64,000 nt of DNA from Comamonas sp. 26 (GTDB taxonomy: Bacteria > Pseudomonadota > Gammaproteobacteria > Burkholderiales > Burkholderiaceae_C). Location of the stretch: positions 248,001 through 312,000 of the forward strand of contig NZ_PEFL01000001.1 of assembly GCF_002754475.1 (NCBI RefSeq), written 5' to 3'. The notes beneath the pieces were generated by a model. That model did no database searches. It saw nothing but the letters and a program-made list of their open reading frames with translations, and was not told the origin of the DNA. This document shows positions 1 through 64,000 of the stretch, piece after piece; position 1 is the stretch's first letter; every line of letters starts with the position of its first letter. The position numbers and the translations under genes are program-made.

Positions 1-1
1 T

Positions 2-1594
2 GCGGCAGCGCTGAAGACGCTGCCCAGTCTGCTGGCGGAGCTGACAGCACTGGGTTGCCACGATGTGTCGCTGCTGTCGTATATCGGCGCCGATATGCAC
101 AGGCATCTGACGGCGCAGGGGCGGCTGCAACTGGCGGCCATCGTGCAGGATGCGCCGCTGCCCTGCCGCCTGTCGGTGTGCTTTGGCAATACCGTGCCTT
201 TGCCCCGTTTGTTTGATGGAGCGGACGGCAGCGGGGACTGCGGGGCGGGCGTGGATTTTGTATCCATCACCCCCGATCAGCGTATGCAGGGCTGCTCGTT
301 TCACGACGGAGGTCTGCCCGCGCGCAATGCGCAAGAGATTTTGGCGGGCTGGCAGCATCAGCGCTCGCGTCTGGCGCAGCCCAGCCTGCGCCATGGCTGC
401 GCGGGCCGCAAACGGGCTGGCTTGCTGCACGCGCAGCGCGCCCACTCCGAGCCATCCATACGGGTGTGGCAGGCGTTTTCTGGCAATAACAGTGGCGAAT
501 GCGTGATGGTGGCTAAGTTCGACACCATTAGCGACGCCAACAGCTATCTGGCGCAGCTGCTGCCAGCCTGGAAGCCGGAAGCAGACTATGCACCTGAATG
601 GCAGCAACTCTTTCAGGCGCAGGCCGTGGCCGGGCCGGGGCTGGCCTATGGCGAGATGCCGCGTGACTTGCTGGCCATTGGCCGATCGGTGCTGGCAATG
701 GGTTACGGTCTGGAAGATCAGTTCCCCGAGCTGCGGGCGCTGGCCTGGAAGCAGGGTGCAGCGTCGATGTCCGGTGGCATACACAGCCATGAGGTGACGC
801 TGCTGGCGGCGGTGCGCACCGCCAGTGCCGATGAGGCCCGCAAGCTCGCCGCCGTTGAATGGGCGGATGAATTTCAGGCTCGGCCGTTTATTTATGGCGA
901 TACGCTGTTGCTGGTCATGGGGCTGATGGGGCAAGAGGGCGAGCTGGAGGCCTGCAAACGCAGTCTGGAAGCCTTGGCGGATGGGCGCCCGCTGGCCGTT
1001 GAAGTGCACTCTGACATTGTCAGCAGCGAGAGCATGCTGGAGGTGATGAAGCGATTGGGCGCGCAAATCCACCAGACGCCGAGACTGGTGCTGCAGTTCT
1101 GGGGCGGAGACCCTGCTGTGGCTCAGAAAAAAGCCGCACATTTTGCCCAGAGGGTGACTGAGGCTGAAGTGACGGTGGCTGCTGCCTGTGTGCTGATCTC
1201 AGGCCTGAGCCGGCGCAAGCGGCTTGCGGTGCTGGCGTATCGCCAGGGGGCGACTGTCGGGGCTCTGGATGCTGCCGAGTTGCAGGTGAGTGCGCGGCTC
1301 GTGTTGCCTGAGCTGCCCAAGCAAAAGGGCAAGCGTGCGGTGCAGCCCTTAATTGACATTGAGCTATTGCAGGATGAACTGCGACTAAGTTTGTGGCCCG
1401 GTGTGCCGCTGCAGGTGGAGCAGGGCTACCGAGGCGCAGCCCAGGTGCGTGTGACCAGCACTCAGCCTGAGCGGGTACTGGAGACTTTGAAGCAAGCGGC
1501 GCAAAGACTGGGGGCCACAACCCATTTCTGGGTCAGTGAGCCTCAGGCTCTGGCGATGTCGGTGCGCCGCCTGCTGGCAGAGGTTCGGAAGTAG
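2..1594 (+). CDS. Unrecognised protein, 5' end outside the window
   Basis: The reading frame is open from base 2, so the true start lies upstream of the window; the first in-window start codons are GTG at 65 and ATG at 506. About 530 residues are visible, without signal peptide or membrane segments. The second half is rich in Ala, Leu and Glu, with short helix-like blocks and a Gly-Gly-Ile-His-Ser-His stretch near residue 240, and it ends with a basic tail. I recognise no family and assign no function. Downstream, after 54 bases, the hbd gene converges on it. The ATG at 506 has no Shine-Dalgarno, so I do not split the frame in two. Coding is supported by one long frame and codon use like the neighbours. 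Confidence 0.6.
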   Translation, partial: AAALKTLPSLLAELTALGCHDVSLLSYIGADMHRHLTAQGRLQLAAIVQDAPLPCRLSVCFGNTVPLPRLFDGADGSGDCGAGVDFVSITPDQRMQGCSFHDGGLPARNAQEILAGWQHQRSRLAQPSLRHGCAGRKRAGLLHAQRAHSEPSIRVWQAFSGNNSGECVMVAKFDTISDANSYLAQLLPAWKPEADYAPEWQQLFQAQAVAGPGLAYGEMPRDLLAIGRSVLAMGYGLEDQFPELRALAWKQGAASMSGGIHSHEVTLLAAVRTASADEARKLAAVEWADEFQARPFIYGDTLLLVMGLMGQEGELEACKRSLEALADGRPLAVEVHSDIVSSESMLEVMKRLGAQIHQTPRLVLQFWGGDPAVAQKKAAHFAQRVTEAEVTVAAACVLISGLSRRKRLAVLAYRQGATVGALDAAELQVSARLVLPELPKQKGKRAVQPLIDIELLQDELRLSLWPGVPLQVEQGYRGAAQVRVTSTQPERVLETLKQAAQRLGATTHFWVSEPQALAMSVRRLLAEVRK

Positions 1595-1648
1595 TGTGAG
1601 CGGGCCTTGCTGGCCCCTCGACCTCCTGAGCGTGCCAGTGATCGCAGA

Positions 1649-2497
1649 TCAGTAGGTGTAGACGCCCTGACCGGTCTTGCGGCCCAGACGGCCGGCGGCC
1701 ACCATTTCGCGCAGCAGGAAGCAGGGGCGGTACTTGCTGTCGCCGAATTCCTTGAGGTAGACCTCCATCACGGCCAGGCACACGTCCAGACCAATCATGT
1801 CGGCCAGAGCCAGCGGGCCGATGGGCTGGTTGCAGCCCAGCTTCATGCCTGCGTCTATGTCTTCGGCGCTGGCCGTGCCTTCGCTCAGCACCTGGAAGGC
1901 TTCGTTGATCATGGGCACCAAAATGCGGTTGACCACAAAGCCGGGCGCGTTCTTGACGGTGATCGGTGACTTGCCCAGTGCTTCAGCCATGGCCTTGACC
2001 GCGTCGTGCGTTGCGTCAGAGGTCTGCAGGCCGCGAATGATCTCCACCAGCGCCATCATGGGCACGGGGTTGAAGAAGTGCATGCCGATGAAGCGGTCGG
2101 CGCGCTGCGTGGCGGCGGCCAGCTGGGTGATGGAGATGGACGAGGTGTTGGTGGCCACGATGACTTCGGGGGCGACCAGCGCATCGACCTGCTTGAGGAT
2201 CTTGACCTTGAGCTCGTAGTTCTCGGTGGCGGCTTCGATCACCAGCTGGGCGGACTTCAGGTCGTCGTAGCTGGTCGAGACTTTGATGCGGGACAGCGCT
2301 GCGGCCTTGTCAGCTTCACTGATCTTTTCTTTCTTGATCAGGCGGTCCAGGCTGCCTGCAACGGTAGCCAGACCTTTTTGCACGGCGGCGTCAGAGATGT
2401 CGACCATCACCACATTGATGCCCGACACGGCGCACGCCTGTGCGATGCCGTTGCCCATGGTGCCTGCGCCGATGATGCCTACAGTTTGGATTGCCAT
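1649..2497 (-). CDS. hbd: 3-hydroxybutyryl-CoA dehydrogenase
   Basis: NAD(P)-dependent 3-hydroxyacyl-CoA dehydrogenase of 282 residues, the usual length for the stand-alone enzyme. It interconverts 3-hydroxybutyryl-CoA and acetoacetyl-CoA in the cytoplasm, serving short-chain fatty acid, aromatic or PHB-linked metabolism. The N-terminal Rossmann motif GIIGAGTMGNGIA is clear, MHFFNPVPMM carries the family His, and NAPGFVVNRIL marks the junction to the C-terminal helical domain. The frame extends upstream to 2680, but the start at 2497 is chosen because family similarity begins at MAIQTVGIIG and GGAGAC precedes that ATG. The gene is monocistronic as far as seen and divergent from the GMC oxidoreductase, with 196 bases between the starts. 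Confidence 0.95.
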   Translation of the reverse strand: MAIQTVGIIGAGTMGNGIAQACAVSGINVVMVDISDAAVQKGLATVAGSLDRLIKKEKISEADKAAALSRIKVSTSYDDLKSAQLVIEAATENYELKVKILKQVDALVAPEVIVATNTSSISITQLAAATQRADRFIGMHFFNPVPMMALVEIIRGLQTSDATHDAVKAMAEALGKSPITVKNAPGFVVNRILVPMINEAFQVLSEGTASAEDIDAGMKLGCNQPIGPLALADMIGLDVCLAVMEVYLKEFGDSKYRPCFLLREMVAAGRLGRKTGQGVYTY

Positions 2498-2693
2498 AAT
2501 TTTTGTCTCCATTCGGATAAGTGCGATTGAACGGGAAAATGGTATCCCGGTTCTGAGCGGGTTTGGCCCTAGTCGGGCATCTGTGGCGTGATATGCACCT
2601 GCAGGGGCTGAAAAATTTCCGCACGACCGTGTTATTGCGCATTCCAGCGCTGGGGCAGATTCTCCAGAATGAGCGCTCAAAGCGGGAGGCTCT

Positions 2694-4283
2694 ATGCGCG
2701 ACTATGTGGTGATCGGCGGCGGCTCGGCAGGTTCGGTACTGGCGGCACGCCTGAGTGAAAATCCGGCTGTCAGCGTTACGCTGCTGGAGGCTGGGGGCGA
2801 AGACAAAAGTGTGCTGATTCACTGTCCTGCCGGGCTGGCGCTGGTCGCCAAGCAAAAAACGCTGAACTGGGCCATGGAGACCGTGCCTCAGCCCGGACTG
2901 AATGGTCGCAAGGGCTACCAGCCGCGCGGCAAGGTGCTGGGGGGCTCCAGCTCCGTCAATGCCATGATTTATTCGCGTGGCCAGCCTGCGGACTATGAAT
3001 ATTGGAGCACTCAGGGTAATACCGGCTGGGGCTGGAGCGATGTTTTGCCTTATTTTCAGAAGTCCGAATGCAACACGCGTGGCGCGGATGCGCTGCATGG
3101 CGGCAGCGGCCCACTGCATGTGTCCGACCTGCGTGACCCCAATCCGCTGGCGCAGGCCTTTGTGCGCGCAGGCGTGCAGGCAGGCCATGCGCACAACAGC
3201 GATTTCAACGGGCTCAATCAGGAAGGCGTAGGCCTGTATCAGGTCACGCACCACAACGGCGAGCGCTGCAGCGCGGCCAAGGCGTATCTGACGCCGGTGC
3301 GCGGCAGGCCCAATCTGCAAGTCATCACCGGTGCGCAGGTGCTGCGGGTGCTGATGGAGGGGCGCAAGGCGGTAGGCGTGGAGTATGTGCAGGGCGGACA
3401 GGTGCAGCAGCTGCGTTGCAACCGCGAGGTCTTGCTGTGCGCTGGCGCGCTGCAGTCACCGCAGCTGCTCATGCTTTCTGGCATTGGGCCGGGCGAGCAT
3501 TTGCAGCAGATGGGAATTGAGGTGGCACATGATCTGCCTGGCGTGGGCGAGCATCTGCATGATCACCCGGATGTGGTACAGGTGGTGAATGGCTCGCAGC
3601 TGACGGACAGCTTTGGTATCTCGCTGACAGGTCTCAAAAACGTCTGGCAGGGCGTGAGCCGCTGGCGCAATGAGCGCAGAGGCATGCTGACCAGCAATTT
3701 TGCGGAGGCGGGCGGTTTTATCCGCAGTCAGCCACAAGCGGTGACCCCTGATCTGCAGCTGCATTTTGTGGTCGGCAAGCTGCTGGACCACGGGCGCAAG
3801 ACGGTGCTGGGTCACGGCTACTCCTGTCATGTTTGTATCTTGCAACCCAAGAGCCGAGGGCGGGTGAGGCTGGCGGCGAATGAGGCGCGGACCTTGCCGT
3901 TGATAGACCCCGCCTTCTTTGCCAATGCCGACGACATGCAGCGCATGGTGCGCGGCGTGCATCGCATGCGTGATATTCTGAGTCAGCCGGCGCTGGCTGG
4001 GCTGGGTGGGAATGAGCTGGAGCATTCAGCGCAGGCGCGCAGCGATGCGGAGATTGAGCAGTTCATCCGCAGCTACGGCGACACCATCTACCACCCCGTA
4101 GGAAGCTGTCGCATGGGGCCGGGGCCGCTGGATGTCGTGGATGCCCAGTTGCGCGTGCATGGCGTCCAGGGGCTGCGAGTGATCGATGCCTCCATCATGC
4201 CGCGTATTGTGAGCGGTAATACCAATGCGCCCACCATCATGATTGCCGAGAAGGCGGCGGACTTGATCAAATTGACGGCGTAG
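2694..4283 (+). CDS. GMC-family FAD-dependent alcohol dehydrogenase
   Basis: Glucose-methanol-choline oxidoreductase of 529 residues, related to choline dehydrogenase and AlkJ-type alcohol dehydrogenases. It probably oxidises an alcohol to an aldehyde with FAD. Visible: the FAD Rossmann motif at residues 4-20 ([20 protein letters not shown]), the GMC signature around 82-92 ([15 protein letters not shown]), the second signature near 250 ([16 protein letters not shown]), and the C-terminal catalytic region with [10 protein letters not shown] and [20 protein letters not shown] precedes the ATG with good spacing. Its 3' end overlaps the convergent GGDEF-like gene by 17 bases. The substrate cannot be read from sequence. 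Confidence 0.93.
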
Positions 4284-5520
4284 TGGGCGATTTAAACGGA
4301 CGTTCAAGCCCCGGAGGACAGAGTTGACTCTTCCCCGTCTTGAGACGGGGGGGCAGGGTGATGAATTCAGTGCGTCCGCGCCCCAGTTTTTTGGCCTGCT
4401 GCAAGGCGATGTCTGCCTGCTTGGTTAGCTCTTCCAGCTTCAGACCTTCCCATGCGCTGGGGGCAAGTGCGCAGCCGGCACTGAAGTCTAGATCGACCTG
4501 CAGCTCATACTGAGCACCCATCTGAATGGCTGACTTGATACGGGTGAGCAGTGCGCGTGCCCCTATCAGGTCTGCATGAACCATCAGGCAGAAAGACTCG
4601 CCTTGCCAGCGAGCGACTACCTCGTCGCCACGCATCTGTTTTTTCAGTGCGCGAGACATCAACTGCAGGGCTTCATCACCAGTTTGATACCCATGACGCT
4701 TGTTGACGCGGGAGAAATGATCCATGTCGATCAGAATCACCGCCAGAGGCAGATTTTCGCGCAGTGAGCGGTGGAGCATGAAGCGTGCCTGGCCCTTGAT
4801 CGCCTGGCGCAACGGCAAGCCTGTCAAATTGTCTTCGGGTGCATCGGCCTGCTGCAGGCGCAGTTCTTCATCACGGCAGGCCATCAGTATCGACACGAAA
4901 CACAGGCCGCTGAAGACTGGCATTAACCAATACAGCGTGCTGTGTGTACTGGGTTCCGTCGCAAAGCTGATCAGCCACGAGGCATGCAGTGCGGAGTAAG
5001 CATTGGTTATCAGGTTCAGTGCAATGCACAGACCAGCACCAAAGAAAAGATAGCGCCACGCTTTGGCAACCTTGGTACGGGGGTAGAGAGCCATGCTGAT
5101 CACGGCAATGAGACTCAGGCCATAACCGATGTCGAACCATACCACCTGGTAAGGCTTGCTTTGAATCAGCGCCATGACACCTGCCAGCGTCAGGATGCAC
5201 AAGACAGGCAAAGCCATGGTGAGTGCTTTGCAGCGTTGTCCTAACCAGCCTTTCATTGCCTTGTGCAATTGCCATAGAGCACCCAGTGAGGCGGCCGTTG
5301 CGGATGTAGACAGCAGTGCATTCCAGCCAAAGGTAGCGACTTGCCCCGCGCCGAATATGAGCAGCCAAGAGAGCCCCTGCAGCAACAGAAATTGTTGAGC
5401 ATTGCGGGCGGGGCGGCTCATTTTCTGGCTTTGGCCCATGAACCATGGCAGGGCAAAGGCGATCGTCATGAGATTCACGGCCACCATGAGAGCCATGGAA
5501 AACTGATCTACATCGTGCAT
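4267..5520 (-). CDS. Membrane protein with degenerate GGDEF domain
   Basis: 417-residue protein. The N-terminal ~210 residues hold about six or seven hydrophobic segments, followed by a GGDEF-type domain (about 228-395) that starts [10 protein letters not shown] and contains the metal-site stretch [11 protein letters not shown]. The signature motif, normally W-G-G-E-E-F, reads W305-Q-G-E-S-F310, so diguanylate cyclase activity is unlikely; a sensing or regulatory role is inferred. It starts 8 bases after the amn stop without a Shine-Dalgarno, which suggests translational coupling as the last gene of a PAS-GGDEF-EAL/amn unit. Its end overlaps the convergent GMC gene. The call is firm at domain level; the activity is uncertain. 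Confidence 0.88.
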
Positions 5521-5528
5521 GAAGGCGA

Positions 5529-7022
5529 TTATTGGAAGGCCACTTCGTCAAAGCTGCGTAGTTTGCGACTATGCAGTCGATCGGAGCCACCTTCTCGCAG
5601 AATCTCTACTGCACGCATGCCGATGCGCAGGTGCTGATCAACGCGTTCGCGGTAAAAATGATTGGCCATGCCGGGCAGCTTGATTTCGCCATGCAGCGGC
5701 TTGTCGCTCACGCACAGCAAGGTACCGTAGGGCACGCGGAAGCGGAAACCATTGGCGGCAATGGTGGCCGACTCCATGTCCAGCGCCACGGCGCGGCTCT
5801 GGCTGAAGCGGCGCTGGGGCAGGTTGTCAGGCAGCAGCTCCCAGTTGCGGTTGTCGGTGCTGGCCACGGTGCCGGTGCGCATGATGCGCTTGAGGTCGGG
5901 GCGCTCCATCTGTGTGACATCCGCCACGGCCTGCTGCAGGGCGACCTGAATTTCGGCCAGAGCCGGAATCGGTACCCACAGCGGCAGCTCTTCGTCCAGC
6001 ACATGGTCCTCGCGCACATAGGCGTGGGCTAACACATAGTCGCCCAGTTGCTGGCTGTTGCGCAGGCCTGCGCAGTGGCCCAGCATCATCCATGCATGGG
6101 GGCGCAGCACGGCGATGTGATCGGTAATGGTTTTGGCATTGGCCGGGCCTACGCCGATGTTGACCATGGTGATGCCGCTGTTGTCGGCGCGCACCAAGTG
6201 GTAGCCGGGCATTTGCGGCAGGCGGGGCGGTGCGGTTCCCAGCTCGTCCACGGCTTCGGCAGGCAGGCCTTTGCGGCGCGTGATGACGTTGCCGGGCTCG
6301 ACAAAGGCGATGTAGTCGCTGTCCTCATTGGCCATCTCGGCATGGCCCAGACGGATGAATTCGTCGATATAGAACTGGTAGTTGGTGAACAGCACAAAGT
6401 TCTGGAACCACTCGGGTGCCGTACCTGTGTAGTGGCGCAGGCGGTGCAACGAGTAATCCACACGCGGAGCGGTAAACAGCGATAGCGGCAGGGCCTCGCC
6501 CGGATGGGGGCGCCAGGTGCCGTTGGCAATGCCGTCATCCATCGATTCCAGATCAGGCAGATCAAACACATCGCGCATCAGCATGCGGCGCTCGGGTGAG
6601 AGGGAGCCTTCGATATGGTCGTTATCGGCAAACGAGAAATGAATCGGGATGGGCTTGTCGCTCAGGCCAACCTCGATAGCTACCTGGTGATGCAGGATGA
6701 GCAGACGCAGCTGCTCGCCGAAGTAGCTGGCGAAGAGATCGGGTCGGGTCAGCGTGGCTTCATAGGTGCCGGGGCCTTCCACAAAGCCATAGGTCAGTTT
6801 GGTGTCGGCGTGGGCCACGGTGGTGGTCTTGATGCGCACAAACGGGTAATAGGCGTGGACCGGCGCTGCAGGCGTTTCACCCGCCACAAAGCGCTGCATG
6901 GCGGCGCGCAGATGATCGATTTGCTCTCGGTACAACTGCTGCACATGAGCCAGAGCCTGGGGTGCATCGGTATGAAACATGCTGCTGCTTTTATGGGAGG
7001 GAGTCGATGTATTGATGGCCAT
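5529..7022 (-). CDS. amn: AMP nucleosidase
   Basis: About 497 residues. AMP nucleosidase hydrolyses AMP to adenine and ribose 5-phosphate and controls the cytoplasmic adenylate pool. The N-terminal half (DAPQALAHVQQLYREQIDHL through YYPFVRI and YGFVEGPGTYEAT) matches the regulatory domain of the family; the C-terminal half is a nucleoside-phosphorylase-like fold with GITMVNIGVGPANAKTITDH and the active-site region VALDMESATIAANGFRFRVPYGTLLCVSDKP. Start choice is uncertain: GTG/ATG options lie at 7067 (overlapping the upstream gene), 7022 and 6980, none with a strong Shine-Dalgarno. I use 7022, which lies 5 bases after the upstream stop. It is sandwiched between two c-di-GMP-type proteins on the same strand. 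Confidence 0.93.
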   Translation of the reverse strand: MAINTSTPSHKSSSMFHTDAPQALAHVQQLYREQIDHLRAAMQRFVAGETPAAPVHAYYPFVRIKTTTVAHADTKLTYGFVEGPGTYEATLTRPDLFASYFGEQLRLLILHHQVAIEVGLSDKPIPIHFSFADNDHIEGSLSPERRMLMRDVFDLPDLESMDDGIANGTWRPHPGEALPLSLFTAPRVDYSLHRLRHYTGTAPEWFQNFVLFTNYQFYIDEFIRLGHAEMANEDSDYIAFVEPGNVITRRKGLPAEAVDELGTAPPRLPQMPGYHLVRADNSGITMVNIGVGPANAKTITDHIAVLRPHAWMMLGHCAGLRNSQQLGDYVLAHAYVREDHVLDEELPLWVPIPALAEIQVALQQAVADVTQMERPDLKRIMRTGTVASTDNRNWELLPDNLPQRRFSQSRAVALDMESATIAANGFRFRVPYGTLLCVSDKPLHGEIKLPGMANHFYRERVDQHLRIGMRAVEILREGGSDRLHSRKLRSFDEVAFQ

Positions 7023-7027
7023 GGGTG

Positions 7028-9106
7028 CTATTGTCTTTGTAGCATTTGACACTGCTGCGACATCCATGCGGCTGCACGATCAGCAGGCATTGGCGCAGAC
7101 ACCAGAAACCCCTGCATCATGGCACAGCCCATCTGACGGAGCATGTGCAATTGTTCGGGGCTTTCTACGCCTTCTGCCAGAATTTCGAGATGCAGGCTTT
7201 GGCCCATCTGCACGATGGCGTTGACGATGGCGGCTGCATCGGGGTTGTGGGGCAGGTCGGAGACGAAGGATCGGTCGATCTTGAGCCGGTCTATGGGGTG
7301 CTTGCGCAGATAGGCCAGCGATGAGTAGCCAGTGCCAAAGTCATCAATCGCCAGCCCCACGCCCAGTGACTTGAGCGCATGCAGAGTCTGCTGCATATGC
7401 GTGCCCGACAGCATGAGCGTGGTCTCGGTGATCTCGATATGCAAATAGCGAGCGTCCAGTCCCGTATCGTCCAGCACCTGTGCCACCTCCTGCACCACAT
7501 CACGCTGGCGGAACTCTTGAGCGGACAGGTTGACCGCCACAGGAACGGGTGGATAGCCGTCATTCTGCCAAGTCTTGGCCTGACGGCAAGCCTGGTTGAG
7601 TACCCAGCGGTCAACCGCCGCAATCAGGCCCCGGTTCTCGGCAAAGCCAATGAATTCATTGGGCGAAACCAGACCTCGGTGCGGGTGCTTCCAGCGCACC
7701 AGCGCTTCAAAGCCCGCCAGCTTGCCACTGTGTATCAAGGTTTGCGGCTGGTAGTGCAGCTCAAACTCGCCTCTCTCAACGGCATTGCGCAGCATTTGCT
7801 CCTGCATCAGCATGCGCGTTGCTCGCCCTTCCAGCGCGGGGGTGTAGAACTGCGTGAAGCTACGGCCACGGGTCTTGGCCATTTGCAGAGCGGCTTCGGC
7901 ATTGCTCAGCAGTGCCTCTGGGCATTGGCCGTCATTGGGGTACATGGCAATACCTACGCTCAGCGAGACGTTCAGTTGCGTGCCTTCGACCTGATAGGGA
8001 GCCTCCACCGGCGTTCGCAGCTGAGCCACCAGCGCCTCGGTCTCCAGCAGACTGGGGTTGTTGGGCAGCACGATGACAAAGTCATCGCCGCCGACGCGGG
8101 CCACGATATCCTGTGGGCGCAGGGCTGATTGAATGCGCTGAGCCATTTCGCACAGCAGCAAGTCGCCCGCGCGATGGCTGAGTGAGTCGTTGACGAATTT
8201 GAACTGATCCAGATCCAGCGACAGTACGGCCAGCCGTGATTGCTGACCTGCGGCCTTGGCAATCGCATCGCTCAGCAAATGGTTCAGGCGTGCCCGGTTG
8301 GGCAGATGCGTCAGCAAATCATGCTGGGCCAGAAAATCAAGGCGCTGGCGGGTTTGCAGCCTGTCGGTCATATCGCGCAGAACGACGATGCGGTGGCTGT
8401 CGTTCTCGCCAGGCATGGTCTTGGCCTCGACCTCTACGGGAATATGCAGGCCGCTTTTGTGCACGGCAACGGATTCGTGGCGGTCTTCGCTCTCGCTGCG
8501 CAAGTTTTTCAGGGCGCGCAGGCGGACTTCCGGGCTCACGTAATCAAGAATGGCGGTGCCGCGCAGTTCGTTGATGGTGTAGCCGACCAGGCGCGACAGG
8601 GCGTCATTGCCATCTATGATGATGCCGTCGCGGTGCAGCACGATGGCTTCGGTGGTGATGGCGGCAAACTTGCGCATCCGTTCTTCGTTGTCACGTATTT
8701 GCTGGGTTACCTGATGGTGGTGACTCACATCGGTCATCAGTGCCACCAGCCCCTTGAGCACGCCATTTTCTTCATGAGGGCGAAGCACAGCCTCAATATG
8801 CTGAACCTTGCCGATTTCATTCTTGAACTGGCGTGTGTAGCGCATGGTCTGAGCGTTGTCCACTGAGACAGGGTCGAGATACGGTTCTATCTGCGCCCAG
8901 ACCAGCTCTCCCATAATCTCCTGCACATCAAGACCGACAATGCTTTGCGGCGTGTGGCCAAAGTGTTCGGCATAGTGGGTATTGGCAAAGCGGCAGGTGC
9001 GGGTGTCGGCGTCGAAATAAGCCAGCATGGCCGGTGCCGTATCTGCGACCAGCCTCACAATGGCATCCACATCTCTCGATGGCTGAGCTATGAATTCGTC
9101 AGGCAT
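7028..9106 (-). CDS. PAS-PAS-GGDEF-EAL c-di-GMP protein
   Basis: 692 residues from the ATG at 9106, which is preceded by GGGAGGCGC; the open frame continues upstream to 9181. It contains two PAS-like sensor domains (about 15-130 and 140-255), a GGDEF domain with GGDDF at 339-343, and an EAL domain with EALVRW at 466-471, NLSAQEF, EITE, DDFGTGYSSL, KIDRSF and EGVES. Both catalytic signatures look intact, so it may make and/or break cyclic di-GMP; in such tandem proteins one activity often dominates. No membrane segment is seen, so sensing is probably cytoplasmic. It heads a leftward unit with amn and the degenerate GGDEF gene. A TATATAAA stretch lies about 30 bases upstream of the start. Confidence 0.93.
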   Translation of the reverse strand: MPDEFIAQPSRDVDAIVRLVADTAPAMLAYFDADTRTCRFANTHYAEHFGHTPQSIVGLDVQEIMGELVWAQIEPYLDPVSVDNAQTMRYTRQFKNEIGKVQHIEAVLRPHEENGVLKGLVALMTDVSHHHQVTQQIRDNEERMRKFAAITTEAIVLHRDGIIIDGNDALSRLVGYTINELRGTAILDYVSPEVRLRALKNLRSESEDRHESVAVHKSGLHIPVEVEAKTMPGENDSHRIVVLRDMTDRLQTRQRLDFLAQHDLLTHLPNRARLNHLLSDAIAKAAGQQSRLAVLSLDLDQFKFVNDSLSHRAGDLLLCEMAQRIQSALRPQDIVARVGGDDFVIVLPNNPSLLETEALVAQLRTPVEAPYQVEGTQLNVSLSVGIAMYPNDGQCPEALLSNAEAALQMAKTRGRSFTQFYTPALEGRATRMLMQEQMLRNAVERGEFELHYQPQTLIHSGKLAGFEALVRWKHPHRGLVSPNEFIGFAENRGLIAAVDRWVLNQACRQAKTWQNDGYPPVPVAVNLSAQEFRQRDVVQEVAQVLDDTGLDARYLHIEITETTLMLSGTHMQQTLHALKSLGVGLAIDDFGTGYSSLAYLRKHPIDRLKIDRSFVSDLPHNPDAAAIVNAIVQMGQSLHLEILAEGVESPEQLHMLRQMGCAMMQGFLVSAPMPADRAAAWMSQQCQMLQRQ

Positions 9107-9256
9107 GCGCCTCCCTCGTTTTTGGGAGTGTTTATATAGGAATCGCTTCGGCCCCGGTGGATTTTGGTTTCCCATAGGCAACGATTCTTGATTTTGCCAA
9201 CACCATTGCTTAGGTCTTTTGGTTTAAGTCACACCTCCTGCTAGCAGCTTAAGAAC

Positions 9257-10243
9257 ATGAACAACTCCAAAGCATCCACAACGTCCCAATGGCTGCAGCC
9301 GCAAAACCTGCTGAAAATCTCTGTGGTGGTCGCGCTGCTGACCATTGTTTTGAAAACGCTGGCTTGGTGGCTGACCGGCTCTGTCGGTTTGCTGTCGGAT
9401 GCTCTGGAATCCTTTGTGAACCTGGCAGGAGCCATGTTCGCCCTGACCATGGTCACGGTTGCCAAGCGTCCGGCGGATACCGAACACCCCTATGGTCATC
9501 ACAAGGCCGAGTATTTCTCGGCCGGCTTTGAGGGCGTGCTGGTCATAGGCGCCAGCCTGGCGATTGCCTGGGCCGCGTTGTCGCGGCTGTGGAATCCACA
9601 GCCATTGGAGCAGCTGAGTTGGGGTTTGCTGCTTTCGCTGCTCAGCACGCTCTTTAACGGCCTGCTGGCCTGGGTCATGCTGCGCTCGTCGCGAAAATTT
9701 CGCTCCATGGCGCTGGCGGGGGATGCCAAGCATCTGCTGACCGATGTCTGGACCTCGGTGGGCGTGGTCATTGGACTGCTGGCGGCCGCATGGACGGGGT
9801 GGCTGTGGGTCGATGCGTTGGTCGCATTGGCTGTCGCCATCCATATCTGTATTCAAGGCATGCAACTGGTCTGGCAGTCCTCGCAAGGCTTGATGGATCA
9901 GGCGCTGAATGCGCCTCAGCGCCTCAAGATCGATGCACTTCTGGACGGCTACGCCAAGCGCAGCGAGGGGGTGAGCTTTGACAATATTTACAGCCGCCAG
10001 GCGGGCGAGCGCAGCTTTGTGGACTTTCACATGCATGTTCCCGGCCAGTGGAGCGTGCAGCGCGCGGCACAATTGCGCACTGAAATTGAAGCTGCGCTGC
10101 TGCAGGCCATTCCGGGCCTGTACGCCCGGATTGAAGTGCTGCCCATGGGCATGAACACCGTCAGTGAAGTGGCGGATGGTGACGCTGGCTTTGAAGCTGG
10201 GCAAGAAGCAACAGGCGCGGCACAGGAAGGTTCCCGAGGATGA
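9257..10243 (+). CDS. Cation diffusion facilitator (divalent metal exporter)
   Basis: 328-residue CDF transporter that probably exports Zn2+, Fe2+ or a similar divalent ion across the inner membrane by proton antiport. There are six membrane segments: the TM2 metal site reads [11 protein letters not shown] (Asp48), the TM5 site [11 protein letters not shown] has the HxxxD pattern common in zinc transporters, and the [12 protein letters not shown] loop is typical of the family. The cytoplasmic C-terminal domain holds [11 protein letters not shown]. The last four bases overlap the dtd start (ATGA), indicating co-translation. Shine-Dalgarno is weak. No metal-responsive regulator is adjacent. Confidence 0.92.
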
Positions 10244-10701
10244 TGAGTGTGATTCAGCGCGTCAAACAGGCGCGTGTGGAAGTCGATGGCCGCATGACCG
10301 GTGAGATCGGACAAGGCCTGCTGGTGCTGGTCTGTGCCGAGCGCGGCGATACCGAGGCTGAGGCCGACAAGCTTCTGGCCAAGATGCTCAAGCTGCGCAT
10401 CTTCAGCGATGAGGCCGGAAAGATGAACAAAAGCGTGCAGGATGTGGGTGGTGGCCTGCTCATCGTCAGCCAGTTCACGCTGGCAGCGGATACCAGGGGC
10501 GGCAACCGCCCCAGCTTTACCGCTGCCGCAGCACCCGATGAAGGCCGTCGCCTTTACAACTACTTTGTGGACAAGGCCCGCGTAGCCCACCCCGTGGTGC
10601 AGACCGGCGAATTTGCCGCCGACATGCAGGTGCATCTGGTGAACGACGGGCCGGTGACTATTCCCCTGCGCATAGAGCCAGCTGTACAGCCCCAGTCGTA
10701 A
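10240..10701 (+). CDS. dtd: D-aminoacyl-tRNA deacylase
   Basis: 153 residues. Dtd hydrolyses D-amino acids (and glycine mischarged on tRNA-Ala) from tRNA in the cytoplasm. The two family signatures are present: [12 protein letters not shown] near residues 78-89, and NDGPVTIPL near 138, which carries the Gly-cisPro motif that enforces chirality. Length is normal. The start overlaps the CDF stop by four bases (ATGA), so the pair is an operon. The alternative start one codon downstream makes no practical difference. Confidence 0.96.
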
Positions 10702-10795
10702 ATCGGGGCACGGCGGGCGCATGCCCCATGGCGGTCAGGGGCCAACCCGGAGCCTGAAGGGGCTCGGATGGGCTGGCCCCGGATAATTCAGCCCT

Positions 10796-12205
<1,410 letters not shown>

Positions 12206-12208
12206 AAA

Positions 12209-12255
12209 TAGCAGTCAAATTGGCCTCAGGCGCTTGTGTATCAAGCGCTGAGTGC
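12209..12255. repeat. Dispersed intergenic element, copy A
   Basis: Begins just after the dbpA stop with AATAGCAGTCAAATTGG, then GGCGCTTG, a short spacer and CAAGCGCTGAG. It shares the ATAGC...GCGCTT...AAGCGCT layout with other intergenic copies in this window. It sits directly before a terminator. Confidence 0.5.
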
Positions 12256-12261
12256 TCACAA

Positions 12262-12293
12262 AAAAAGCCTTCTCGTTACGGAGAAGGCTTTTT
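12262..12293. terminator. Bidirectional terminator between dbpA and the TSUP gene
   Basis: Perfect 8-bp stem GCCTTCTC / GAGAAGGC with a 6-base loop, flanked by an A-run on the left and a T-run on the right, so it can end transcripts from both converging genes. Confidence 0.9.
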
Positions 12294-12314
12294 GCTTTGG
12301 GGTTGACGGACGTG

Positions 12315-13079
12315 TCAGCCTTTGGCGAAGAACAGTCCCGCCATCACCAGCCCCGTGGCCACAATGCACCAGCGCAGGATGTGGGCCGGAATTTTGCGCG
12401 CCACGCGTGCGCCGAGATAGCCGCCCAGCGTGGCAGCCACCATCATCACCAGCGCTTGTTCCCATTGCACAATCCCGCCCACGGCGTAGATGGCGACGGC
12501 AATGACTGTGAGCAGGGCTGAGACCAGGTTTTTCATGCCGTTCATGGCATTCAGCTGGGTCTGGCCCAGCAGGCAGAACAGGGCCAGCAGCAAGATGCCC
12601 AGACCGCCGTTGAAGTAGCCGCCGTACACCGCCACGATCAGCATGCCGATAGCGGCCTTGGTGGCATTGGGTGCGGCGTTGCTTGCATTCTTGCCCGAGG
12701 CCCAGACACGCAGCTGCGGGCCAAAGGCAAACATGGCGGTGGCCGCCAGCAGCAGCCAGGGAACGACTTTGCGGAAGGTCGCATCGGGCGTGAACAGCAG
12801 CAGTGCGGCCCCCGCCGAGCCGCCCATCAGCGACAGCGCGATCACCTGCTTCATGGACAGGCCGGGCGGCGACTGCATATCGTCCTTGAAGCCCCATGCG
12901 CCCGCCATATATCCAGGCAGCAAGGCAACGGTGCCGGTGGCGTTCGCCACCACAGGGGGCACGCCGGTAAAGACCAGCGCGGGCAGGGTCAGAAAGCTGC
13001 CGCCGCCAGCCACGGCGTTGAGCGCGCCAGCGGCAAAGGCGGCGGCCAGCAGCAGGGCGAGGTGGCCCAGGTTGTCCAT
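12315..13079 (-). CDS. TSUP-family (TauE/SafE) membrane permease
   Basis: 254 residues with about eight hydrophobic segments and the family's N-terminal GGGSFLTLPALVFTGVPPVVANAT stretch (given here only to mark residues about 25-48: Gly-rich, with Pro-Pro-Val-Val-Ala-Asn). The TauE/SafE/TSUP family moves sulfur-containing or other organic anions across the inner membrane; the substrate is unknown here. GGAG lies seven bases before the ATG. It is divergent from a Bug-type binding protein across an AT-rich 151-bp gap, so the two might share a substrate, though this is inference. Confidence 0.87.
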   Translation of the reverse strand: MDNLGHLALLLAAAFAAGALNAVAGGGSFLTLPALVFTGVPPVVANATGTVALLPGYMAGAWGFKDDMQSPPGLSMKQVIALSLMGGSAGAALLLFTPDATFRKVVPWLLLAATAMFAFGPQLRVWASGKNASNAAPNATKAAIGMLIVAVYGGYFNGGLGILLLALFCLLGQTQLNAMNGMKNLVSALLTVIAVAIYAVGGIVQWEQALVMMVAATLGGYLGARVARKIPAHILRWCIVATGLVMAGLFFAKG

Positions 13080-13230
13080 GGATTTGTCTCCTGATTGGGA
13101 ATCTTGTGGTGCGCCGATCCGATGAGGTCGAGCTGTTTAATTATTTTTAGAAATAAAAAAATGTAAAAACAGTATTTTGAGAAATAAACCAATGTTTTGA
13201 CAATCACTTCCTACGTTAAGGAGTTTTGCC

Positions 13231-14214
13231 GTGAATCTGCCCCGTTTCTTCTCTCGCACCGCTTGGGCCTTGCTGGCTGCAACCTGTGTGCAGGGTGCAG
13301 CCATGGCTCAGCAGCCGGACTTTCCGGCGCGCTCCGTCAAGCTGGTGGTGGCGAACGGCGCGGGCAGCGCGCCTGATTTGCTGGCGCGTCAGGTGGGCAA
13401 TGTGGTGGGCAAGGAATGGAAGCAGGCCGTTGTTGTGGAGAACAAGGGCGCAGCAGGTGGTGTTTCGGCTGTGGATGCCGTGGTCAAGGCCCAGCCCGAT
13501 GGCTACACCCTGCTGGTGGGCGGCGACAGCGCCATCACCATCATGCCCAATGTGCAGCGCAACCTGCCATATGACGTCAAGAACGATCTGGTGCCGGTGA
13601 CCAAGCTCGGCCAGTCCGACTTTGTGCTGGTGGCCAACCCGAAGAAGGGCTTCAAGACCGTGCAGGACTTTGTGAGCTATGCCAAGGCTCACCCCGGCAA
13701 GATCAACTACGCATCGTCAGGCACAGGTGGTGCCCAGCATCTGGCGATGGAGCAGTTCAAGCAGCGCGCAGGCTTCTTCGCCACGCATATTCCCTATCGC
13801 GGTGGCCCACAAGGTCTGCAGGATGTGCTGGCGGGTCAGGTCGATGTGATGCTGATTGCCGTGGCACCCGCCATCACGCAGATTCAAAGCGGCAAACTGA
13901 CCGCGCTGGCGGTGTCGGGCCTGCAACGCCATGCCTTGCTGCCCCAGGTGCAGACGCTGGCTGAGAGTTACAAGGGTTTTGAAGCCGGAGCCTGGTTTGG
14001 CCTGTTTGCCCCTAAGGGCACGCCCGCCGCCTTGGTGCAAGCCATTGCGCAGGATACGGACCGTGCCCTGAAAGACCCAGAGCTGCGCAAGAGCTTGCTG
14101 CAGCAAGGCATTACGCCCGTGGGTGAAGGCCAGCAGGTCTTTGCCAAGCAGATCAAGACCGAAGTTGTGCGCGTTGCGCAACTGGTGCGCACCATTGGCC
14201 TGAGCGTTGAATAA
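13231..14214 (+). CDS. Bug/TctC-family periplasmic binding protein
   Basis: 327 residues with a GTG start preceded by TTAAGGAG. A cleavable signal peptide ends near ...QGAAMA, followed by the Bug core: FPARSVKLVVANGAGSAPDLLAR, then the conserved GYTLLVGG and HIPYRGGPQGLQDVLAGQVD. These proteins bind small carboxylates or similar metabolites in the periplasm and feed tripartite transporters or signalling systems. No TctA/TctB-like partner is nearby, which is common in this bacterial group. It is divergent from the TSUP permease and ended by a terminator at 14235-14266. The ligand cannot be predicted. Confidence 0.93.
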   Translation: MNLPRFFSRTAWALLAATCVQGAAMAQQPDFPARSVKLVVANGAGSAPDLLARQVGNVVGKEWKQAVVVENKGAAGGVSAVDAVVKAQPDGYTLLVGGDSAITIMPNVQRNLPYDVKNDLVPVTKLGQSDFVLVANPKKGFKTVQDFVSYAKAHPGKINYASSGTGGAQHLAMEQFKQRAGFFATHIPYRGGPQGLQDVLAGQVDVMLIAVAPAITQIQSGKLTALAVSGLQRHALLPQVQTLAESYKGFEAGAWFGLFAPKGTPAALVQAIAQDTDRALKDPELRKSLLQQGITPVGEGQQVFAKQIKTEVVRVAQLVRTIGLSVE

Positions 14215-14234
14215 ACAGTTCCAGCATTAAAAAA

Positions 14235-14266
14235 CGGCCTGTCCAAGTACTAGCTTGGGCAGGCCG
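14235..14266. terminator. Hairpin terminator between the Bug gene and ybeY
   Basis: Stem CGGCCTGTCCAAG / CTTGGGCAGGCCG (one G-T pair) with a short loop, an A-run before and T-rich sequence after. It lies between converging genes and is probably bidirectional. Confidence 0.88.
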
Positions 14267-14307
14267 CTTTGTTTTTGGTAGCGCCATATGCCAAGGCGCT
14301 ATGGCAG

Positions 14308-14766
14308 TTACTGAGCGTAGGGGTCCTCAAACCCCATCTCTTTCATGATGTCGGTCTCGTAGGCTTCCATCTCTTCAGCGTCTTCCTCGCTGGTCTCATG
14401 GTCCCAGCCTTGGGCATGCAGCGTGCCGTGCACCAGCAGGTGTGCGTAATGCTCTTCCAGCGTCTTGTTCTGCTCTTTGGCTTCGCGCTCCACCACGGGG
14501 GCGCAGAGAACCAGGTCGGCCATTACGGTGGGTTCTTGCTGGTAGTCAAAGGTCAGCACATTGGTCGCGTAATCCTTTTGACGGAACTCGCGGTTGAGCT
14601 TTTGGCCTTCTTCGGTGTCGACGATGCGCACGGTGATCTCGGCATCCACCGCCAGCGCATGGCGAATCCAGGTCGTGACCTTGCTGCGGGTCAGCAGCTC
14701 GCGGTGGGCTGTGGCCTCGGCAGAGGGGCCAAATTGCAGAGACAGTTGCAGTTGATTTAAAGACAT
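14308..14766 (-). CDS. ybeY: Endoribonuclease YbeY (rRNA maturation)
   Basis: 152 residues. YbeY is a zinc-dependent single-strand endoribonuclease needed for 16S rRNA 3'-end maturation and 70S quality control. The zinc motif H-x3-H-x5-H is seen as [11 protein letters not shown] (His113, His117, His123), with the typical preceding TNVLTFDY. It lies downstream of the PhoH-like ybeZ on the same strand with a 49-bp gap that holds a copy of the dispersed repeat. No clear Shine-Dalgarno is seen. Confidence 0.95.
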
Positions 14767-14770
14767 TTTG

Positions 14771-14818
14771 GCTTGTAGCGCTTATCTGGTAAGTGCTGGT
14801 AGCTATGAATTTTGATTA
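14771..14818. repeat. Dispersed intergenic element, copy B
   Basis: Read on the minus strand it gives AATTCATAGCTACCAGCACT and then AAGCGCTACAAGCC, the same layout as the other copies. It fills the gap between ybeZ and ybeY, inside a probable operon. Confidence 0.5.
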
Positions 14819-15829
14819 AAGCTCATCCGCCGTAGGCAGCGGTCGGGCACTGCGGCTGGCTGGCACCCGGGTCTTGGGAGCTGAGGTGCCTTGGGTCACA
14901 CGGCCATGGGCGTCGTAAGCATCCACAATGCGGGCGACCAGCGGGTGGCGCACCACGTCCACACTGGTGAAGTGATTGACGGAGATGCCCTTGACGCGGC
15001 GCAGCACGCGTTCGGCATCGACCAGGCCGCTGGGCGCGCCCTTGGGCAAGTCCACCTGGCTCACGTCGCCTGTCACCACGGCCTTGGCACCAAAGCCGAT
15101 GCGGGTGAGAAACATCTTCATCTGCTCGGGCGTGGTGTTCTGGGCTTCGTCCAGAATCACAAAGGCATTGTTCAGCGTGCGCCCGCGCATAAAGGCCAGC
15201 GGCGCGATTTCAAGCACATTGCGCTCAAAAGCCTTTTGCACTTTCTCGTAGCCCATCAGGTCGTAGAGCGCGTCGTACAGCGGACGCAGATAGGGGTCTA
15301 CCTTCTGCGCCAGATCGCCGGGCAGAAAGCCCAGACGCTCGCCAGCCTCGACAGCAGGGCGCGTCAGCACAATGCGCTGCACGGCGCTGCGCTCCAGCGC
15401 ATCGACGGCGCAGGCCACGGCCAGATAGGTCTTGCCGGTACCTGCGGGGCCAATGCCGAAGGTGATGTCATGCTTGGCAATGTTTTCCAGGTACAGCGCC
15501 TGATTGGGCGTGCGCGCGCGCAGGTCGGCGCGGCGTGTGGTCAGCTGGGGCGCGGTCAGGTCGGCTTCCAGCATTTCGGCATCGCCAGCCAGCATCAGTT
15601 GCAGGGTATCGTCGGCGATGACATCGTCAGCCAGCTCATACAGGGCTTGCAGCAGTTCCAGCGCTTCATTGGCCTTGGCCTTGGGGCCGTCGATCTTGAA
15701 CTGCTCGTGGCGGTGAGCGATCTTGACGCCCAGCGCAATTTCAATGGTGCGCAGGTGCGCGTCCGTCGGTCCGCAGAGATGGGACAGGCGTGAGTTGTGG
15801 TGGGGAGTGAAAGAGTGGCGCAGGATCAC
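14816..15829 (-). CDS. ybeZ: PhoH-like ATPase YbeZ
   Basis: 337 residues. PhoH-family P-loop ATPase, usually encoded next to ybeY and thought to work with it in rRNA processing. Walker A is GPAGTGKT (about residue 131), Walker B is FVILDEAQN, and the family stretches [16 protein letters not shown] and [12 protein letters not shown] are present. The N-terminal [13 protein letters not shown] matches the usual start region. A GTG start at 15829 is used; a Shine-Dalgarno is not obvious. The C-terminal tail (about 25 residues, Arg/Pro/Ser-rich) is variable. It is divergent from ruvA by 48 bases. Confidence 0.93.
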
Positions 15830-15877
15830 GCGGATAATTTCTCAAAAGATGGCCGCACAGTGCGGCAAAGGACTTCA

Positions 15878-16453
15878 ATGATAGGCAAATTGACTGGAAC
15901 GCTGCTGGAAAAAAACCCGCCCGAGGTATTGGTGGACTGCGGCGGTGTGGGCTACGAGGTGCAAGTGCCCATGAGCACCTTCTACAACCTGCCCGCCAAC
16001 GGTGCCAAGGTGGCCTTGCTGACCCATTTTGTGGTGCGCGAAGATGCCCAGCTGCTGTTCGGCTTTGCCACGGCCCGCGAGCGCCAGACATTTCGCGAAC
16101 TCATCAAGATCACCGGCGTTGGCCCGCGCATGGCGCTGGCCGTGCTCAGTGGTCTGAGCATTGATGATCTCGCGGATGCGGTATCGCAGCAAGAAGCAGG
16201 GCGATTGGTCAAAGTGCCGGGCATTGGCAAAAAGACGGCCGAGCGTCTACTGCTGGAGCTCAAGGGCAAGATCGGGGCAGATACCGGCGCGCAGTCGCTG
16301 TTTGCCAATAACAATGACCAGAGCGATATTCAGCAGGCGCTGATGGCGCTGGGCTACTCGGACAAGGAAGCGTCTGCCGCCCTCAAGAAACTCCCACCCG
16401 ATGTAGGGGTGAGCGAGGGCATTAAGCTCGCGCTCAAGGCTTTGACGAAATAG
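15878..16453 (+). CDS. ruvA: Holliday junction helicase subunit RuvA
   Basis: 191 residues. RuvA binds four-way DNA junctions as a tetramer and loads RuvB for branch migration. The start [12 protein letters not shown] at 15878 is chosen because it is the family N-terminus and AAAGGA precedes it; the frame is open upstream to 15797. Domain I contains [13 protein letters not shown]. Helix-hairpin-helix motifs [15 protein letters not shown] and [19 protein letters not shown] (about 70-130) are present, and the RuvB-contacting domain III closes the protein. ruvB is not adjacent: it lies about 4.7 kb downstream, after three unrelated genes. Confidence 0.96.
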
Positions 16454-16501
16454 CTTGCTGGCCCTGTGCCGGTCCGGTCGTGAACTGCAGGAGGACACGA
16501 T

Positions 16502-18070
16502 ATGAGTTGGTGGAGACAGGGCAGGCGCATCGCCCCTCGATGCGCAAGTGTGGTGCTGGTCGTGCTGACCGCTTGTGGCGGCGGAGGCGGGGGCAGTGCT
16601 CCTGATCCAGGGCCGGGCGGTGGCGCTGGTGGTAGCGGTGGCGGTGGCAATGGTGTTGTTGCCGGTGTTGCAGGTGTTGGAGATATCAACCCTCCGTCAG
16701 GCCCGCCCAAAGCCTATGTGCTGGATTCGCTGGTCGTTCCCGCTGCGGCATCAGCGGCGGCGACCAAAGGCGTGGCGCTGGCCACTGCCGCCGTGCGGCC
16801 TCAGGCCATCAGTCTGGCGTTACCGCAGTGGAGCAATGCCCCGCTGCCGGTAATGCCCATTCCGGGCCTGCCCATGCAGATCGGTGCGCCGCGAGAGTTG
16901 TCTTCGTTGCAGTCTGCAGGAGACATGGCCCGAACGCTGAAGTGGACCCCGGCACCAGATGGCGGGCTGGTCGCGGCGATCAGCATTACATCCACCGGTG
17001 CCTATGGGGTGCGACTGGGGCTGGTCGTGGATGCCTTGCCGGATGTGGCCCAGATTCGTTTGTATCGGCAGGACCGCAACAAGACCGGATTTGAAACCAC
17101 GGGCCAAGCCATCAACGAGGCCATTGCTCGAAATCGCCGCGTCGATGGCAATACTCCGGCGGCCAGCATCTGGTGGACGCCTGATCAGGGGGCCGAAGAG
17201 GTCACGCTGGAAATCGGCCTGCCCGCAGGGGTGCCCACTTCGCAGGTGCGGATTGCCCTTCCCGCGCTCACTCACGCCTATATCAATCTGGCTTTGCCCA
17301 CGCAGGCCGATTTGCGTGAGAACTTCGTGAGCAGGAATGTGGGCGATGCAGGTGACTGCGAGCAGGATGCCAGCTGTGCCAACCAATATGCGACCGAGCG
17401 CAATGCCGTGGCGCGCATGACGTATGTGGGTCCAGACAATCGTTATTACTACTGCACAGGCTCTTTGCTGAACAACACCAAGCTTGATTACACGCCATAC
17501 TTTTTGTCGGCCAACCACTGCATCTCTACACAGGCCTCGGCCACTTCGCTGCGCACGGACTGGTTCTTCCGTTCGGCCAGCTGCAACAGCTTTGAGCCCA
17601 ATGCCCAGACCGCAGCACTGCAGCGCGGCGCCACCTTGCTTTATGCGGCGGCAGCCACTGATACCACGCTGATGCGGCTCAATGAAGCGCCACCAGCTGG
17701 TGTCACGCTGACCGGCTGGGATGCTCGTGGCACGGCGGTGGCCGGTACGGCCATTTACGGCCTGCATCACCCGCAGGGCGACTGGCTCAAATACAGCGAA
17801 GGCCAGGTACAGCGTCTGAGCAACTGTACGGTTGGCAATGGTGGCGTCACCTGCAGCCCCGGCAATGCCCAAAGCGATTATCTGAACATCAGCTGGAGCA
17901 AGGGCATCACCGAAGGCGGCAGCAGCGGATCCTCCATTTTTGTAGGCGGCCGCGTAGTGGGAACGCTGTCTGGCGGCAGCAGCTCATGCACGGCCAGCGG
18001 TGGCTCCGATGTCTATAGCCGCTTCGACCGGGCTTTCAATAGCCCGATAGGTAACTGGCTAGCGCAGTAG
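16502..18070 (+). CDS. Lipoprotein serine protease, lysyl-endopeptidase-like
   Basis: 522 residues. A lipoprotein signal with lipobox VLTAC (Cys25) is followed by a Gly-rich linker (about 26-58), an accessory beta-rich region, and a C-terminal trypsin-fold domain. Catalytic triad candidates: His in LSANHC, Asp in ATDTTLMRL, and Ser475 in GGSSGSSIF. This arrangement and the several Cys residues resemble lysyl endopeptidases such as Achromobacter protease I, but the cleavage specificity is inference. It is probably anchored in the outer membrane or periplasm. GGAGGAC precedes the ATG. It lies between ruvA and a peroxiredoxin gene. Confidence 0.85.
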   Translation: MSWWRQGRRIAPRCASVVLVVLTACGGGGGGSAPDPGPGGGAGGSGGGGNGVVAGVAGVGDINPPSGPPKAYVLDSLVVPAAASAAATKGVALATAAVRPQAISLALPQWSNAPLPVMPIPGLPMQIGAPRELSSLQSAGDMARTLKWTPAPDGGLVAAISITSTGAYGVRLGLVVDALPDVAQIRLYRQDRNKTGFETTGQAINEAIARNRRVDGNTPAASIWWTPDQGAEEVTLEIGLPAGVPTSQVRIALPALTHAYINLALPTQADLRENFVSRNVGDAGDCEQDASCANQYATERNAVARMTYVGPDNRYYYCTGSLLNNTKLDYTPYFLSANHCISTQASATSLRTDWFFRSASCNSFEPNAQTAALQRGATLLYAAAATDTTLMRLNEAPPAGVTLTGWDARGTAVAGTAIYGLHHPQGDWLKYSEGQVQRLSNCTVGNGGVTCSPGNAQSDYLNISWSKGITEGGSSGSSIFVGGRVVGTLSGGSSSCTASGGSDVYSRFDRAFNSPIGNWLAQ

Positions 18071-18095
18071 CAGTCCGGAAGGACTCGCGAGGGCG

Positions 18096-18632
18096 TTATT
18101 TGCCGGTCAATTTTTTGACGGCGGCTTCGGTCTGCTGCACATGGGCCAGAGGGTCGCTGCTGACGAGTGCAAACTTCACCTTGCCATCCTGCCCGATGAC
18201 ATAGGAAATACGACTGGCCATGGCTAGGTTGGCAGCGATTGCCGCGTCATAGGCCTTGATGGTCTGGGCCTTTGGGTCGGACGCTACGGCAAACTGGTCG
18301 CGGCAGGCTTCGGTGGAAAACTTCTTGAGCGTGTCGATATCGTCATGTGACATGCCCACCACCGTGGCACCCATGGCAGTGAACTGAGGCGTGGCTTCGG
18401 CAAATGCATGGGCTTCCAAAGTGCAGCCCTGTGTGAATGCCTTGGGGAAGAAGTACAGCACCACCGGCCCCTTTTTCAGCGCGGCGGCCATGTCAAAGTC
18501 AAACGCCTTGCCGGCCACTGCCGCCGGTGTCTTGAAGTTGGGCGCAGCATCGCCGACTTTGAGCGCAGCCTGGGCAGCGGGGGCAATCAGGGAGGCGAGC
18601 AGCCAGGGGGCGAGCTGATGGATCTTGAACAT
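18096..18632 (-). CDS. Exported peroxiredoxin (AhpC/TSA, BCP-like)
   Basis: 178 residues from the ATG at 18632 (AAAGG upstream); a longer frame starts at 18689 but would bury the signal peptide. The N-terminal MFKIHQLAPWLLASLIAPAA is a signal peptide cleaved after AQA. The mature part has the thioredoxin fold, with the peroxidatic Cys in FTQGCTLEAHAF in place of the usual PGCT, and LYFFPKA before it. It probably reduces peroxides in the periplasm. The resolving cysteine candidate is in EACRDQF. It converges with the protease gene, with 25 bases between stops. Confidence 0.88.
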   Translation of the reverse strand: MFKIHQLAPWLLASLIAPAAQAALKVGDAAPNFKTPAAVAGKAFDFDMAAALKKGPVVLYFFPKAFTQGCTLEAHAFAEATPQFTAMGATVVGMSHDDIDTLKKFSTEACRDQFAVASDPKAQTIKAYDAAIAANLAMASRISYVIGQDGKVKFALVSSDPLAHVQQTEAAVKKLTGK

Positions 18633-18754
18633 GGCAAAGCCTTTAAGAACGTGTGAACGGTCTCTACGATGCCATGGATTGTTCGCCATCCTTCATTCGC
18701 CTTGCTGTTGTCCAGCCTACTGCACTCTTGCTAGCCCCCTTTTTGCTTGCGTGC

Positions 18755-20980
18755 TTACTTCGCGCCGCTCAGTGAGGCGCGGTATTCCAGCGCATAGGCC
18801 AGTTTGCCGGCCTTTTTGCCATCCGCAGGCTTGGGTGTGGATAGGTCGGTGTAGGTGGCCGTGCCAAAGGCCGCCATCTGGCCCATCTGCACTGCGTTGT
18901 AGCCCGAAGCTCCGATCATCTCCGTAGGGTTGGCGGCCAGCATCAGGTTGGATGCGTCCTTGATAGCTTGCATATAGCCGCCGTCGGAGCCGTTGCCCGC
19001 CAGATTCAGGCCGTACTGGCTAAGTTTGAAGTTACGCGGCGCGGCTTGCAGCCATTCGCTCCAGTAAAACTCCAGAAACTCGGAAGGATTGACCGGCTTG
19101 TTGTAGCCCACTTCGCGGGTGAAGTAGACCAGCGAGCGGAAGGGGTCGTCCTTGAGACCATTGGACAGGCCCAGCTGGCGCGGCAGATCGACGGGGGTGA
19201 TGGACGAACCGTCAGGCAGCTTGAGCCAGACAAACTTGTTGGCGCGCATGGTGCGCCAGAAGCTGGCGTTGTTCGAGTCCTTGTAATTGCCCTTGATCAT
19301 CACCGGCATTTGCACCTGACCACCGGCCAGACCGGTGGTCACATTGCCGTTGCTGTTGGGTGCTTCCCAAAGGCTGGTGAAGCTGTGGTGTCCGTCGGTC
19401 AGGAAGAGCTGGCCTTTGGGGCCGACCACGGCGGTCTTCAGCAGGCTCTGGTAGTTGGCGACCTGGGCCTTGCAGGTGAAGCTGCTGCGGTCGTTGAGCT
19501 TGGAGCTGGCCGTGATGCCGTTCTTGGCCGTGGAGTCCTGGCCGCTGTCTTCGCACAAATCGTCAAAGGCTTTTTGCCATTGCGTGGAGGCCACGCTGCC
19601 GGTCGCGGTGTGGGTATAGCGACCCTGCTTGTAGTAGATCTGGTCGTAGCCGATGGCAGGTTGCGTGGGCAGGGCGTCTGCCAGCGTGATCATGACCGGG
19701 TCGGTGCTGGCTGGGCTCTTGTCCAGGTGCTTGGGCAGCACTGCTTGCTCGGGCAACCGCTGGCACGCGCCCAGCGCGCTGGTGTCGGCGTCAGCAGGGC
19801 CGCTGCTGCCCGCGTAGTAGAAACTGTTGGCCGAGACCGGCAGCAGCGTGCGCGTCGCACTGTTGCCGCTGGCCCATTGGCCGCCGAACAAACCGTTGGC
19901 CGCGCTGCCTGAGCCGGACGCTGTGTTGGCACTGAGCTTCAGGTCGATGTCGATGGTGTCGGTCTGCAGCAGGCCGTTGCCGATGGAGACATAGTGGCGC
20001 ATGCTGCGGCCTGTGCCTCCCTGCTCGGGATGTGTGCACAGCCATTCGCCATCCAGCGCCGTGGCGGCCACGGGGGCCGTGGCGGCAGACTGCAAGGTCC
20101 AGTTACCCGAGGTGAAGCTGCCACCCGAAGCGGCGCTGTAGACGTCGACGGATATGGCCGCGCCGTCGCTACGCTTGCCCACCACGGCGCGGCCGATACG
20201 TTGGCCGCCCAGCTCCAGCACCAGGGCACCGGGGTAGGTGGTCTGGTCGGGATCTACCGTCACGCGACCGGTGATGCCGTTGCTGCAGCTGTCGCTTGCG
20301 CCCTGGCCGGGGCAGACGCGCACAACGCCATCATTGGCAATGCGCAGCTGGCCCGCGCTGGCGCTGGGGGGGCCGGACTTGCCCGAGGCGGAATACACCG
20401 CCTCATTGCGCAGATAGTTGTAGGTGCCGGCCAGAGCACTGATCTGTGCCGCACCCTGGTTGGAGGCGGTGAGCACGCCCTGCAGCGATGCGGTCGATGT
20501 GGCCGAGGTATCCAGCAAATTGGGCAAGCCGTCAATGTTGCCGGCGACCAGTCCGGTTTCCGCGGCAAAGCGCAGAGTGACTTCGCTCAGGCGACTCACC
20601 AGAGCAGCAGGAAGATTGCTAGCCGCCACGGGCTGGAACTTCTGGGCCAAGAATTGGCCGTTGGCATCCACGCTGTAGACGCTGGTGATGGCTCCGGCCA
20701 GACCAAAGCGCGAATCCACAAAGCGCAGTGTGATCTGCTTGGCGGTGCTGTCCAGGCTCAGTGCCACGGTATCGCCAAAACTCAGCGTGCCCAGGTAGCT
20801 GCTGCTGCCTGCAAGAGGCGCCAGTGCTGGAGCGGGTGCGGGCGCAGGAGCGGGGGCCGGGGCTGGTGATCCGTCGCCACCACCGCAGGCCGCGAGGGTT
20901 GCCGAGGCCGCCACAAGAACGGAGACTTGGGCGAGGCTGCGGAGTGCAGCGCCAGTTGGCGCAGGAGGGTTGAGGCGCAT
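18755..20980 (-). CDS. Exported ParB/Srx-like (ParBc_2) lipoprotein
   Basis: 741 residues from the ATG at 20980. A signal with lipobox TLAAC is followed by a Gly/Asp-rich stretch and an Ala-Pro repeat linker (PAPAPAPAPAPA). The middle ~400 residues are Ser/Thr/Ala-rich and unassigned. From about 438 to 640 the protein matches the putative ParB-like family ParBc_2: LPTQPAIGYDQIYYK, VVGPKGQLFLTDGHH (Asp529-Gly-His-His532), FWRTMRANKFVWL, DDPFRSLVYF and EFLEFYWSEWL. An exported location is odd for a ParB-like fold, so a non-DNA role such as ADP/ATP or nucleotide chemistry is possible; the function is unknown. Shine-Dalgarno is weak. Confidence 0.8.
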   Translation of the reverse strand: MRLNPPAPTGAALRSLAQVSVLVAASATLAACGGGDGSPAPAPAPAPAPAPALAPLAGSSSYLGTLSFGDTVALSLDSTAKQITLRFVDSRFGLAGAITSVYSVDANGQFLAQKFQPVAASNLPAALVSRLSEVTLRFAAETGLVAGNIDGLPNLLDTSATSTASLQGVLTASNQGAAQISALAGTYNYLRNEAVYSASGKSGPPSASAGQLRIANDGVVRVCPGQGASDSCSNGITGRVTVDPDQTTYPGALVLELGGQRIGRAVVGKRSDGAAISVDVYSAASGGSFTSGNWTLQSAATAPVAATALDGEWLCTHPEQGGTGRSMRHYVSIGNGLLQTDTIDIDLKLSANTASGSGSAANGLFGGQWASGNSATRTLLPVSANSFYYAGSSGPADADTSALGACQRLPEQAVLPKHLDKSPASTDPVMITLADALPTQPAIGYDQIYYKQGRYTHTATGSVASTQWQKAFDDLCEDSGQDSTAKNGITASSKLNDRSSFTCKAQVANYQSLLKTAVVGPKGQLFLTDGHHSFTSLWEAPNSNGNVTTGLAGGQVQMPVMIKGNYKDSNNASFWRTMRANKFVWLKLPDGSSITPVDLPRQLGLSNGLKDDPFRSLVYFTREVGYNKPVNPSEFLEFYWSEWLQAAPRNFKLSQYGLNLAGNGSDGGYMQAIKDASNLMLAANPTEMIGASGYNAVQMGQMAAFGTATYTDLSTPKPADGKKAGKLAYALEYRASLSGAK

Positions 20981-21168
20981 GGAGGAGGTCTTCAAGAAGA
21001 GGTGATGAGGAGATCGGTGCAAGCGCACCGACGTATCAACCGCACAGAATTGCGCGGGGCGTTTGGGCTGCATTCTGTGAAACATCCATGACGAAGCTGT
21101 GACATGAATGCGGCGCGAACAGCCTGGGCGCAACAGTCCGGTGCTAATGCGCGGCACAATTGAGCTCT

Positions 21169-22266
21169 ATGACGATTCATGTGGACGAATTTGCGGCAAC
21201 CCCCGCCCCCAAGCCAGCGCGTGATTCATCGCGTGACGCATTGCGCGAGCCGGTGACGCGCGTGGTGTCAGCGGGCAGTGCCTTTATTGGCGAGGAAGCG
21301 CAGGAGCGTGCTCTGCGTCCCAAGCTGCTCGACGAATATGTGGGGCAGGCCAAGGCGCGTGAGCAGCTGGAAATCTTTATTGGCGCGGCCAAGAAGCGTG
21401 GCGAGGCGCTCGACCATGTGCTGCTGTTCGGTCCGCCCGGTCTGGGCAAGACCACGCTGAGCCATATCATCGCGGCCGAACTGGGTGTGAATCTGCGTCA
21501 GACCAGCGGCCCGGTGCTGGAAAAGCCCAAAGACCTGGCGGCGCTGCTGACGAATCTTGAGCCCAACGATGTGCTCTTCATTGACGAGATTCACCGGCTA
21601 AGCCCGGTGGTCGAAGAAATTCTCTACCCGGCGCTGGAGGATTATCAGATCGACATCATGATTGGCGAAGGCCCGGCAGCCCGTTCCATCAAGCTCGATC
21701 TCCAGCCCTTCACGCTGGTGGGTGCCACCACGCGGGCAGGCATGCTGACCAACCCGCTGCGCGATCGCTTTGGCATCGTGGCGCGGCTGGAGTTTTATTC
21801 TTCGGAGGAGCTGACCCGTATCGTGCGCCGCAGCGCAGGCTTGCTCAAGGCGCCGATTGACGACGAGGGTTGCTTCGAGATCGCCCGTCGCTCACGTGGA
21901 ACGCCACGTATCGCCAACCGTCTGTTGCGCCGCGTGCGTGACTATGCCGATGTGAAGGGTGATGGCCGAATCACCCGCGAGATTGCCGATAAGGCGCTGG
22001 CCATGCTGGATGTGGATCCTCAGGGCTTTGACATCATGGACCGCAAGCTGCTCGAAGCCGTGGTGCACCGCTTTGATGGTGGCCCGGTCGGGCTGGACAA
22101 TATCGCTGCCAGTATTGGCGAGGAGTCCGGCACCATTGAGGATGTGATTGAGCCCTATCTGATTCAGCAAGGCTTTTTGCAGCGTACCCCGCGTGGGCGC
22201 ATGGCGACCAAGGCTGCGTACCTGCATCTGGGCCTCAAAGTGCCCGATGCAGGTGGTGAAGCCTGA
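21169..22266 (+). CDS. ruvB: Holliday junction helicase ATPase RuvB
   Basis: 365 residues. RuvB is the hexameric AAA+ motor for branch migration with RuvA. Walker [12 protein letters not shown], Walker [12 protein letters not shown], sensor 1 [18 protein letters not shown], and the C-terminal winged helix ending [14 protein letters not shown] are all present. Start chosen at ATG 21169; an in-frame TTG lies at 21160. It is separated from ruvA by three genes for exported proteins and has its own upstream region, so it is probably transcribed independently. Confidence 0.97.
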
Positions 22267-22277
22267 AGGACTGCGGA

Positions 22278-22994
22278 TCAGTTCTGCGGTCCGGCATTCC
22301 AGAAAGCCTGAATGACACCGGGCATGGCTTCGATCTGTGCCAGCACCTGATCCAGTTCTTCGGCATGCACAGCAGTGGCAAACAGCTCGGCCTCGATTTC
22401 GCTGTTGTGGGGTGGAATGTCGTGTTTCTCGATCGTACGCACCGGGTAGTTGGCCGCCTCCAGTAGCTCCTGCATCTGCTCGCGGACATCGGCCTGTACG
22501 GCTTGCTGGCAGATGGCATAGACGTAGTAGGTCGCCTCGCTGGCATGCTCGGCCACCGGGTGGCGGTTGATGTAGTTGACTATGGGGCGCAGCAAGGTAT
22601 TGCTGGCCAGCACGAACAGGGTGGCGATTCCGGCTTCTGGCAGCATCCCCGCCCCAGCGCAGGCACCGACTGCAGCCGATCCCCAGAGCGTGGCGGCTGT
22701 GTTCAGACCCGTGATATTGGCCCCTTCCTTCATGATGGCACCAGCGCCCAGAAAGCCAACGCCCGAGACCACATAGGAGATCACCCGGGTGGAGCCGTCA
22801 GCCCCCGAGATGCGCATGGCCAGGTCCACGAATACGGCGGCACCTACGGCCACTAACGTGTTGGTGCGCAAACCGGCCGTGCGCTGGCGTATCTGCCGCT
22901 CCAGCCCGATGATGCTGCCGCAGACAAAGGCCACGAGTAGGCACAGCACGGTGTTGAGCGTTGCCAGGAGATTGAAATTTTGCAGAGCTTGCAT
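22278..22994 (-). CDS. MgtC/SapB family membrane protein
   Basis: 238 residues. MgtC-family proteins sit in the inner membrane and in enterobacteria and mycobacteria support growth in low Mg2+ and survival in macrophages, partly by affecting F-ATPase. The N-terminal half has four to five membrane segments with the family motifs GSIIGLERQIRQRTAGLRTN (about 26-45) and GVGFLGAGAIMKEG (about 78-91). The C-terminal half is an ACT-like cytoplasmic domain (YYVYAICQQA...). Upstream on the same strand lie a small MgtE_N-like gene and a long leader with short ORFs, which suggests attenuation-type control. The start codon has no clear Shine-Dalgarno. Confidence 0.92.
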   Translation of the reverse strand: MQALQNFNLLATLNTVLCLLVAFVCGSIIGLERQIRQRTAGLRTNTLVAVGAAVFVDLAMRISGADGSTRVISYVVSGVGFLGAGAIMKEGANITGLNTAATLWGSAAVGACAGAGMLPEAGIATLFVLASNTLLRPIVNYINRHPVAEHASEATYYVYAICQQAVQADVREQMQELLEAANYPVRTIEKHDIPPHNSEIEAELFATAVHAEELDQVLAQIEAMPGVIQAFWNAGPQN

Positions 22995-23175
22995 GCGTTG
23001 GGTTTCTGTTGGCGCGCCTGTGGTCGCTGCGGTTGGGGTGGAGATTGGCAGGTGCTGCGTACAGCATAGGCCAGCCAGATGACATTCGGTGAGGTCGGAG
23101 CTGCGGGTCGGGCTTCAGCTCATCAGGTGCAGATCGTCAATCTCATTTGAGAAGGCTTGCACCTGAAGCAGTGCT

Positions 23176-23514
23176 TCACGCCTGCCGCAAAGACCGGCGC
23201 AGACTGCGAAACCAGCTGCGGCGTTTGGCGGAAGGAGTGCTCAGGCTCTGCCATTGCCTTTGCGCATACAGGGGGAGCTGGTTCAGCACGACTTCGCGTT
23301 GCCTGGGCTCCAGCAGAGACAGTGCATCCGCACGCTGGCGGGCCGGGAGCGCGGTAAGCACCGAGGCGAATTCAGCGTGATGCGGGTTTGAGCCCAGATG
23401 GCGAAGCACATCGGCATGGCGCAGCTCCAGGGCGCGAACGACGGCTTTTTGCAGGCCTTGTGAGGCCGTGGTGGTGTGAAAGGGGCGCAGGCTGAGCTGC
23501 AGAAGGCGTTGCAT
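23176..23514 (-). CDS. Small protein resembling an MgtE N-terminal repeat
   Basis: 112 residues, basic at both ends, no membrane segment. AAGGAG is well spaced before the ATG. The centre (about 45-80) reads EFASVLTALPARQRADALSL then a second Leu-Leu/Glu-Pro repeat ending VLNQLP. This resembles the helical MgtE_N superhelix repeats that gate Mg2+ channels, but the match is by eye and short. The C-terminal 20 residues are Arg/Ser-rich. It lies 181 bases before the mgtC-like gene on the same strand, so a role in the same response is inferred. An 8-bp inverted repeat (CAGGTGCA/TGCACCTG) lies in the gap. Confidence 0.6.
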   Translation of the reverse strand: MQRLLQLSLRPFHTTTASQGLQKAVVRALELRHADVLRHLGSNPHHAEFASVLTALPARQRADALSLLEPRQREVVLNQLPLYAQRQWQSLSTPSAKRRSWFRSLRRSLRQA

Positions 23515-23567
23515 GGGCTAACTCCTTGATGGCCTGTGGGCCGGAGCTAGCGCCAGACTTCAGAAAG

Positions 23568-23708
23568 TCATGCGCGACCCGGCCTCGATGGCAAATGGCA
23601 AAACAAAGGCATGTCACGGCCTAGGCCGGCGGACACGCACGCAGCAATGATTGACACCTGCATGCAGGCGGCAGGTGTGCAGCAAGATCGACTTGGGTCG
23701 GGATCCAT
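23568..23708 (-). CDS. Short leader ORF starting Met-Asp-Pro-Asp-Pro
   Basis: 46 codons, preceded by AAAGGA six to seven bases from the ATG. The first five residues, MDPDP, alternate acidic residue and proline. The enterobacterial mgtA leader peptide MgtL begins MEPDP, and that stretch destabilises translating ribosomes in low Mg2+. Here a perfect 8-bp hairpin (23654-23678) starts about ten codons into the ORF. The rest of the peptide is Cys-rich and ends with a basic tail. Its place upstream of an mgtC-like gene makes a regulatory peptide plausible. It could also be a chance ORF. Confidence 0.5.
   Translation of the reverse strand: MDPDPSRSCCTPAACMQVSIIAACVSAGLGRDMPLFCHLPSRPGRA
23654..23678 (-). 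promoter_or_regulatory. Hairpin inside the MDPDP leader ORF
   Basis: Perfect 8-bp inverted repeat ACACCTGC / GCAGGTGT with a 9-base loop, lying downstream of the Asp-Pro codons. It would form if ribosomes leave early. No T-run follows, so it is not a simple terminator. Confidence 0.45.
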
Positions 23709-23773
23709 GCGTATTCCTTTATGAGGGTTTGAAAACGGCCTGCTGCGCTTGAGTCAGCGTCTTCGCAGTAGTG

Positions 23774-23959
23774 CTACATCAGCCAAAAGCGGCGAATGCG
23801 ATGTGTGGGCCAGTCGGTCCGGGCATCGAGCTCCGCAGTTTGCTGCAGAGCCTTGGGGGTCGTCAGCTGGGTATGTGCTGTCGTTGCATCACGGCGAACG
23901 GGCAGCAAACTGCTCTTGCGGCTAAACCGGCAGATGAAGCGGGTGAGTTGTTGGCGCAT
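23774..23959 (-). CDS. Small basic protein, 61 residues
   Basis: A frame with ATG at 23959 and the strong Shine-Dalgarno AAAGGAGTACGCC. The translation-start region is nearly the same as that of the MDPDP ORF downstream (AAAGGAATACGC). The N-terminal half is Arg/Lys-rich (MRQQLTRFICRFSRKSSLL) and the C-terminus is RIRRFWLM. No known family. It lies inside the mgtC leader and may be a peptide whose translation matters more than its product. The frame is open upstream to 24157, but no start there has a ribosome site. Confidence 0.45.
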   Translation of the reverse strand: MRQQLTRFICRFSRKSSLLPVRRDATTAHTQLTTPKALQQTAELDARTDWPTHRIRRFWLM

Positions 23960-24083
23960 GGCGTACTCCTTTCTCGTCGAGCAGGAACGGAACGCACAAG
24001 TTCTGCGGCATGGTCGCCAGCCGACCGGAAATGGCCGCAGCGACGCACATCGAATTTTCAGTGATGCACCAGTGCTGCTTCGG

Positions 24084-24101
24084 GTTTGCGAAAGCGCAAA
24101 C
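24084..24101 (-). promoter_or_regulatory. Leader hairpin 2
   Basis: Perfect 7-bp stem GTTTGCG / CGCAAAC with a 4-base loop, between the 21-codon and 61-codon leader ORFs. Confidence 0.4.
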
Positions 24102-24177
24102 AAGCTGCCACACAAGGGTGGCCCGAAGAAACAGGTTTTGGCGAAGGCGCGATGCAAGGAGCGGGTAGGTCGATGAC

Positions 24178-24197
24178 GACTCCCGATCCGGGGAGTC
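24178..24197 (-). promoter_or_regulatory. Leader hairpin 1, just after the 21-codon ORF
   Basis: Perfect 7-bp stem GACTCCC / GGGAGTC with a 6-base loop. It begins two bases after the TGA of the short ORF, so a ribosome at the stop codon would cover and open it. No T-run follows. Confidence 0.5.
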
Positions 24198-24199
24198 TG

Positions 24200-24265
24200 T
24201 CAGGCGACCAGCTGCGCAGCCGTTGCGGCGTGCGATAAATCACTGGTTGAACTGGCACTGTCCAC
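24200..24265 (-). CDS. 21-residue leader peptide
   Basis: GTG start with AGGAG seven bases upstream. The predicted transcript would begin about 22 nt before the start codon. The peptide is Ser/Ala/Thr-rich (MDSASSTSDLSH, then Ala/Thr and QLVA). The stop codon lies two bases before a perfect hairpin, the usual layout of a ribosome-controlled leader. There is no single-amino-acid codon run that would point to a tRNA signal. It is too short to assign by homology. Confidence 0.5.
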   Translation of the reverse strand: MDSASSTSDLSHAATAAQLVA

Positions 24266-24294
24266 GTAGGGACTCCTGAAATTGCAATCCTCCC

Positions 24295-24323
24295 ATTATC
24301 CGCAGAGTGTGGACTAGGGTCAA
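24295..24323 (-). promoter_or_regulatory. Near-consensus sigma-70 promoter for the mgtC leader
   Basis: On the minus strand: -35 TTGACC (24323-24318), 17-base spacer, -10 GATAAT (24300-24295). Each hexamer has one mismatch to consensus. The expected start site is near 24288, directly upstream of the AGGAG and GTG of the 21-codon ORF. Confidence 0.7.
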
Positions 24324-24396
24324 CCCTTGTCTTGATCGGCGACTGTATCGGGCGGTGCAGGGGCTAGCCCGCCAGCGGGCTTGTATGGTGGCGAGC

Positions 24397-26214
24397 TTAC
24401 GTGGGCTCTGCTGCTGGCAATTGTTCAGATCGTGCAGAAAAATCGGTCGCCGTGTGCGCCTGGGCTTGCCAGCGCAGGCTGCCTTGCACAATCAGCGCCT
24501 GCGCGACGTAATAGCTGGCAAGCACCCAGATGGCCGCCCACGGCAGGGGTTGCACAAATCGGTTGATGGCCAGAATGCTGTCACTGACCATGAAAGCGCT
24601 GGCACCCAGCGCAATCAGCAATGCTGAGCGGTCTTGCTGCACCTGATAACGGCCCCAGGCCTGAGCCGCCATCAGCGCAATGACGCTGACATATACCGCC
24701 ACGGGAATGCGCATGGCCGCTGGCAGTCCATGCGTGAAGAGGTAGGCGTACATGCCTGCGCCAATGGCTGCAATCAGCCACAGCGCGTGGCGGCTGGCAA
24801 ACCATGGTGCATCGGTTTTAAACAGGGCGATGTAGCAGGCATGGGCCAGTAAAAAGCTGATCAGGCCGGGAATGAACAGGCCCAGCCTGAACTGTCCGTC
24901 CAGCATCAAAAAGACATCGCCAGCAAGTGAGAAAACAATAGCTACCAGTAGCAGGTAGACGTGTTTTTTGGATGTTCTTTGTATTGAAATCCATGCAGGG
25001 CTGGCGCAAGCCGCTATGCATAAAAGAGCAAAAACCATGGTCGCTGGCTTGAACAGCCAGTGCCATTCACGCAGCCCTAGGGCTGCGGTGGTCGTGGCCA
25101 GTGCACCGCTTTGCAGCATCAGCGCCATCCATGGGCTGATGCGTCCCTGCATGGCAGCGCCCAGAGCCCATTGTCCGGTCAGCAGCACGCCAAACCAGAT
25201 CAGATTGGTGGCTAGCGGCGACTGGTCGGCTTGCCAGAGAAAGACCGCTGTGCCCGTCACCAGTGCCAAGAACTGCAGGCCGGCAAACCAGCGCAGTGGC
25301 CGGCTCATGGGCGGCGCGTAAATGGCGCGGTGGGCATCCAGGTCAAAGGCTGGCTTGGGAAAGCGCTGCACTACATCGGCAGGCCGCCAGCCGGGTGGCT
25401 TGAGCCAGACGCGGGCCTTGTCCAGCCAGTTGCGGGCATGCCAGCTGTCATGCGCCAGTTGGCGGTAGACGGTGGCATTGGCCCACAGCGGGTCCCAGCT
25501 TTGCAGCAGCCCGCGCGTGCCGTAGACGCAGGGCTCTTTGTCATCTTCCTCTTTGAAGGTGCCAAAGAGGCGGTCCCAGATGATGAGAATGCCGCCGTAG
25601 TTTTTGTCCAGATACTGGTCGTTGACGGCATGGTGTACCCGGTGATTGCTGGGCGAACAAAACCAGCGGTCAAACCAGCCCAGCTTCTTGACCTGCTCGG
25701 TATGCACCCAGAACTGGTAGAGCAGATCAATCAAGCCCACCACGGCAAACACCAGGGGCGGCACGCCCGCCAGCGCCATGGGCAGATAGAAAAGCCAGCC
25801 CAGCAACGCGCCCGAGCTGGTCTGGCGCAGCGCGGTAGAGAGATTGTAGGCCTGACTCTGGTGGTGCACGGCGTGTGCTGCCCAGAGTAGGCCCACCTCG
25901 TGGCCCATGCGGTGCAGCCAGTAGTAGCAAAAATCGTAGAACAGCAGGGCCAGCACCCAGCCCGGCAGGCTGAGCCAGAAGGCGTCAGCCTCGATCAGCG
26001 CTACATGGCTGGCGATAAAGGTGTAGATGCCCAGCGTCAAGAGCTTGGTAAAGACCGCGCTGGTCTGGCTCAGCACGCCCAGGTTCAGCGAGCTGAGGGC
26101 ATCGGCCAGCGCGTAGGCGTTGCGCCCGCGTTTGAGGCTGATGACCCATTCCACGGCAATCAGTGCGAAAAAGACCGGGGTGGCCAGAACAATGACTTGG
26201 CTGGGGGTGAGCAT
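24397..26214 (-). CDS. Sterol-desaturase/AGMO-like and YhhN (lysoplasmalogenase-like) fusion
   Basis: 605-residue integral membrane protein. The first ~330 residues are a fatty-acid hydroxylase/sterol desaturase domain with its di-iron histidine boxes HRMGH, AHAVHHQSQ and NHRVHHAVN; this set and the size resemble alkylglycerol monooxygenase. The last ~220 residues match the YhhN/TMEM86 family, with LAGDVFLML, FLLAHACYIALF and GASAFMVSDSILAINRF; members include lysoplasmalogenases that hydrolyse vinyl-ether lipids. The fusion suggests a two-step ether-lipid cleavage enzyme, which is inference. The start at 26214 (MLTPSQ) is preferred over a TTG at 26283. The gene lies upstream of the mgtC leader promoter. 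Confidence 0.85.
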   Translation of the reverse strand: MLTPSQVIVLATPVFFALIAVEWVISLKRGRNAYALADALSSLNLGVLSQTSAVFTKLLTLGIYTFIASHVALIEADAFWLSLPGWVLALLFYDFCYYWLHRMGHEVGLLWAAHAVHHQSQAYNLSTALRQTSSGALLGWLFYLPMALAGVPPLVFAVVGLIDLLYQFWVHTEQVKKLGWFDRWFCSPSNHRVHHAVNDQYLDKNYGGILIIWDRLFGTFKEEDDKEPCVYGTRGLLQSWDPLWANATVYRQLAHDSWHARNWLDKARVWLKPPGWRPADVVQRFPKPAFDLDAHRAIYAPPMSRPLRWFAGLQFLALVTGTAVFLWQADQSPLATNLIWFGVLLTGQWALGAAMQGRISPWMALMLQSGALATTTAALGLREWHWLFKPATMVFALLCIAACASPAWISIQRTSKKHVYLLLVAIVFSLAGDVFLMLDGQFRLGLFIPGLISFLLAHACYIALFKTDAPWFASRHALWLIAAIGAGMYAYLFTHGLPAAMRIPVAVYVSVIALMAAQAWGRYQVQQDRSALLIALGASAFMVSDSILAINRFVQPLPWAAIWVLASYYVAQALIVQGSLRWQAQAHTATDFSARSEQLPAAEPT

Positions 26215-26468
26215 GGCGGCAATTCTGGGGCGCTGGCCTGTGATTGCGGGCTGGCGTGAACCCTGAAAAGCAGGGTATGCCAAGGTGTCTAGGGTGAACC
26301 AGTATTGCTAAGAAAATCCTGTTGTGGCAGCAATTTTTGAGCTCTGGGATAATCGACAGCCTAGTCCATCTGCCGAAGGGGGCGCTCAGTCGTCGCCTCC
26401 GGTTTTGCGGTCATGCTGCGCCACAGATTGCTCTGGGACTGCATCGCCGTCCAACTGCTTGCCTGCCC

Positions 26469-27455
26469 ATGTCCACACTCCGTCGCTCTCTTGTTGCGGC
26501 CGCTGCCTTGATGGCGGCTGGTCTGTCTGTTCCTGCCTTGGCTTCTGGTGACTGGCCCACGGTCAAGCCCATCACCTTGATCGTGCCCTTTAGCGCCGGT
26601 GGCAATGTGGACACCACGGCCCGCCTGATCGGCCAGAAGCTGGGCGAGCGCCTCAAGCAGCCTGTCGTCATCGACAACGTGCCCGGTGCGGGTGGAGTGC
26701 TGGGCGTGAGCAAGGCCGTCAAAGCGCCCGCTGACGGTTACACCCTGCTCATGGGCTTTGATGGCCCCATCAGCATCGCCCAGCTGGTCAACTCTGCCGT
26801 CAAGTACGACGCTGAAAAAGATCTGACCCCCGTGGGTCTGGTCACGATTGCGCCTGTGGTGGCCGTGGCCCGCCCCGGCCTGCCAGCGCATAACCTGAAC
26901 GAGCTGATAGCACTGGTCCGCTCCAAGCCCGGATCGCTCACCTATGCCACATCGGGCGTGGGAACCATGCTGCACCTGGCCATGGAAGTGCTGCAAGAGC
27001 GTGCCAAGATCAAGCTGGTGCACGTGCCCTATCGTGGCGGTGCCCAGATCACCAGCGATGTGATGGGCGGCCAGGTCGATATCGGCATGCTGACGACGAC
27101 CAGCGCCACGCCCATGATTCAGCAGAAAAAGCTCGAAGGTCTGGGCGTGACATCGGCCAAGCGCATCGACGCCATTGCCGGAGTTCCGACCTTTGGCGAA
27201 ACGCCTGAGCTCAAGGGCTTTGACCTCAATACCTGGACCGGTCTGTTTGTGCCTGCCAAGACCCCGCAAGCCGTGGTCACCCGCCTGGCTACCGAGCTGG
27301 ACGCCGTGCTCAAGATGCCCGATGTGCGCAAGCGCCTTGAAGACGGTGGCGCGACACCCGGCACGGGCACGCCCGCCAGCTTTACCCAGTTCCTGAAAAA
27401 GGAAAAAGTGGGTTATGCACAGATCGTGAAATCCGCCAACATTCAGGCGGAATAA
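26469..27455 (+). CDS. Bug/TctC-family periplasmic binding protein
   Basis: 328 residues from ATG 26469; a longer frame from 26322 has no signal peptide and is rejected. The signal peptide is MSTLRRSLVAAAALMAAGLS with cleavage after ALA. Core motifs: ITLIVPFSAGGNVDTTARL, GAGGVLGVSKAVKAPADGY, HVPYRGGAQITSDVMGGQVD. It is followed four bases later by an M20 amidohydrolase, so its ligand may be an N-acyl amino acid or amide used by that enzyme; this is inference from context. A GATAAT box lies about 115 bases upstream. Confidence 0.92.
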   Translation: MSTLRRSLVAAAALMAAGLSVPALASGDWPTVKPITLIVPFSAGGNVDTTARLIGQKLGERLKQPVVIDNVPGAGGVLGVSKAVKAPADGYTLLMGFDGPISIAQLVNSAVKYDAEKDLTPVGLVTIAPVVAVARPGLPAHNLNELIALVRSKPGSLTYATSGVGTMLHLAMEVLQERAKIKLVHVPYRGGAQITSDVMGGQVDIGMLTTTSATPMIQQKKLEGLGVTSAKRIDAIAGVPTFGETPELKGFDLNTWTGLFVPAKTPQAVVTRLATELDAVLKMPDVRKRLEDGGATPGTGTPASFTQFLKKEKVGYAQIVKSANIQAE

Positions 27456-27458
27456 GCC

Positions 27459-28688
27459 ATGGTTGCGCCGCTGAATAAGATACACGCTGAAATTCACCCG
27501 CCCGTGCTGCCCGAAGTGGCCGCTATTGAATCCGACATGCTGGCCCTGCGCCATGACCTGCACGCCCACCCCGAGCTGGCCTACGAAGAGCACCGCACGG
27601 GTGACATCGTGGCGGCCAAATTAGCCGAATGGGGCTACGAGGTGCACCGCGGTCTGGGCGATACCGGCGTGGTCGGTACTTTGCGCTGTGGCGATCATGA
27701 GAAAGGGGAGGCCGGTGGCAAACGCCTGGGTCTGCGCGCCGATATGGATGCGCTGCCTATCCGTGAGACCACGGGCCTGTCTTACGCCAGCCGGCATGAG
27801 GGCAAGATGCACGCCTGCGGCCATGACGGCCACACGGCAACCCTGCTGGCTGCGGCCAAGGTGATCGCTGAGCGCAAAGACCAGCTGAATGGCACCATCA
27901 ACCTGATTTTTCAGCCCGCCGAAGAAGGCCATGGCGGCGCGCAGAAGATGGTTGATCAAGGTCTGTTTGACCTCTTCCCCTGCGATGCGCTCTACGCCTT
28001 TCACAACGAGCCCGGCTACCCGGCAGGCCAGTTCGGCTTTCGTTCGGGCGTGATGTATTCCAGCTCGGACACGGCCATCATCACCATCCACGGCAAGGGC
28101 GGCCATGGTGCCATGCCCCATGTGGCGGTGGACCCCATCGTGGTGGCCTCGCATCTGGTGCTGGCGCTGCAGACCATACGCTCGCGCGAGATCGACCCCA
28201 ACGACATGGCCGTGGTCAGCATTGGTGCCATCCATGCGGGCGATGCGCCCAATGTGATTCCCGAAACCTGCGAGTTGCGCATCACCATTCGCGCCCGCGA
28301 CCCCGGTGTGCGCCAACTGCTGCGCGAGCGCATTACGGCCATGGCCCATGCGCAAGCGGCGGTGTACCGCGCTATCGCCGAGGTTGAGTACAAATGGCGT
28401 TATCCGCCCGTCATGAATGACGTGGCTGCTACGGATTTTGCAGTGGGCGTGGCGCGCGATTTTCTGGGTGACGAATGGCTGATCCCGAACCTGCAGCCCC
28501 TGCAGGCCAGCGATGACTTCGCCATCATGCTCAATGCCGTGCCCGGTAACTACTTCATCGTCGGCAACGGCATGGGTGAGGGCGGCTGCATGGTGCACAA
28601 CGCGGCCTATGACTTCAACGACAACCTGCTGCCGGTGACGGCCAGCTACTGGGTCAAGCTTGCAGAGGCCTATTTGCGCCGCGACTGA
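27459..28688 (+). CDS. M20D-family amidohydrolase (hippurate hydrolase-like)
   Basis: 409 residues. M20 metallopeptidases of this subfamily cleave N-acyl or amide bonds (hippurate, N-acetyl or indole-acetyl amino acids, p-aminobenzoyl-glutamate). Visible: RHDLHAHPELAYEE, RADMDALPI (metal Asp), HACGHDGHTA (metal His), the QPAEEGHGGA catalytic Glu pair, the dimer-domain GKGGHGAMPH, and a late metal His in MVHNAAYDFND. No signal peptide, so cytoplasmic. The ATG is 4 bases after the Bug stop and 8 bases before the phosphoribosyltransferase start, indicating a three-gene operon. Substrate unknown. Confidence 0.92.
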   Translation: MVAPLNKIHAEIHPPVLPEVAAIESDMLALRHDLHAHPELAYEEHRTGDIVAAKLAEWGYEVHRGLGDTGVVGTLRCGDHEKGEAGGKRLGLRADMDALPIRETTGLSYASRHEGKMHACGHDGHTATLLAAAKVIAERKDQLNGTINLIFQPAEEGHGGAQKMVDQGLFDLFPCDALYAFHNEPGYPAGQFGFRSGVMYSSSDTAIITIHGKGGHGAMPHVAVDPIVVASHLVLALQTIRSREIDPNDMAVVSIGAIHAGDAPNVIPETCELRITIRARDPGVRQLLRERITAMAHAQAAVYRAIAEVEYKWRYPPVMNDVAATDFAVGVARDFLGDEWLIPNLQPLQASDDFAIMLNAVPGNYFIVGNGMGEGGCMVHNAAYDFNDNLLPVTASYWVKLAEAYLRRD

Positions 28689-28695
28689 TTTTGAT

Positions 28696-29439
28696 ATGAA
28701 CCCTATTGATTTGACCGGCCAGAACCTGCCTGGCTTTGATGCCACGACTGACTACTGGCAAACCACGGTGACCGAGGCCGAGCTGGCCCAGTCGCCCCTG
28801 CCGCCCTATGCCAGCAGCTATCCGGCCAAGTTGCCTGACGGCCGCTATCTGCTGCTGCCGCTGCGTGGCATGCCGACCACCGATGGATCGGCCCCTGACC
28901 GTTGCGTGGCTTCGCTGATTGCCAATCAGGCATCGATGGATGTGACGGAGCAACTGGCGCTGCACATGGCCAACGCCGCCAAGGTGCATGACTTTGATGT
29001 GGTGATTGGCCTGCCCACTCTGGGCCTGGCGTTTGCGCCGCTGGTCGCCAGGCATCTGGGCCACAGCCGCTATGTGCCGCTGGGCTACTCGCGAAAATAC
29101 TGGTATCGCGACGAGCTGAGCGAACCTGTCAGCTCCATCACCACCCCGGGCAAGGGCAAGCTGCTTTATGTGGACCCCAACCAGCTGAGCTTGATTGCGG
29201 GTAAGCGCGTGCTGGTGGTGGACGATGCGGTGAGTTCAGGTACCACCATGGTGTCGGGCCTGAATCTGCTGGCGCGTTGCGGTGCAGAGGTGGCCGCCAT
29301 TGCCGTGGCCATGCGCCAGGGCACGCAGTGGCAGGAGAAGCTGGTGCGCGCTGATGGTTCGCCCATTCCTGTGGTCGGCGCTTACGATTGCCCGCGCATG
29401 GAGCGCCGTGCCGACGGCTGGTGGCCGGAGAGCGTCTGA
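28696..29439 (+). CDS. Type I phosphoribosyltransferase-family protein
   Basis: 247 residues. The PRPP-binding motif VLVVDDAVSSGTTM (about 174-187) and the upstream VVIGLPTLGLAFAPLVARHL are typical of type I phosphoribosyltransferases such as adenine or orotate enzymes. The N-terminal ~70 residues are not from a family I recognise. The start at 28696 is 7 bases past the amidohydrolase stop. Its place in a Bug/M20 operon suggests salvage of a base released from an imported compound, or a regulator that uses a PRTase fold; neither is shown by sequence. Confidence 0.82.
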   Translation: MNPIDLTGQNLPGFDATTDYWQTTVTEAELAQSPLPPYASSYPAKLPDGRYLLLPLRGMPTTDGSAPDRCVASLIANQASMDVTEQLALHMANAAKVHDFDVVIGLPTLGLAFAPLVARHLGHSRYVPLGYSRKYWYRDELSEPVSSITTPGKGKLLYVDPNQLSLIAGKRVLVVDDAVSSGTTMVSGLNLLARCGAEVAAIAVAMRQGTQWQEKLVRADGSPIPVVGAYDCPRMERRADGWWPESV

Positions 29440-29449
29440 TCTACTGCAT

Positions 29450-29550
29450 CAATTGATAGCTGCTCGCGCTTGATTAATATGGGTTTCAATGCATTAACTG
29501 CTTGAAATCTATATGTAAAAAGCGCTAGCAGCTTTTCTTTTGATAGCGGT
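29450..29550. repeat. Dispersed intergenic element, copy C (long form)
   Basis: Starts ATTGATAGCTGCTCGCGCTT, continues through GGGTTTCAATGC, and ends AAAGCGCTAGCAGC. It is the longest copy (about 100 bp) and sits between two converging genes. Confidence 0.55.
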
Positions 29551-29552
29551 CT

Positions 29553-30737
29553 TCAGGTCAGCGCACCACGCCCATCGACGGTAAAGATGCGCTCAACCAC
29601 GCCTTTGAGTCGTCCGCCGCGCACGCCGATCAGGTAGTCATGAAGGTTGACCGTAGGGTCGCAATGCCCGGGAATCAGCCACAGCGTCTCGCCCAAGGCG
29701 GGCAGCCAGCCGCTGGTGTTACCGGCTTCGGCATCGGGGTGCAGCACGCCGTGTTCGTCGCCGCCATTGGCAAAACGCAGCGCGTTTTCAGCGGGCAGGG
29801 CATGCAGGCGCGGCAGACCTGAATCAATGGCGTGGGCCTTGTGGCCCGCGTCGCAGACGGCGTGATCGGCGCTCAGCGACATGACCTGGGTTTTGATATA
29901 GAGCGCATGCTCGAACATGGGCTGGGCCGCATCGCGCTGGTTGGCGGCGTAGTCGGCGTCCATGAACAGAAACGAGCCGGGCTGAATCTCGCCATACACG
30001 CCGCTGGCCGCTTCATTGACCATGGTGCCGGTGCCTGCACCGGTAATCAGCGGAATGGCGATGCGGGCGCGGTCAAATTCATGGCGGGTGCGGTTGACAT
30101 GCTTGAGCACCTGCTCAATGGCCGCCTTGCGTTCGGCTGCGGTGCGCAGATGCTGGGCACCGCCGTGATAGGCCTGCAGACCCCCAAAGCGTAGGCTGGG
30201 ATGGGCTTGAATGGCCTGCGCCAGGGCCACGGCAGCTTCGCCGGGCTCGACCCCGCAGCGGTTCTGGCCCACATTGATTTCCACCAGTACATCCATGGCC
30301 TTATCGCCCGCCTGAGCCAGTTGCAGGGCTTGCGCCAGGCGGCTAACGCCCGCTTCGCAGTCCACGGCAATGGCCAGGCGTCCGCCCTCGGTATTCAAGG
30401 CCTTGGCCAGTTTGGCCACGCGTTCGAGCTTGGTGGGGGCGACGACTTCGTTGCTGATGAAGATGTTGCGAATGCCGCCTTCGGCCAAAGCCTCGGCTTC
30501 GCTGATTTTCTGCACGCAGTGGCCGCTGGCCCCGGCATGCTCCAGCAGGTGCGCAATGAGCGCGCTTTTGTGCAGCTTGGCGTGAGGGCGCCACAGCACG
30601 CCGTGCTGCTGGGCAAAGCGGGCCATGCGCTCGATATTGCGGTCCATGGCATCCAGGTCAATGACCAGCGCCGGAGTGTCTATGCGTTTGATGGCCTGGC
30701 CGACCAGGGCCTGCAAATGTTCAGGAATGTGCTTCAT
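29553..30737 (-). CDS. D-threonine aldolase-like / DSD1-family PLP enzyme
   Basis: 394 residues with an alanine-racemase-type barrel at the N-terminus and a metal-activated C-terminal domain. The PLP lysine lies in RPHAKLHKS (about 50-58). The metal ligands of D-threonine aldolases are visible as PGHCDPTVNLHD near the C-terminus. Family members split D-threonine or D-3-hydroxyaspartate to glycine plus aldehyde, or dehydrate D-serine; which applies here is unclear. Its start lies inside the 3' end of the upstream histidine phosphatase gene (17-base overlap), so the two are co-translated. AAGG precedes the ATG. Confidence 0.88.
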   Translation of the reverse strand: MKHIPEHLQALVGQAIKRIDTPALVIDLDAMDRNIERMARFAQQHGVLWRPHAKLHKSALIAHLLEHAGASGHCVQKISEAEALAEGGIRNIFISNEVVAPTKLERVAKLAKALNTEGGRLAIAVDCEAGVSRLAQALQLAQAGDKAMDVLVEINVGQNRCGVEPGEAAVALAQAIQAHPSLRFGGLQAYHGGAQHLRTAAERKAAIEQVLKHVNRTRHEFDRARIAIPLITGAGTGTMVNEAASGVYGEIQPGSFLFMDADYAANQRDAAQPMFEHALYIKTQVMSLSADHAVCDAGHKAHAIDSGLPRLHALPAENALRFANGGDEHGVLHPDAEAGNTSGWLPALGETLWLIPGHCDPTVNLHDYLIGVRGGRLKGVVERIFTVDGRGALT

Positions 30738-31362
30738 CTTGACTGCCTTGCTGAAGGTGTGCGGTATCGGCCCAGCCTACCAAAGAAAGGCCCTCGGGCG
30801 TCCACAGCAGGCGGTTGATGGCGGCGTTGGCCAGCTCCCAGGTGCGCGGTGCCTGAAAGTCCTGGCGCGTAGCCAGCCGGTACAAAACATCCAGCACGCC
30901 GCCGTGGGCGACCAGCACAATCTGCTCGCCCTCATGCTGGCGGGCGATTTCATCGACGGTGCTGGCAATGCGGTCGCGCAGTGCAATCAGCGAGTCGCCG
31001 CCGCCCGGGGGCGCATAGGCGGGGTTGCGCGTGCGCCAGAGCTGGGCGTCTTCGGGCTGGCTGGCCTCCACATCCTTGAAGGTGCGGCCCTGAAAGTCGC
31101 CAAAGCAGCGCTCGCGCAGACCTTGATGGGTGTACAGGGGTGCGCCGGATACCTTGGCTACGGCCTGCGCCGTGACATGGGCACGCTGCAGGTCGCTGCT
31201 GTAGATGGCGGCAATGCTCTCGCCCTCCAGCGCGCGACCGGCTTGCTCGGCCTGCCAGAGGCCGGTGTCGTTGAGGGGAATGTCCAGATGCCCCTGAATG
31301 CGTCCGTCGACGTTCCAGGTTGTCTCTCCGTGGCGGATGGCAATGATGCGCGTGGCGTGCAT
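30721..31362 (-). CDS. Histidine phosphatase family protein (GpmB/CobC-like)
   Basis: 213 residues from ATG 31362. The catalytic signature IIAIRHGETTWN begins at residue 6, with Arg in SSDLQRAHVTAQA, Glu in RERCFGDFQG, and the second His in VLVAHGGVLD. Members are phosphatases or mutases acting on small phosphates; specificity is unknown. The open frame starts at 31482, but the upstream part lacks family features. It is the first gene of a pair with the D-threonine-aldolase-like gene. Confidence 0.88.
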   Translation of the reverse strand: MHATRIIAIRHGETTWNVDGRIQGHLDIPLNDTGLWQAEQAGRALEGESIAAIYSSDLQRAHVTAQAVAKVSGAPLYTHQGLRERCFGDFQGRTFKDVEASQPEDAQLWRTRNPAYAPPGGGDSLIALRDRIASTVDEIARQHEGEQIVLVAHGGVLDVLYRLATRQDFQAPRTWELANAAINRLLWTPEGLSLVGWADTAHLQQGSQDEAHS

Positions 31363-31483
31363 GGCGAAAGCTCGTACTGCGTGAGTGGTTTTTAGACTGT
31401 CATTGTCTTGCAAACAAGATGTGCCAGAGAGAGCGTGGGAGATCGATGCCAAGCCTTGCATTGAGGGGCTCAGCGCAAGCATG

Positions 31484-31516
31484 AAAAAAGGCCTGCCTTG
31501 AAGCAGGCAAGCCTTT
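31484..31516 (-). terminator. Terminator of the ferritin-like/DUF3455 operon
   Basis: Stem GCCTGC / GCAGGC with a 6-base loop. On the minus strand it is followed by CTTTTTTC, downstream of the DUF3455 stop. Confidence 0.8.
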
Positions 31517-31556
31517 GGGATTGGGGCAGGTCCCTGGTGATGTGCCGGGGCCGCGC

Positions 31557-32114
31557 TCAGGACGCTTTCCAGAAAATGTAGTCAGCCTGGTACTGAACAA
31601 CTTGCTTGCTGCCCATATTGGCGGCCCCGCACGCCATGGCTGGCGCAACGCCGCCCTTGGTGGCTACGCGCTGGATATAGCTCACACCTTGCATGGCACC
31701 CATGCCGTTGGCCGGGTTGGCCTTGACCAGTTGCAGAGGGATGTTGCCTGCACCGGCCGGTGCAACTGCTACCTGAGTTGCGGTGACCTTGGAGCCATCA
31801 TTGTTCTCCCAGGTGGCGGGTGGACCCCAGTATTTGCCAATGACCGCACCGCTGCGTGTCTGCAGCTTGGCATCGGGGCCGATGAAGACCCATTCATGTT
31901 CGGCGGCCATGTCCTTCTTGGCCTTGCACTCGTAGGTGATCTGGCCAACGCCCACCGTTTCCATGGCGACTTTGTGACCTGCGGGCACCTGCACGGCGGC
32001 CGGGAGCTCCGCTTGCGAATACATCATGGGGTGCATGCCCATGGATGAACAGGCGCTCAGGCCCAGCACGGACAGGCAAACAGCGGCCAGTGGGGCGATA
32101 CGTAGATGCTTCAT
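31557..32114 (-). CDS. DUF3455 lipoprotein
   Basis: 185 residues from ATG 32114 (GGAAA upstream). A lipoprotein signal with lipobox GLSAC is followed by a DUF3455 domain: AVQVPAGHKVAMETVGVGQI, ITYECKAK, EWVFIGPDAKL and YWGPPATWEN. The biochemical role of this family is not known; it is often found with stress-type sigma factors. It is the second gene after a ferritin-like protein, divergent from an ECF sigma factor, and is ended by a terminator at 31484-31516. Confidence 0.85.
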   Translation of the reverse strand: MKHLRIAPLAAVCLSVLGLSACSSMGMHPMMYSQAELPAAVQVPAGHKVAMETVGVGQITYECKAKKDMAAEHEWVFIGPDAKLQTRSGAVIGKYWGPPATWENNDGSKVTATQVAVAPAGAGNIPLQLVKANPANGMGAMQGVSYIQRVATKGGVAPAMACGAANMGSKQVVQYQADYIFWKAS

Positions 32115-32187
32115 GAGTATTTCCTCGAACAAGGTGGTGAAGGAATGCACCGAGCCCATCTGCTCGGTACGAGGGAACTACGGTGTG

Positions 32188-32781
32188 TCAGGCACCAAAA
32201 GACAGGGCATTGGTTGGCAGAGAACGGCCCAGAGCCGAGGTCAGCGCGGTGTAGTGCATGGTTTCGTCAGCGGCAAGGCGCCCGGCAACCTTGGCAAGGT
32301 CGCGGCTCTCAAAGGCCGGGATGACACCCAGATAGGCATTGGTCGCGCCCAGCTCCAGCCGGGCTGCGAGTGCCAGCACATCGTTCTGGTTTTTAAGGCT
32401 GCCAGCCTTCAGTGATTCGGCATAGGCCTGCATAGAGGCTTCAGCGACAGGTTTGCCGCCCATTTTCTGGATGGTCGCAATCAAGGCATCACGGTGGCCC
32501 TTGTGATGGCTCTGGAACAGCAGGGCCACATCGAGCAGCGGCTTTTGCAGCAGTCCGCTACCGGCACCGAGCTGGTAGGCGTTGATGGCTTCATGCTCAA
32601 GCCCCAGCGCAATATTCAGGATGGAAACGTCTTTGGCAGGGTCATTGCCCATACCCTGAGCCAGTGACTCCTTGCCGGCCAGCATGGCGACCGCCACAGC
32701 TGACAAGGTGCCCGTAGTGCCCAGAAACCCGCGACGCGAGGCCATGGTGGAGGAACGGCCTTCAAACAGATTGATGCTCAT
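32188..32781 (-). CDS. Exported ferritin-like domain protein
   Basis: 197 residues. The N-terminal region carries a Tat-like signal (SRRGFLG at about 15-21, then a hydrophobic stretch ending SLA). The rest is helical with ferritin-like carboxylate/His pairs LEHEAINAYQ, SHHKGHRDAL, LELGATNAYL and DETMHYTAL. It probably binds iron or handles oxidants in the periplasm; ferroxidase activity is not shown. GGAG lies eight bases before the ATG. Its promoter region carries TGAATCC-N16-CGTAT, the same elements as the divergent ECF sigma gene, so it is probably a target of that sigma factor. Confidence 0.83.
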   Translation of the reverse strand: MSINLFEGRSSTMASRRGFLGTTGTLSAVAVAMLAGKESLAQGMGNDPAKDVSILNIALGLEHEAINAYQLGAGSGLLQKPLLDVALLFQSHHKGHRDALIATIQKMGGKPVAEASMQAYAESLKAGSLKNQNDVLALAARLELGATNAYLGVIPAFESRDLAKVAGRLAADETMHYTALTSALGRSLPTNALSFGA

Positions 32782-32839
32782 GATGACTCCTGATTAGCTG
32801 TGGGGCTGTGTCGACAAATTGCGCTGTCGGACATTTGGA

Positions 32840-32867
32840 ATACGCAGCCCCAGAGTCACTGGATTCA
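32840..32867 (-). promoter_or_regulatory. ECF-type promoter for the ferritin-like operon
   Basis: Minus strand: TGAATCC (32867-32861), 16-base spacer, CGTAT (32844-32840), about 60 bases upstream of the ATG. The spacer ends in GCTG, as in the divergent copy. Confidence 0.65.
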
Positions 32868-32907
32868 AGTTTTTCAAATTATTTTTCAAGTAATTTCCCG
32901 CATAGGG

Positions 32908-32935
32908 TGAATCCATCAACCTCTCTGCTGCGTAT
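32908..32935 (+). promoter_or_regulatory. ECF-type promoter for the sigma factor gene
   Basis: Plus strand: TGAATCC (32908-32914), 16-base spacer, CGTAT (32931-32935), about 85 bases upstream of the sigma gene start. Identity in both boxes and spacer length with the divergent promoter points to autoregulation. Confidence 0.65.
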
Positions 32936-33019
32936 ACAGAAGCAAGGGGGCACGCAATATACCTTGGCAGCAATGCAACAGCACCGCCGCAAGCAGGTGC
33001 GCCTGATCACAATGGGAGC

Positions 33020-33595
33020 ATGAGCGCCAATACACCGGATAACGACCTGATGGACTTACTAGACCGCGTAGCAGCCCGGGATGAGGCTGCTCTCAAACAG
33101 TTGTACGACCAGAGCGCCTCGCGGCTCTATGGTCTGGCGCTGCGCATCGTCAGCAACAAAGAGTGGGCCGAGGATGTGCTGCAAGAGAGCTTTCTGGGAA
33201 TCTGGCGCAATGCAGGTACTTACCGCGACTCCCTCAGCCCGCCGATGGCATGGATGGGCATGGTGGTGAGAAGCCGGGCGCTGGATTTTTTGCGCCGCCG
33301 CCGCGCAGAGCGCCTACACCTCAATGTGCCGATTGAGGACATGGAGGAGCTGCTGCCAGACAACGATGGGAAAAGCCCCCTGCAATGGGCGCAGGCCAGC
33401 GAGCAGGCCGCTGCATTGCACCAATGCCTGCAGCGCCTTGAGCAGGCTCAGCGGCAGGTGGTGAGTCTGGCCTACCTCAAGGACCTGAGCCAGAGTGAGC
33501 TGGCCAGCTCCCTGAAGCTGCCGCTGGGCACCGTCAAGACATGGATGCGCCGCAGTCTGGAGCAGTTGCGCAAGTGCATGGCCCGTCATGTTTGA
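33020..33595 (+). CDS. ECF-type RNA polymerase sigma factor
   Basis: 191 residues. Region 2 spans about 15-90 with LYGLALRIVSNKEWAEDVLQ and ESFLGIWRNA; region 4 is near the C-terminus with QRQVVSLAYLKDLSQSELAS and LPLGTVKTWMRRSLEQLRKC. It belongs with SigK/RpoE-like ECF factors paired with RskA-type anti-sigma proteins. The anti-sigma gene begins 18 bases after the stop, so the two form an operon. The shared promoter motif suggests that it transcribes its own operon and the divergent ferritin-like/DUF3455 operon. The signal is unknown; an envelope oxidative or iron stress is plausible from the target genes. Confidence 0.93.
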   Translation: MSANTPDNDLMDLLDRVAARDEAALKQLYDQSASRLYGLALRIVSNKEWAEDVLQESFLGIWRNAGTYRDSLSPPMAWMGMVVRSRALDFLRRRRAERLHLNVPIEDMEELLPDNDGKSPLQWAQASEQAAALHQCLQRLEQAQRQVVSLAYLKDLSQSELASSLKLPLGTVKTWMRRSLEQLRKCMARHV

Positions 33596-33613
33596 GTGGC
33601 AGGAGCAGTCATC

Positions 33614-34405
33614 ATGAACCTGACCCAAAAACCAGAGCTGCTCGATCGCCTGGCTGCTGCCTACGCGCTGGGCACTTTGCGAGGCGGCGCGAGGCGGCGC
33701 TTTGAGCAGCTGGCGCGCGAATATGCGCAGGTGCGCGCCGTTGCCCTGCTGTGGCAAGGCCGCTGGTCGGCTTTTTCAGAAGTGCAGGAGCCGGTGCAAC
33801 CCGATGCAGCGGTATGGACGCGTATTGACAACCTGCTGCAGGCTGAAAAAACCAATGCAAAGCTGGCCCAGCAGCGAGAGCTTGCGACAACGAAACCGTC
33901 CAACCGGGCGCTGGCATGGTGGCGTGGGCTGGCCCTGGCAGGTAGCCTGTCGACGGTGGCGGCTGTCTCAGTGGGGCTTTGGCTCACAGACACGGCGCAG
34001 CAGCAAATGTCTTCGCTGCAAACCCAGCTACAGACCACGCAAGCTGCGTTGCAGGCCGCGCCTCAGATTCAATACGTGGCGGTACTGGCCGATGGCAAGG
34101 CCGATGCCTCCATGCTGGTAACGTTCGATCCTCGAAACAATCAGCTGGTGCTGCAGCGTGTCGGTGGCTTCAAGGAACCCTCCAACCAGTCCCTGCAGCT
34201 CTGGGCCTTGCCTCCGCAAGGCACACCGCGCTCTTTGGGGGTGATGGGGCATGGCAAGCTGGATCAGTTTGAAGCACATGAGAGTGATGTCAAAGCCGTG
34301 CCTGCCCTGGCCATCAGTCTGGAGCCCAAGGGCGGCGTGCCCAGTGAAACAGGGCCTACAGGTCCGGTGCTGTTCAAGGGTGCCTTGATTCGGCGTGATT
34401 TATGA
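33614..34405 (+). CDS. RskA-type anti-sigma factor
   Basis: 263 residues from ATG 33614 (GGAG upstream); a GTG at 33596 is an alternative. The N-terminal anti-sigma region has LAAAYALGTLRGGARRRFEQL (read as two blocks, LAAAYALGTLRGG and ARRRFEQL). One membrane segment (about 108-130, GLALAGSLSTVAAVSVGLWL) is followed by a periplasmic domain with QLWALPPQGTPRSLGV and ALAISLEPKGGVP, typical of RskA. It holds the cognate sigma factor at the inner membrane until the periplasmic part senses a signal. It ends before the terminator at 34443-34470. Confidence 0.9.
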   Translation: MNLTQKPELLDRLAAAYALGTLRGGARRRFEQLAREYAQVRAVALLWQGRWSAFSEVQEPVQPDAAVWTRIDNLLQAEKTNAKLAQQRELATTKPSNRALAWWRGLALAGSLSTVAAVSVGLWLTDTAQQQMSSLQTQLQTTQAALQAAPQIQYVAVLADGKADASMLVTFDPRNNQLVLQRVGGFKEPSNQSLQLWALPPQGTPRSLGVMGHGKLDQFEAHESDVKAVPALAISLEPKGGVPSETGPTGPVLFKGALIRRDL

Positions 34406-34442
34406 ATCAGTGCGGCTCTTGAGCGGCTTTCTCACCCCAGCA

Positions 34443-34470
34443 AAAAGGCTTGCGGAAATGCAAGCCTTTT
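34443..34470. terminator. Bidirectional terminator after the anti-sigma gene
   Basis: Perfect 11-bp stem AAAAGGCTTGC / GCAAGCCTTTT with a 6-base loop. A and T ends make it usable from both converging sides. Confidence 0.9.
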
Positions 34471-34474
34471 ATGG

Positions 34475-34520
34475 TTGTAGCGCTTATTCGTAAGGCGCTA
34501 GAAGCTATTGATGTGATAGC
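34475..34520. repeat. Dispersed intergenic element, copy D
   Basis: On the minus strand: AATAGCTTCTAGCGCCTTAC followed by AATAAGCGCTACAACC. It lies directly after a terminator and before the stop of the converging DUF2501 gene. Confidence 0.55.
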
Positions 34521-34522
34521 GA

Positions 34523-35020
34523 TCAGATCAGCGATTTAGCATTGTTCAGAACAAAGTCGCATGCCTTTTCCTTCACGCTGCTCTTGACCTTGTCCAGATT
34601 GAAGCTCTTGCCGTCCGAGCCGGTGACCATGCCCATCAGGCCGTTCTGGTAACCGGTGTCCTTGGGCTCTTCTTTCTGACCTAGTCCCAGCTTGCCCAGC
34701 AGCTGATCCTTGACCTGCGCAGCCTTGTCGGCATTCAGGTAGTTGTTCTTCATGCAGTAGGTGATGACGCCTGCCGCGTTGCTGGCCGTGCCAGAGCCGG
34801 TCAAACCACCCAGTCCCAGAGCCGACAGCGCAGAGCCACCTGCACCCGCGCTGCTGCCGCCGCCGAGCATGCTGCCCAGGCCCGAAGAAGACGATGAGCT
34901 GCTTTCAGTCGCGCCACTCAGCTGGCCGCGAAGGGCGTCACCAAGGCCGCTTGCATGGGCGCTGAACGCACCAGTTGCCAGCGCAGCGCAGACCAGAGTC
35001 GAGAGGGCAAATTTCTTCAT
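34523..35020 (-). CDS. DUF2501 family exported protein
   Basis: 165 residues from ATG 35020 (AAGGAT upstream). The signal peptide MKKFALSTLVCAALATGAFS is cleaved after AHA. It is followed by a Ser/Gly-rich low-complexity region (about 30-75) and a C-terminal helical domain with ITYCMKNNYLNADKAAQVKD, typical of DUF2501 (E. coli YjjA family). Function unknown; periplasmic or surface location inferred. It is probably transcribed alone. Confidence 0.8.
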   Translation of the reverse strand: MKKFALSTLVCAALATGAFSAHASGLGDALRGQLSGATESSSSSSSGLGSMLGGGSSAGAGGSALSALGLGGLTGSGTASNAAGVITYCMKNNYLNADKAAQVKDQLLGKLGLGQKEEPKDTGYQNGLMGMVTGSDGKSFNLDKVKSSVKEKACDFVLNNAKSLI

Positions 35021-35123
35021 GACTGTCATCCTTTTCAAGGCGGGGCCGGTAAGGCCCCGGTTCAAACCGAGCTGCACGTTAGCACGTGTGACAGGGGGCA
35101 AAGTGTTGAAGATTGCAAACTGT

Positions 35124-35846
35124 TCAACGTACAGGGCTGGCCGCAGCGGGCGCTTGCGGTGCGGCTGGCATGGGGGCTGCTGCAGGGGTATTCGCCGGTG
35201 CCTGTGGAGCGCCCGCAGAGGGCTGTGGCTGAATCACGGTGCGCACATTGCGCGGTCCTTCTGGCGGCTTGGGGAAGCCCGTCAGTGCGGCATCGAACAG
35301 AATGCCGAAGATGGCGGGGTCATCCGTCCACACATCCTGGCGCTGGGCCGATGTTTCATAGACGATCTGCTGGGTCTTGATGTCGCGCATGACGATGCTC
35401 ACGGCGCGGTAGTACTCCAGCGGCGGGCCATCCATCATCATCATGCTGCCGCCAAAGCCCATACCCCAGCCGCGACCGTAGCTCATGCCCCAGCCCCAGC
35501 GTGGGCCCCAGTAAGGGTCGTAATAGGGCCAGCTGGCGTAGTCGCGCGCATAACGTGCCACGGCGCTGATCTGAACCACAAGGCTGGGGCGCGAGTCATC
35601 GCGGATCATGCCCACGCGGGCCAGCGCATGCTGGGCCTGGGCCTCGACGGCGGGAAAGTGCACTTGGCCCTGCTGCGAGGGCAGGGTTTCCAGACGGTAG
35701 GTGGGCGGCACGGGAATGCCGGGCAGCGAGGAAAAACTCTGTACCGTGCTGTTGACTTCACGCACGGTGCTGCAGCCTGTCAGCAGAGCGGTTGCCGTCA
35801 GGGCGGCGATGCCAAGCCAGCGGTATGAAGTGTTGCGCAGGTTCAT
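35124..35846 (-). CDS. DUF4136 lipoprotein
   Basis: 240 residues. The lipoprotein signal has lipobox LLTGC (Cys25). The body matches DUF4136: PTYRLETLPSQQGQ, a Tyr/Trp/Gly-rich loop (YYDPYWGPRWGWGMSYG), RDIKTQQIVYETSAQRQD. The C-terminal ~40 residues are an Ala/Pro-rich tail. Function unknown; outer-membrane location likely. It follows ttcA on the same strand beyond a hairpin at 35870-35894. Confidence 0.82.
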   Translation of the reverse strand: MNLRNTSYRWLGIAALTATALLTGCSTVREVNSTVQSFSSLPGIPVPPTYRLETLPSQQGQVHFPAVEAQAQHALARVGMIRDDSRPSLVVQISAVARYARDYASWPYYDPYWGPRWGWGMSYGRGWGMGFGGSMMMMDGPPLEYYRAVSIVMRDIKTQQIVYETSAQRQDVWTDDPAIFGILFDAALTGFPKPPEGPRNVRTVIQPQPSAGAPQAPANTPAAAPMPAAPQAPAAASPVR

Positions 35847-35869
35847 GGTGATATCTCTCTCTGATACGA

Positions 35870-35894
35870 CAAAGGCCCATCGAATGGGCCTTTG
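35870..35894 (-). terminator. Hairpin downstream of ttcA
   Basis: Perfect 11-bp stem CAAAGGCCCAT / ATGGGCCTTTG with a 3-base loop. The T-run is weak on the minus strand, so termination may be partial. Confidence 0.65.
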
Positions 35895-35932
35895 TTTGGA
35901 CTTGTGCGTCCCGTTTTAGTTCAAAAGTCCAA

Positions 35933-36925
35933 TCAGGACAGTTGTACCACCTGCAAGCCGCCGGGCAGGGCAGCCATAGTTGGCAGCTCTTCATGGTCAA
36001 ACGCCATGTCGCCGTTCGGGTCGGCAATGCCGGTGGCCTTTGCACCCTTGAAGTCGTGCAGCAGGGGGTCCATCATGTGTGTGGTCACGATGTTGCCCAT
36101 GGCGCGGAACATGCTCTCGATACGACCGGGGAACTTCTTTTCCCATTCGCGCAGCATCTCGCCGATGACCACGCGCTGCAGGCCGTCCTGGCTGCCGCAG
36201 AGGTTGCAAGGGATGATGGGAAAGTTCTGGTACTGCGCCCAGCGTGCGGTGTCCTTCTCGGGCACATAGGCCAGAGGACGGATCACCACATGCTTGCCGT
36301 TGTCGGACACCAGCTTTGGCGGCATGCCCTTCATGCGGCCACCGTAGAACATGTTGAGCATCATGGTCTGCACGATGTCATCGCGGTGGTGGCCCAGTGC
36401 AACCTTGGTGCAACCCAGCTCGTCAGCCACCTTGTACAAAATGGCACGGCGCAGGCGCGAGCACAGGCCGCAGGTGGTCTTGCCTTCGGGGACGACGCGC
36501 TTGACGACGCTGTACGTGTCCTGTGTTTCGATGTGGTAGTCCACGCCCAGGCTCTTGAAGTACTCGGGCAGGATGTGGTCGGGGAAGCCGGGCTGCTTCT
36601 GGTCCAGGTTCACTGCGACCAGATCGAACTTCACGGGCGCACGCTTTTGCAGCTTGCGCAGGATGTCGAGCATGGTGTAGCTGTCCTTGCCGCCGGACAT
36701 GCAGACCATGATCTTGTCGCCTTCTTCAATCATGTTGAAGTCGACGATGGCCTTGCCTACTTCGCGGCACAGGCGCTTTTCCAGTTTGATCTGTTCGCGC
36801 TCGATCTTGATCTTGCCGGGCTTGCCAGCTTCTTCGCCAGCATTTTGCGTGGCGGCTGCGTCAGCGGCTTCGGCCTCTTCGGCAATCCAGGGGTTGTCGT
36901 TTACTGCATTCATGGGGTTCACCAT
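35933..36925 (-). CDS. ttcA: tRNA 2-thiocytidine(32) synthetase TtcA
   Basis: 330 residues. TtcA uses ATP and a [4Fe-4S] cluster to thiolate cytidine 32 of certain tRNAs. PP-loop motif [11 protein letters not shown] (about 75-85), and the two CxxC motifs CGLC and CNLC that bind the cluster with [21 protein letters not shown] (two blocks, [11 protein letters not shown] and MMLNMFYGG) are visible. The start at 36925 overlaps the folB stop by 7 bases; ATG 36913 is an alternative. The ~45-residue acidic N-terminal extension is variable. It is the last gene of the SDR-folB-ttcA unit. Confidence 0.95.
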
Positions 36926-37290
36926 TGTCCGGTTTCGATGCGAATGGCTACTTCGCAGTCGTCAAAAATTTCCAGCTTCGCAATTTTTACACGTACGCCG
37001 CGTACGCCGGGCAACTGCAGCAGGCGCTGGGCCAGCTTGCCGATCAGGCTTTCGAGCAGGTTCACATGCTCGGAGGTGCACTCGTCGATGATGATCTGGC
37101 GCACCTTGCGGTAGTCCAGCACGTGAAGAATATCGTCGTCACGCGGCGTCAGGGGCTGGGGGCCGAGGTTGAGTTCGGCATCGACCTGAATCGGCTGAGG
37201 CTCTTTTTTCTCATGCGCAAGAATGCCGAGGCTGGCGTCAAAGCGCAGCCCGGAGAGCGTGAGAATCTGTTGTCCGGAAGAGGAAGTCAT
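36919..37290 (-). CDS. folB: Dihydroneopterin aldolase
   Basis: 123 residues. FolB converts 7,8-dihydroneopterin to 6-hydroxymethyl-dihydropterin plus glycolaldehyde in folate synthesis. The family pattern [19 protein letters not shown] at the N-terminus, [10 protein letters not shown], and the Glu in [12 protein letters not shown] are present. It lies 30 bases after an SDR gene of the pteridine-reductase type and overlaps ttcA. Shine-Dalgarno is weak. Confidence 0.93.
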
Positions 37291-37320
37291 GGAAAGAGGG
37301 AGGAGTGCGGCCGGAAGGCC

Positions 37321-38106
37321 TCACATCATCGAAAAATCGCGCTCAAAGCGCTGTAAATGCTGGCCGCCATCGACCAGCATGGTCGTGCCCGTCATCGAAC
37401 GGTTTTCCAGCGCAAAGCACACGGCAGCCGCAATGTCCTCGGGCGAGGAAGAGCGGCCCAGCGGGCTCATGGAGTGCAGGGCTTCGAACTTTTCCTGGCT
37501 CAGCATATGGCTGGTCAGGGTCAGACCGGGTGCCACGCCTACCACCCGCACCTGGGGCGCAAGCGCCAGTGCCAGAATGGTGTTGGCTGCTTCCAGAGCC
37601 GCCTTGGAGAGCGTGTAGCTCAAGAAGTCGGGGTTCTGGTTCCAGAGCTTCTGGTCCAGCACATTGACCACGGCGCCATGGGCCGCCTCGTCCCCGGCAG
37701 CGATACGCTGCTGGATATGGGCATGCAAGGCCTGAGACAGCAGAATCGGTGCGGCCGTGTTGCTGCGCAGATGTGCTTCGAGCGCCACATAGCTGAAGCT
37801 CTGGGCATCGTCATGCTCGAACAGCGAGGCGTTATTGACCACCGCATCAAGGCGGCCAAAGCGCTCCACCACACGAGGCACCAGCGAGCGCACAGATTCC
37901 TCGTCAAAGAAATCTGCATCAAAAGCCGCGCTTTTGCCCGACAGTTCTGCGCAAGCTGCTACGGTTTGCATAGCGTTTTCGTGTGAATCGCGGTAATGCA
38001 CAGCCACTTGCCAGCCCGCGCGGGCCAAAGCCAGGGCCATGTCGCGACCAAGGCGACGGGCAGAACCGGTCACCAATACTGTGCGTGTTCGGGCGGTTGA
38101 GGACAT
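37321..38106 (-). CDS. Short-chain dehydrogenase, pteridine reductase-like
   Basis: 261 residues. The cofactor motif TGSARRLGRDMALAL replaces the usual TGxxxGIG with the Arg-containing form of pteridine reductases and FolM-type dihydromonapterin reductases. NNASLFEHD and the catalytic pair Y-x3-K in SYTLSKAALEAAN are present. Being 30 bases upstream of folB supports a role in reduced-pterin metabolism; this is inference. The start is only 9 bases from the divergent start of the MidA-like gene. Confidence 0.87.
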   Translation of the reverse strand: MSSTARTRTVLVTGSARRLGRDMALALARAGWQVAVHYRDSHENAMQTVAACAELSGKSAAFDADFFDEESVRSLVPRVVERFGRLDAVVNNASLFEHDDAQSFSYVALEAHLRSNTAAPILLSQALHAHIQQRIAAGDEAAHGAVVNVLDQKLWNQNPDFLSYTLSKAALEAANTILALALAPQVRVVGVAPGLTLTSHMLSQEKFEALHSMSPLGRSSSPEDIAAAVCFALENRSMTGTTMLVDGGQHLQRFERDFSMM

Positions 38107-38115
38107 TCGTGGAAA

Positions 38116-39231
38116 ATGCGTGTTGTGACGACAGAATCCACCAGTTTAACGAGCGCCTTGCAATCTCGCATTGCCAAGGAAATTGCCGCCGTGGGCGGCT
38201 GGCTGCCTTTTGACCGATTCATGGAGCTTGCGCTCTATGCGCCGGGACTGGGCTATTACGCCAATGAGACGGCGAAATTCGGGGCCATGCCAGAGTCGGG
38301 AAGCGACTTTGTGACCGCCCCTGAAATTTCCCCTATTTTTGGCCAGTTAGTGGCGTCCCAATTGCGGGAGGCGCTACAAAAAACGAATACCAACGAGATC
38401 TGGGAGTTCGGTGCCGGCACCGGCGCGCTGGCTTTGCAGATTCTCGATGAAATGGCTTTGCTGGGCACGTTGCCCGAGCGCTACACCATCGTTGATCTCT
38501 CCGGCACGCTGCGCGCACGCCAGAAGCAGGCATTGACCAAATATGAGCATCTGGTGCGCTGGGTTGATGCGCTGCCCGATGCCATGGAAGGCGTGATCAT
38601 TGGCAACGAAGTGCTGGACGCCATGCCCGTTCAGCTGCTGCAACGCACCAAAGGCCAGTGGCATGAGCGCGGCGTGGTCATGAATGGTGATGAATTTGCC
38701 TGGGAAGACCGCCCCACCGAGCTGCGCGCTCCGGTGGATATTGGAGGCCCGCAGGACTATTTGACCGAAATTCATCCGCAGGGCGAGGCCTTTATCCGTA
38801 CGCTGGGTGAGCACCTTACGCGCGGCGCAGCCTTCTTCATTGACTATGGTTTTGGTGAGAGTGAGTACTACCACGAGCAGCGCCACATGGGCACCGTAGT
38901 CTGTCACTACCAGCATCAGGTCGACAGCGACCCGCTGGTGCTGGTCGGGCTCAAGGACATTACGGCCCACGTCAACTTCACCGGCACAGCCGTGGCCGCG
39001 CAAGATGCGGGCTTTGATGTGCTGGGCTACACCAATCAGGCCTATTTCCTCATCAACTGCGGGCTGGCGCCCAAGCTGGACGCCGCCAACCTCAAGGCGC
39101 GCTCCATGGCGTCCAAGCTGGTGATGGAGCATGAGATGGGGGAGCTGTTCAAGGTCATCGCTCTGTGCAAGGGCGTAGAGCCCTGGCGGCCGCTGGGCTT
39201 TGTGCAGGGTGACCGCACGCATCGGCTGTAA
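38116..39231 (+). CDS. MidA/NDUFAF7-type SAM-dependent methyltransferase
   Basis: 371 residues of the PF02636 family. Mitochondrial NDUFAF7 methylates an arginine of complex I subunit NDUFS2; the bacterial substrate is not established. Visible: MELALYAPGLGYYANE, GSDFVTAPEISPIFGQL, the SAM motif WEFGAGTGALALQIL, GNEVLDAMPVQLL, and FIDYGFGESEYYHEQRHMGT (read as FIDYGF and YYHEQRHMGT). The start at 38116 is used; GTG 38122 is possible. It is divergent from the SDR gene with almost no spacer. Confidence 0.92.
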   Translation: MRVVTTESTSLTSALQSRIAKEIAAVGGWLPFDRFMELALYAPGLGYYANETAKFGAMPESGSDFVTAPEISPIFGQLVASQLREALQKTNTNEIWEFGAGTGALALQILDEMALLGTLPERYTIVDLSGTLRARQKQALTKYEHLVRWVDALPDAMEGVIIGNEVLDAMPVQLLQRTKGQWHERGVVMNGDEFAWEDRPTELRAPVDIGGPQDYLTEIHPQGEAFIRTLGEHLTRGAAFFIDYGFGESEYYHEQRHMGTVVCHYQHQVDSDPLVLVGLKDITAHVNFTGTAVAAQDAGFDVLGYTNQAYFLINCGLAPKLDAANLKARSMASKLVMEHEMGELFKVIALCKGVEPWRPLGFVQGDRTHRL

Positions 39232-39311
39232 GGCTTGGTCGCCAGGCCAAGCTGTTGCTGCTGGCATGGCCGAGGCAGCTTGGTAATCTCTTGCGATTGC
39301 CTGAGCTTATT

Positions 39312-39398
39312 GGTTTTGATAGCTTATGGTGCTTGATTTCATTGGGTTTCAATTTGAAAACCCTCTGAAATCAAGCGGTAGCCTGCGCAAGCAGCTCC
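39312..39398. repeat. Dispersed intergenic element, copy E (long form)
   Basis: Contains TTTTGATAGCTTATGGTGCT, then GGGTTTCAA, then AAATCAAGCGGTAGCCTGCG. It lies between two converging genes. Confidence 0.5.
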
Positions 39399-39416
39399 TT
39401 AAAGTCGGAGCGGCGG

Positions 39417-40409
39417 TTATTGGCGTTGCAGTCCTGCGGCGCGGATGATGCCTTCCCAGTGCTTGAATTCGTTCTGGGTAAAGCTCTGGAAGGCTGCGGA
39501 GTCCAGGCTGCGGGGTTCACCTCCCAGTGCGGCGACCTTGGTCTTGAATTCGTTGCTGGCAGCCGCCTTGAGCGCCGCAGCCTCAAGGCGCTTGACGATG
39601 GCCGGCGGCGTTCCCTTGGGGGCCAGCACGCCGTTCCAGGTCGCCGTCACAAAGGAGGGAAAGCCGCTTTCCTTCATGGTGGGCACGTTCGGCAGCAGCG
39701 GCAGGCGCTCGGAGGAGGTGACGGCCAGCGCCTTGAGCTTGCCGCCTTGCACAAAAGGCAGGGCCGGCGTGATGTTCTCGAAGATGAAGTCGATCTGGCC
39801 GCCAAGCAGGTCGGTCAGTGCGGGTGCGCTGCCCTTGTAAGGGGCATGGACCAGATCCAGACGCGCGGCGCTCTTGAGCAATTCGCCGGACAGATGCACG
39901 GTCGATCCCGTTCCGGGCGAGCCGTAGCTCATGCCGGAGCGCTGCTCGCGGGCGCGGGCCACCAGTTCGGCAACCGACTTGACGGGGGTCTTGGCTTCAT
40001 TGACCACCAGCACATTGGGAATCGACGTCACCAGGGCGATGTATTCAAAATCGCTCAGATTTTTCTGGCTCAGATTCTTGTAGAGGCTGAGGTTGATGGC
40101 CTGCGTACCGGCCGTACCGAACAGCAATGTGTAGCCGTCATTGCTGGCCGCCGAAACGCGGGCCGTACCAATCGCACCATTGGCGCCGGCAATGTTTTCC
40201 ACTACCACGGGCTGGCCCAGCGCTTCCGCCATACCTTGCGACAGCAGGCGCGCCACGACATCGGTGTTGCCGCCGGGAGCGAAGGGCACGACGAGCTTGA
40301 TGGGGCGGGCGGGAAAGGCATCGGCAGCGGCGATGGCCGGCATGGCAACAGCGGCACACAGCAGCGCGGCCGAGCGCAGGAATTTCTGGCGCGAGAAATT
40401 TTGGGGCAT
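39417..40409 (-). CDS. Bug/TctC-family periplasmic binding protein
   Basis: 330 residues from ATG 40409 (GGAGAC upstream). Signal peptide: MPQNFSRQKFLRSAALLCAA, cleaved after IAAA or ADA. Core: FPARPIKLVVPFAPGGNTDV, GANGAIGTARVSAASNDGYT, HAPYKGSAPALTDLLGGQID. The third Bug protein in this window, with no transporter partner. The frame extends to 40700 but that part is not coding-like. Two inverted repeats lie 140-190 bases upstream and may be an operator. Confidence 0.92.
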   Translation of the reverse strand: MPQNFSRQKFLRSAALLCAAVAMPAIAAADAFPARPIKLVVPFAPGGNTDVVARLLSQGMAEALGQPVVVENIAGANGAIGTARVSAASNDGYTLLFGTAGTQAINLSLYKNLSQKNLSDFEYIALVTSIPNVLVVNEAKTPVKSVAELVARAREQRSGMSYGSPGTGSTVHLSGELLKSAARLDLVHAPYKGSAPALTDLLGGQIDFIFENITPALPFVQGGKLKALAVTSSERLPLLPNVPTMKESGFPSFVTATWNGVLAPKGTPPAIVKRLEAAALKAAASNEFKTKVAALGGEPRSLDSAAFQSFTQNEFKHWEGIIRAAGLQRQ

Positions 40410-40723
40410 GTCATGTCTCCTTGTTATGAATTGAGCGCTTGCCTTGCAGGCCTTGCGTACAAGCGCCGTTTGTCGCTGGATGCGGCGACCGAAGACAATC
40501 GACAGTGGCCAGGCAAAAAGCTGTGCGCATGATGAGCAGGCGGTGTCTTTGACGTCAAACAATGTTTTGGAAGATGGGCATTCCATTGCGGAATGCCTGG
40601 TCAGCCCGGTATCGGTCGCCGATGTCGGTTCGTCACTGGCTCCAAGAGTCGTTATCGAGCGGCGGCCGGTCTTTTCTCCCGCAAAGACGATGGCACCCAC
40701 GACGGCCGTACACTTGGCGCACC
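40410..40723. other. Gene-free stretch with two inverted repeats
   Basis: No gene is supported here. It contains the 12-bp palindrome TTTGACGTCAAA (40548-40559) and the 8-bp inverted repeat GGCATTCC / GGAATGCC with a 5-base spacer (40577-40597). Both could be operators for the leftward Bug gene. Confidence 0.5.
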
Positions 40724-40924
40724 ATGATTCGCTGGCTGATTATTATTTTCCTGGCCCTGCTGCTGATCAACGGCCTGCACGGCTGGCTGGAGCGCATCGG
40801 CCTGGGCCGGTTGCCGGGCGATTTCCGCTTTCGGCTGTTCGGGCGCGAGCTGTTTCTGCCCCTGGCCAGCACCGTGCTGCTCAGCCTTGTCGCGGCCCTG
40901 ATTGCGCGCTTTGTGAAGCTCTGA
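40724..40924 (+). CDS. DUF2905 small membrane protein
   Basis: 66 residues with two membrane segments separated by a basic loop (RIGLGRLPGDFRFR). The Leu-Gly-Arg-Leu-Pro-Gly-Asp stretch is the DUF2905 hallmark. Function unknown. ATG 40724 is chosen because the family starts with the first hydrophobic helix; the frame is open upstream to 40562. It precedes trxC by 124 bases. Confidence 0.82.
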   Translation: MIRWLIIIFLALLLINGLHGWLERIGLGRLPGDFRFRLFGRELFLPLASTVLLSLVAALIARFVKL

Positions 40925-41048
40925 GTCGCGATTGCTTGTTCTTGCTCGCGCTGGCCGGGCTTGAATCTTGCTGCCGTGGCAGCAACTATCTGGCAGCGAC
41001 CAGGCCGCCTAGCCCTGTCATCCGACACGCTTCTTGAAAGTCCTGCCC

Positions 41049-41483
41049 ATGTCCGAGTCCCTGCACTATGTCTGCCCCCATTGCCACACCACCAACCGCA
41101 TTGCCAGAGAGCAGCTGGGCAACCAGCCCGATTGCGGCAGCTGTCACCAGCCGCTGATCACGGGCCAGCCCGTGGCTCTGGATGACGCCAGCTTTGCCAA
41201 GCATATTGGTCGCAGCCAGCTACCGGTGGTGGTGGACTTCTGGGCTCCCTGGTGCGGCCCCTGCCGCATGATGGCTCCGGCCTTTGCCCAGGCCGCGCAG
41301 CAGCTGGCAGGTCAGGCCCAGTTCACCAAGCTCGATACCGAGGCTTATCCGCAGCCTGCGGCGCCGTTCGGCATTCGCAGCATTCCCACCATGGTGATCT
41401 TCAAGGAAGGCAAGGAACTGGCCAGTGTCTCGGGTGCCATGCCGGCGGGGGAGATCGTGCGCTGGGTTCAGTCGGTCATCTGA
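41049..41483 (+). CDS. trxC: Thioredoxin 2
   Basis: 144 residues. TrxC has an N-terminal zinc finger, seen here as CPHC and CGSC (about 8-32), and a thioredoxin domain with the active site WAPWCGPCRMMAPAF (about 71-85) and cis-Pro loop SIPTMVIFKEG. It reduces protein disulfides in the cytoplasm, especially in oxidative stress. Start at ATG 41049; a TTG at 41034 is possible. It converges with a DUF4124-like gene six bases away. Confidence 0.95.
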   Translation: MSESLHYVCPHCHTTNRIAREQLGNQPDCGSCHQPLITGQPVALDDASFAKHIGRSQLPVVVDFWAPWCGPCRMMAPAFAQAAQQLAGQAQFTKLDTEAYPQPAAPFGIRSIPTMVIFKEGKELASVSGAMPAGEIVRWVQSVI

Positions 41484-41488
41484 TTGGA

Positions 41489-41944
41489 CTAGCAGCGCAG
41501 GTCGCGGAAGGCCTTGCGGGCTTTGTAAAGCTGGCCTTCCGCTTTGTCTTTTTCCTCTGTATTGGCTCCGGCTGCATTCTGGTGCAGTTGCGGCAGGGCG
41601 CTATCCAGCAGAGTGCAGTTGTGCTTTTCCAGAGGGGACAGCTTCTGGCGACGGGTGGCGACCTCCATCTCTTCGGGGGTCTTGCCTGTCAGTGGTTGGA
41701 TGGCTTCGGCAAGCCGCCGGTTGTGCTCGGCTTTGCGGACATCCGCTCCCTTTTTTGACTGACCCGTCATCTTGTCCACGCCCTGTGTGGGCGTGGTGTC
41801 GATGGCCTTGGCTCCCACACATGGCTCATGTGAGTAGCCTGTCTTGCCGTTGATCTCGCAACGATAGACCTGCTGACCAAGGGCCACCAGCGGCACGATC
41901 TGTAGACAGGTCAATAGCAGGCTGCCGGCGTGTTTTTGAGGCAT
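41489..41944 (-). CDS. Small exported protein, DUF4124-like
   Basis: 151 residues. The N-terminus is a signal peptide (MPQKHAGSLLLTCLQIVPLV, cleavage near ALG). YRCEINGKTGYSHEPC follows, resembling the DUF4124 beta-hairpin. The rest is charged and helical with paired Cys residues at EKHNCTLL and the C-terminal RDLRC. Function unknown. It shares layout with the gene at 53988-54551, but the two are not close copies. Confidence 0.65.
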   Translation of the reverse strand: MPQKHAGSLLLTCLQIVPLVALGQQVYRCEINGKTGYSHEPCVGAKAIDTTPTQGVDKMTGQSKKGADVRKAEHNRRLAEAIQPLTGKTPEEMEVATRRQKLSPLEKHNCTLLDSALPQLHQNAAGANTEEKDKAEGQLYKARKAFRDLRC

Positions 41945-41954
41945 GGGACAGGTC

Positions 41955-42329
41955 TTACTGGGGTGCCTGCTGGCGCAATGCCGCCAGCTCTTCGTCGCTG
42001 AACACGCGCGAGCGGGTCAAAAAGGCCTTGCCTTCCGGTCCCTCCAGCGACAGCGTGCCGCCGCCATGGCCGTCGATCACGTCGATGATGAGCTGGGTGT
42101 GCTGCCAGTACTCAAACTGCGAGACGCTCATGTAAAACGGCAGGCCACCAATCTCGCCCAGCTTCACGTCGCCGGGGCCGATGGTCAGCTCACCCTCGAT
42201 ATAGCAATTGGCTGCGCTGTTGTCGCAGCAGCCGCCGGACTGGTGAAAAAACAGATTCGGCCCGTATTTGGCGCGGAGCACATCGATCAATGCAATTGTG
42301 GCCGGGGTGGCAATGACGCGATAGACCAT
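41955..42329 (-). CDS. DUF779 protein
   Basis: 124 residues. The Cys-rich stretch HQSGGCCDNSAANCY and the C-terminal block LIIDVIDGHGGGTLSLEGPE are typical of DUF779, a family usually encoded beside aldehyde dehydrogenases. The Cys cluster suggests metal binding. Here it follows AdhP and an aldehyde dehydrogenase on the same strand, which fits. Its exact role is not established. Confidence 0.88.
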   Translation of the reverse strand: MVYRVIATPATIALIDVLRAKYGPNLFFHQSGGCCDNSAANCYIEGELTIGPGDVKLGEIGGLPFYMSVSQFEYWQHTQLIIDVIDGHGGGTLSLEGPEGKAFLTRSRVFSDEELAALRQQAPQ

Positions 42330-42402
42330 GATGCTCTCCCTATGTGGCTGCGCTACCCGAGCTCACGCTCGGATGGCGCAGCAATGCATATTCGGCGTTG
42401 CT

Positions 42403-43437
42403 TTAAGCGGCGATGTCCAGCACCACGCGGCCTTCAATCTTGCCCTGGTGCATGCGGGCAAAGATATCGTTGATGTTTTCCAGCTTGTCGGTCGAGACCG
42501 TCGCCTTGACCTTGCCTTGGGCGGCAAAGTCCAGTGACTCCTGCAGATCCAGCCGGGTTCCGACGATGGAGCCGCGCACCGTGATGCCCTGAAGCACCAT
42601 GGAGAAGATAGGGAGTGGGAAATCTCCTGGCGGCAAGCCATTGAGGGAAACCGTTCCGCCTCGGCGCACCATGCCCAGCGCCTGCTCAAAGGCCTTGGGT
42701 GACACGGCCGTGACCAGCACGCCATGTGCACCGTCAATCTCTTTTTGCAGATAGGCCGCAGGGTCTGTCGTCATGGCATTGACGGTGACGGTGGCACCCA
42801 ATTGGCGCGCCAGGGCGAGCTTGGAGTCGTCAATGTCTACTGCCGCCACATTGAAGCCCATGGCTTTGGCGTATTGCACGGCCATGTGGCCTAGGCCGCC
42901 GACACCTGAGATCACCACCCAGTCGCCGGGCTTGGCATCGGTGACCTTTAGACCTTTGTACACCGTGACCCCGGCGCAGAGTACGGGAGCGATGTCGACA
43001 AACCCTACATTCGGCGGCAGGTGGCCCACATAGTTGGGGTCGGCCAGCGCGTAATCGGCAAAGCCGCCATTGACCGAGTAGCCGGTATTGGTTTGGGATT
43101 CACACAAGGTCTCCCAGCCGCCGATGCAGTGGCGGCAAAACCCGCAGGCGCTGTGCAGCCAGGGCACGCCCACGCGGTCGCCTTCCTTGACATGCTTGAC
43201 GTTTTTGCCCACAGCGGCGACATAGCCGACGCCCTCGTGGCCAGGAATGAAGGGGGGATGGGGTTTGACAGGCCAGTCGCCTTCCGCAGCATGCAGGTCG
43301 GTGTGGCACACGCCGGAGGCAGCGATCTTGACCAAAATTTGATCGTCCGCCGGGCGTGGTACGGGCATTTCTTCAATGGTGAGGGGCTTCCCGAAGGAGC
43401 GCACCACGGCAGCTTTCATGGTCTGGGGTAAAGACAT
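42403..43437 (-). CDS. adhP: Zinc-dependent alcohol dehydrogenase AdhP
   Basis: 344 residues. It oxidises primary alcohols such as ethanol to aldehydes with NAD+. Catalytic zinc ligands: GVCHTDLH (Cys43, His-Thr-Asp) and PGHEGVG; the structural zinc Cys cluster is CGFCRHCIGGWETLC (about 98-112). The NAD motif is ISGVGGLGHMAVQYAKA. It lies downstream of an aldehyde dehydrogenase on the same strand, so alcohol and aldehyde oxidation are paired. Confidence 0.93.
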   Translation of the reverse strand: MSLPQTMKAAVVRSFGKPLTIEEMPVPRPADDQILVKIAASGVCHTDLHAAEGDWPVKPHPPFIPGHEGVGYVAAVGKNVKHVKEGDRVGVPWLHSACGFCRHCIGGWETLCESQTNTGYSVNGGFADYALADPNYVGHLPPNVGFVDIAPVLCAGVTVYKGLKVTDAKPGDWVVISGVGGLGHMAVQYAKAMGFNVAAVDIDDSKLALARQLGATVTVNAMTTDPAAYLQKEIDGAHGVLVTAVSPKAFEQALGMVRRGGTVSLNGLPPGDFPLPIFSMVLQGITVRGSIVGTRLDLQESLDFAAQGKVKATVSTDKLENINDIFARMHQGKIEGRVVLDIAA

Positions 43438-43680
43438 CAGAGTACCTTCTTGAAGTAGGGAGCACGGCCACAGCCGGTGGGCTGTGCGTGTACCTTGTCA
43501 AAGAACCATGCGGGTGGCATGGATGTTGTACGCAGGCCGGATGGCCCTGTGCAGAAGACCGTCGCGCATCCTGGGAAAGAGCAACGATCTCCATGCACTA
43601 TGAAGCCTCAGGTGTCTCAAGGCATTTGAGGCAGCTCAAATAGGCCTCTTTTTCGCCACGATGTCATGTGGCGGTCATCT

Positions 43681-45201
<1,521 letters not shown>

Positions 45202-45242
45202 GGGTAACCTCCAGAGCAAGAAAGCAGGGGGAATAAAAGGTG

Positions 45243-45278
45243 TGCAGGCCTTACTTCACGGTGGTCGTGAAGCCTGCA
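45243..45278 (-). terminator. Terminator downstream of cca
   Basis: Two-part stem TGCAGG...CTTCACG / CGTGAAG CCTGCA with a 5-base loop and an internal bulge. On the minus strand CACCTTTTATT follows. It lies about 80 bases past the cca stop and upstream of the aldehyde dehydrogenase. Confidence 0.65.
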
Positions 45279-45357
45279 GTCCTACATATTCCGGCCTGAC
45301 TTGGTGCTCGATGGAGGCGGTTTTCCCTCTGCGGGATTTCCCTTGGCGTGCAAAGGC

Positions 45358-46662
45358 TCAGACGGCAGGTGTCGCCGAGTCGGGCAAATGGGTTGCAGTC
45401 ACTTGTGGTTGTTGCAATTGCAGTGCAACTGCCTGTTCGCGTGCCTGGCTTACCGCATCGCCAATGGCTTTTCCTTTGAGTCCGCGCAGGGCGGCGGCCT
45501 GTGCGACGGGGGCGGTCTCTACGGCCAGCGCGGCGTTCAGCGCACTGCCCAGGCGCTGGCGCTGCGGGTAGGGGGCTTCTTCAAAACCCAGGCGGCCACG
45601 GGCGTCGCATTCGCAGGCCAACAGGGTTTCTTCAAAGCGTTCGGGCTTGCGTATGGCGTCGCAGCGCTCCAGCAATCGCAGCATGGCTGCGGCATTCAGC
45701 TCATTGCTGCGGTGAATGTTGCCATGCTCGCGGGCCACGACTTCGGCCAGTTCCTTGCAGTCATTGGGCACGCGCCAGCGGTCGCAGACCTGCAGCAGCA
45801 GGCGGGCGCTGCGCTGCTCGTGGCCGATGTGGCGCGGCAGCACATCGGCGGGTGTCGTGCCTTTGCCAAAGTCATGGCAAAGGCACGCAAAGCGCACGGT
45901 GAGCGGGGCCTGCAGGCGGGCGGACATGTCCAGCACCATCATGGCGTGCACGCCGGTGTCCACCTCGGGGTGGTATTCGGCGCGTTGGGGCACGCCCCAG
46001 AGTTTGTTGAGTTCAGGCAGCAGCCGCTCCAGCGCACCGCAGTCGCGCAAGATGTTGAACATGCGCGAGGGTTGGGTCTCCATCAGGCCGCGGCTGATTT
46101 CTTGCCAGACGCGTTCGGGCACCAGGGCATCCACCTCACCTGCAGCCACCATCTCGCGCATCAGGGTCATGGTTTCGGGCGCTACGGAAAAATCAGTAAA
46201 GCGCGCCGCAAAGCGGGCCAGACGCAGAATGCGCACCGGGTCTTCGCGAAAGGCATCGGTCACATGGCGCAGCACTTGGTCTTTCAGGTCTTGCTGACCG
46301 TTATAGGGGTCTACCAAGTCTTTTAGCTCGTTGGCGCTTTTCCAGTCTGCGGGAGCAGCTATGGAGTTGATAGTAAGGTCGCGCCGCGCCAGGTCTTCCT
46401 CCAGCGTGACATCGGCCGCTGTATGGACCACAAAGCCGCGATAGCCCATGCCGTTCTTGCGCTCGGTGCGGGCCAGCGCATATTCCTCATGGGTCTTGGG
46501 GTGCAGAAACACGGGAAAATCGCGTCCAACGGGCACAAAGCCGCGCGCAGTCATCTGCTCTGGCGTGGCACCCACCACCACCCAGTCGGTGTCGTTGACG
46601 GGCAGGCCCAGCAACTGGTCTCGCACTGCACCGCCTACCTTGTAAACCTTGAATTCGCTCAT
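45358..46662 (-). CDS. cca: Multifunctional CCA protein (tRNA nucleotidyltransferase)
   Basis: 434 residues. It adds or repairs the CCA end of tRNAs; the long form also has an HD phosphohydrolase domain. Class II nucleotidyltransferase head: [13 protein letters not shown] and NDTDWVVVG (catalytic Asp pair), [10 protein letters not shown], and [16 protein letters not shown]. The HD motif CLCHDFGKG is near residue 262. The C-terminal tail of about 25 residues is Gln/Ala-rich and variable. Confidence 0.96.
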
Positions 46663-46712
46663 GCTGCAATGGTAGTGCTTACTCGGTGCGGTGCTGACTG
46701 GTTTTTTTATGC

Positions 46713-47396
46713 TCAGCGCTGCGTGCGATAAGGCTCTTCAAGCGGTAAAAAATCATTTTCGGCCAGCGCGCCCTGCACCCATTCCTGCGTGGACGGGAGC
46801 AGGCAGATGCGTTGCACATAGGCGGTGACGAGCTGGGAGGTGGGCAGGCCGTAGCTCTTGATGCGCATGCAGGCCGGGGCAAAAAACGCATCGGCAATGC
46901 TGAACTGATCAAACAACATGGGGCCGTGGGCGGCTTGCAGCTGGGGCAGCCAGAGTGCTTCAAGCTTGCGCACATCGGCGCGTAGTTCTGGGTGTCGTTC
47001 CCAGAGCTGAGCGCCGACTTTGTCCAGACCGGCTTCGATATTCATGGGACAGATGTTGCGCAGCGCGCCGAAGCCGCTGTGCATCTCCGCGACCAGACTG
47101 CGCGCGCGGGCGCGGTGGGTGGCGTGCTGGGGCCAGAGGTGCTTTTCAGGAAAGCGCTCGGCCAAGTATTCAGAGATGGCAAGACTGTCCCAGATGGTCA
47201 GGTCGTCATCAACCAGCACCGGCACCTTGCCGACTGGCGAGAGCGATAGCATCTGTTTCTTGAATTGAGAGTCTGCTGAAAAGCTGTCAAAGCGTACTTT
47301 GACCTCCTCAAAGTGGATGCCGCTTTGGCGCATCAACACCCATGGGCGCATGGACCACGCCGAGTAATTCTTGTTGCCTATATAGAGCTTGAGCAT
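46713..47396 (-). CDS. Glutathione S-transferase family protein
   Basis: 227 residues. The N-terminal thioredoxin-like domain begins [20 protein letters not shown], with [20 protein letters not shown] (cis-Pro and the Ser/Asp glutathione contact). The all-helical C-terminal domain is of the zeta/maleylacetoacetate-isomerase-like kind. A detoxification or isomerase role is likely; the substrate is unknown. It lies upstream of cca on the same strand, 50 bases apart. Confidence 0.88.
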
Positions 47397-47512
47397 GACG
47401 GTTCCCCAGTTTCAATGCTTTTCAGCATATTACGCTGGCTGGCGGCGGTCTGCAGTTCCGAGCGCCGCACTTATGCACAGGGCTGTGCGGCAAATGATGT
47501 AATTGCACACCT

Positions 47513-48274
47513 ATGGCAAATACTTCCACTACTTCTGCAAACGTCACCGCCAATGTGGCCGGTGCCGGTCATCACAAGGGCGCGCTGGTGCTGTTCTCTG
47601 GCGGTCAGGACTCGACCACCTGTCTGGCGCAGGCGCTGGCCATGTTCGACCGTGTGGAGACGCTGGGCTTTGATTATGGCCAGCGTCACAGCGTGGAGAT
47701 GGCCGTGCGCGCCGGTGTGCGCGAGCAGCTGGCGCAGCGCTTTCCGGCATGGGCACCGCGTCTGGGTGAAGACCATGTGCTGTCGCTGGATGTGCTCAAG
47801 CAGATTGGCGGCTCATCGCTGACGGACGATGTGGCTTTTGCTATGCAGGCTGATGGCTTGCCCAACACTTTTGTGCCGGGCCGCAATCTGCTGTTTTTGA
47901 CGCTGGCTGGTGCGCTGGCCTATCGACGTGGGCTGACGGTGATCGTCACCGGCGTCTGCGAGACCGATTACTCCGGCTACCCCGACTGCCGCGACGACAC
48001 CATGAAGGCGCAGCAATTGGCGCTGAACCTGGGGCTGGAACGCCGCCTGCGTATTGACACCCCGCTGATGTGGCTGGACAAGGCACAGACCTGGCAGATG
48101 GCGCACGACCTGGGCGGCGATGCGCTGGTGGAGCTGATCCGGGTGGAGACTCACACCTGCTACCAGGGCACGCGTGATGCGTTGCACGAATGGGGCTATG
48201 GCTGCGGCAGCTGCCCGGCCTGCGAACTGCGTGCATCGGGCTGGAAGAATTGGCGCGCCAGTCAGTCGGCTTGA
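47513..48274 (+). CDS. queC: 7-cyano-7-deazaguanine synthase QueC
   Basis: 253 residues. QueC converts 7-carboxy-7-deazaguanine to preQ0 with ATP and ammonia for queuosine in tRNA. PP-loop [16 protein letters not shown] (about 27-42); [20 protein letters not shown]; the zinc Cys set ending CGSCPAC near the C-terminus. The first 20 residues are a variable extension. Other queuosine genes are not in the window. Two hairpin terminators follow. Confidence 0.96.
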
Positions 48275-48287
48275 ACGGTTGATTACT

Positions 48288-48315
48288 TGAATTTGATAGC
48301 TGCAAGCGCGCAATA
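48288..48315. repeat. Dispersed intergenic element, copy F (short form)
   Basis: GAATTTGATAGCTGCAAGCG directly after the queC stop, running into a hairpin terminator. Confidence 0.45.
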
Positions 48316-48317
48316 AA

Positions 48318-48353
48318 AAAGGACTTCAAGGTGATTTACCTTTGAAGTCCTTT
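48318..48353. terminator. Terminator between queC and the 86-residue gene (1)
   Basis: Stem AAAGGACTTCAAGG / CCTTTGAAGTCCTTT with one bulged base. The T-run is strongest on the minus strand (CCTTTTTTATT), so it mainly serves the leftward gene. Confidence 0.85.
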
Positions 48354-48368
48354 GAATAAAAGCGGTAA

Positions 48369-48389
48369 ATGCTCCTTGATAAGGAGCAT
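48369..48389 (+). terminator. Terminator between queC and the 86-residue gene (2)
   Basis: Perfect 9-bp stem ATGCTCCTT / AAGGAGCAT with a 3-base loop, followed by a run of seven T on the plus strand. It serves queC. Confidence 0.9.
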
Positions 48390-48398
48390 TTTTTTGCC

Positions 48399-48659
48399 TT
48401 AAACGCGGGGCCGTGTCGCGATCTGCCCGGCCCGGATCTGCTTGGTCATATGGCTCAGCCAAGCGTGGCTCTCGGGCGTTTCAAACAGAAAGTCCCAGAT
48501 CGCGTTGTGCTGGCGCGGCGTCAGGCTCAGTGCGCCGTGGCGGCGCATATGGGCTTGTAGCCTGTGCATTTCTTCGCAGTTCAGCGGCAGCTGCATCACG
48601 GTAAGAGGAGGGCGCGGGCGGTAGCGGCGCTGGGGAATTTTCTTGTTCGGGCGACTCAT
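48399..48659 (-). CDS. Small basic protein of unknown function
   Basis: 86 residues, very rich in Arg and His at the N-terminus (MSRPNKKIPQRRYRPRPPLT), then a helical part with HRLQAHMRRHGALSLTPRQ and AIWDFLFETPESHAWLSHM. No family recognised. It lies 18 bases after the 5-formyl-THF cyclo-ligase stop on the same strand and is followed by a terminator, which supports a real gene. Shine-Dalgarno is weak. Confidence 0.6.
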   Translation of the reverse strand: MSRPNKKIPQRRYRPRPPLTVMQLPLNCEEMHRLQAHMRRHGALSLTPRQHNAIWDFLFETPESHAWLSHMTKQIRAGQIATRPRV

Positions 48660-48677
48660 GGCAAACAGTTCAAAGGT

Positions 48678-49250
48678 TCAGACGGGCCAGACTACACCGT
48701 TGTCGTTCAGGATGGCGTCCAGGGGCAAATCATGCGCCTCAGGATGGAAGTCATCCACATAGCCATTGGTGTAGCCCAGGCCCACGGTAAATGGGCGCGG
48801 GGTCAGCTCGGCCAGCGTGCGGTCATAAAAACCGCCGCCGTAGCCCAGCCGGTAGCCGCCAGCGGCATAGCCCACGCAGGGCACAAACAGCAGCGTGGGC
48901 ACCAGCAGCTCGGTGTCTTTGGGCTTGGGGATGCCATAGGCGTCCTCTTCCATAGGGCAGCCGGGATACCAGGCGTGAAAACTCAATGTCTTACGCTGTT
49001 TGTCGATCACTGGCAGCCCAATCCGGCGTCGTTGTGGGGTACCCTGTAGCTCGCCATCTTCTTTCCAGCGATGCAGTGCGGGCAGCGGGTCGAATTCACC
49101 CTTGATGGGCCAGTAGGCGCCAATCACGGTATCGGGTCGCTCCATCAGCCAAAAGCGCATCACCTGCTGTAGCGCATCTGCACGCTGCAGGCGATCTGGA
49201 AGGTTGAGGCGCAGTTCAATCAACTTGCGGCGTAACGCTGCTTTGTCCAT
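48678..49250 (-). CDS. fau: 5-formyltetrahydrofolate cyclo-ligase
   Basis: 190 residues. It converts 5-formyl-THF to 5,10-methenyl-THF with ATP. Start MDKAALRRKL at 49250 (GGAAA upstream). Motifs: the N-terminal Arg/Lys-rich RRKLIELRLNL, GAYWPIKGEFD, and the phosphate-binding GGGFYDRTLAEL near residue 138. The open frame runs on to 50720 opposite the slt gene, but that part is not real. The start is 15 bases from the divergent slt start. Confidence 0.93.
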   Translation of the reverse strand: MDKAALRRKLIELRLNLPDRLQRADALQQVMRFWLMERPDTVIGAYWPIKGEFDPLPALHRWKEDGELQGTPQRRRIGLPVIDKQRKTLSFHAWYPGCPMEEDAYGIPKPKDTELLVPTLLFVPCVGYAAGGYRLGYGGGFYDRTLAELTPRPFTVGLGYTNGYVDDFHPEAHDLPLDAILNDNGVVWPV

Positions 49251-49265
49251 CGGGTAATTTCCTCC

Positions 49266-51245
49266 ATGCACTGGCTGAAGATTTTGACACCGCTTTGTGC
49301 GGCTTCCATGTTGACTGTAGCTGCTCCGTTTGCGCAGGCACAAAATTCGGGTGATGCCGTGTTGCTGGATATGCAAAAAGCATTCCGCGCGCGCAACCAG
49401 GCGGCCCTGACCCAGCTGCTGCCACAGGCCAGCGGCCACCCCCTCCAACCTTGGGCCGCTTACTGGGAACTCAAGAACCGTCTTGAAACCTCGGCGCCTG
49501 ATGAAATTCAGGGCTTCCTCACCCGTTACGCCGGCACCTACCAGGAAGATCGTATGCGCAACGACTGGCTGCTGATGCTGGGCAAGCAGCGTGACTGGAG
49601 TACTTTCAGCCGCGTCTACCCGCAGTTCCGTATGCGTGATGACAAGTCCGTCACCTGCTATGCCTTGCTGGCCGATGCCGTGCAAGGCCGTGGCGCGCCC
49701 AATGTGGGCCAGCAGGTGCGCGATTTGTGGATGGCGCAAAAAGATGCCGATGACGGTTGCACCACCGCTGCTGGCCAGATGTACGCCAGCAAACTCATCA
49801 GCGCTGAAGATGTGTGGCGCCGCGCCCGCGTAGCGACTGAGAATAACCGCCAGAAGGCGGCGCGTGATGCGGTGGCCATCGTCGCCCCCGATGCGGCAGA
49901 CCAGGTGGCGCAGGTTTTTGCCTCGCCTGCCAAATATCTGGCCGGGCAAAGCAAGTCCCGTGGCCGTGAGCGCAAGGAGCTGGCGCTGCTGGCCTTGATT
50001 CGCATGGCAGCGAGTGACCCCGATGGCGCAGCCGGTCAGATTGAAGGCGGCTGGGGCGCACAGCTCAGCGCTGAAGAGCGCAACTGGGCCTGGGCCGTGG
50101 CCGGCAAGCAGGCGGCCTTCAAGCTCTCGCCTGATGCCAACACCTACTTTGGCAAAGTGCGCCGCAACGAAGACCTGAGCGATGAGCTGCTGGGCTGGAA
50201 GGTGCGCGCCGCACTGCGTGCCGGTGACTGGAAAGCCGTGCGCCGTGCTATCGACGCCATGGGGCCCGAGCGCACCGACCCGACCTGGGCTTACTGGAAG
50301 GCCAAGTCCATGCTGGCTGGTCGCCCCAGCGCAGAAGAAAAGGCGGAAGCCCGCCAACTGCTGGAAGACACGGCAGGCAACCACAGCTTCTATGAGCAAC
50401 TGGCGCTGGAAGAAATCGGCCAGCGCATTACCGTGCCGCCTGCCCCCGCACCGCTGACAGCGCAGGAAAAAGCCGCAGCGCGCAGCAACCCCGGCTTGGC
50501 CCGTAGCCTGTATGCGATTGGCATCGGCCTGCGCAGCGAAGGCGTGCGCGAGTGGAACTACAGCACCAACCTGCACCAGCCCGGCGGCCTGGAAGACCGC
50601 GAGCTGTATGCCGCAGCCGACCTGGCCTGCGAGCGCCAGATCTGGGACCGTTGCATCAACACCAGCGAGCGCACCAAGACCTTTGCCGACTGGAAGCAGC
50701 GCTATCCCATGCCTTATCACGACACGGTGCTGGCCAAGTCGCGGAACATCGGTCTGGACCCGGCCTATGTCTATGGCCTGATCCGCCAGGAAAGCCGCTT
50801 CATCATGGATGCACGTTCGGGCGTGGGTGCTTCGGGCCTCATGCAGGTCATGCCTGCCACGGCGCGCTGGACGGCCAGGAAGATCGGCATGACCGGCTTT
50901 ACGCCTGACATGATCAACGACCGCGATACCAACATCACCATCGGCACGTCGTATCTCAAGCTGGCGCTGGACGATTTTGACGGCTCCATGGCCATGGCGG
51001 CCGCAGGTTACAACGCAGGTCCCGGCCGTCCCCGCAACTGGCGCAACGGCCCCACGCTGGACGCAGCCATCTGGGCTGAAAACGTTCCCTTCAGCGAAAC
51101 GCGCGACTACGTGAAGAAGGTGCTCTCCAACACCACCAACTACGCGGCGCTGATTACGGGCCAGCCCCAGTCGCTCAAAAGCCGTCTGGGCACCGTTGGC
51201 CCACGTCCCGGTAACGAGGCAGAGCCTATGAAGGATCTGCCATAA
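49266..51245 (+). CDS. slt: Soluble lytic murein transglycosylase (Slt70-like)
   Basis: 659 residues. The signal peptide MHWLKILTPLCAASMLTVAA is cleaved after AQA. A long alpha-superhelical U-domain (about 30-450) and L-domain are followed by the lysozyme-like catalytic domain (about 490-620) with catalytic Glu in LIRQESRF, GASGLMQVMPATARW and AAAGYNAGPGRPRNW. It cleaves peptidoglycan glycan strands to 1,6-anhydro-muropeptides in the periplasm. It has no clear Shine-Dalgarno and its start is 15 bases from the divergent fau start. A terminator follows at 51286-51322. Confidence 0.94.
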   Translation: MHWLKILTPLCAASMLTVAAPFAQAQNSGDAVLLDMQKAFRARNQAALTQLLPQASGHPLQPWAAYWELKNRLETSAPDEIQGFLTRYAGTYQEDRMRNDWLLMLGKQRDWSTFSRVYPQFRMRDDKSVTCYALLADAVQGRGAPNVGQQVRDLWMAQKDADDGCTTAAGQMYASKLISAEDVWRRARVATENNRQKAARDAVAIVAPDAADQVAQVFASPAKYLAGQSKSRGRERKELALLALIRMAASDPDGAAGQIEGGWGAQLSAEERNWAWAVAGKQAAFKLSPDANTYFGKVRRNEDLSDELLGWKVRAALRAGDWKAVRRAIDAMGPERTDPTWAYWKAKSMLAGRPSAEEKAEARQLLEDTAGNHSFYEQLALEEIGQRITVPPAPAPLTAQEKAAARSNPGLARSLYAIGIGLRSEGVREWNYSTNLHQPGGLEDRELYAAADLACERQIWDRCINTSERTKTFADWKQRYPMPYHDTVLAKSRNIGLDPAYVYGLIRQESRFIMDARSGVGASGLMQVMPATARWTARKIGMTGFTPDMINDRDTNITIGTSYLKLALDDFDGSMAMAAAGYNAGPGRPRNWRNGPTLDAAIWAENVPFSETRDYVKKVLSNTTNYAALITGQPQSLKSRLGTVGPRPGNEAEPMKDLP

Positions 51246-51607
51246 AATCGTTCATGATGGGCTGATTGCTCATTCATTAGTCGCTAAAAGCGCTCATTCC
51301 TTCTGGGGTTGAGCGCTTTTTTCATGGGCGTTGATGACTCAAGAAAGCGCGCAAGCCTGCGCCGGAGCGCGCGTGAAATAGCACGCAAGACTGTCTGTAG
51401 GTGAATACCTTACAAAGCTAAGGCGAATGAGACTGGTTTGTGTTTACAAAAGTACATAATTGCAACCGTCAAAGCCCATAACGCCACATACAACCTCGGC
51501 TTTGTCTCCCTTTAGCTGCTCCGCCAGCTGTCTCAAAGGCCCATCAGGGGCCGACTCATCTTCTCAATACATAGCAACGACCTGATCTGTCAGGCCGAGG
51601 AGTCATC
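51246..51607 (+). other. Gene-free stretch before the TonB receptor
   Basis: It holds the slt terminator and then about 280 bases of upstream region for the TonB-dependent receptor. A CATAAT box lies near 51455. I did not find a convincing Fur box or a short ORF. Confidence 0.4.
51286..51322 (+). terminator. Terminator of slt
   Basis: Perfect 11-bp stem AAAAGCGCTCA / TGAGCGCTTTT with a 13-base loop and a T-run after it. Confidence 0.88.
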
Positions 51608-53788
51608 ATGTCCAACGCAGCCCGAAGCCGCGCTCGTCACACCTATTGGCAACCCCGTTTGCTGGCACTGGCCGCAGCCGCTGCCTGCGCCAGTACGGCT
51701 GCATTTGCCCAAGCCAAAGAATCCACCATGGAAGAGGTGGTGGTCTCCGCCAGCGGCTTCGAGCAGGAGCTCAAGAACGCTCCTGCCTCGATTTCCGTCG
51801 TAACCCGCAAGGAACTCGAAACCAAGAACTTCCGCGACCTGGCCGAAGCCCTGCAAGGCGTGGAAGGCATTGACGTCATGGGCGCTACCGGCAAGACCGG
51901 CGGTCTGGACATCAGCATTCGCGGCATGCCCAGCGACTACACGCTGATTCTGATTGACGGCCGCCGCCAGAATGTGGCGGGCGACGTGACGCCCAACGGC
52001 TTTGGCGCAGCGCTGACCAGCTTCATGCCGCCGATGTCGGCCATCGAACGCATTGAAGTTATTCGCGGCCCCATGTCCACCTTGTATGGTTCGGACGCCA
52101 TGGGTGGTGTGATCAACATCATCACCCGCAAGGTCAGCAAGGAATGGGGTGGCGAAGTCAGCGTCGGCGCGGGCATTCCGCAAGACAGCGAGTGGGGCAA
52201 TCAGTACAAGAGCAACTTCTACATCAACGGCCCCATCAAGCAGGACTTGCTGGGCCTGGCCGTGCGCGGCAGCTACAGTGGTCGTGACGCTTCGGACTGG
52301 GTGCTGGCACCGGGCGCAAACCAGCCCGCAGCGGCACGTAACCCCGCACCGGCAGAGAGCCGCCAGCACAGCCTGGGAGCCAAGTTGACGCTGACCCCCA
52401 ACCGCTATCACGATATCTGGCTGGATGTGGATCAGGCGCGCACCTGGTACAACAACGAAGATGGTCGTCTGGGCAATCGTGATGCGGACTCGCCACGCAA
52501 TCCGCCCGGCTACAAGGATGCGCTGCGCTTCAACCGCGATCAGGTCAGCATCGGTCACACAGGACGCCTGGGCTTCGGTACGCTGGAAAGCAGCCTGATG
52601 CACACCGAAACCGAGACCATTGGCCGCACGATTCCCGGCGCTGCCGTGCCTACGAACGACCCACGCCGCGGTGCGGACCGTGAGCTCAAAACCACCAATC
52701 TGGTGCTGGACTCCAAGCTGGTCGCGCCTCTGGGCGACGCCCATATGCTGACCGTAGGCGGCCAGTTCTGGGATGCCAAGCTCAAGGACGGCCTGTTGCC
52801 GCAAAGCCACAAGCAAACCATGTGGTCGTTGTTTGTCGAAGACGAATGGCGTCTGCGCCAGGGACTGACGGCAACGCTGGGTGGCCGTTATGACCACCAC
52901 GACGCGTTTGGCGGCCAGTTCAGCCCCCGCGCCTATCTGGTCTGGGATGCGACCACAAGCTGGACCTTCAAGGGTGGCGTGAGCCAAGGTTTCAAGGCAC
53001 CGCGTCTGAACCAGCTGATTGACGGCGTGAGCGGCGTCAGCGGTCAGGGCACGACGATCAACATCGGCAACCCCAACCTCAAGCCCGAGACCAGCACCAA
53101 TGTGGAGCTGTCGGCCTTGTTCGACAACAAGGCTGGATGGACCAGCTCGGCGACGCTCTTCCACAACGATGTGAAGGACAAGATTGCCTCGGGCGGATCC
53201 TGCCTGACGTCGGCCATCTCCAGCTGTGCCTTCAACCCAACGGCCGATTACGCCATCAACGTGGACAAGGCCAAGACCTGGGGTATGGAGTTGAGCAGCC
53301 GCGCCCAGCTGGCCAAGGACTGGTCGGTCAAGGCCGGCTACACCTGGACCAACAGCGAGGTGATCGAGGGAGGCCGCAAGAACGGTCAGTTGGCCAATAC
53401 CGCAAAGCACATTGCCAGTGCCCAGCTGGACTGGACGCCGAGCAGCCAGTGGCGTCTGTGGGCCCGTGGCGAGTACCGCAGCAAGAGCCCGCGTTTCAGC
53501 GGCTCCTACGATAACCTGAGCAACGCCAACAAGGCGGTGTTTGACGCCGTGGGCGATATCAAGGGTTATGCACTGTTCCACCTCGGTGGCAGCTACCAAG
53601 TCAACAAGAACCTGAGCATCAACGCCAACATCTTCAACCTGTTCGACAAGGACTTCCGCAAGTACCAGCAGGTCAGCGTCAACGGCACGCCGACCTGGGT
53701 CAATAGCTACTTCCAAGGTGGCTCTTCCGTGTCTGGCGTGACACAGGCAGGTCGTACCTTCTGGGTTACGGCGAATATGAAGTTCTGA
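51608..53788 (+). CDS. TonB-dependent outer-membrane receptor (siderophore type)
   Basis: 726 residues. A signal peptide ends near AAFAQA. A TonB-box-like TMEEVVVSASG stretch (about 40-50) is followed by a plug domain (about 55-170) with ISVVTRKELETKNFRDLAEA, IRGMPSDYTLILIDGRR, and IEVIRGPMSTLYGSDAMGGV. The rest is a 22-strand barrel ending in aromatic Phe (TANMKF). The plug is of the FepA/CirA/BfrA type, so ferric-siderophore uptake is likely; the ligand is unknown. GAGGAG lies seven bases before the ATG. A siderophore reductase gene lies about 1.5 kb downstream. Confidence 0.92.
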   Translation: MSNAARSRARHTYWQPRLLALAAAAACASTAAFAQAKESTMEEVVVSASGFEQELKNAPASISVVTRKELETKNFRDLAEALQGVEGIDVMGATGKTGGLDISIRGMPSDYTLILIDGRRQNVAGDVTPNGFGAALTSFMPPMSAIERIEVIRGPMSTLYGSDAMGGVINIITRKVSKEWGGEVSVGAGIPQDSEWGNQYKSNFYINGPIKQDLLGLAVRGSYSGRDASDWVLAPGANQPAAARNPAPAESRQHSLGAKLTLTPNRYHDIWLDVDQARTWYNNEDGRLGNRDADSPRNPPGYKDALRFNRDQVSIGHTGRLGFGTLESSLMHTETETIGRTIPGAAVPTNDPRRGADRELKTTNLVLDSKLVAPLGDAHMLTVGGQFWDAKLKDGLLPQSHKQTMWSLFVEDEWRLRQGLTATLGGRYDHHDAFGGQFSPRAYLVWDATTSWTFKGGVSQGFKAPRLNQLIDGVSGVSGQGTTINIGNPNLKPETSTNVELSALFDNKAGWTSSATLFHNDVKDKIASGGSCLTSAISSCAFNPTADYAINVDKAKTWGMELSSRAQLAKDWSVKAGYTWTNSEVIEGGRKNGQLANTAKHIASAQLDWTPSSQWRLWARGEYRSKSPRFSGSYDNLSNANKAVFDAVGDIKGYALFHLGGSYQVNKNLSINANIFNLFDKDFRKYQQVSVNGTPTWVNSYFQGGSSVSGVTQAGRTFWVTANMKF

Positions 53789-53849
53789 GGCTGAGCCCTC
53801 AAAGCGGCATGAGCCTGTAAATCAGGAGCCGTCAGCGCAATCGAATCAA

Positions 53850-53879
53850 GGGTTTCAGGCTTTTTTATTTCTGAAGCCC
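53850..53879 (+). terminator. Hairpin after the TonB receptor gene
   Basis: Stem GGGTTTCAG / CTGAAGCCC (one G-T pair) with a T-rich 12-base loop. The T-run is in the loop rather than after the stem, so termination is uncertain. It lies within the long form of the dispersed repeat. Confidence 0.4.
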
Positions 53880-53885
53880 ACGATG

Positions 53886-53920
53886 AATAAGCGCTGACAG
53901 CTCCTGTTTTCATATCTATC
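53886..53920. repeat. Dispersed intergenic element, copy G
   Basis: AATAAGCGCTGACAGCTCCT followed by GTTTTCATATCTAT; on the minus strand it gives AGCTGTCAGCGCTTATT, the same core as the other copies. Confidence 0.45.
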
Positions 53921-53987
53921 GACACTTACTTACATGGTGCTGGGTCTGCATGTTGCAGACCACCACTCAGTGAGGGAGAAAGTCGCA

Positions 53988-54551
53988 ATGTCAGCAGCTA
54001 GAGGCCGCGTGTTCATCACCGTGCTGGGACTGGTCTGGGCCGGTGCCCTGGTGGCGCAGCCTGTCTACAAGTGGGTGGATGCGCAGGGCCAGACGCATTA
54101 CGGCTCGCAGTTGCCGCCGCAGCAGGCCGATGCGTCACAGCTCAAGGTTTCGGCCAATGGCAGCTCGGGAGCGGGCGCGGGGCGCTTTGGCGAACAGCGC
54201 AACACGGACGGTACGAAGAAGCTGCCCAAAGAGGCGCAGGAACTGGTCGATGGCCTGACCAAGGGGTTGAAAAAAGTCGACGGCAAAGAGGTGCCGCTGA
54301 ATTGCGCACTGGCGGTGGACAATATCCGCAGCCAGATCGAGATCATGCTGGAAAACGGCCAGAAAAACCTCAAGGGCGGCTATATCACCCAGGCGCAACA
54401 TGACGGTACGGCAGGAGGCTTAAAAAACCTGCGCTCCAAAGCATCGGTCAGCGATTGCAAGGCGGCTACCGGCCGTTCGCGCGATATGTACCAGTGCATG
54501 ACCAGCATGCACAACCATCTGCTTGGCTGTATAGAAAAGCACATGCCTTGA
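53988..54551 (+). CDS. Exported DUF4124 domain protein
   Basis: 187 residues from ATG 53988 (GAGGGAG upstream). Signal peptide MSAARGRVFITVLGLVWAGA, cleaved after VAQ. PVYKWVDAQGQTHYGSQLPP is the DUF4124 hairpin. The C-terminal part is helical with four Cys that could pair (NCALAVDN, SDCKAATG, MYQCMTS, HLLGCIEK). Function unknown; periplasmic. It stands alone between the TonB receptor and the marR gene. Confidence 0.75.
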   Translation: MSAARGRVFITVLGLVWAGALVAQPVYKWVDAQGQTHYGSQLPPQQADASQLKVSANGSSGAGAGRFGEQRNTDGTKKLPKEAQELVDGLTKGLKKVDGKEVPLNCALAVDNIRSQIEIMLENGQKNLKGGYITQAQHDGTAGGLKNLRSKASVSDCKAATGRSRDMYQCMTSMHNHLLGCIEKHMP

Positions 54552-54615
54552 GCTTGTGACTGGGTCTCAGGTCTCGGCCCGCGTGCGCAGCGGGTTGTGA
54601 TCGTGGCTGGCAGGC

Positions 54616-54726
54616 TCACGGTTTTCGGCGCTTCTTCAAGCTTTGCGCGGCCTGATCGCTCTCAAACAGCAGCACACGCTTGGCGTCATCGCGCACCATG
54701 CTCTGGGTCCAGAAGAAGGAGTACAT
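54616..54726 (-). CDS. Possible 36-residue protein
   Basis: A short frame with GAGG eight bases before the ATG. The peptide begins [14 protein letters not shown] and ends with a basic KKRRKP. Codon use is like a real gene. It follows marR on the same strand after an 80-base gap. No known family; it may be a small conserved protein or a chance ORF. Confidence 0.3.
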
Positions 54727-54806
54727 GCGTTCGCCTCGTTCAACTAGGCCTGAACGCATTGATGGATGGGCGTTTTCAGCTCTGTTATGGAAGCATCAGA
54801 GTACGA

Positions 54807-55247
54807 TTAATCCATCACTCGCGCGCTGTCCAGCGCCAGTTTCAGCAGCTCGCGCAGCTGGGTTTGCTGCTTGACGGGGAAGTCGCTCAGCAGCTCGGCG
54901 GCGATCTGCTCGCGCTGGTTCTTGAGCTGGGCGAACAACTGCAGCCCCTGCGCGCTGAGCTGCAGGCAGCGCACGCGCTTGTCGGCCTCGCTGGCTGAGC
55001 GCTCCAGCCACCCCTTGTCCTGCAACTGGGTCAGCATGCGCGCCATCTGGGCTTTGTCGGTGTGGCTGTGCTCAACCAGCTCTTTTTGCGTAATGCCCGG
55101 GTGGCGACCTGCGTGCATCAGGATGCGGAACTCATTGAACGTCAGCCCCGGTTGAATGCGCTCCAGCGACTGGAGCAGGCGCGCGCGAAACAGGTGCAGC
55201 AGGTCGTGCAGCACTTCAAACACATCGGCGGCAAGGGATGAACTCAT
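54807..55247 (-). CDS. MarR-family transcriptional regulator
   Basis: 146 residues. Winged helix-turn-helix of the MarR type, with LTFNEFRILMHAGRHPGITQ, KAQMARMLTQLQDKGWLER (recognition helix and wing start) and SEADKRVRCLQLSAQG. Such repressors release DNA on binding small phenolic or other ligands. It is divergent from the ferric-siderophore reductase gene, and a perfect palindrome between them overlaps that gene's promoter, so autoregulation and repression of the reductase are likely. Confidence 0.9.
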   Translation of the reverse strand: MSSSLAADVFEVLHDLLHLFRARLLQSLERIQPGLTFNEFRILMHAGRHPGITQKELVEHSHTDKAQMARMLTQLQDKGWLERSASEADKRVRCLQLSAQGLQLFAQLKNQREQIAAELLSDFPVKQQTQLRELLKLALDSARVMD

Positions 55248-55265
55248 GGTGGGAAAGGTTAATTT

Positions 55266-55280
55266 GTTGACTTAGTCAAC
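55266..55280. promoter_or_regulatory. Palindromic operator between marR and the reductase gene
   Basis: Perfect 15-base palindrome GTTGACTTAGTCAAC, 18 bases upstream of the marR ATG. It covers the -35 box of the rightward promoter. Confidence 0.7.
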
Positions 55281-55295
55281 TTATTGATTGATATT
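55267..55295 (+). promoter_or_regulatory. Promoter for the siderophore reductase gene
   Basis: -35 TTGACT (55267-55272), 17-base spacer, -10 GATATT (55290-55295). The -35 lies in the palindrome, so a bound repressor would block polymerase. Confidence 0.55.
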
Positions 55296-55324
55296 TAGTG
55301 GACTTTATCAACTTCTTCAGAAAA

Positions 55325-56116
55325 ATGTCCAACACCGAAGTAACACCCATCATGCAACGTGTACGTCACGAATTTCGCGCTCGCCATGTGCAATTGCTGG
55401 CGCGAGAGCAGATCAGCCCTGGCTTTATCCGTCTGACCTTGGGCGGGCCGGAGCTGGCAGGTTTTGTCAGCGCGGGTTTTGACGACCATACCAAGCTCAT
55501 CCTGCCCCAGGCCGGCCTGGAGAAACCCAATCTGCCACAGATGATCGATGGCCGTCCGCATATCGACGGCGAACGCCCCACCATGCGCGACTACACGCCG
55601 CTCAATTACGACGCAGAGCGCAACACGCTGCAGATGGAGTTTGCCGAGCATGGCCATGGCCCTGCCGTGGAATGGGCGCGCACGGCCCCCATCGGCCAGT
55701 GGCTGGGTCTGGCCGGGCCGCGCGGCAGTCTGGTCGTGCCTGCCGATCTGGACTGGCATGTGCTTCTGGGCGACGAAAGCGCCATGCCTGCCATTGAGCG
55801 CAGGCTGGCCGAGTTGCCCGCCGGCAGCCGTGCCATTGTGCGGGTGCAGATCAACAACCCAGCCGATCAACGCGCATGGGCCAGTGCCGCTGCGCTGGAT
55901 TTGCAGTGGGTGACATCGCTGGCCGACGCGGCTGATGCGTTGACGTTGCCTGCGGGCGATGGCTTCATCTGGGCTTCTGGAGAGAACCGTGCCATGGCCG
56001 ATTTGCGCCAACGCATTCTGGCCAAGCCCGGTACCAACCCCAAGCGCATGCGCATTGCCTCGTACTGGAAGCAAGGGGAAGCGGCTCACCATGAAGAGCT
56101 GAATGCCAATGATTGA
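55325..56116 (+). CDS. Siderophore-interacting protein (ferric-siderophore reductase)
   Basis: 263 residues of the ViuB/SIP family. The FAD-binding motif RDYTPLNYD (about 93-101), AVEWARTAPIGQWLGLAGPRG and LLGDESAMPAIERRLAELP, and the C-terminal NAD(P)H part with GFIWASGENRAM and ASYWKQGEAAHHEE are typical. It reduces ferric siderophores in the cytoplasm to release iron. ATG 55325 is used because a GTG at 55298 would lie almost at the predicted transcription start. It overlaps the DUF2798 gene and is divergent from marR. Confidence 0.9.
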   Translation: MSNTEVTPIMQRVRHEFRARHVQLLAREQISPGFIRLTLGGPELAGFVSAGFDDHTKLILPQAGLEKPNLPQMIDGRPHIDGERPTMRDYTPLNYDAERNTLQMEFAEHGHGPAVEWARTAPIGQWLGLAGPRGSLVVPADLDWHVLLGDESAMPAIERRLAELPAGSRAIVRVQINNPADQRAWASAAALDLQWVTSLADAADALTLPAGDGFIWASGENRAMADLRQRILAKPGTNPKRMRIASYWKQGEAAHHEELNAND

Positions 56117-56390
56117 GGTGACGGAAAAAGGCGGCTTGAGTCACTCGGCCGCGCAGCCGCGTCGCAGGCTGCACAAGCGCTTTACGCCATTGGTATTTGC
56201 CTTCTACATGGCGTTGATCATGGCGTTTTTCATGTGCTGCATCATCGTGGCTGTCAATGGAGGGCTGGGCGCGGGTTACTGGTGGACGGTACTCAAGGCC
56301 TATGCCGTGGCCATGCCTTCGGCTTTTTGCTGTGTGGTGCTGGTGCGCCCCGTGGTGATGCGGCTGGTGGCCGCCACTGTGCATCACTGA
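56103..56390 (+). CDS. DUF2798 small membrane protein
   Basis: 95 residues with two membrane segments (about 30-52 and 65-88) after a basic HKRFTPLVFAFYMALIM, the DUF2798 hallmark. Function unknown. It overlaps the 3' end of the siderophore reductase gene by 14 bases (ATG 56109 would overlap less) and so is probably co-translated. Its end overlaps the converging hydrolase gene. Confidence 0.78.
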   Translation: MPMIEVTEKGGLSHSAAQPRRRLHKRFTPLVFAFYMALIMAFFMCCIIVAVNGGLGAGYWWTVLKAYAVAMPSAFCCVVLVRPVVMRLVAATVHH

Positions 56391-57337
56391 TTGAGCAGAA
56401 CGGCTGCGCCAGCTGCGTTGTGCTGCAGCTTGGCAGCTTTGCTGGCGATCAGACCGTCGATCAGACTATCCAGCCATTGCTGCAATGTCTGTGCTCCGAA
56501 GTAGGTCTGGTGCAAGAGGCTGAAATAGGGCGTGGCATGAGTCCAGTGGCTTAGATCTTGCAGGCTGATGCTTTGCCACTCAAGCAGCTTGTACTTGAGT
56601 AGAACCTTGGCCGCATAACTGGCATGGCGCTCGGGCGATTGCACAAAGCCTGCCAGCCGCTTGCGCGCAATGGCCAGCGCTGAAGGAACATCGGTAAACA
56701 CGCTGCCGTGGCCAGGCACGACTGTCAGCGGCCGCAATTGCTCAATTACGTCCAGAGTGGCCGCCACTTCATCAAAAGCGGCGATGCCTTCAATCTCTGG
56801 GAAGACCACGCCAAAGCCGTTTTCCCACAGCGCATCGGCTGAGATCAGGGTGCGGCTCTCGGGCTCGAACAGAATCACCGAATGCGGGTCGTGGCCGGGT
56901 GCAGCATGAATCTGCCAGTCGCGGCCGGACAGGCACACGCTGCTGCCGGGCTGCAGCAAGCCGGTGATGGCAAAGCGCTGGCATTCCTGCCCTGTGGGCG
57001 CGTAGCTGAGTGCGGATTCATTCCAGTTGCGCACCTGCTCTGCCTCGCCCGGAGCGATAAAAGTCTGCACCTGTGGATAAGTCTGCTGCAGCGCGGCATT
57101 GCCGCCGCAATGGTCGCTGTGCAGGTGAGTGTTGAGAATGCGCGCCAGCGGCTGGCCTTGCAGCGCGTTGTCAATCAAGGCCAGTGTCTGTGCCGAGTGG
57201 CTGACATAGCCGGTATCGACCACGGCGGAGCCTTCCATATCACCGGACGCTGCCGCAAACACGATGTTGTTGGCCGACAGCCAGCCGCGCTCCAGCACGG
57301 TCATGCCGGGCGGCAGCGATATGGGGGAAGGGGTCAT
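56384..57337 (-). CDS. Metallo-beta-lactamase-fold hydrolase
   Basis: 317 residues. The metal motif HLHSDHCGG (about 71-79) is followed by further ligands in APGHDPHSVIL, ISADALWENGFG and VVPGHGSVF. The C-terminal ~80 residues form a helical extension. Members hydrolyse thioesters, lactones or similar; the substrate is unknown. It is a stand-alone gene on the minus strand. Confidence 0.88.
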   Translation of the reverse strand: MTPSPISLPPGMTVLERGWLSANNIVFAAASGDMEGSAVVDTGYVSHSAQTLALIDNALQGQPLARILNTHLHSDHCGGNAALQQTYPQVQTFIAPGEAEQVRNWNESALSYAPTGQECQRFAITGLLQPGSSVCLSGRDWQIHAAPGHDPHSVILFEPESRTLISADALWENGFGVVFPEIEGIAAFDEVAATLDVIEQLRPLTVVPGHGSVFTDVPSALAIARKRLAGFVQSPERHASYAAKVLLKYKLLEWQSISLQDLSHWTHATPYFSLLHQTYFGAQTLQQWLDSLIDGLIASKAAKLQHNAAGAAVLLNQ

Positions 57338-57545
57338 GGGGCTCGTCTCCTGCGCTGTGCTTTGTGTTTTGCACCAGCCTAGCAGACAGGTCCCGGTGCA
57401 GCTGTCGCGCGGGCGAGTCGCTTGGAGTCGCTCACACCACCCTTGATACGTCGTTATTTCGCCTTGTCGTACGCTTGTACTGCCTGCGGCTTCACGCCTC
57501 GTCTCAACCGCAAATCTGTGATTTGCTGGCTGGTGTTAGCGCCTT

Positions 57546-57998
57546 TTAGTGATATTCGGTCGAAGACAGAATATTGCGGCGAATCACCACAGGCTTGCCG
57601 CCAAAGCGCTGTTTTGACAGCCAATGCGCCAGCGCTGAATCAAGGTGAGTGGCGTGGCCGGGAAACCAGTCCACCAGCGCCTTGGTCAGGTCGCGGCAGA
57701 GCGTGACATTGCCTTCGGCGAGCTTGGTGCGAACCTCGTCCACCGATTTGAGCACGGCTGCATGCTCGTCAATGTGGCAATCACGGGGCGGGAAGCTGGT
57801 GCTTAGCATCCACTGATCTTCTTCAGCGAAATGGTGCTTTAAATGCACTTCCATTTTCTGCAGTCGCTCGGGCAGTTGCGCGTCGTCAGCGGTTTGCAGC
57901 TGGCCGATCAATTGCACGAACTCTTCGTGAATCTCATCCATGGGGCCGTGGCCCATCAGCAGCTCGTCGCCCCAGGTCAAAGTGGGTTTGTCTCTCAT
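57546..57998 (-). CDS. Bacteriohemerythrin domain protein
   Basis: 150 residues. The di-iron ligand pattern is visible: MDEIHEEFVQL, HLKHHFAEEDQWM, HIDEHAAVLKS and HATHLDSALAHW. It binds O2 or senses oxygen, NO or iron in the cytoplasm. No other domain is attached. It is a stand-alone gene with about 200 bases of empty sequence on each side. Confidence 0.9.
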   Translation of the reverse strand: MRDKPTLTWGDELLMGHGPMDEIHEEFVQLIGQLQTADDAQLPERLQKMEVHLKHHFAEEDQWMLSTSFPPRDCHIDEHAAVLKSVDEVRTKLAEGNVTLCRDLTKALVDWFPGHATHLDSALAHWLSKQRFGGKPVVIRRNILSSTEYH

Positions 57999-58202
57999 AT
58001 CAATCTTCTTGTTGGCTGTGCTTTGTGCGGTTGTCCATTATGCAAGGCAGGGTTGAACTGCCCTTAGCAGGTAGACATCCCAAGCCTATCTTGGCAGTGC
58101 TTTCTCAAAGATCGGGGAATAGCCCGTACGCAATTTTCTCGACCCTTGGCGGCAAGGTCTTTAAAGCGTCAGGCCTGGTGTTTGCTGGGGCTGACACTGC
58201 CC

Positions 58203-58489
58203 TCATGATGCATGAAGCAGCCAGTCAGAGACTCTGTGCCACTTCATCGGAAGCTCTGCACCCACCTGCCACGGGGTGAGATCAGGTAAAGGATACAAGG
58301 CGCACATAGCCAGATACAGTGATTCACCTGACTCGGCTGTGGCTTGCCACAGGCGAGCGTAAGCAACAGGTTCTGTCACTAATGCTGATGTACTGGGGTG
58401 CCATGCCCAGCGACGAATCTTCTCAAGGTCCACCCCGGTACCCAGGCACTTGAAATACGCTTCTTTCAGGCACCACAGTTGCACAAAGC
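58203..58489 (-). pseudogene. C-terminal remnant of a 4'-phosphopantetheinyl transferase
   Basis: The frame reads FVQLWCLKEAYFKCLGTGV, the hallmark W-x-x-KEA-x-x-K motif of Sfp-type phosphopantetheinyl transferases, then a normal-looking C-terminus of about 75 residues. The frame enters the IS21-family element at 58490, which replaces the N-terminal two-thirds including the Mg2+-binding Asp residues. The missing part is not found on the far side of the element. The remnant cannot be active. Confidence 0.8.
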
Positions 58490-58597
58490 TGTTGATTTCC
58501 ACCCAGAAGTGACCCACTAGCCCCCGGTTTTTCCATCTCAGTCTGATCCACGCATTAACCCTAGCCTGCTGCTTTCTTGTGCAGTAGGAGACCAGGA

Positions 58598-60124
58598 GTG
58601 ATTGACGTGGCTACTTTGAGTGTCATCAGACGCTGGGCTCTACGTGAGCACCTGTCCATCCGAGAGATCGCCCGCAGAACCGGGCTTTCTCGCAATACCA
58701 TCCGCAAGTATTTGCGCTCCGACGTTGTGCAACCTCAACTTGCACAGCGCACCATTGCCACCAAGCTCGACCCCTTCGCCAGCAAGCTGTCAGGCTGGCT
58801 GCGTACAGAAGTCAACCGCTCTCGCAAGCAGCGGCGCACGATCAAGCAGATGTTTCTGGACTTGGAGGCGTTGGGCTACACCGGCTCCTACAACCGAGTC
58901 GCTGCCTTTGCCAGAGTATGGAAGGCTCAGTGTCATGCGGCGGAGCAGACATCAGGGCGAGGCGTTTTTGTGCCCCTGGTCTTCGGCGCTGGAGAAGCCT
59001 TCCAGTTTGATTGGAGCGAGGATTGGGCTGTCATTGCGGGTGTACGCACCAAGCTGCAAGTGGCTCACTTCAAGCTCAGCCACAGCCGAGCCTTCTATCT
59101 GCGGGCCTATCCCCTGCAAACCCATGAGATGCTGTTCGATGCCCACAACCGTGCCTTTGCGGTGTTTGGAGGCGTCCCTAGGCGGGGGATCTACGACAAC
59201 ATGCGCACAGCCGTCGATCGTGTCGGCCGTGGCAAGCTCAGAGAGGTCAACGCCCGCTTCAGTGCGATGGCCAGCCATTTCCTGTTCGAGGCACAGTTTT
59301 GCAATCCGGCCTCGGGATGGGAGAAGGGACAGGTCGAGAAGAATGTTCGGGACGCTCGCCATCGTATCTGGCAATCTGTACCAGCGTTTCCGACACTCAG
59401 AGCCCTCAACGATTGGCTAGAGCAACGGTGTCAACAGTTATGGCAAGAGATTGCGCATGGCCAATTGCCTGGCTCACTTGCTGATGTGTGGGAGCAAGAA
59501 CGCTCAACCTTGATGCCCATGCCTCGGCCGTTTGACGGCTTTGTCGAGCATGCCAAACGAGTCTCTCCCACCTGCCTAGTTCACTTCGAGCGCAATCGCT
59601 ACAGCGTGCCGGCCTCTTATGCCAACCGACCTGTGAGCTTGCAGGTGTATGCCGACCGCCTGGTCGTCGTGGCCGAAGGCCAGTTCGTCTGTGAACACCC
59701 GCGCATCATTGAGCGCAATCACCAAGGCTCTGGGCGTACGGTCTATGACTGGCGTCATTACTTGGCCGTATTGCAGCGCAAGCCCGGCGCATTGCGTAAT
59801 GGTGCTCCGTTCGTCGAACTGCCAGATGCGTTCAAGCGCCTGCAAGCACTACTCCTGAAGCAGCCCGGTGGCGACCGTGAGATGGTGGAGGTGCTTGCCT
59901 TGGTGTTGCAGCACGATGAGCAGGCCGTCCTGGCCGCTGTCGAGTTGGCTCTGGAGGATGGCGCACCCCGCAAGACCCACATCATCAATGTCTTGCACCG
60001 CCTCATTGATGGAACACCGGAACCTGAGCCCATCCATTCACCCCAAGCCTTGGCCTTGATCGTTGAGCCCCAGGCCAACGTCGTGCGCTACGACCAACTC
60101 CGACAGGTGCGCCATGCGTCATGA
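58598..60124 (+). CDS. istA: IS21-family transposase IstA
   Basis: 508 residues from a GTG at 58598 with AGGAG upstream. The N-terminal helix-turn-helix ([20 protein letters not shown], about 14-33) binds the element ends. The DDE core includes [12 protein letters not shown] (first Asp), [17 protein letters not shown] (second Asp) and [17 protein letters not shown] (Glu). The C-terminal part has [18 protein letters not shown]. The frame appears complete. It overlaps istB by 11 bases. Confidence 0.95.
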
Positions 60125-60899
60125 CCCCGCCATTGCTGCGATCATCATCATGCTGCGCCAACTCAAGATGTTTGGCATGGCCCAGGCCGTGACAGAACTT
60201 GCCGAGCAAGGCTCACCAGCCTTTGAAGCAGCACATCCCATACTCTCGCAACTGCTCAAGGCCGAGAGCGCAGAGCGAGAAGTGCGCTCCATTGCCTATC
60301 AGCTCAAGGTGGCCAAGTTCCCTGTCTACAGAGATCTGGCAGGCATTGACTTCGCACACAGCGAGGTCAATGAAGCCTTGGTGCGCAGCCTTCATCGCTG
60401 TGAATTCATCGAGAAGGCCAACAATGTGGTGCTTGTCGGAGGCCCCGGTACTGGCAAGACGCACATCGCTACGGCCCTGGGTATTCAGGCCATTGAGCAC
60501 CACCGTCAAAGGGTGCGCTTCTTCTCTACGGTGGAATTGGTTAATGCCTTGGAGCAAGAGAAAGTACAAGGCAAAGCCGGACAGCTCGCCCACAGGCTGG
60601 TGCATACCGATCTGGTGATACTCGAGGAGCTGGGCTATCTGCCCTTCAGCTCATCTGGTGGTGCGCTACTGTTTCATCTGCTCTCAACGCTTTACGAACG
60701 CACCAGCGTAGTGATCACCACCAACCTGAGCTTCAGCGAATGGGCCAGCGTGTTTGGGGACGCCAAGATGACCACCGCATTACTGGACCGCCTGACCCAC
60801 CACTGCCATATTCTGGAAACAGGCAACGACAGCTACCGCTTCAAGCACAGCAGTGCAGTCCAACAACCGCCCATGAAGAAGGAGAGAAACAAAACCTGA
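60114..60899 (+). CDS. istB: IS21-family helper ATPase IstB
   Basis: 261 residues from ATG 60114. IstB is an AAA+ protein that selects target DNA and stimulates IstA. Walker [16 protein letters not shown] (about 105-119), Walker [18 protein letters not shown], and sensor [17 protein letters not shown] are intact. The start overlaps the istA stop by 11 bases, the usual coupling. The element seems capable of transposition. Confidence 0.95.
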
Positions 60900-61010
60900 T
60901 CCACATCTTGAGCCTTGCGGCTCAAGCCAAAGGGTGGGTCAGTTTGAGATGGAAATTGCGGGTCAGATTTGCGTGGAAATTAACAGTCAGGGGAATCGCC
61001 AGAAAAGAAA

Positions 61011-61041
61011 AAGCCTCTTGAATCAATGATTCAAGAGGCTT
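61011..61041 (-). terminator. Terminator of the tRNA-Val pair
   Basis: Perfect 14-bp stem AAGCCTCTTGAATC / GATTCAAGAGGCTT with a 3-base loop. On the minus strand it is followed by TTTCTTTTCT, directly after the tRNA genes. Confidence 0.9.
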
Positions 61042-61045
61042 ATCT

Positions 61046-61120
61046 TGGTGCGCGATACATGGATCGAACATGTGACCCCTGCCGTGTGAAGGCAGTGCTC
61101 TACCGCTGAGCTAATCGCGC
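61046..61120 (-). tRNA. tRNA-Val (anticodon CAC), copy 1
   Basis: On the minus strand: acceptor stem GCGCGAT / ATCGCGC, D arm TAGCTCAGCGGTAGAGCA, anticodon stem CTGCC / GGCAG with loop TTCACAC (anticodon CAC, reading GTG), T arm ACATG-TTCGATC-CATGT, discriminator A and an encoded CCA. All stems pair fully. The body is identical to copy 2 six bases upstream. Confidence 0.95.
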
Positions 61121-61126
61121 TTTAAT

Positions 61127-61201
61127 TGGTGGGTGATACATGGATCGAACATGTGACCCCTGCCGTGTGAAGGCAGTGCTCTACCGCTGAGCTAATCACC
61201 C
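61127..61201 (-). tRNA. tRNA-Val (anticodon CAC), copy 2
   Basis: Same D, anticodon and T arms as copy 1, but the acceptor stem is GGGTGAT / ATCACCC. Two base pairs (2:71 and 4:69) differ from copy 1 and both are compensated, so the stem still pairs fully. Discriminator A and CCA are encoded. Confidence 0.95.
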
Positions 61202-61268
61202 GAAGAATGAGATTCTAGCAGCATTCAAAGCGGCTCTTCGGGAAAACTCGTAAATTTCCTGAAAAAAC

Positions 61269-63005
61269 TCAGCTCGACCGCAGCTCGCGCCGCAGAATTT
61301 TGCCCACATTGGTCTTGGGCAGCTCGTCGCGGAACTCGATGAAGCGCGGGCGTTTGTAGCCAGTCAGCTGCTCCTGGCAGTAGCGCATGACGCGGTCTTC
61401 GGTGAGCGATGGGTCGCTGCGCACCACATAGACCTTAATGGATTCACCCTGCTGCTCGTCTTTGACGCCGACGGCTGCGCACTCCAGCACGCCGGGGCAC
61501 ATGGAGATGATGTTCTCCAGTTCATTCGGGTAGACGTTGAAGCCGCTGACCACCATCATGTCCTTCTTGCGGTCAATGATGCGGGTGTAGCCTTCGTCGT
61601 CCAGCACGCCGATATCGCCGGTGCGCATATAGCCGTCTGCCGTGAAGGCCTTGGCGGTTTCTGCAGGCTGGTTGTAGTAGCTGTGCATGACATTAGGGCC
61701 CTTGATGCACAGCTCGCCGGGCTGCCCGTTGGGGACGCTGTTGCCGTCGTCATCCTTGATCGCCACCGAGATGCTGGGCAGGGGCAGGCCGATGGTTCCG
61801 GTGAACTCTTTGTTGGTGACCGGGTTGTTGGTGCCGATGGCGCAGGTCTCGCTCATGCCCCAGCCTTCAATCATGGCGCAGCCCGTGACCTGCTGCCACT
61901 GGCGCGCCGTGCCTTCTGATGCAGCCATGCCGCCAGCCTGTGAGATGAAGAGCTGCGAGAAATCGAGTTGGCGGAACTCGGGGTTGTTCAGCAAGGCGTT
62001 GAACAGCGTGTTGACCGCTGGGAACACATGGACGGGGCGCTTTTTGAGCACCTTGACAAACTTCGGAATATCGCGCGGATTGGGGATCAGGCTCAGGCTG
62101 CCGCCCAGCCGCATGGCGAACAGGCAGACCGTGAGCGCGAAGATGTGATACAGCGGCAAGGCCGCGACGATATGGGTTTCATGGGCCTTGACCCGGCCTT
62201 CAAGCGCAGGCGTGAACCAGGTGTGGGCTTGCAGCGTGGCCGCCACGATGTTGCGGTGGGTCAGCACCGCGCCTTTGGACAGGCCCGTGGTGCCGCCCGT
62301 GTATTGCAAAAAGGCGGTGGAGTCGAGCGTGGCCGTACTGGGGATCAGCTTGCGCTCTGCACCCGCCGCCAGCGCCTTGGTGAACGGCGTGACCTGGCGC
62401 TGCTGGTTACCGGTGCCAGGACCTGCGCCAAGGGGCAGATCAAAGGCGGGCACCATCTTGGCCAGATGCCGCACGGCAAACGTGATCCAGCTGCCATACA
62501 GGCCGCCCAGCAGGTCGCCCATGCTGCTCAGGCAGATGTGGCGGATGGCTGTGCGCTCCAGCACCTGGCCCAGTGTCTTCGCAAAATTTTCCAGAATGAT
62601 GATGGCCGTGGCACCCGAGTCCTTGAGCTGGTGCTCCAGCTCGCGCGGGGTGTAGAGCGGGTTCACATTCACGCAGGTAAATCCCGCACGCAGCACACCG
62701 GCCATGCTGACGGCGAACTGCGGCACGTTGGGCAGCATGATGGCCACGCGCGCACCGGGCTCCAGCCCCAGACTTTGCAGCCATGCGCCCATCTTTGTGG
62801 ATAACTGGTCCAGCTCCGCATAGCTCATCCAGCGGTCCATGCAGACCGAAAACGGGCGGTCTGCATGCTGGGTAAAAGCCTCTTCCAGCAGGTGCACCAG
62901 CGAGCGGTACTGCTCGGGATGCACATCGTGCGGCACATTGGGCGGGTAGTTTTTGAGCCAGGGAGCTGCAGCGTCCATGAAAGGCACCTTGGAGAGGCCG
63001 CTCAT
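61269..63005 (-). CDS. fadD: Long-chain fatty acid-CoA ligase
   Basis: 578 residues from ATG 63005; ATG 62978 is nearly as good. It activates fatty acids to acyl-CoA via an acyl-adenylate for beta-oxidation or lipid synthesis. The AMP-binding motif LQYTGGTTGLSKGAVLTHRN (about 208-227), the second core GWGMSETCAIG, the DxG...R region YMRTGDIGVLDDEGYTRIID, and the catalytic Lys near KTNVGKILRRELR are all present. It is upstream of the tRNA pair and divergent from an alpha/beta hydrolase. Confidence 0.94.
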   Translation of the reverse strand: MSGLSKVPFMDAAAPWLKNYPPNVPHDVHPEQYRSLVHLLEEAFTQHADRPFSVCMDRWMSYAELDQLSTKMGAWLQSLGLEPGARVAIMLPNVPQFAVSMAGVLRAGFTCVNVNPLYTPRELEHQLKDSGATAIIILENFAKTLGQVLERTAIRHICLSSMGDLLGGLYGSWITFAVRHLAKMVPAFDLPLGAGPGTGNQQRQVTPFTKALAAGAERKLIPSTATLDSTAFLQYTGGTTGLSKGAVLTHRNIVAATLQAHTWFTPALEGRVKAHETHIVAALPLYHIFALTVCLFAMRLGGSLSLIPNPRDIPKFVKVLKKRPVHVFPAVNTLFNALLNNPEFRQLDFSQLFISQAGGMAASEGTARQWQQVTGCAMIEGWGMSETCAIGTNNPVTNKEFTGTIGLPLPSISVAIKDDDGNSVPNGQPGELCIKGPNVMHSYYNQPAETAKAFTADGYMRTGDIGVLDDEGYTRIIDRKKDMMVVSGFNVYPNELENIISMCPGVLECAAVGVKDEQQGESIKVYVVRSDPSLTEDRVMRYCQEQLTGYKRPRFIEFRDELPKTNVGKILRRELRSS

Positions 63006-63150
63006 GCATGTTGAAGGCGGCAGGTTGAACAAAGTGAAGCGTGCTTGCGCTGCGGCTGATTCTGCGGATCGACTCTGCAAGGGTCTACGGGGGCTTGTCC
63101 TAGGCGCTTGCGGCCCGGTTTGCTAGGCTGCGCTGGTGGAGGTGTTAAAC

Positions 63151-64000
63151 GTGAATACCTGGTTTTGGCGCTGTGTGGTGATGAGTAGCTGGCTGGCGCT
63201 GCTGCTGTGGTGCGGCTACTGGTGGCAGCGCTCAGTTGCGATCGCCTTGTTGGGCGCGGGCCTGATTGCTTGCGTTGCAGGGCTGCAACTGGGTGCGCAG
63301 ATGCTGATGATGCGTGCGGTGTTGCGCAGCAGGGGGCAAGCGCTGCCAGCAGCCAGCATCGCCTGGCGCGCATGGCTGGCGGAGTGGCGCTGGGCGGTGC
63401 GCATCTTTGGCTGGCAGATTCCTTTTCAGGAAGATGCCGAGGCGGATGGCATCCACCATCATCGCGCCGTGCAGGCCGATATAGCTGCGCAAGGGCTGGT
63501 AGGCGTGGTGCTGGTGCATGGCTATTTTTGCAACCGCGCTGTGTGGAATGGCTGGCTGCGCAAGCTCAAGGCATGCGGCATTCCCTGCGCAGCCATGACC
63601 TTGGAGCCAGCCCACGGTAGCCCTGTCGAAGCCATGCTGGAAGATTTGGATCAATGCGTCAAGGCGCTTGTGCAGCATACGGGGGTAGCTCCACTTTTGG
63701 TAGCGCATAGCATGGGCGGACTGGTGGTGCGGGCCTGGCTCAAGCGGCTGAGCGCCAGTGAGCGGGCGCAGTACGCCGCCCATGTGGTGACGGTTGCCAC
63801 GCCGCATGGCGGCACATGGCTGGCGCGGTTTGCGCACCGCCAGCCAGCCGTGGATATGCGCGAAGGCAGTGACTGGTTGCAGCAGCTGGGCCAGCCGCCG
63901 CTGGATGTGCCCTTCAGCTGCTGGTGCAGCAGCAGCGACAACATCGTGTTCCCGCCCAATCTGGCTACCTTGCCGCAGGCACAGCTACATCAGGTGGATG
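63151..64000 (+). CDS. Membrane-anchored alpha/beta hydrolase (lipase-like), 3' end outside
   Basis: GTG start with GGAGG eight bases upstream. About 283 residues are visible before the right edge and the frame is still open. Two N-terminal hydrophobic segments (about 8-25 and 30-48) suggest membrane anchoring. The hydrolase core shows LVHGYFCNRAVWNGWL (oxyanion region), the nucleophile AHSMGGLVVRAWL, TVATPHGGTWLARF, and a candidate acid in SSSDNIVFP; the catalytic His is beyond the window. It resembles PGAP1-type or triacylglycerol lipases. Substrate unknown. Confidence 0.88.
   Translation, partial: MNTWFWRCVVMSSWLALLLWCGYWWQRSVAIALLGAGLIACVAGLQLGAQMLMMRAVLRSRGQALPAASIAWRAWLAEWRWAVRIFGWQIPFQEDAEADGIHHHRAVQADIAAQGLVGVVLVHGYFCNRAVWNGWLRKLKACGIPCAAMTLEPAHGSPVEAMLEDLDQCVKALVQHTGVAPLLVAHSMGGLVVRAWLKRLSASERAQYAAHVVTVATPHGGTWLARFAHRQPAVDMREGSDWLQQLGQPPLDVPFSCWCSSSDNIVFPPNLATLPQAQLHQVD

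Follow-up and report, generated by a model that had tools for sequence, protein, structure and literature searches.

What is the role of a short reading frame that begins Met-Asp-Pro-Asp-Pro and lies upstream of mgtC in Comamonas sp. 26? The question draws its force from MgtL, the leader peptide of enterobacterial mgtA: low Mg2+ impairs translation of mgtL and switches mgtA on (PMC11552253, in excerpt), while the EPDP of MgtL causes drop-off, and an mgtA fusion is no longer detectably expressed once Glu2 and Asp4 are replaced by Gln and Asn (PMC11282234, in excerpt). Our reading – which on balance we consider the probable one – is that the frame, here called uORF-B, acts as the sensor in a leader-based attenuator for Mg2+ starvation, one that works by Asp-Pro drop-off and opens the next gene. 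Support comes from conservation of the ORF, from its link to magnesium genes, and from 3:4 and 2:3 pairings that covary across the family by computation; the drop-off itself, its dependence on Mg2+ and the sign of control we infer.

The leader ORF and its neighbourhood

The window – the whole stretch of DNA analysed, 64,000 nucleotides – contains the following elements, all on the minus strand and given in order of transcription.

24295..24323, minus strand: sigma-70-like promoter, TTGACC-17-GATAAT, just 5′ of uORF-0 (consensus match)
24200..24265, minus strand: uORF-0, GTG-started, 21 codons, VDSASSTSDLSHAATAAQLVA (VDSAS...) (alignment of relatives)
24178..24197, minus strand: hairpin GACTCCC/GGGAGTC after uORF-0 (read from the sequence)
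23774..23959, minus strand: uORF-A, 61 codons, C-terminal motif LDxxTxWPTHRIR (conservation)
23568..23708, minus strand: uORF-B, the MDPDP leader ORF, 46 codons (ORF list, relatives' loci)
23694..23705, minus strand: Asp-Pro-Asp-Pro codons 2-5 of uORF-B, GAT CCC GAC CCA (sequence and conservation)
23654..23678, minus strand: hairpin ACACCTGC/GCAGGTGT after the DPDP codons, nt +30..+54, 9-nt loop
23542..23555, minus strand: anti-SD arm (region 3), +15..+28 after the first nt of the uORF-B stop
23515..23527, minus strand: SD and spacer of ORF-C (region 4), predicted to pair with 23555..23542
23176..23514, minus strand: ORF-C, a 112-aa helical protein, MgtE N domain-like below the Pfam cut-off
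22278..22994, minus strand: mgtC gene, MgtC and MgtC_SapB_C domains (Pfam MgtC 3.5e-36)

The preliminary description had reported a short MDPDP ORF with a good Shine-Dalgarno sequence (SD), and such an ORF is indeed present, on the minus strand (23708..23568), which had been left unstated. Its start reads AAAGGA-N6-ATG (AAAGGAATACGC-ATG) and its peptide begins MDPDPSRSCCTPAACMQVSII (MDPDPSRSCC...); the whole product, MDPDPSRSCCTPAACMQVSIIAACVSAGLGRDMPLFCHLPSRPGRA, matches no Pfam or NCBIfam family. The perfect 8-bp hairpin (ACACCTGC, 9 nt, GCAGGTGT; shuffle p 0.01) lies within the frame as described, and the 61-codon ORF just upstream does have a similar start context (AAAGGAGTACGCC, 23959..23774). 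As to the position of the ORF 5′ of an MgtC-family gene, the account holds for orientation – uORF-B is upstream of mgtC, on the same strand, at a distance of about 570 nt – but the 112-aa ORF-C (23514..23176) intervenes. The nearest named relative found is Comamonas suwonensis, whose MgtC is 99% identical to that of the window. Further upstream, at 26283..24397 (minus strand), fatty acid hydroxylase and YhhN domains (Pfam) are fused in a single ORF of 628 aa.

ORF-C bears a weak likeness, in profile and predicted fold, to the cytosolic N domain of MgtE, and differs from it in being a separate protein of about 100-130 aa. The Pfam MgtE_N model gave 17.7, 23.8 and 25.1 bits, against a cut-off of 25.9, on three of five ORF-C proteins (best E-value 2.7e-5) and no match on the other two. 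A PDB profile search returned MgtE at 0.0016 with FliG close behind, and the structural model (pLDDT 73) matched four MgtE cytosolic entries with Foldseek probabilities of 0.84-1.00, at E-values of 0.14 or more. In one relative (G012) ORF-C precedes a short MgtE that matches the membrane domain only. A class-wide search for ORF-C (274 genomes) found two same-genus genomes and six weak matches, four of the latter in frames of 457-476 aa.

Two further small ORFs precede uORF-B. The promoter consensus was found once against 0.4 times expected in shuffles; in a ten-row alignment TTGACC stands in nine rows, with GATAAT in six and CACAAT in three. uORF-0 lies where the transcript is predicted to begin. 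The first arm of the GACTCCC/GGGAGTC hairpin that follows could, judging from base complementarity, also pair with the SD of uORF-0. uORF-A, which belongs to no Pfam or NCBIfam family and for which seven near-identical proteins were found, accompanies uORF-B: its C-terminus, W[PT]T[HR]RIR, and MDPDP occurred together within 1.5 kb upstream at 4 of 30 MgtA loci, and neither was found at the other 26. The WPTHRIRSF-like C-terminal stretch of this unannotated small ORF is a possible arrest or regulatory peptide.

Spread of the leader and its link to magnesium genes

In ten of 20 related stretches (MgtC-homologue loci), an MDPDP ORF with its own SD stands ahead of mgtA/mgtC or of a short mgtE. Nine of the ten read MDPDP[SG]RS, the exception being the MDPDPSWRLC of G012, there before the short mgtE; in eight the order is MDPDP ORF, ORF-C, a P-type ATPase of about 916 aa, and mgtC. 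The other ten stretches lack an MDPDP ORF, although G010, which is among them, has MDPSSSWRL in a corresponding position. Four related mgtA-mgtC leaders (G008, G014, G007 and G019), in which an MDPDP ORF was sought and not found, have a related GTG-started uORF of 16 codons, VD[VL]PSCWPxANxPQAR (L045-L047, L050).

At larger scale, a genus-wide pattern scan gave 29 matches in 25 of 53 genomes. The family was scanned, in 399 genomes from 141 genera, with the pattern AGGA-N3..9-ATG-GAN-CCN-GAN-CCN, that is, an SD followed by M[D/E]P[D/E]P; this gave 31 matches in 29 genomes, with matches ahead of magnesium genes in 13 of the 141 genera and any match, chance ones included, in 20. An order-wide draw of 250 genomes yielded only six matches, three of them within the genus. 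Such an ORF is also found at 23 of 69 named MgtC-relative loci (17 MDPDP, 4 MDPAP, 1 MDPVP and 1 MDPEP), and a leader outside the family, MDPEPSCRACLQNTRCLYKINA, occurs in Acinetobacter sp. Marseille-Q1618. Because the leaders are related, these counts are not independent.

An MgtA, MgtC, MgtE or NRAMP gene lies downstream of 22 of the 31 family matches. Another two lie ahead of a CusB/CzcB-like RND adaptor, and one of this pair follows mgtC immediately, mgtA being 6.3 kb further on; two precede ORF-C, and one precedes a secreted-like protein that elsewhere stands ahead of mgtA, these three with no recognised transporter in the stretch examined. The remaining four are plainly chance matches, being starts of unrelated frames (MEPEP, MEPDP and, twice, MDPEP). 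All 26 MDPDP matches fall outside the chance group, and the fifth non-MDPDP match is an MDPEP ORF before ORF-C. These four instances are what speaks for a chance resemblance at our locus as well, a view to which we give practically no credence: the link to magnesium genes and the co-occurrence with uORF-A stand against it, and the comparative data already refute it.

In nine of the 23 named leader loci that were examined more closely, an ORF-C homologue was present in all nine, and an MgtA, MgtE, NRAMP or CorA-like gene lay between the leader ORF and mgtC in eight; the presence of MgtC itself is by construction, since the loci were drawn by MgtC. Assignments were checked on single proteins. 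One MgtA, from among the P-type ATPases of about 916 aa, scores above the NCBIfam equivalog threshold for Mg2+-translocating ATPases, and one MgtE likewise passes its equivalog cut-off. One NRAMP protein fell below every NCBIfam NRAMP cut-off; its closest structure is 7QIA (1.3e-43, versus 8e-12 for the best chain named MntH), an entry that appears in a paper on the EleNRMT magnesium transporter (PMC8806188, in excerpt). The case for CorA is weak: the protein is cut, and its Pfam match (1.7e-4) falls below threshold. Because the ORF precedes MgtA, MgtE, CorA-like, NRAMP and MgtC genes, Mg2+ control is likely, and that the leader belongs to it is a conclusion we hold with high confidence.

Against our reading, the cassette is missing from most MgtA genes: 26 of the 30 loci sampled in the family have none in the 1.5 kb of upstream sequence scanned. 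Neither the genome of the window nor that of its relative G002 has an MgtA at E <= 1e-150. The leader here therefore serves ORF-C and mgtC, and the absence of mgtA from the genome of the window is most simply accounted for by its loss.

Three observations concern leaders in other settings. MDPDP leaders, some with (DP)n repeats, stand directly before CusB/CzcB-like RND adaptor genes at L117, L118, L097, L120 and L091, a placement away from Mg transporters that counts against our reading. In one genome (G160; L085/L157) an MDPEP leader and an ORF-C homologue, with no transporter recognised, lie immediately ahead of trx and rho. Four leaders that lack uORF-0 (L101, L109, L117 and L120) are preceded by a palindrome-like TATACC(A/T)(A/T)GGTATA, a putative regulator site.

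Conservation within the leader

A critical issue is which part of uORF-B has been conserved. Beyond about codon 8-9 the tails are unrelated between lineages in the related stretches compared, and the leaders range from 16 to 58 codons. The start and the SD are conserved, as would be expected were uORF-B to encode a working small protein; we regard that as very improbable, given the lack of conservation after about codon 8, the spread of lengths and the want of any family match.

What is conserved is the beginning. The codons of the motif-found leaders (53) vary synonymously: codon 2 is GAC in 38 and GAT in 15, codon 3 CCC in 43, CCA in 6 and CCG in 4, codon 4 GAC in 38 and GAT in 13 – with GAG and GAA once each – and codon 5 CCT in 28, CCG in 16, CCC in 6 and CCA in 3. 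A search free of the motif was made with 15 nt of uORF-0 in the same 399 genomes. It returned 71 matches in 65 genomes. Of the matches, 23 fall on MDPDP leaders already known; 31 of the remaining 48 were examined and 15 flagged for an SD, one of which (L192) was dropped as spurious, so that 14 were added and the total came to 37 loci. An MDP ORF is present at 28 of the 37. It reads MDPDP in 24 (in one case started by TTG) and MDPVP, MDPVP, MDPAP and MDPAS in the remaining four, so that Asp4 is kept in 24 of 28 and Pro5 in 27 of 28. Asp2-Pro3 is present in all 28, a constancy that is partly circular, since ORFs were recognised by an MD or ME start and one that had lost Asp2 would count as missing. 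At the other nine loci no uORF-B was found; two of these retain only a fragment of mgtA and one reaches the end of its contig.

The preliminary description had asked whether the DPDP codons and the ATG vary freely in relatives; where an MDP ORF is present, they do not. Replacements of Asp4 do occur – among the 23 named loci by Ala (four), Val (one) and Glu (one), and in one member of the genus by Ser – and the second acidic residue may be dispensable in some lineages. In others the motif is extended, as in the MDPDPDPDPDP and MDPDPDPDPDPDP that precede RND genes and the MDPDPEPEPEPEP that precedes mgtE. The suggestion of an independent form of Mg2+-dependent ribosome control thus gains from the gene link and the kept codons, and is weakened by Ala or Val at position 4 in several lineages and by the nine of 37 loci that lack the ORF.

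Because prolines are kept where Asp4 is not, uORF-B could instead sense proline supply (charged tRNA-Pro or EF-P), in the manner of Salmonella mgtP. The starts MDPAP, MDPVPPTLP and MDPVPPPPP, which keep their prolines and lose Asp4, are what such a sensor would predict. Yet Asp2 is found in every recognised ORF (partly by construction), most of the ORFs have no consecutive prolines at their start, and the repeats grow as Asp-Pro or Glu-Pro pairs rather than Pro-Pro. We consider proline sensing unlikely, and retain Asp-Pro drop-off as the preferred reading.

uORF-0 raises a different possibility. It is present in 43 of the 53 leaders (38 distinct copies), and is missing from the RND, CorA-like and short-MgtE leaders. 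Its first 15 nt are nearly invariant across 18 genera, third codon positions included, with codons 2-5 hardly varying even as nucleotides, while the rest drifts. Such invariance is consistent with the RNA itself sensing Mg2+ or another ligand in riboswitch-like fashion, perhaps through the uORF-0 stretch, with the uORFs as passengers; a structured RNA was in fact our first reading of this element, since given up. A translated uORF is the better reading on account of its frame, its stops and indels that are multiples of a codon: 36 of the 38 distinct copies are open for 20-23 codons and three different stops are used (TGA 33, TAA 3, TAG 2). Moreover, 10 of the 53 MDPDP/MDPEP leaders have no uORF-0, and the Rfam covariance models (M-box, Mg sensor, mgtA-type leader) gave no match, only two sub-threshold chance matches in one scan. 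RNA-based sensing of this kind strikes us as quite unlikely, more so than proline sensing; a leader read by translating ribosomes fits better.

Predicted RNA pairings and a candidate switch

If the ribosome is the sensor, what might the output be? A next ORF was called in 45 of the 53 leaders, and in 39 of the 53 it starts 40-63 nt past the uORF-B stop. Family-wide, the SD of this next ORF has a mean predicted pairing of 0.72, versus 0.59 with the upstream part shuffled, and the arm predicted to cover it lies mostly at +11..+30 after the stop. Examples of the arms (3:4) are GGTTTCTCC/GGAGAAACC, GGTGTCTCC/GGAGATACC, GGGCTCCGG/CCGGAGCCC and GGTCTCCG/CGGAGACC. When arms were exchanged between 18 rough cluster representatives, own partners paired at -19.45 and foreign ones at -13.69 kcal/mol, and none of 5000 permutations did as well. 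RNAalifold, run on pooled intergenic alignments, found no structure whether all 32 or a group of 14 were used (0.0 kcal/mol in each case), probably because the arms slide.

A competing pairing (2:3) joins the last 45 nt of uORF-B to the intergenic anti-SD stretch. In the swap test it gave -24.04 versus -20.20 kcal/mol, again with 0 of 5000 permutations as good; against shuffled uORF-B ends, p was below 0.05 in 12 of 39 leaders, below 0.2 in 29 and above 0.8 in one. With uORF-B uncovered, modelled SD accessibility rose in 16 of 39, fell in 2 and was unchanged in 21. The last 45 nt of uORF-B contain an SD-like GGAG or GAGG in 27 of 53 leaders, where base shuffling predicts 12.3; its position relative to the stop is frequently -17/-16 or -20/-19. 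In the window itself the 3:4 duplex is predicted at -17.8 kcal/mol, yet SD pairing is 0.64 against a shuffled mean of 0.61, the 2:3 pairing is no better than shuffled (p 0.54), and modelled SD accessibility is 0.33 in all states.

The hairpin after the DPDP codons is likely, on the sequences compared, a feature of the family. In 16 of 32 clusters it outdoes shuffled sequence at p<0.05, and in 15 of 32 it starts at +17..+20, with sequences unlike one another (TTGTAGA/TCTACAA in Acinetobacter); a fixed-window swap test was negative (1475 of 5000).

We propose the following. Ribosomes would initiate on uORF-B and, in many leaders, run their leading edge into the hairpin as they decode Asp-Pro-Asp-Pro. 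With ample Mg2+, uORF-B would be completed and region 2 covered, so that region 3 could pair with region 4 and the next gene would be shut. In low Mg2+, ribosomes carrying the acidic/proline nascent chain would fall apart at codons 2-5; drop-off would free region 2 to pair with region 3, and the SD of ORF-C or of the transporter would open.

A Mg2+-linked leader might equally be imagined with a different output, namely Rho-dependent termination of transcription as in MgtL. MgtL and corL of E. coli and Salmonella act through Rho (PMC11552253, PMC11282234, both in excerpt) and offer a precedent; moreover, the one site in the leader that resembles an intrinsic terminator is weak (the scanned stretch gave 2, with 1.2 expected), the SD-occlusion signal is weak in the window, and the two outputs can coexist. 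Against this must be set the covarying hairpin that is predicted, family-wide, to cover the next ORF's SD. Termination by Rho in place of SD occlusion is in our estimation a serious but rather unlikely alternative, and SD occlusion remains the output that we predict.

How, then, does the leader relate to known systems? The likeness to MgtL noted in the preliminary description stands for the acidic-Pro-Asp-Pro at codons 2-5, but does not extend to homology of the whole peptide or leader, for the tail differs and Rfam finds nothing. The shared Met-acidic-Pro-Asp-Pro start (Asp for Glu at codon 2 in uORF-B) covers what in MgtL is the destabilising part, its acidic/Pro codons 2-5 (PMC8934632, PMC11282234 and PMC11552253, in excerpt). 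mgtA is also led by the ORF in many relatives here, whereas in the window there are only ORF-C and mgtC. The tail of uORF-B is unlike the MgtL sequence as quoted in the excerpted text of PMC8934632 and is variable between relatives; uORF-B further precedes mgtE, NRAMP, CorA-like and mgtC genes, and does so within a chain of uORFs; and the output predicted here is SD occlusion and not Rho, the comparison of leaders at the RNA level being by Rfam only. The switch was probably assembled separately from the gut-bacterial one that it resembles. Tandem leader ORFs have been described for Salmonella mgtCBR, where an mgtC operon is likewise preceded by a pair of small ORFs, mgtM and mgtP (PMC3641672, PMC8092293, in excerpt); the likeness is drawn from their description. 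In the open-access literature, a scope outside which most subscription papers fall, we found no description of the present leader.

A broader proposal, on which we are evenly divided, is that a cassette of up to three tandem uORFs (VDSAS, WPTHRIR and MDPDP), often accompanied by the free-standing MgtE-N-like protein, places the genes of MgtC and of mutually unrelated Mg2+ transporters, namely MgtA, MgtE, NRMT-type NRAMP and CorA-like ones, under one translation-based Mg2+ switch in the Comamonadaceae and their neighbours, its Asp-Pro drop-off sensor having arisen separately from MgtL and, in some lineages, been extended to MDPDPDPDPDP. Were this so, sensing Mg2+ through ribosomes destabilised by Asp-Pro codons would have been used more than once in evolution – not an enterobacterial oddity – and been placed before several types of transporter; some of an environmental family's Mg2+ regulon could be predicted, and a function suggested for the split-off MgtE-N-like protein and for two small ORFs that are unannotated. 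The natural variants (MDPDP, MDPEP, MDPAP, MDPVP and MDPDPDPDPDP) provide material with which to measure which features of a nascent chain make ribosomes fall apart.

The closest analogy at the level of RNA is with mgtQ of Salmonella mgtCBRU, where a leader ORF with Asp2 and Glu5 frees the mgtB ribosome-binding site (RBS) by drop-off and a switch between 2:3 and 3:4 stems (PMC8092293, in excerpt). Both have early acidic codons; drop-off and, on the family-wide predictions, the 1:2 + 3:4 versus 2:3 alternative stems at the next RBS may be further likenesses. They differ in that mgtQ has 8 codons in Salmonella and lies between mgtC and mgtB in Enterobacterales (same excerpt), whereas uORF-B has 16-58 codons and stands 5′ of whole operons. 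The leader would then combine the trigger of MgtL with, family-wide, the RNA logic of mgtQ. At one locus (L095, in G209) an ORF of 16 codons, MDPDPCSSGSAAARQS, sits some 25 nt downstream of an NRAMP gene, with an OprB porin following, an intergenic placement that recalls mgtQ.
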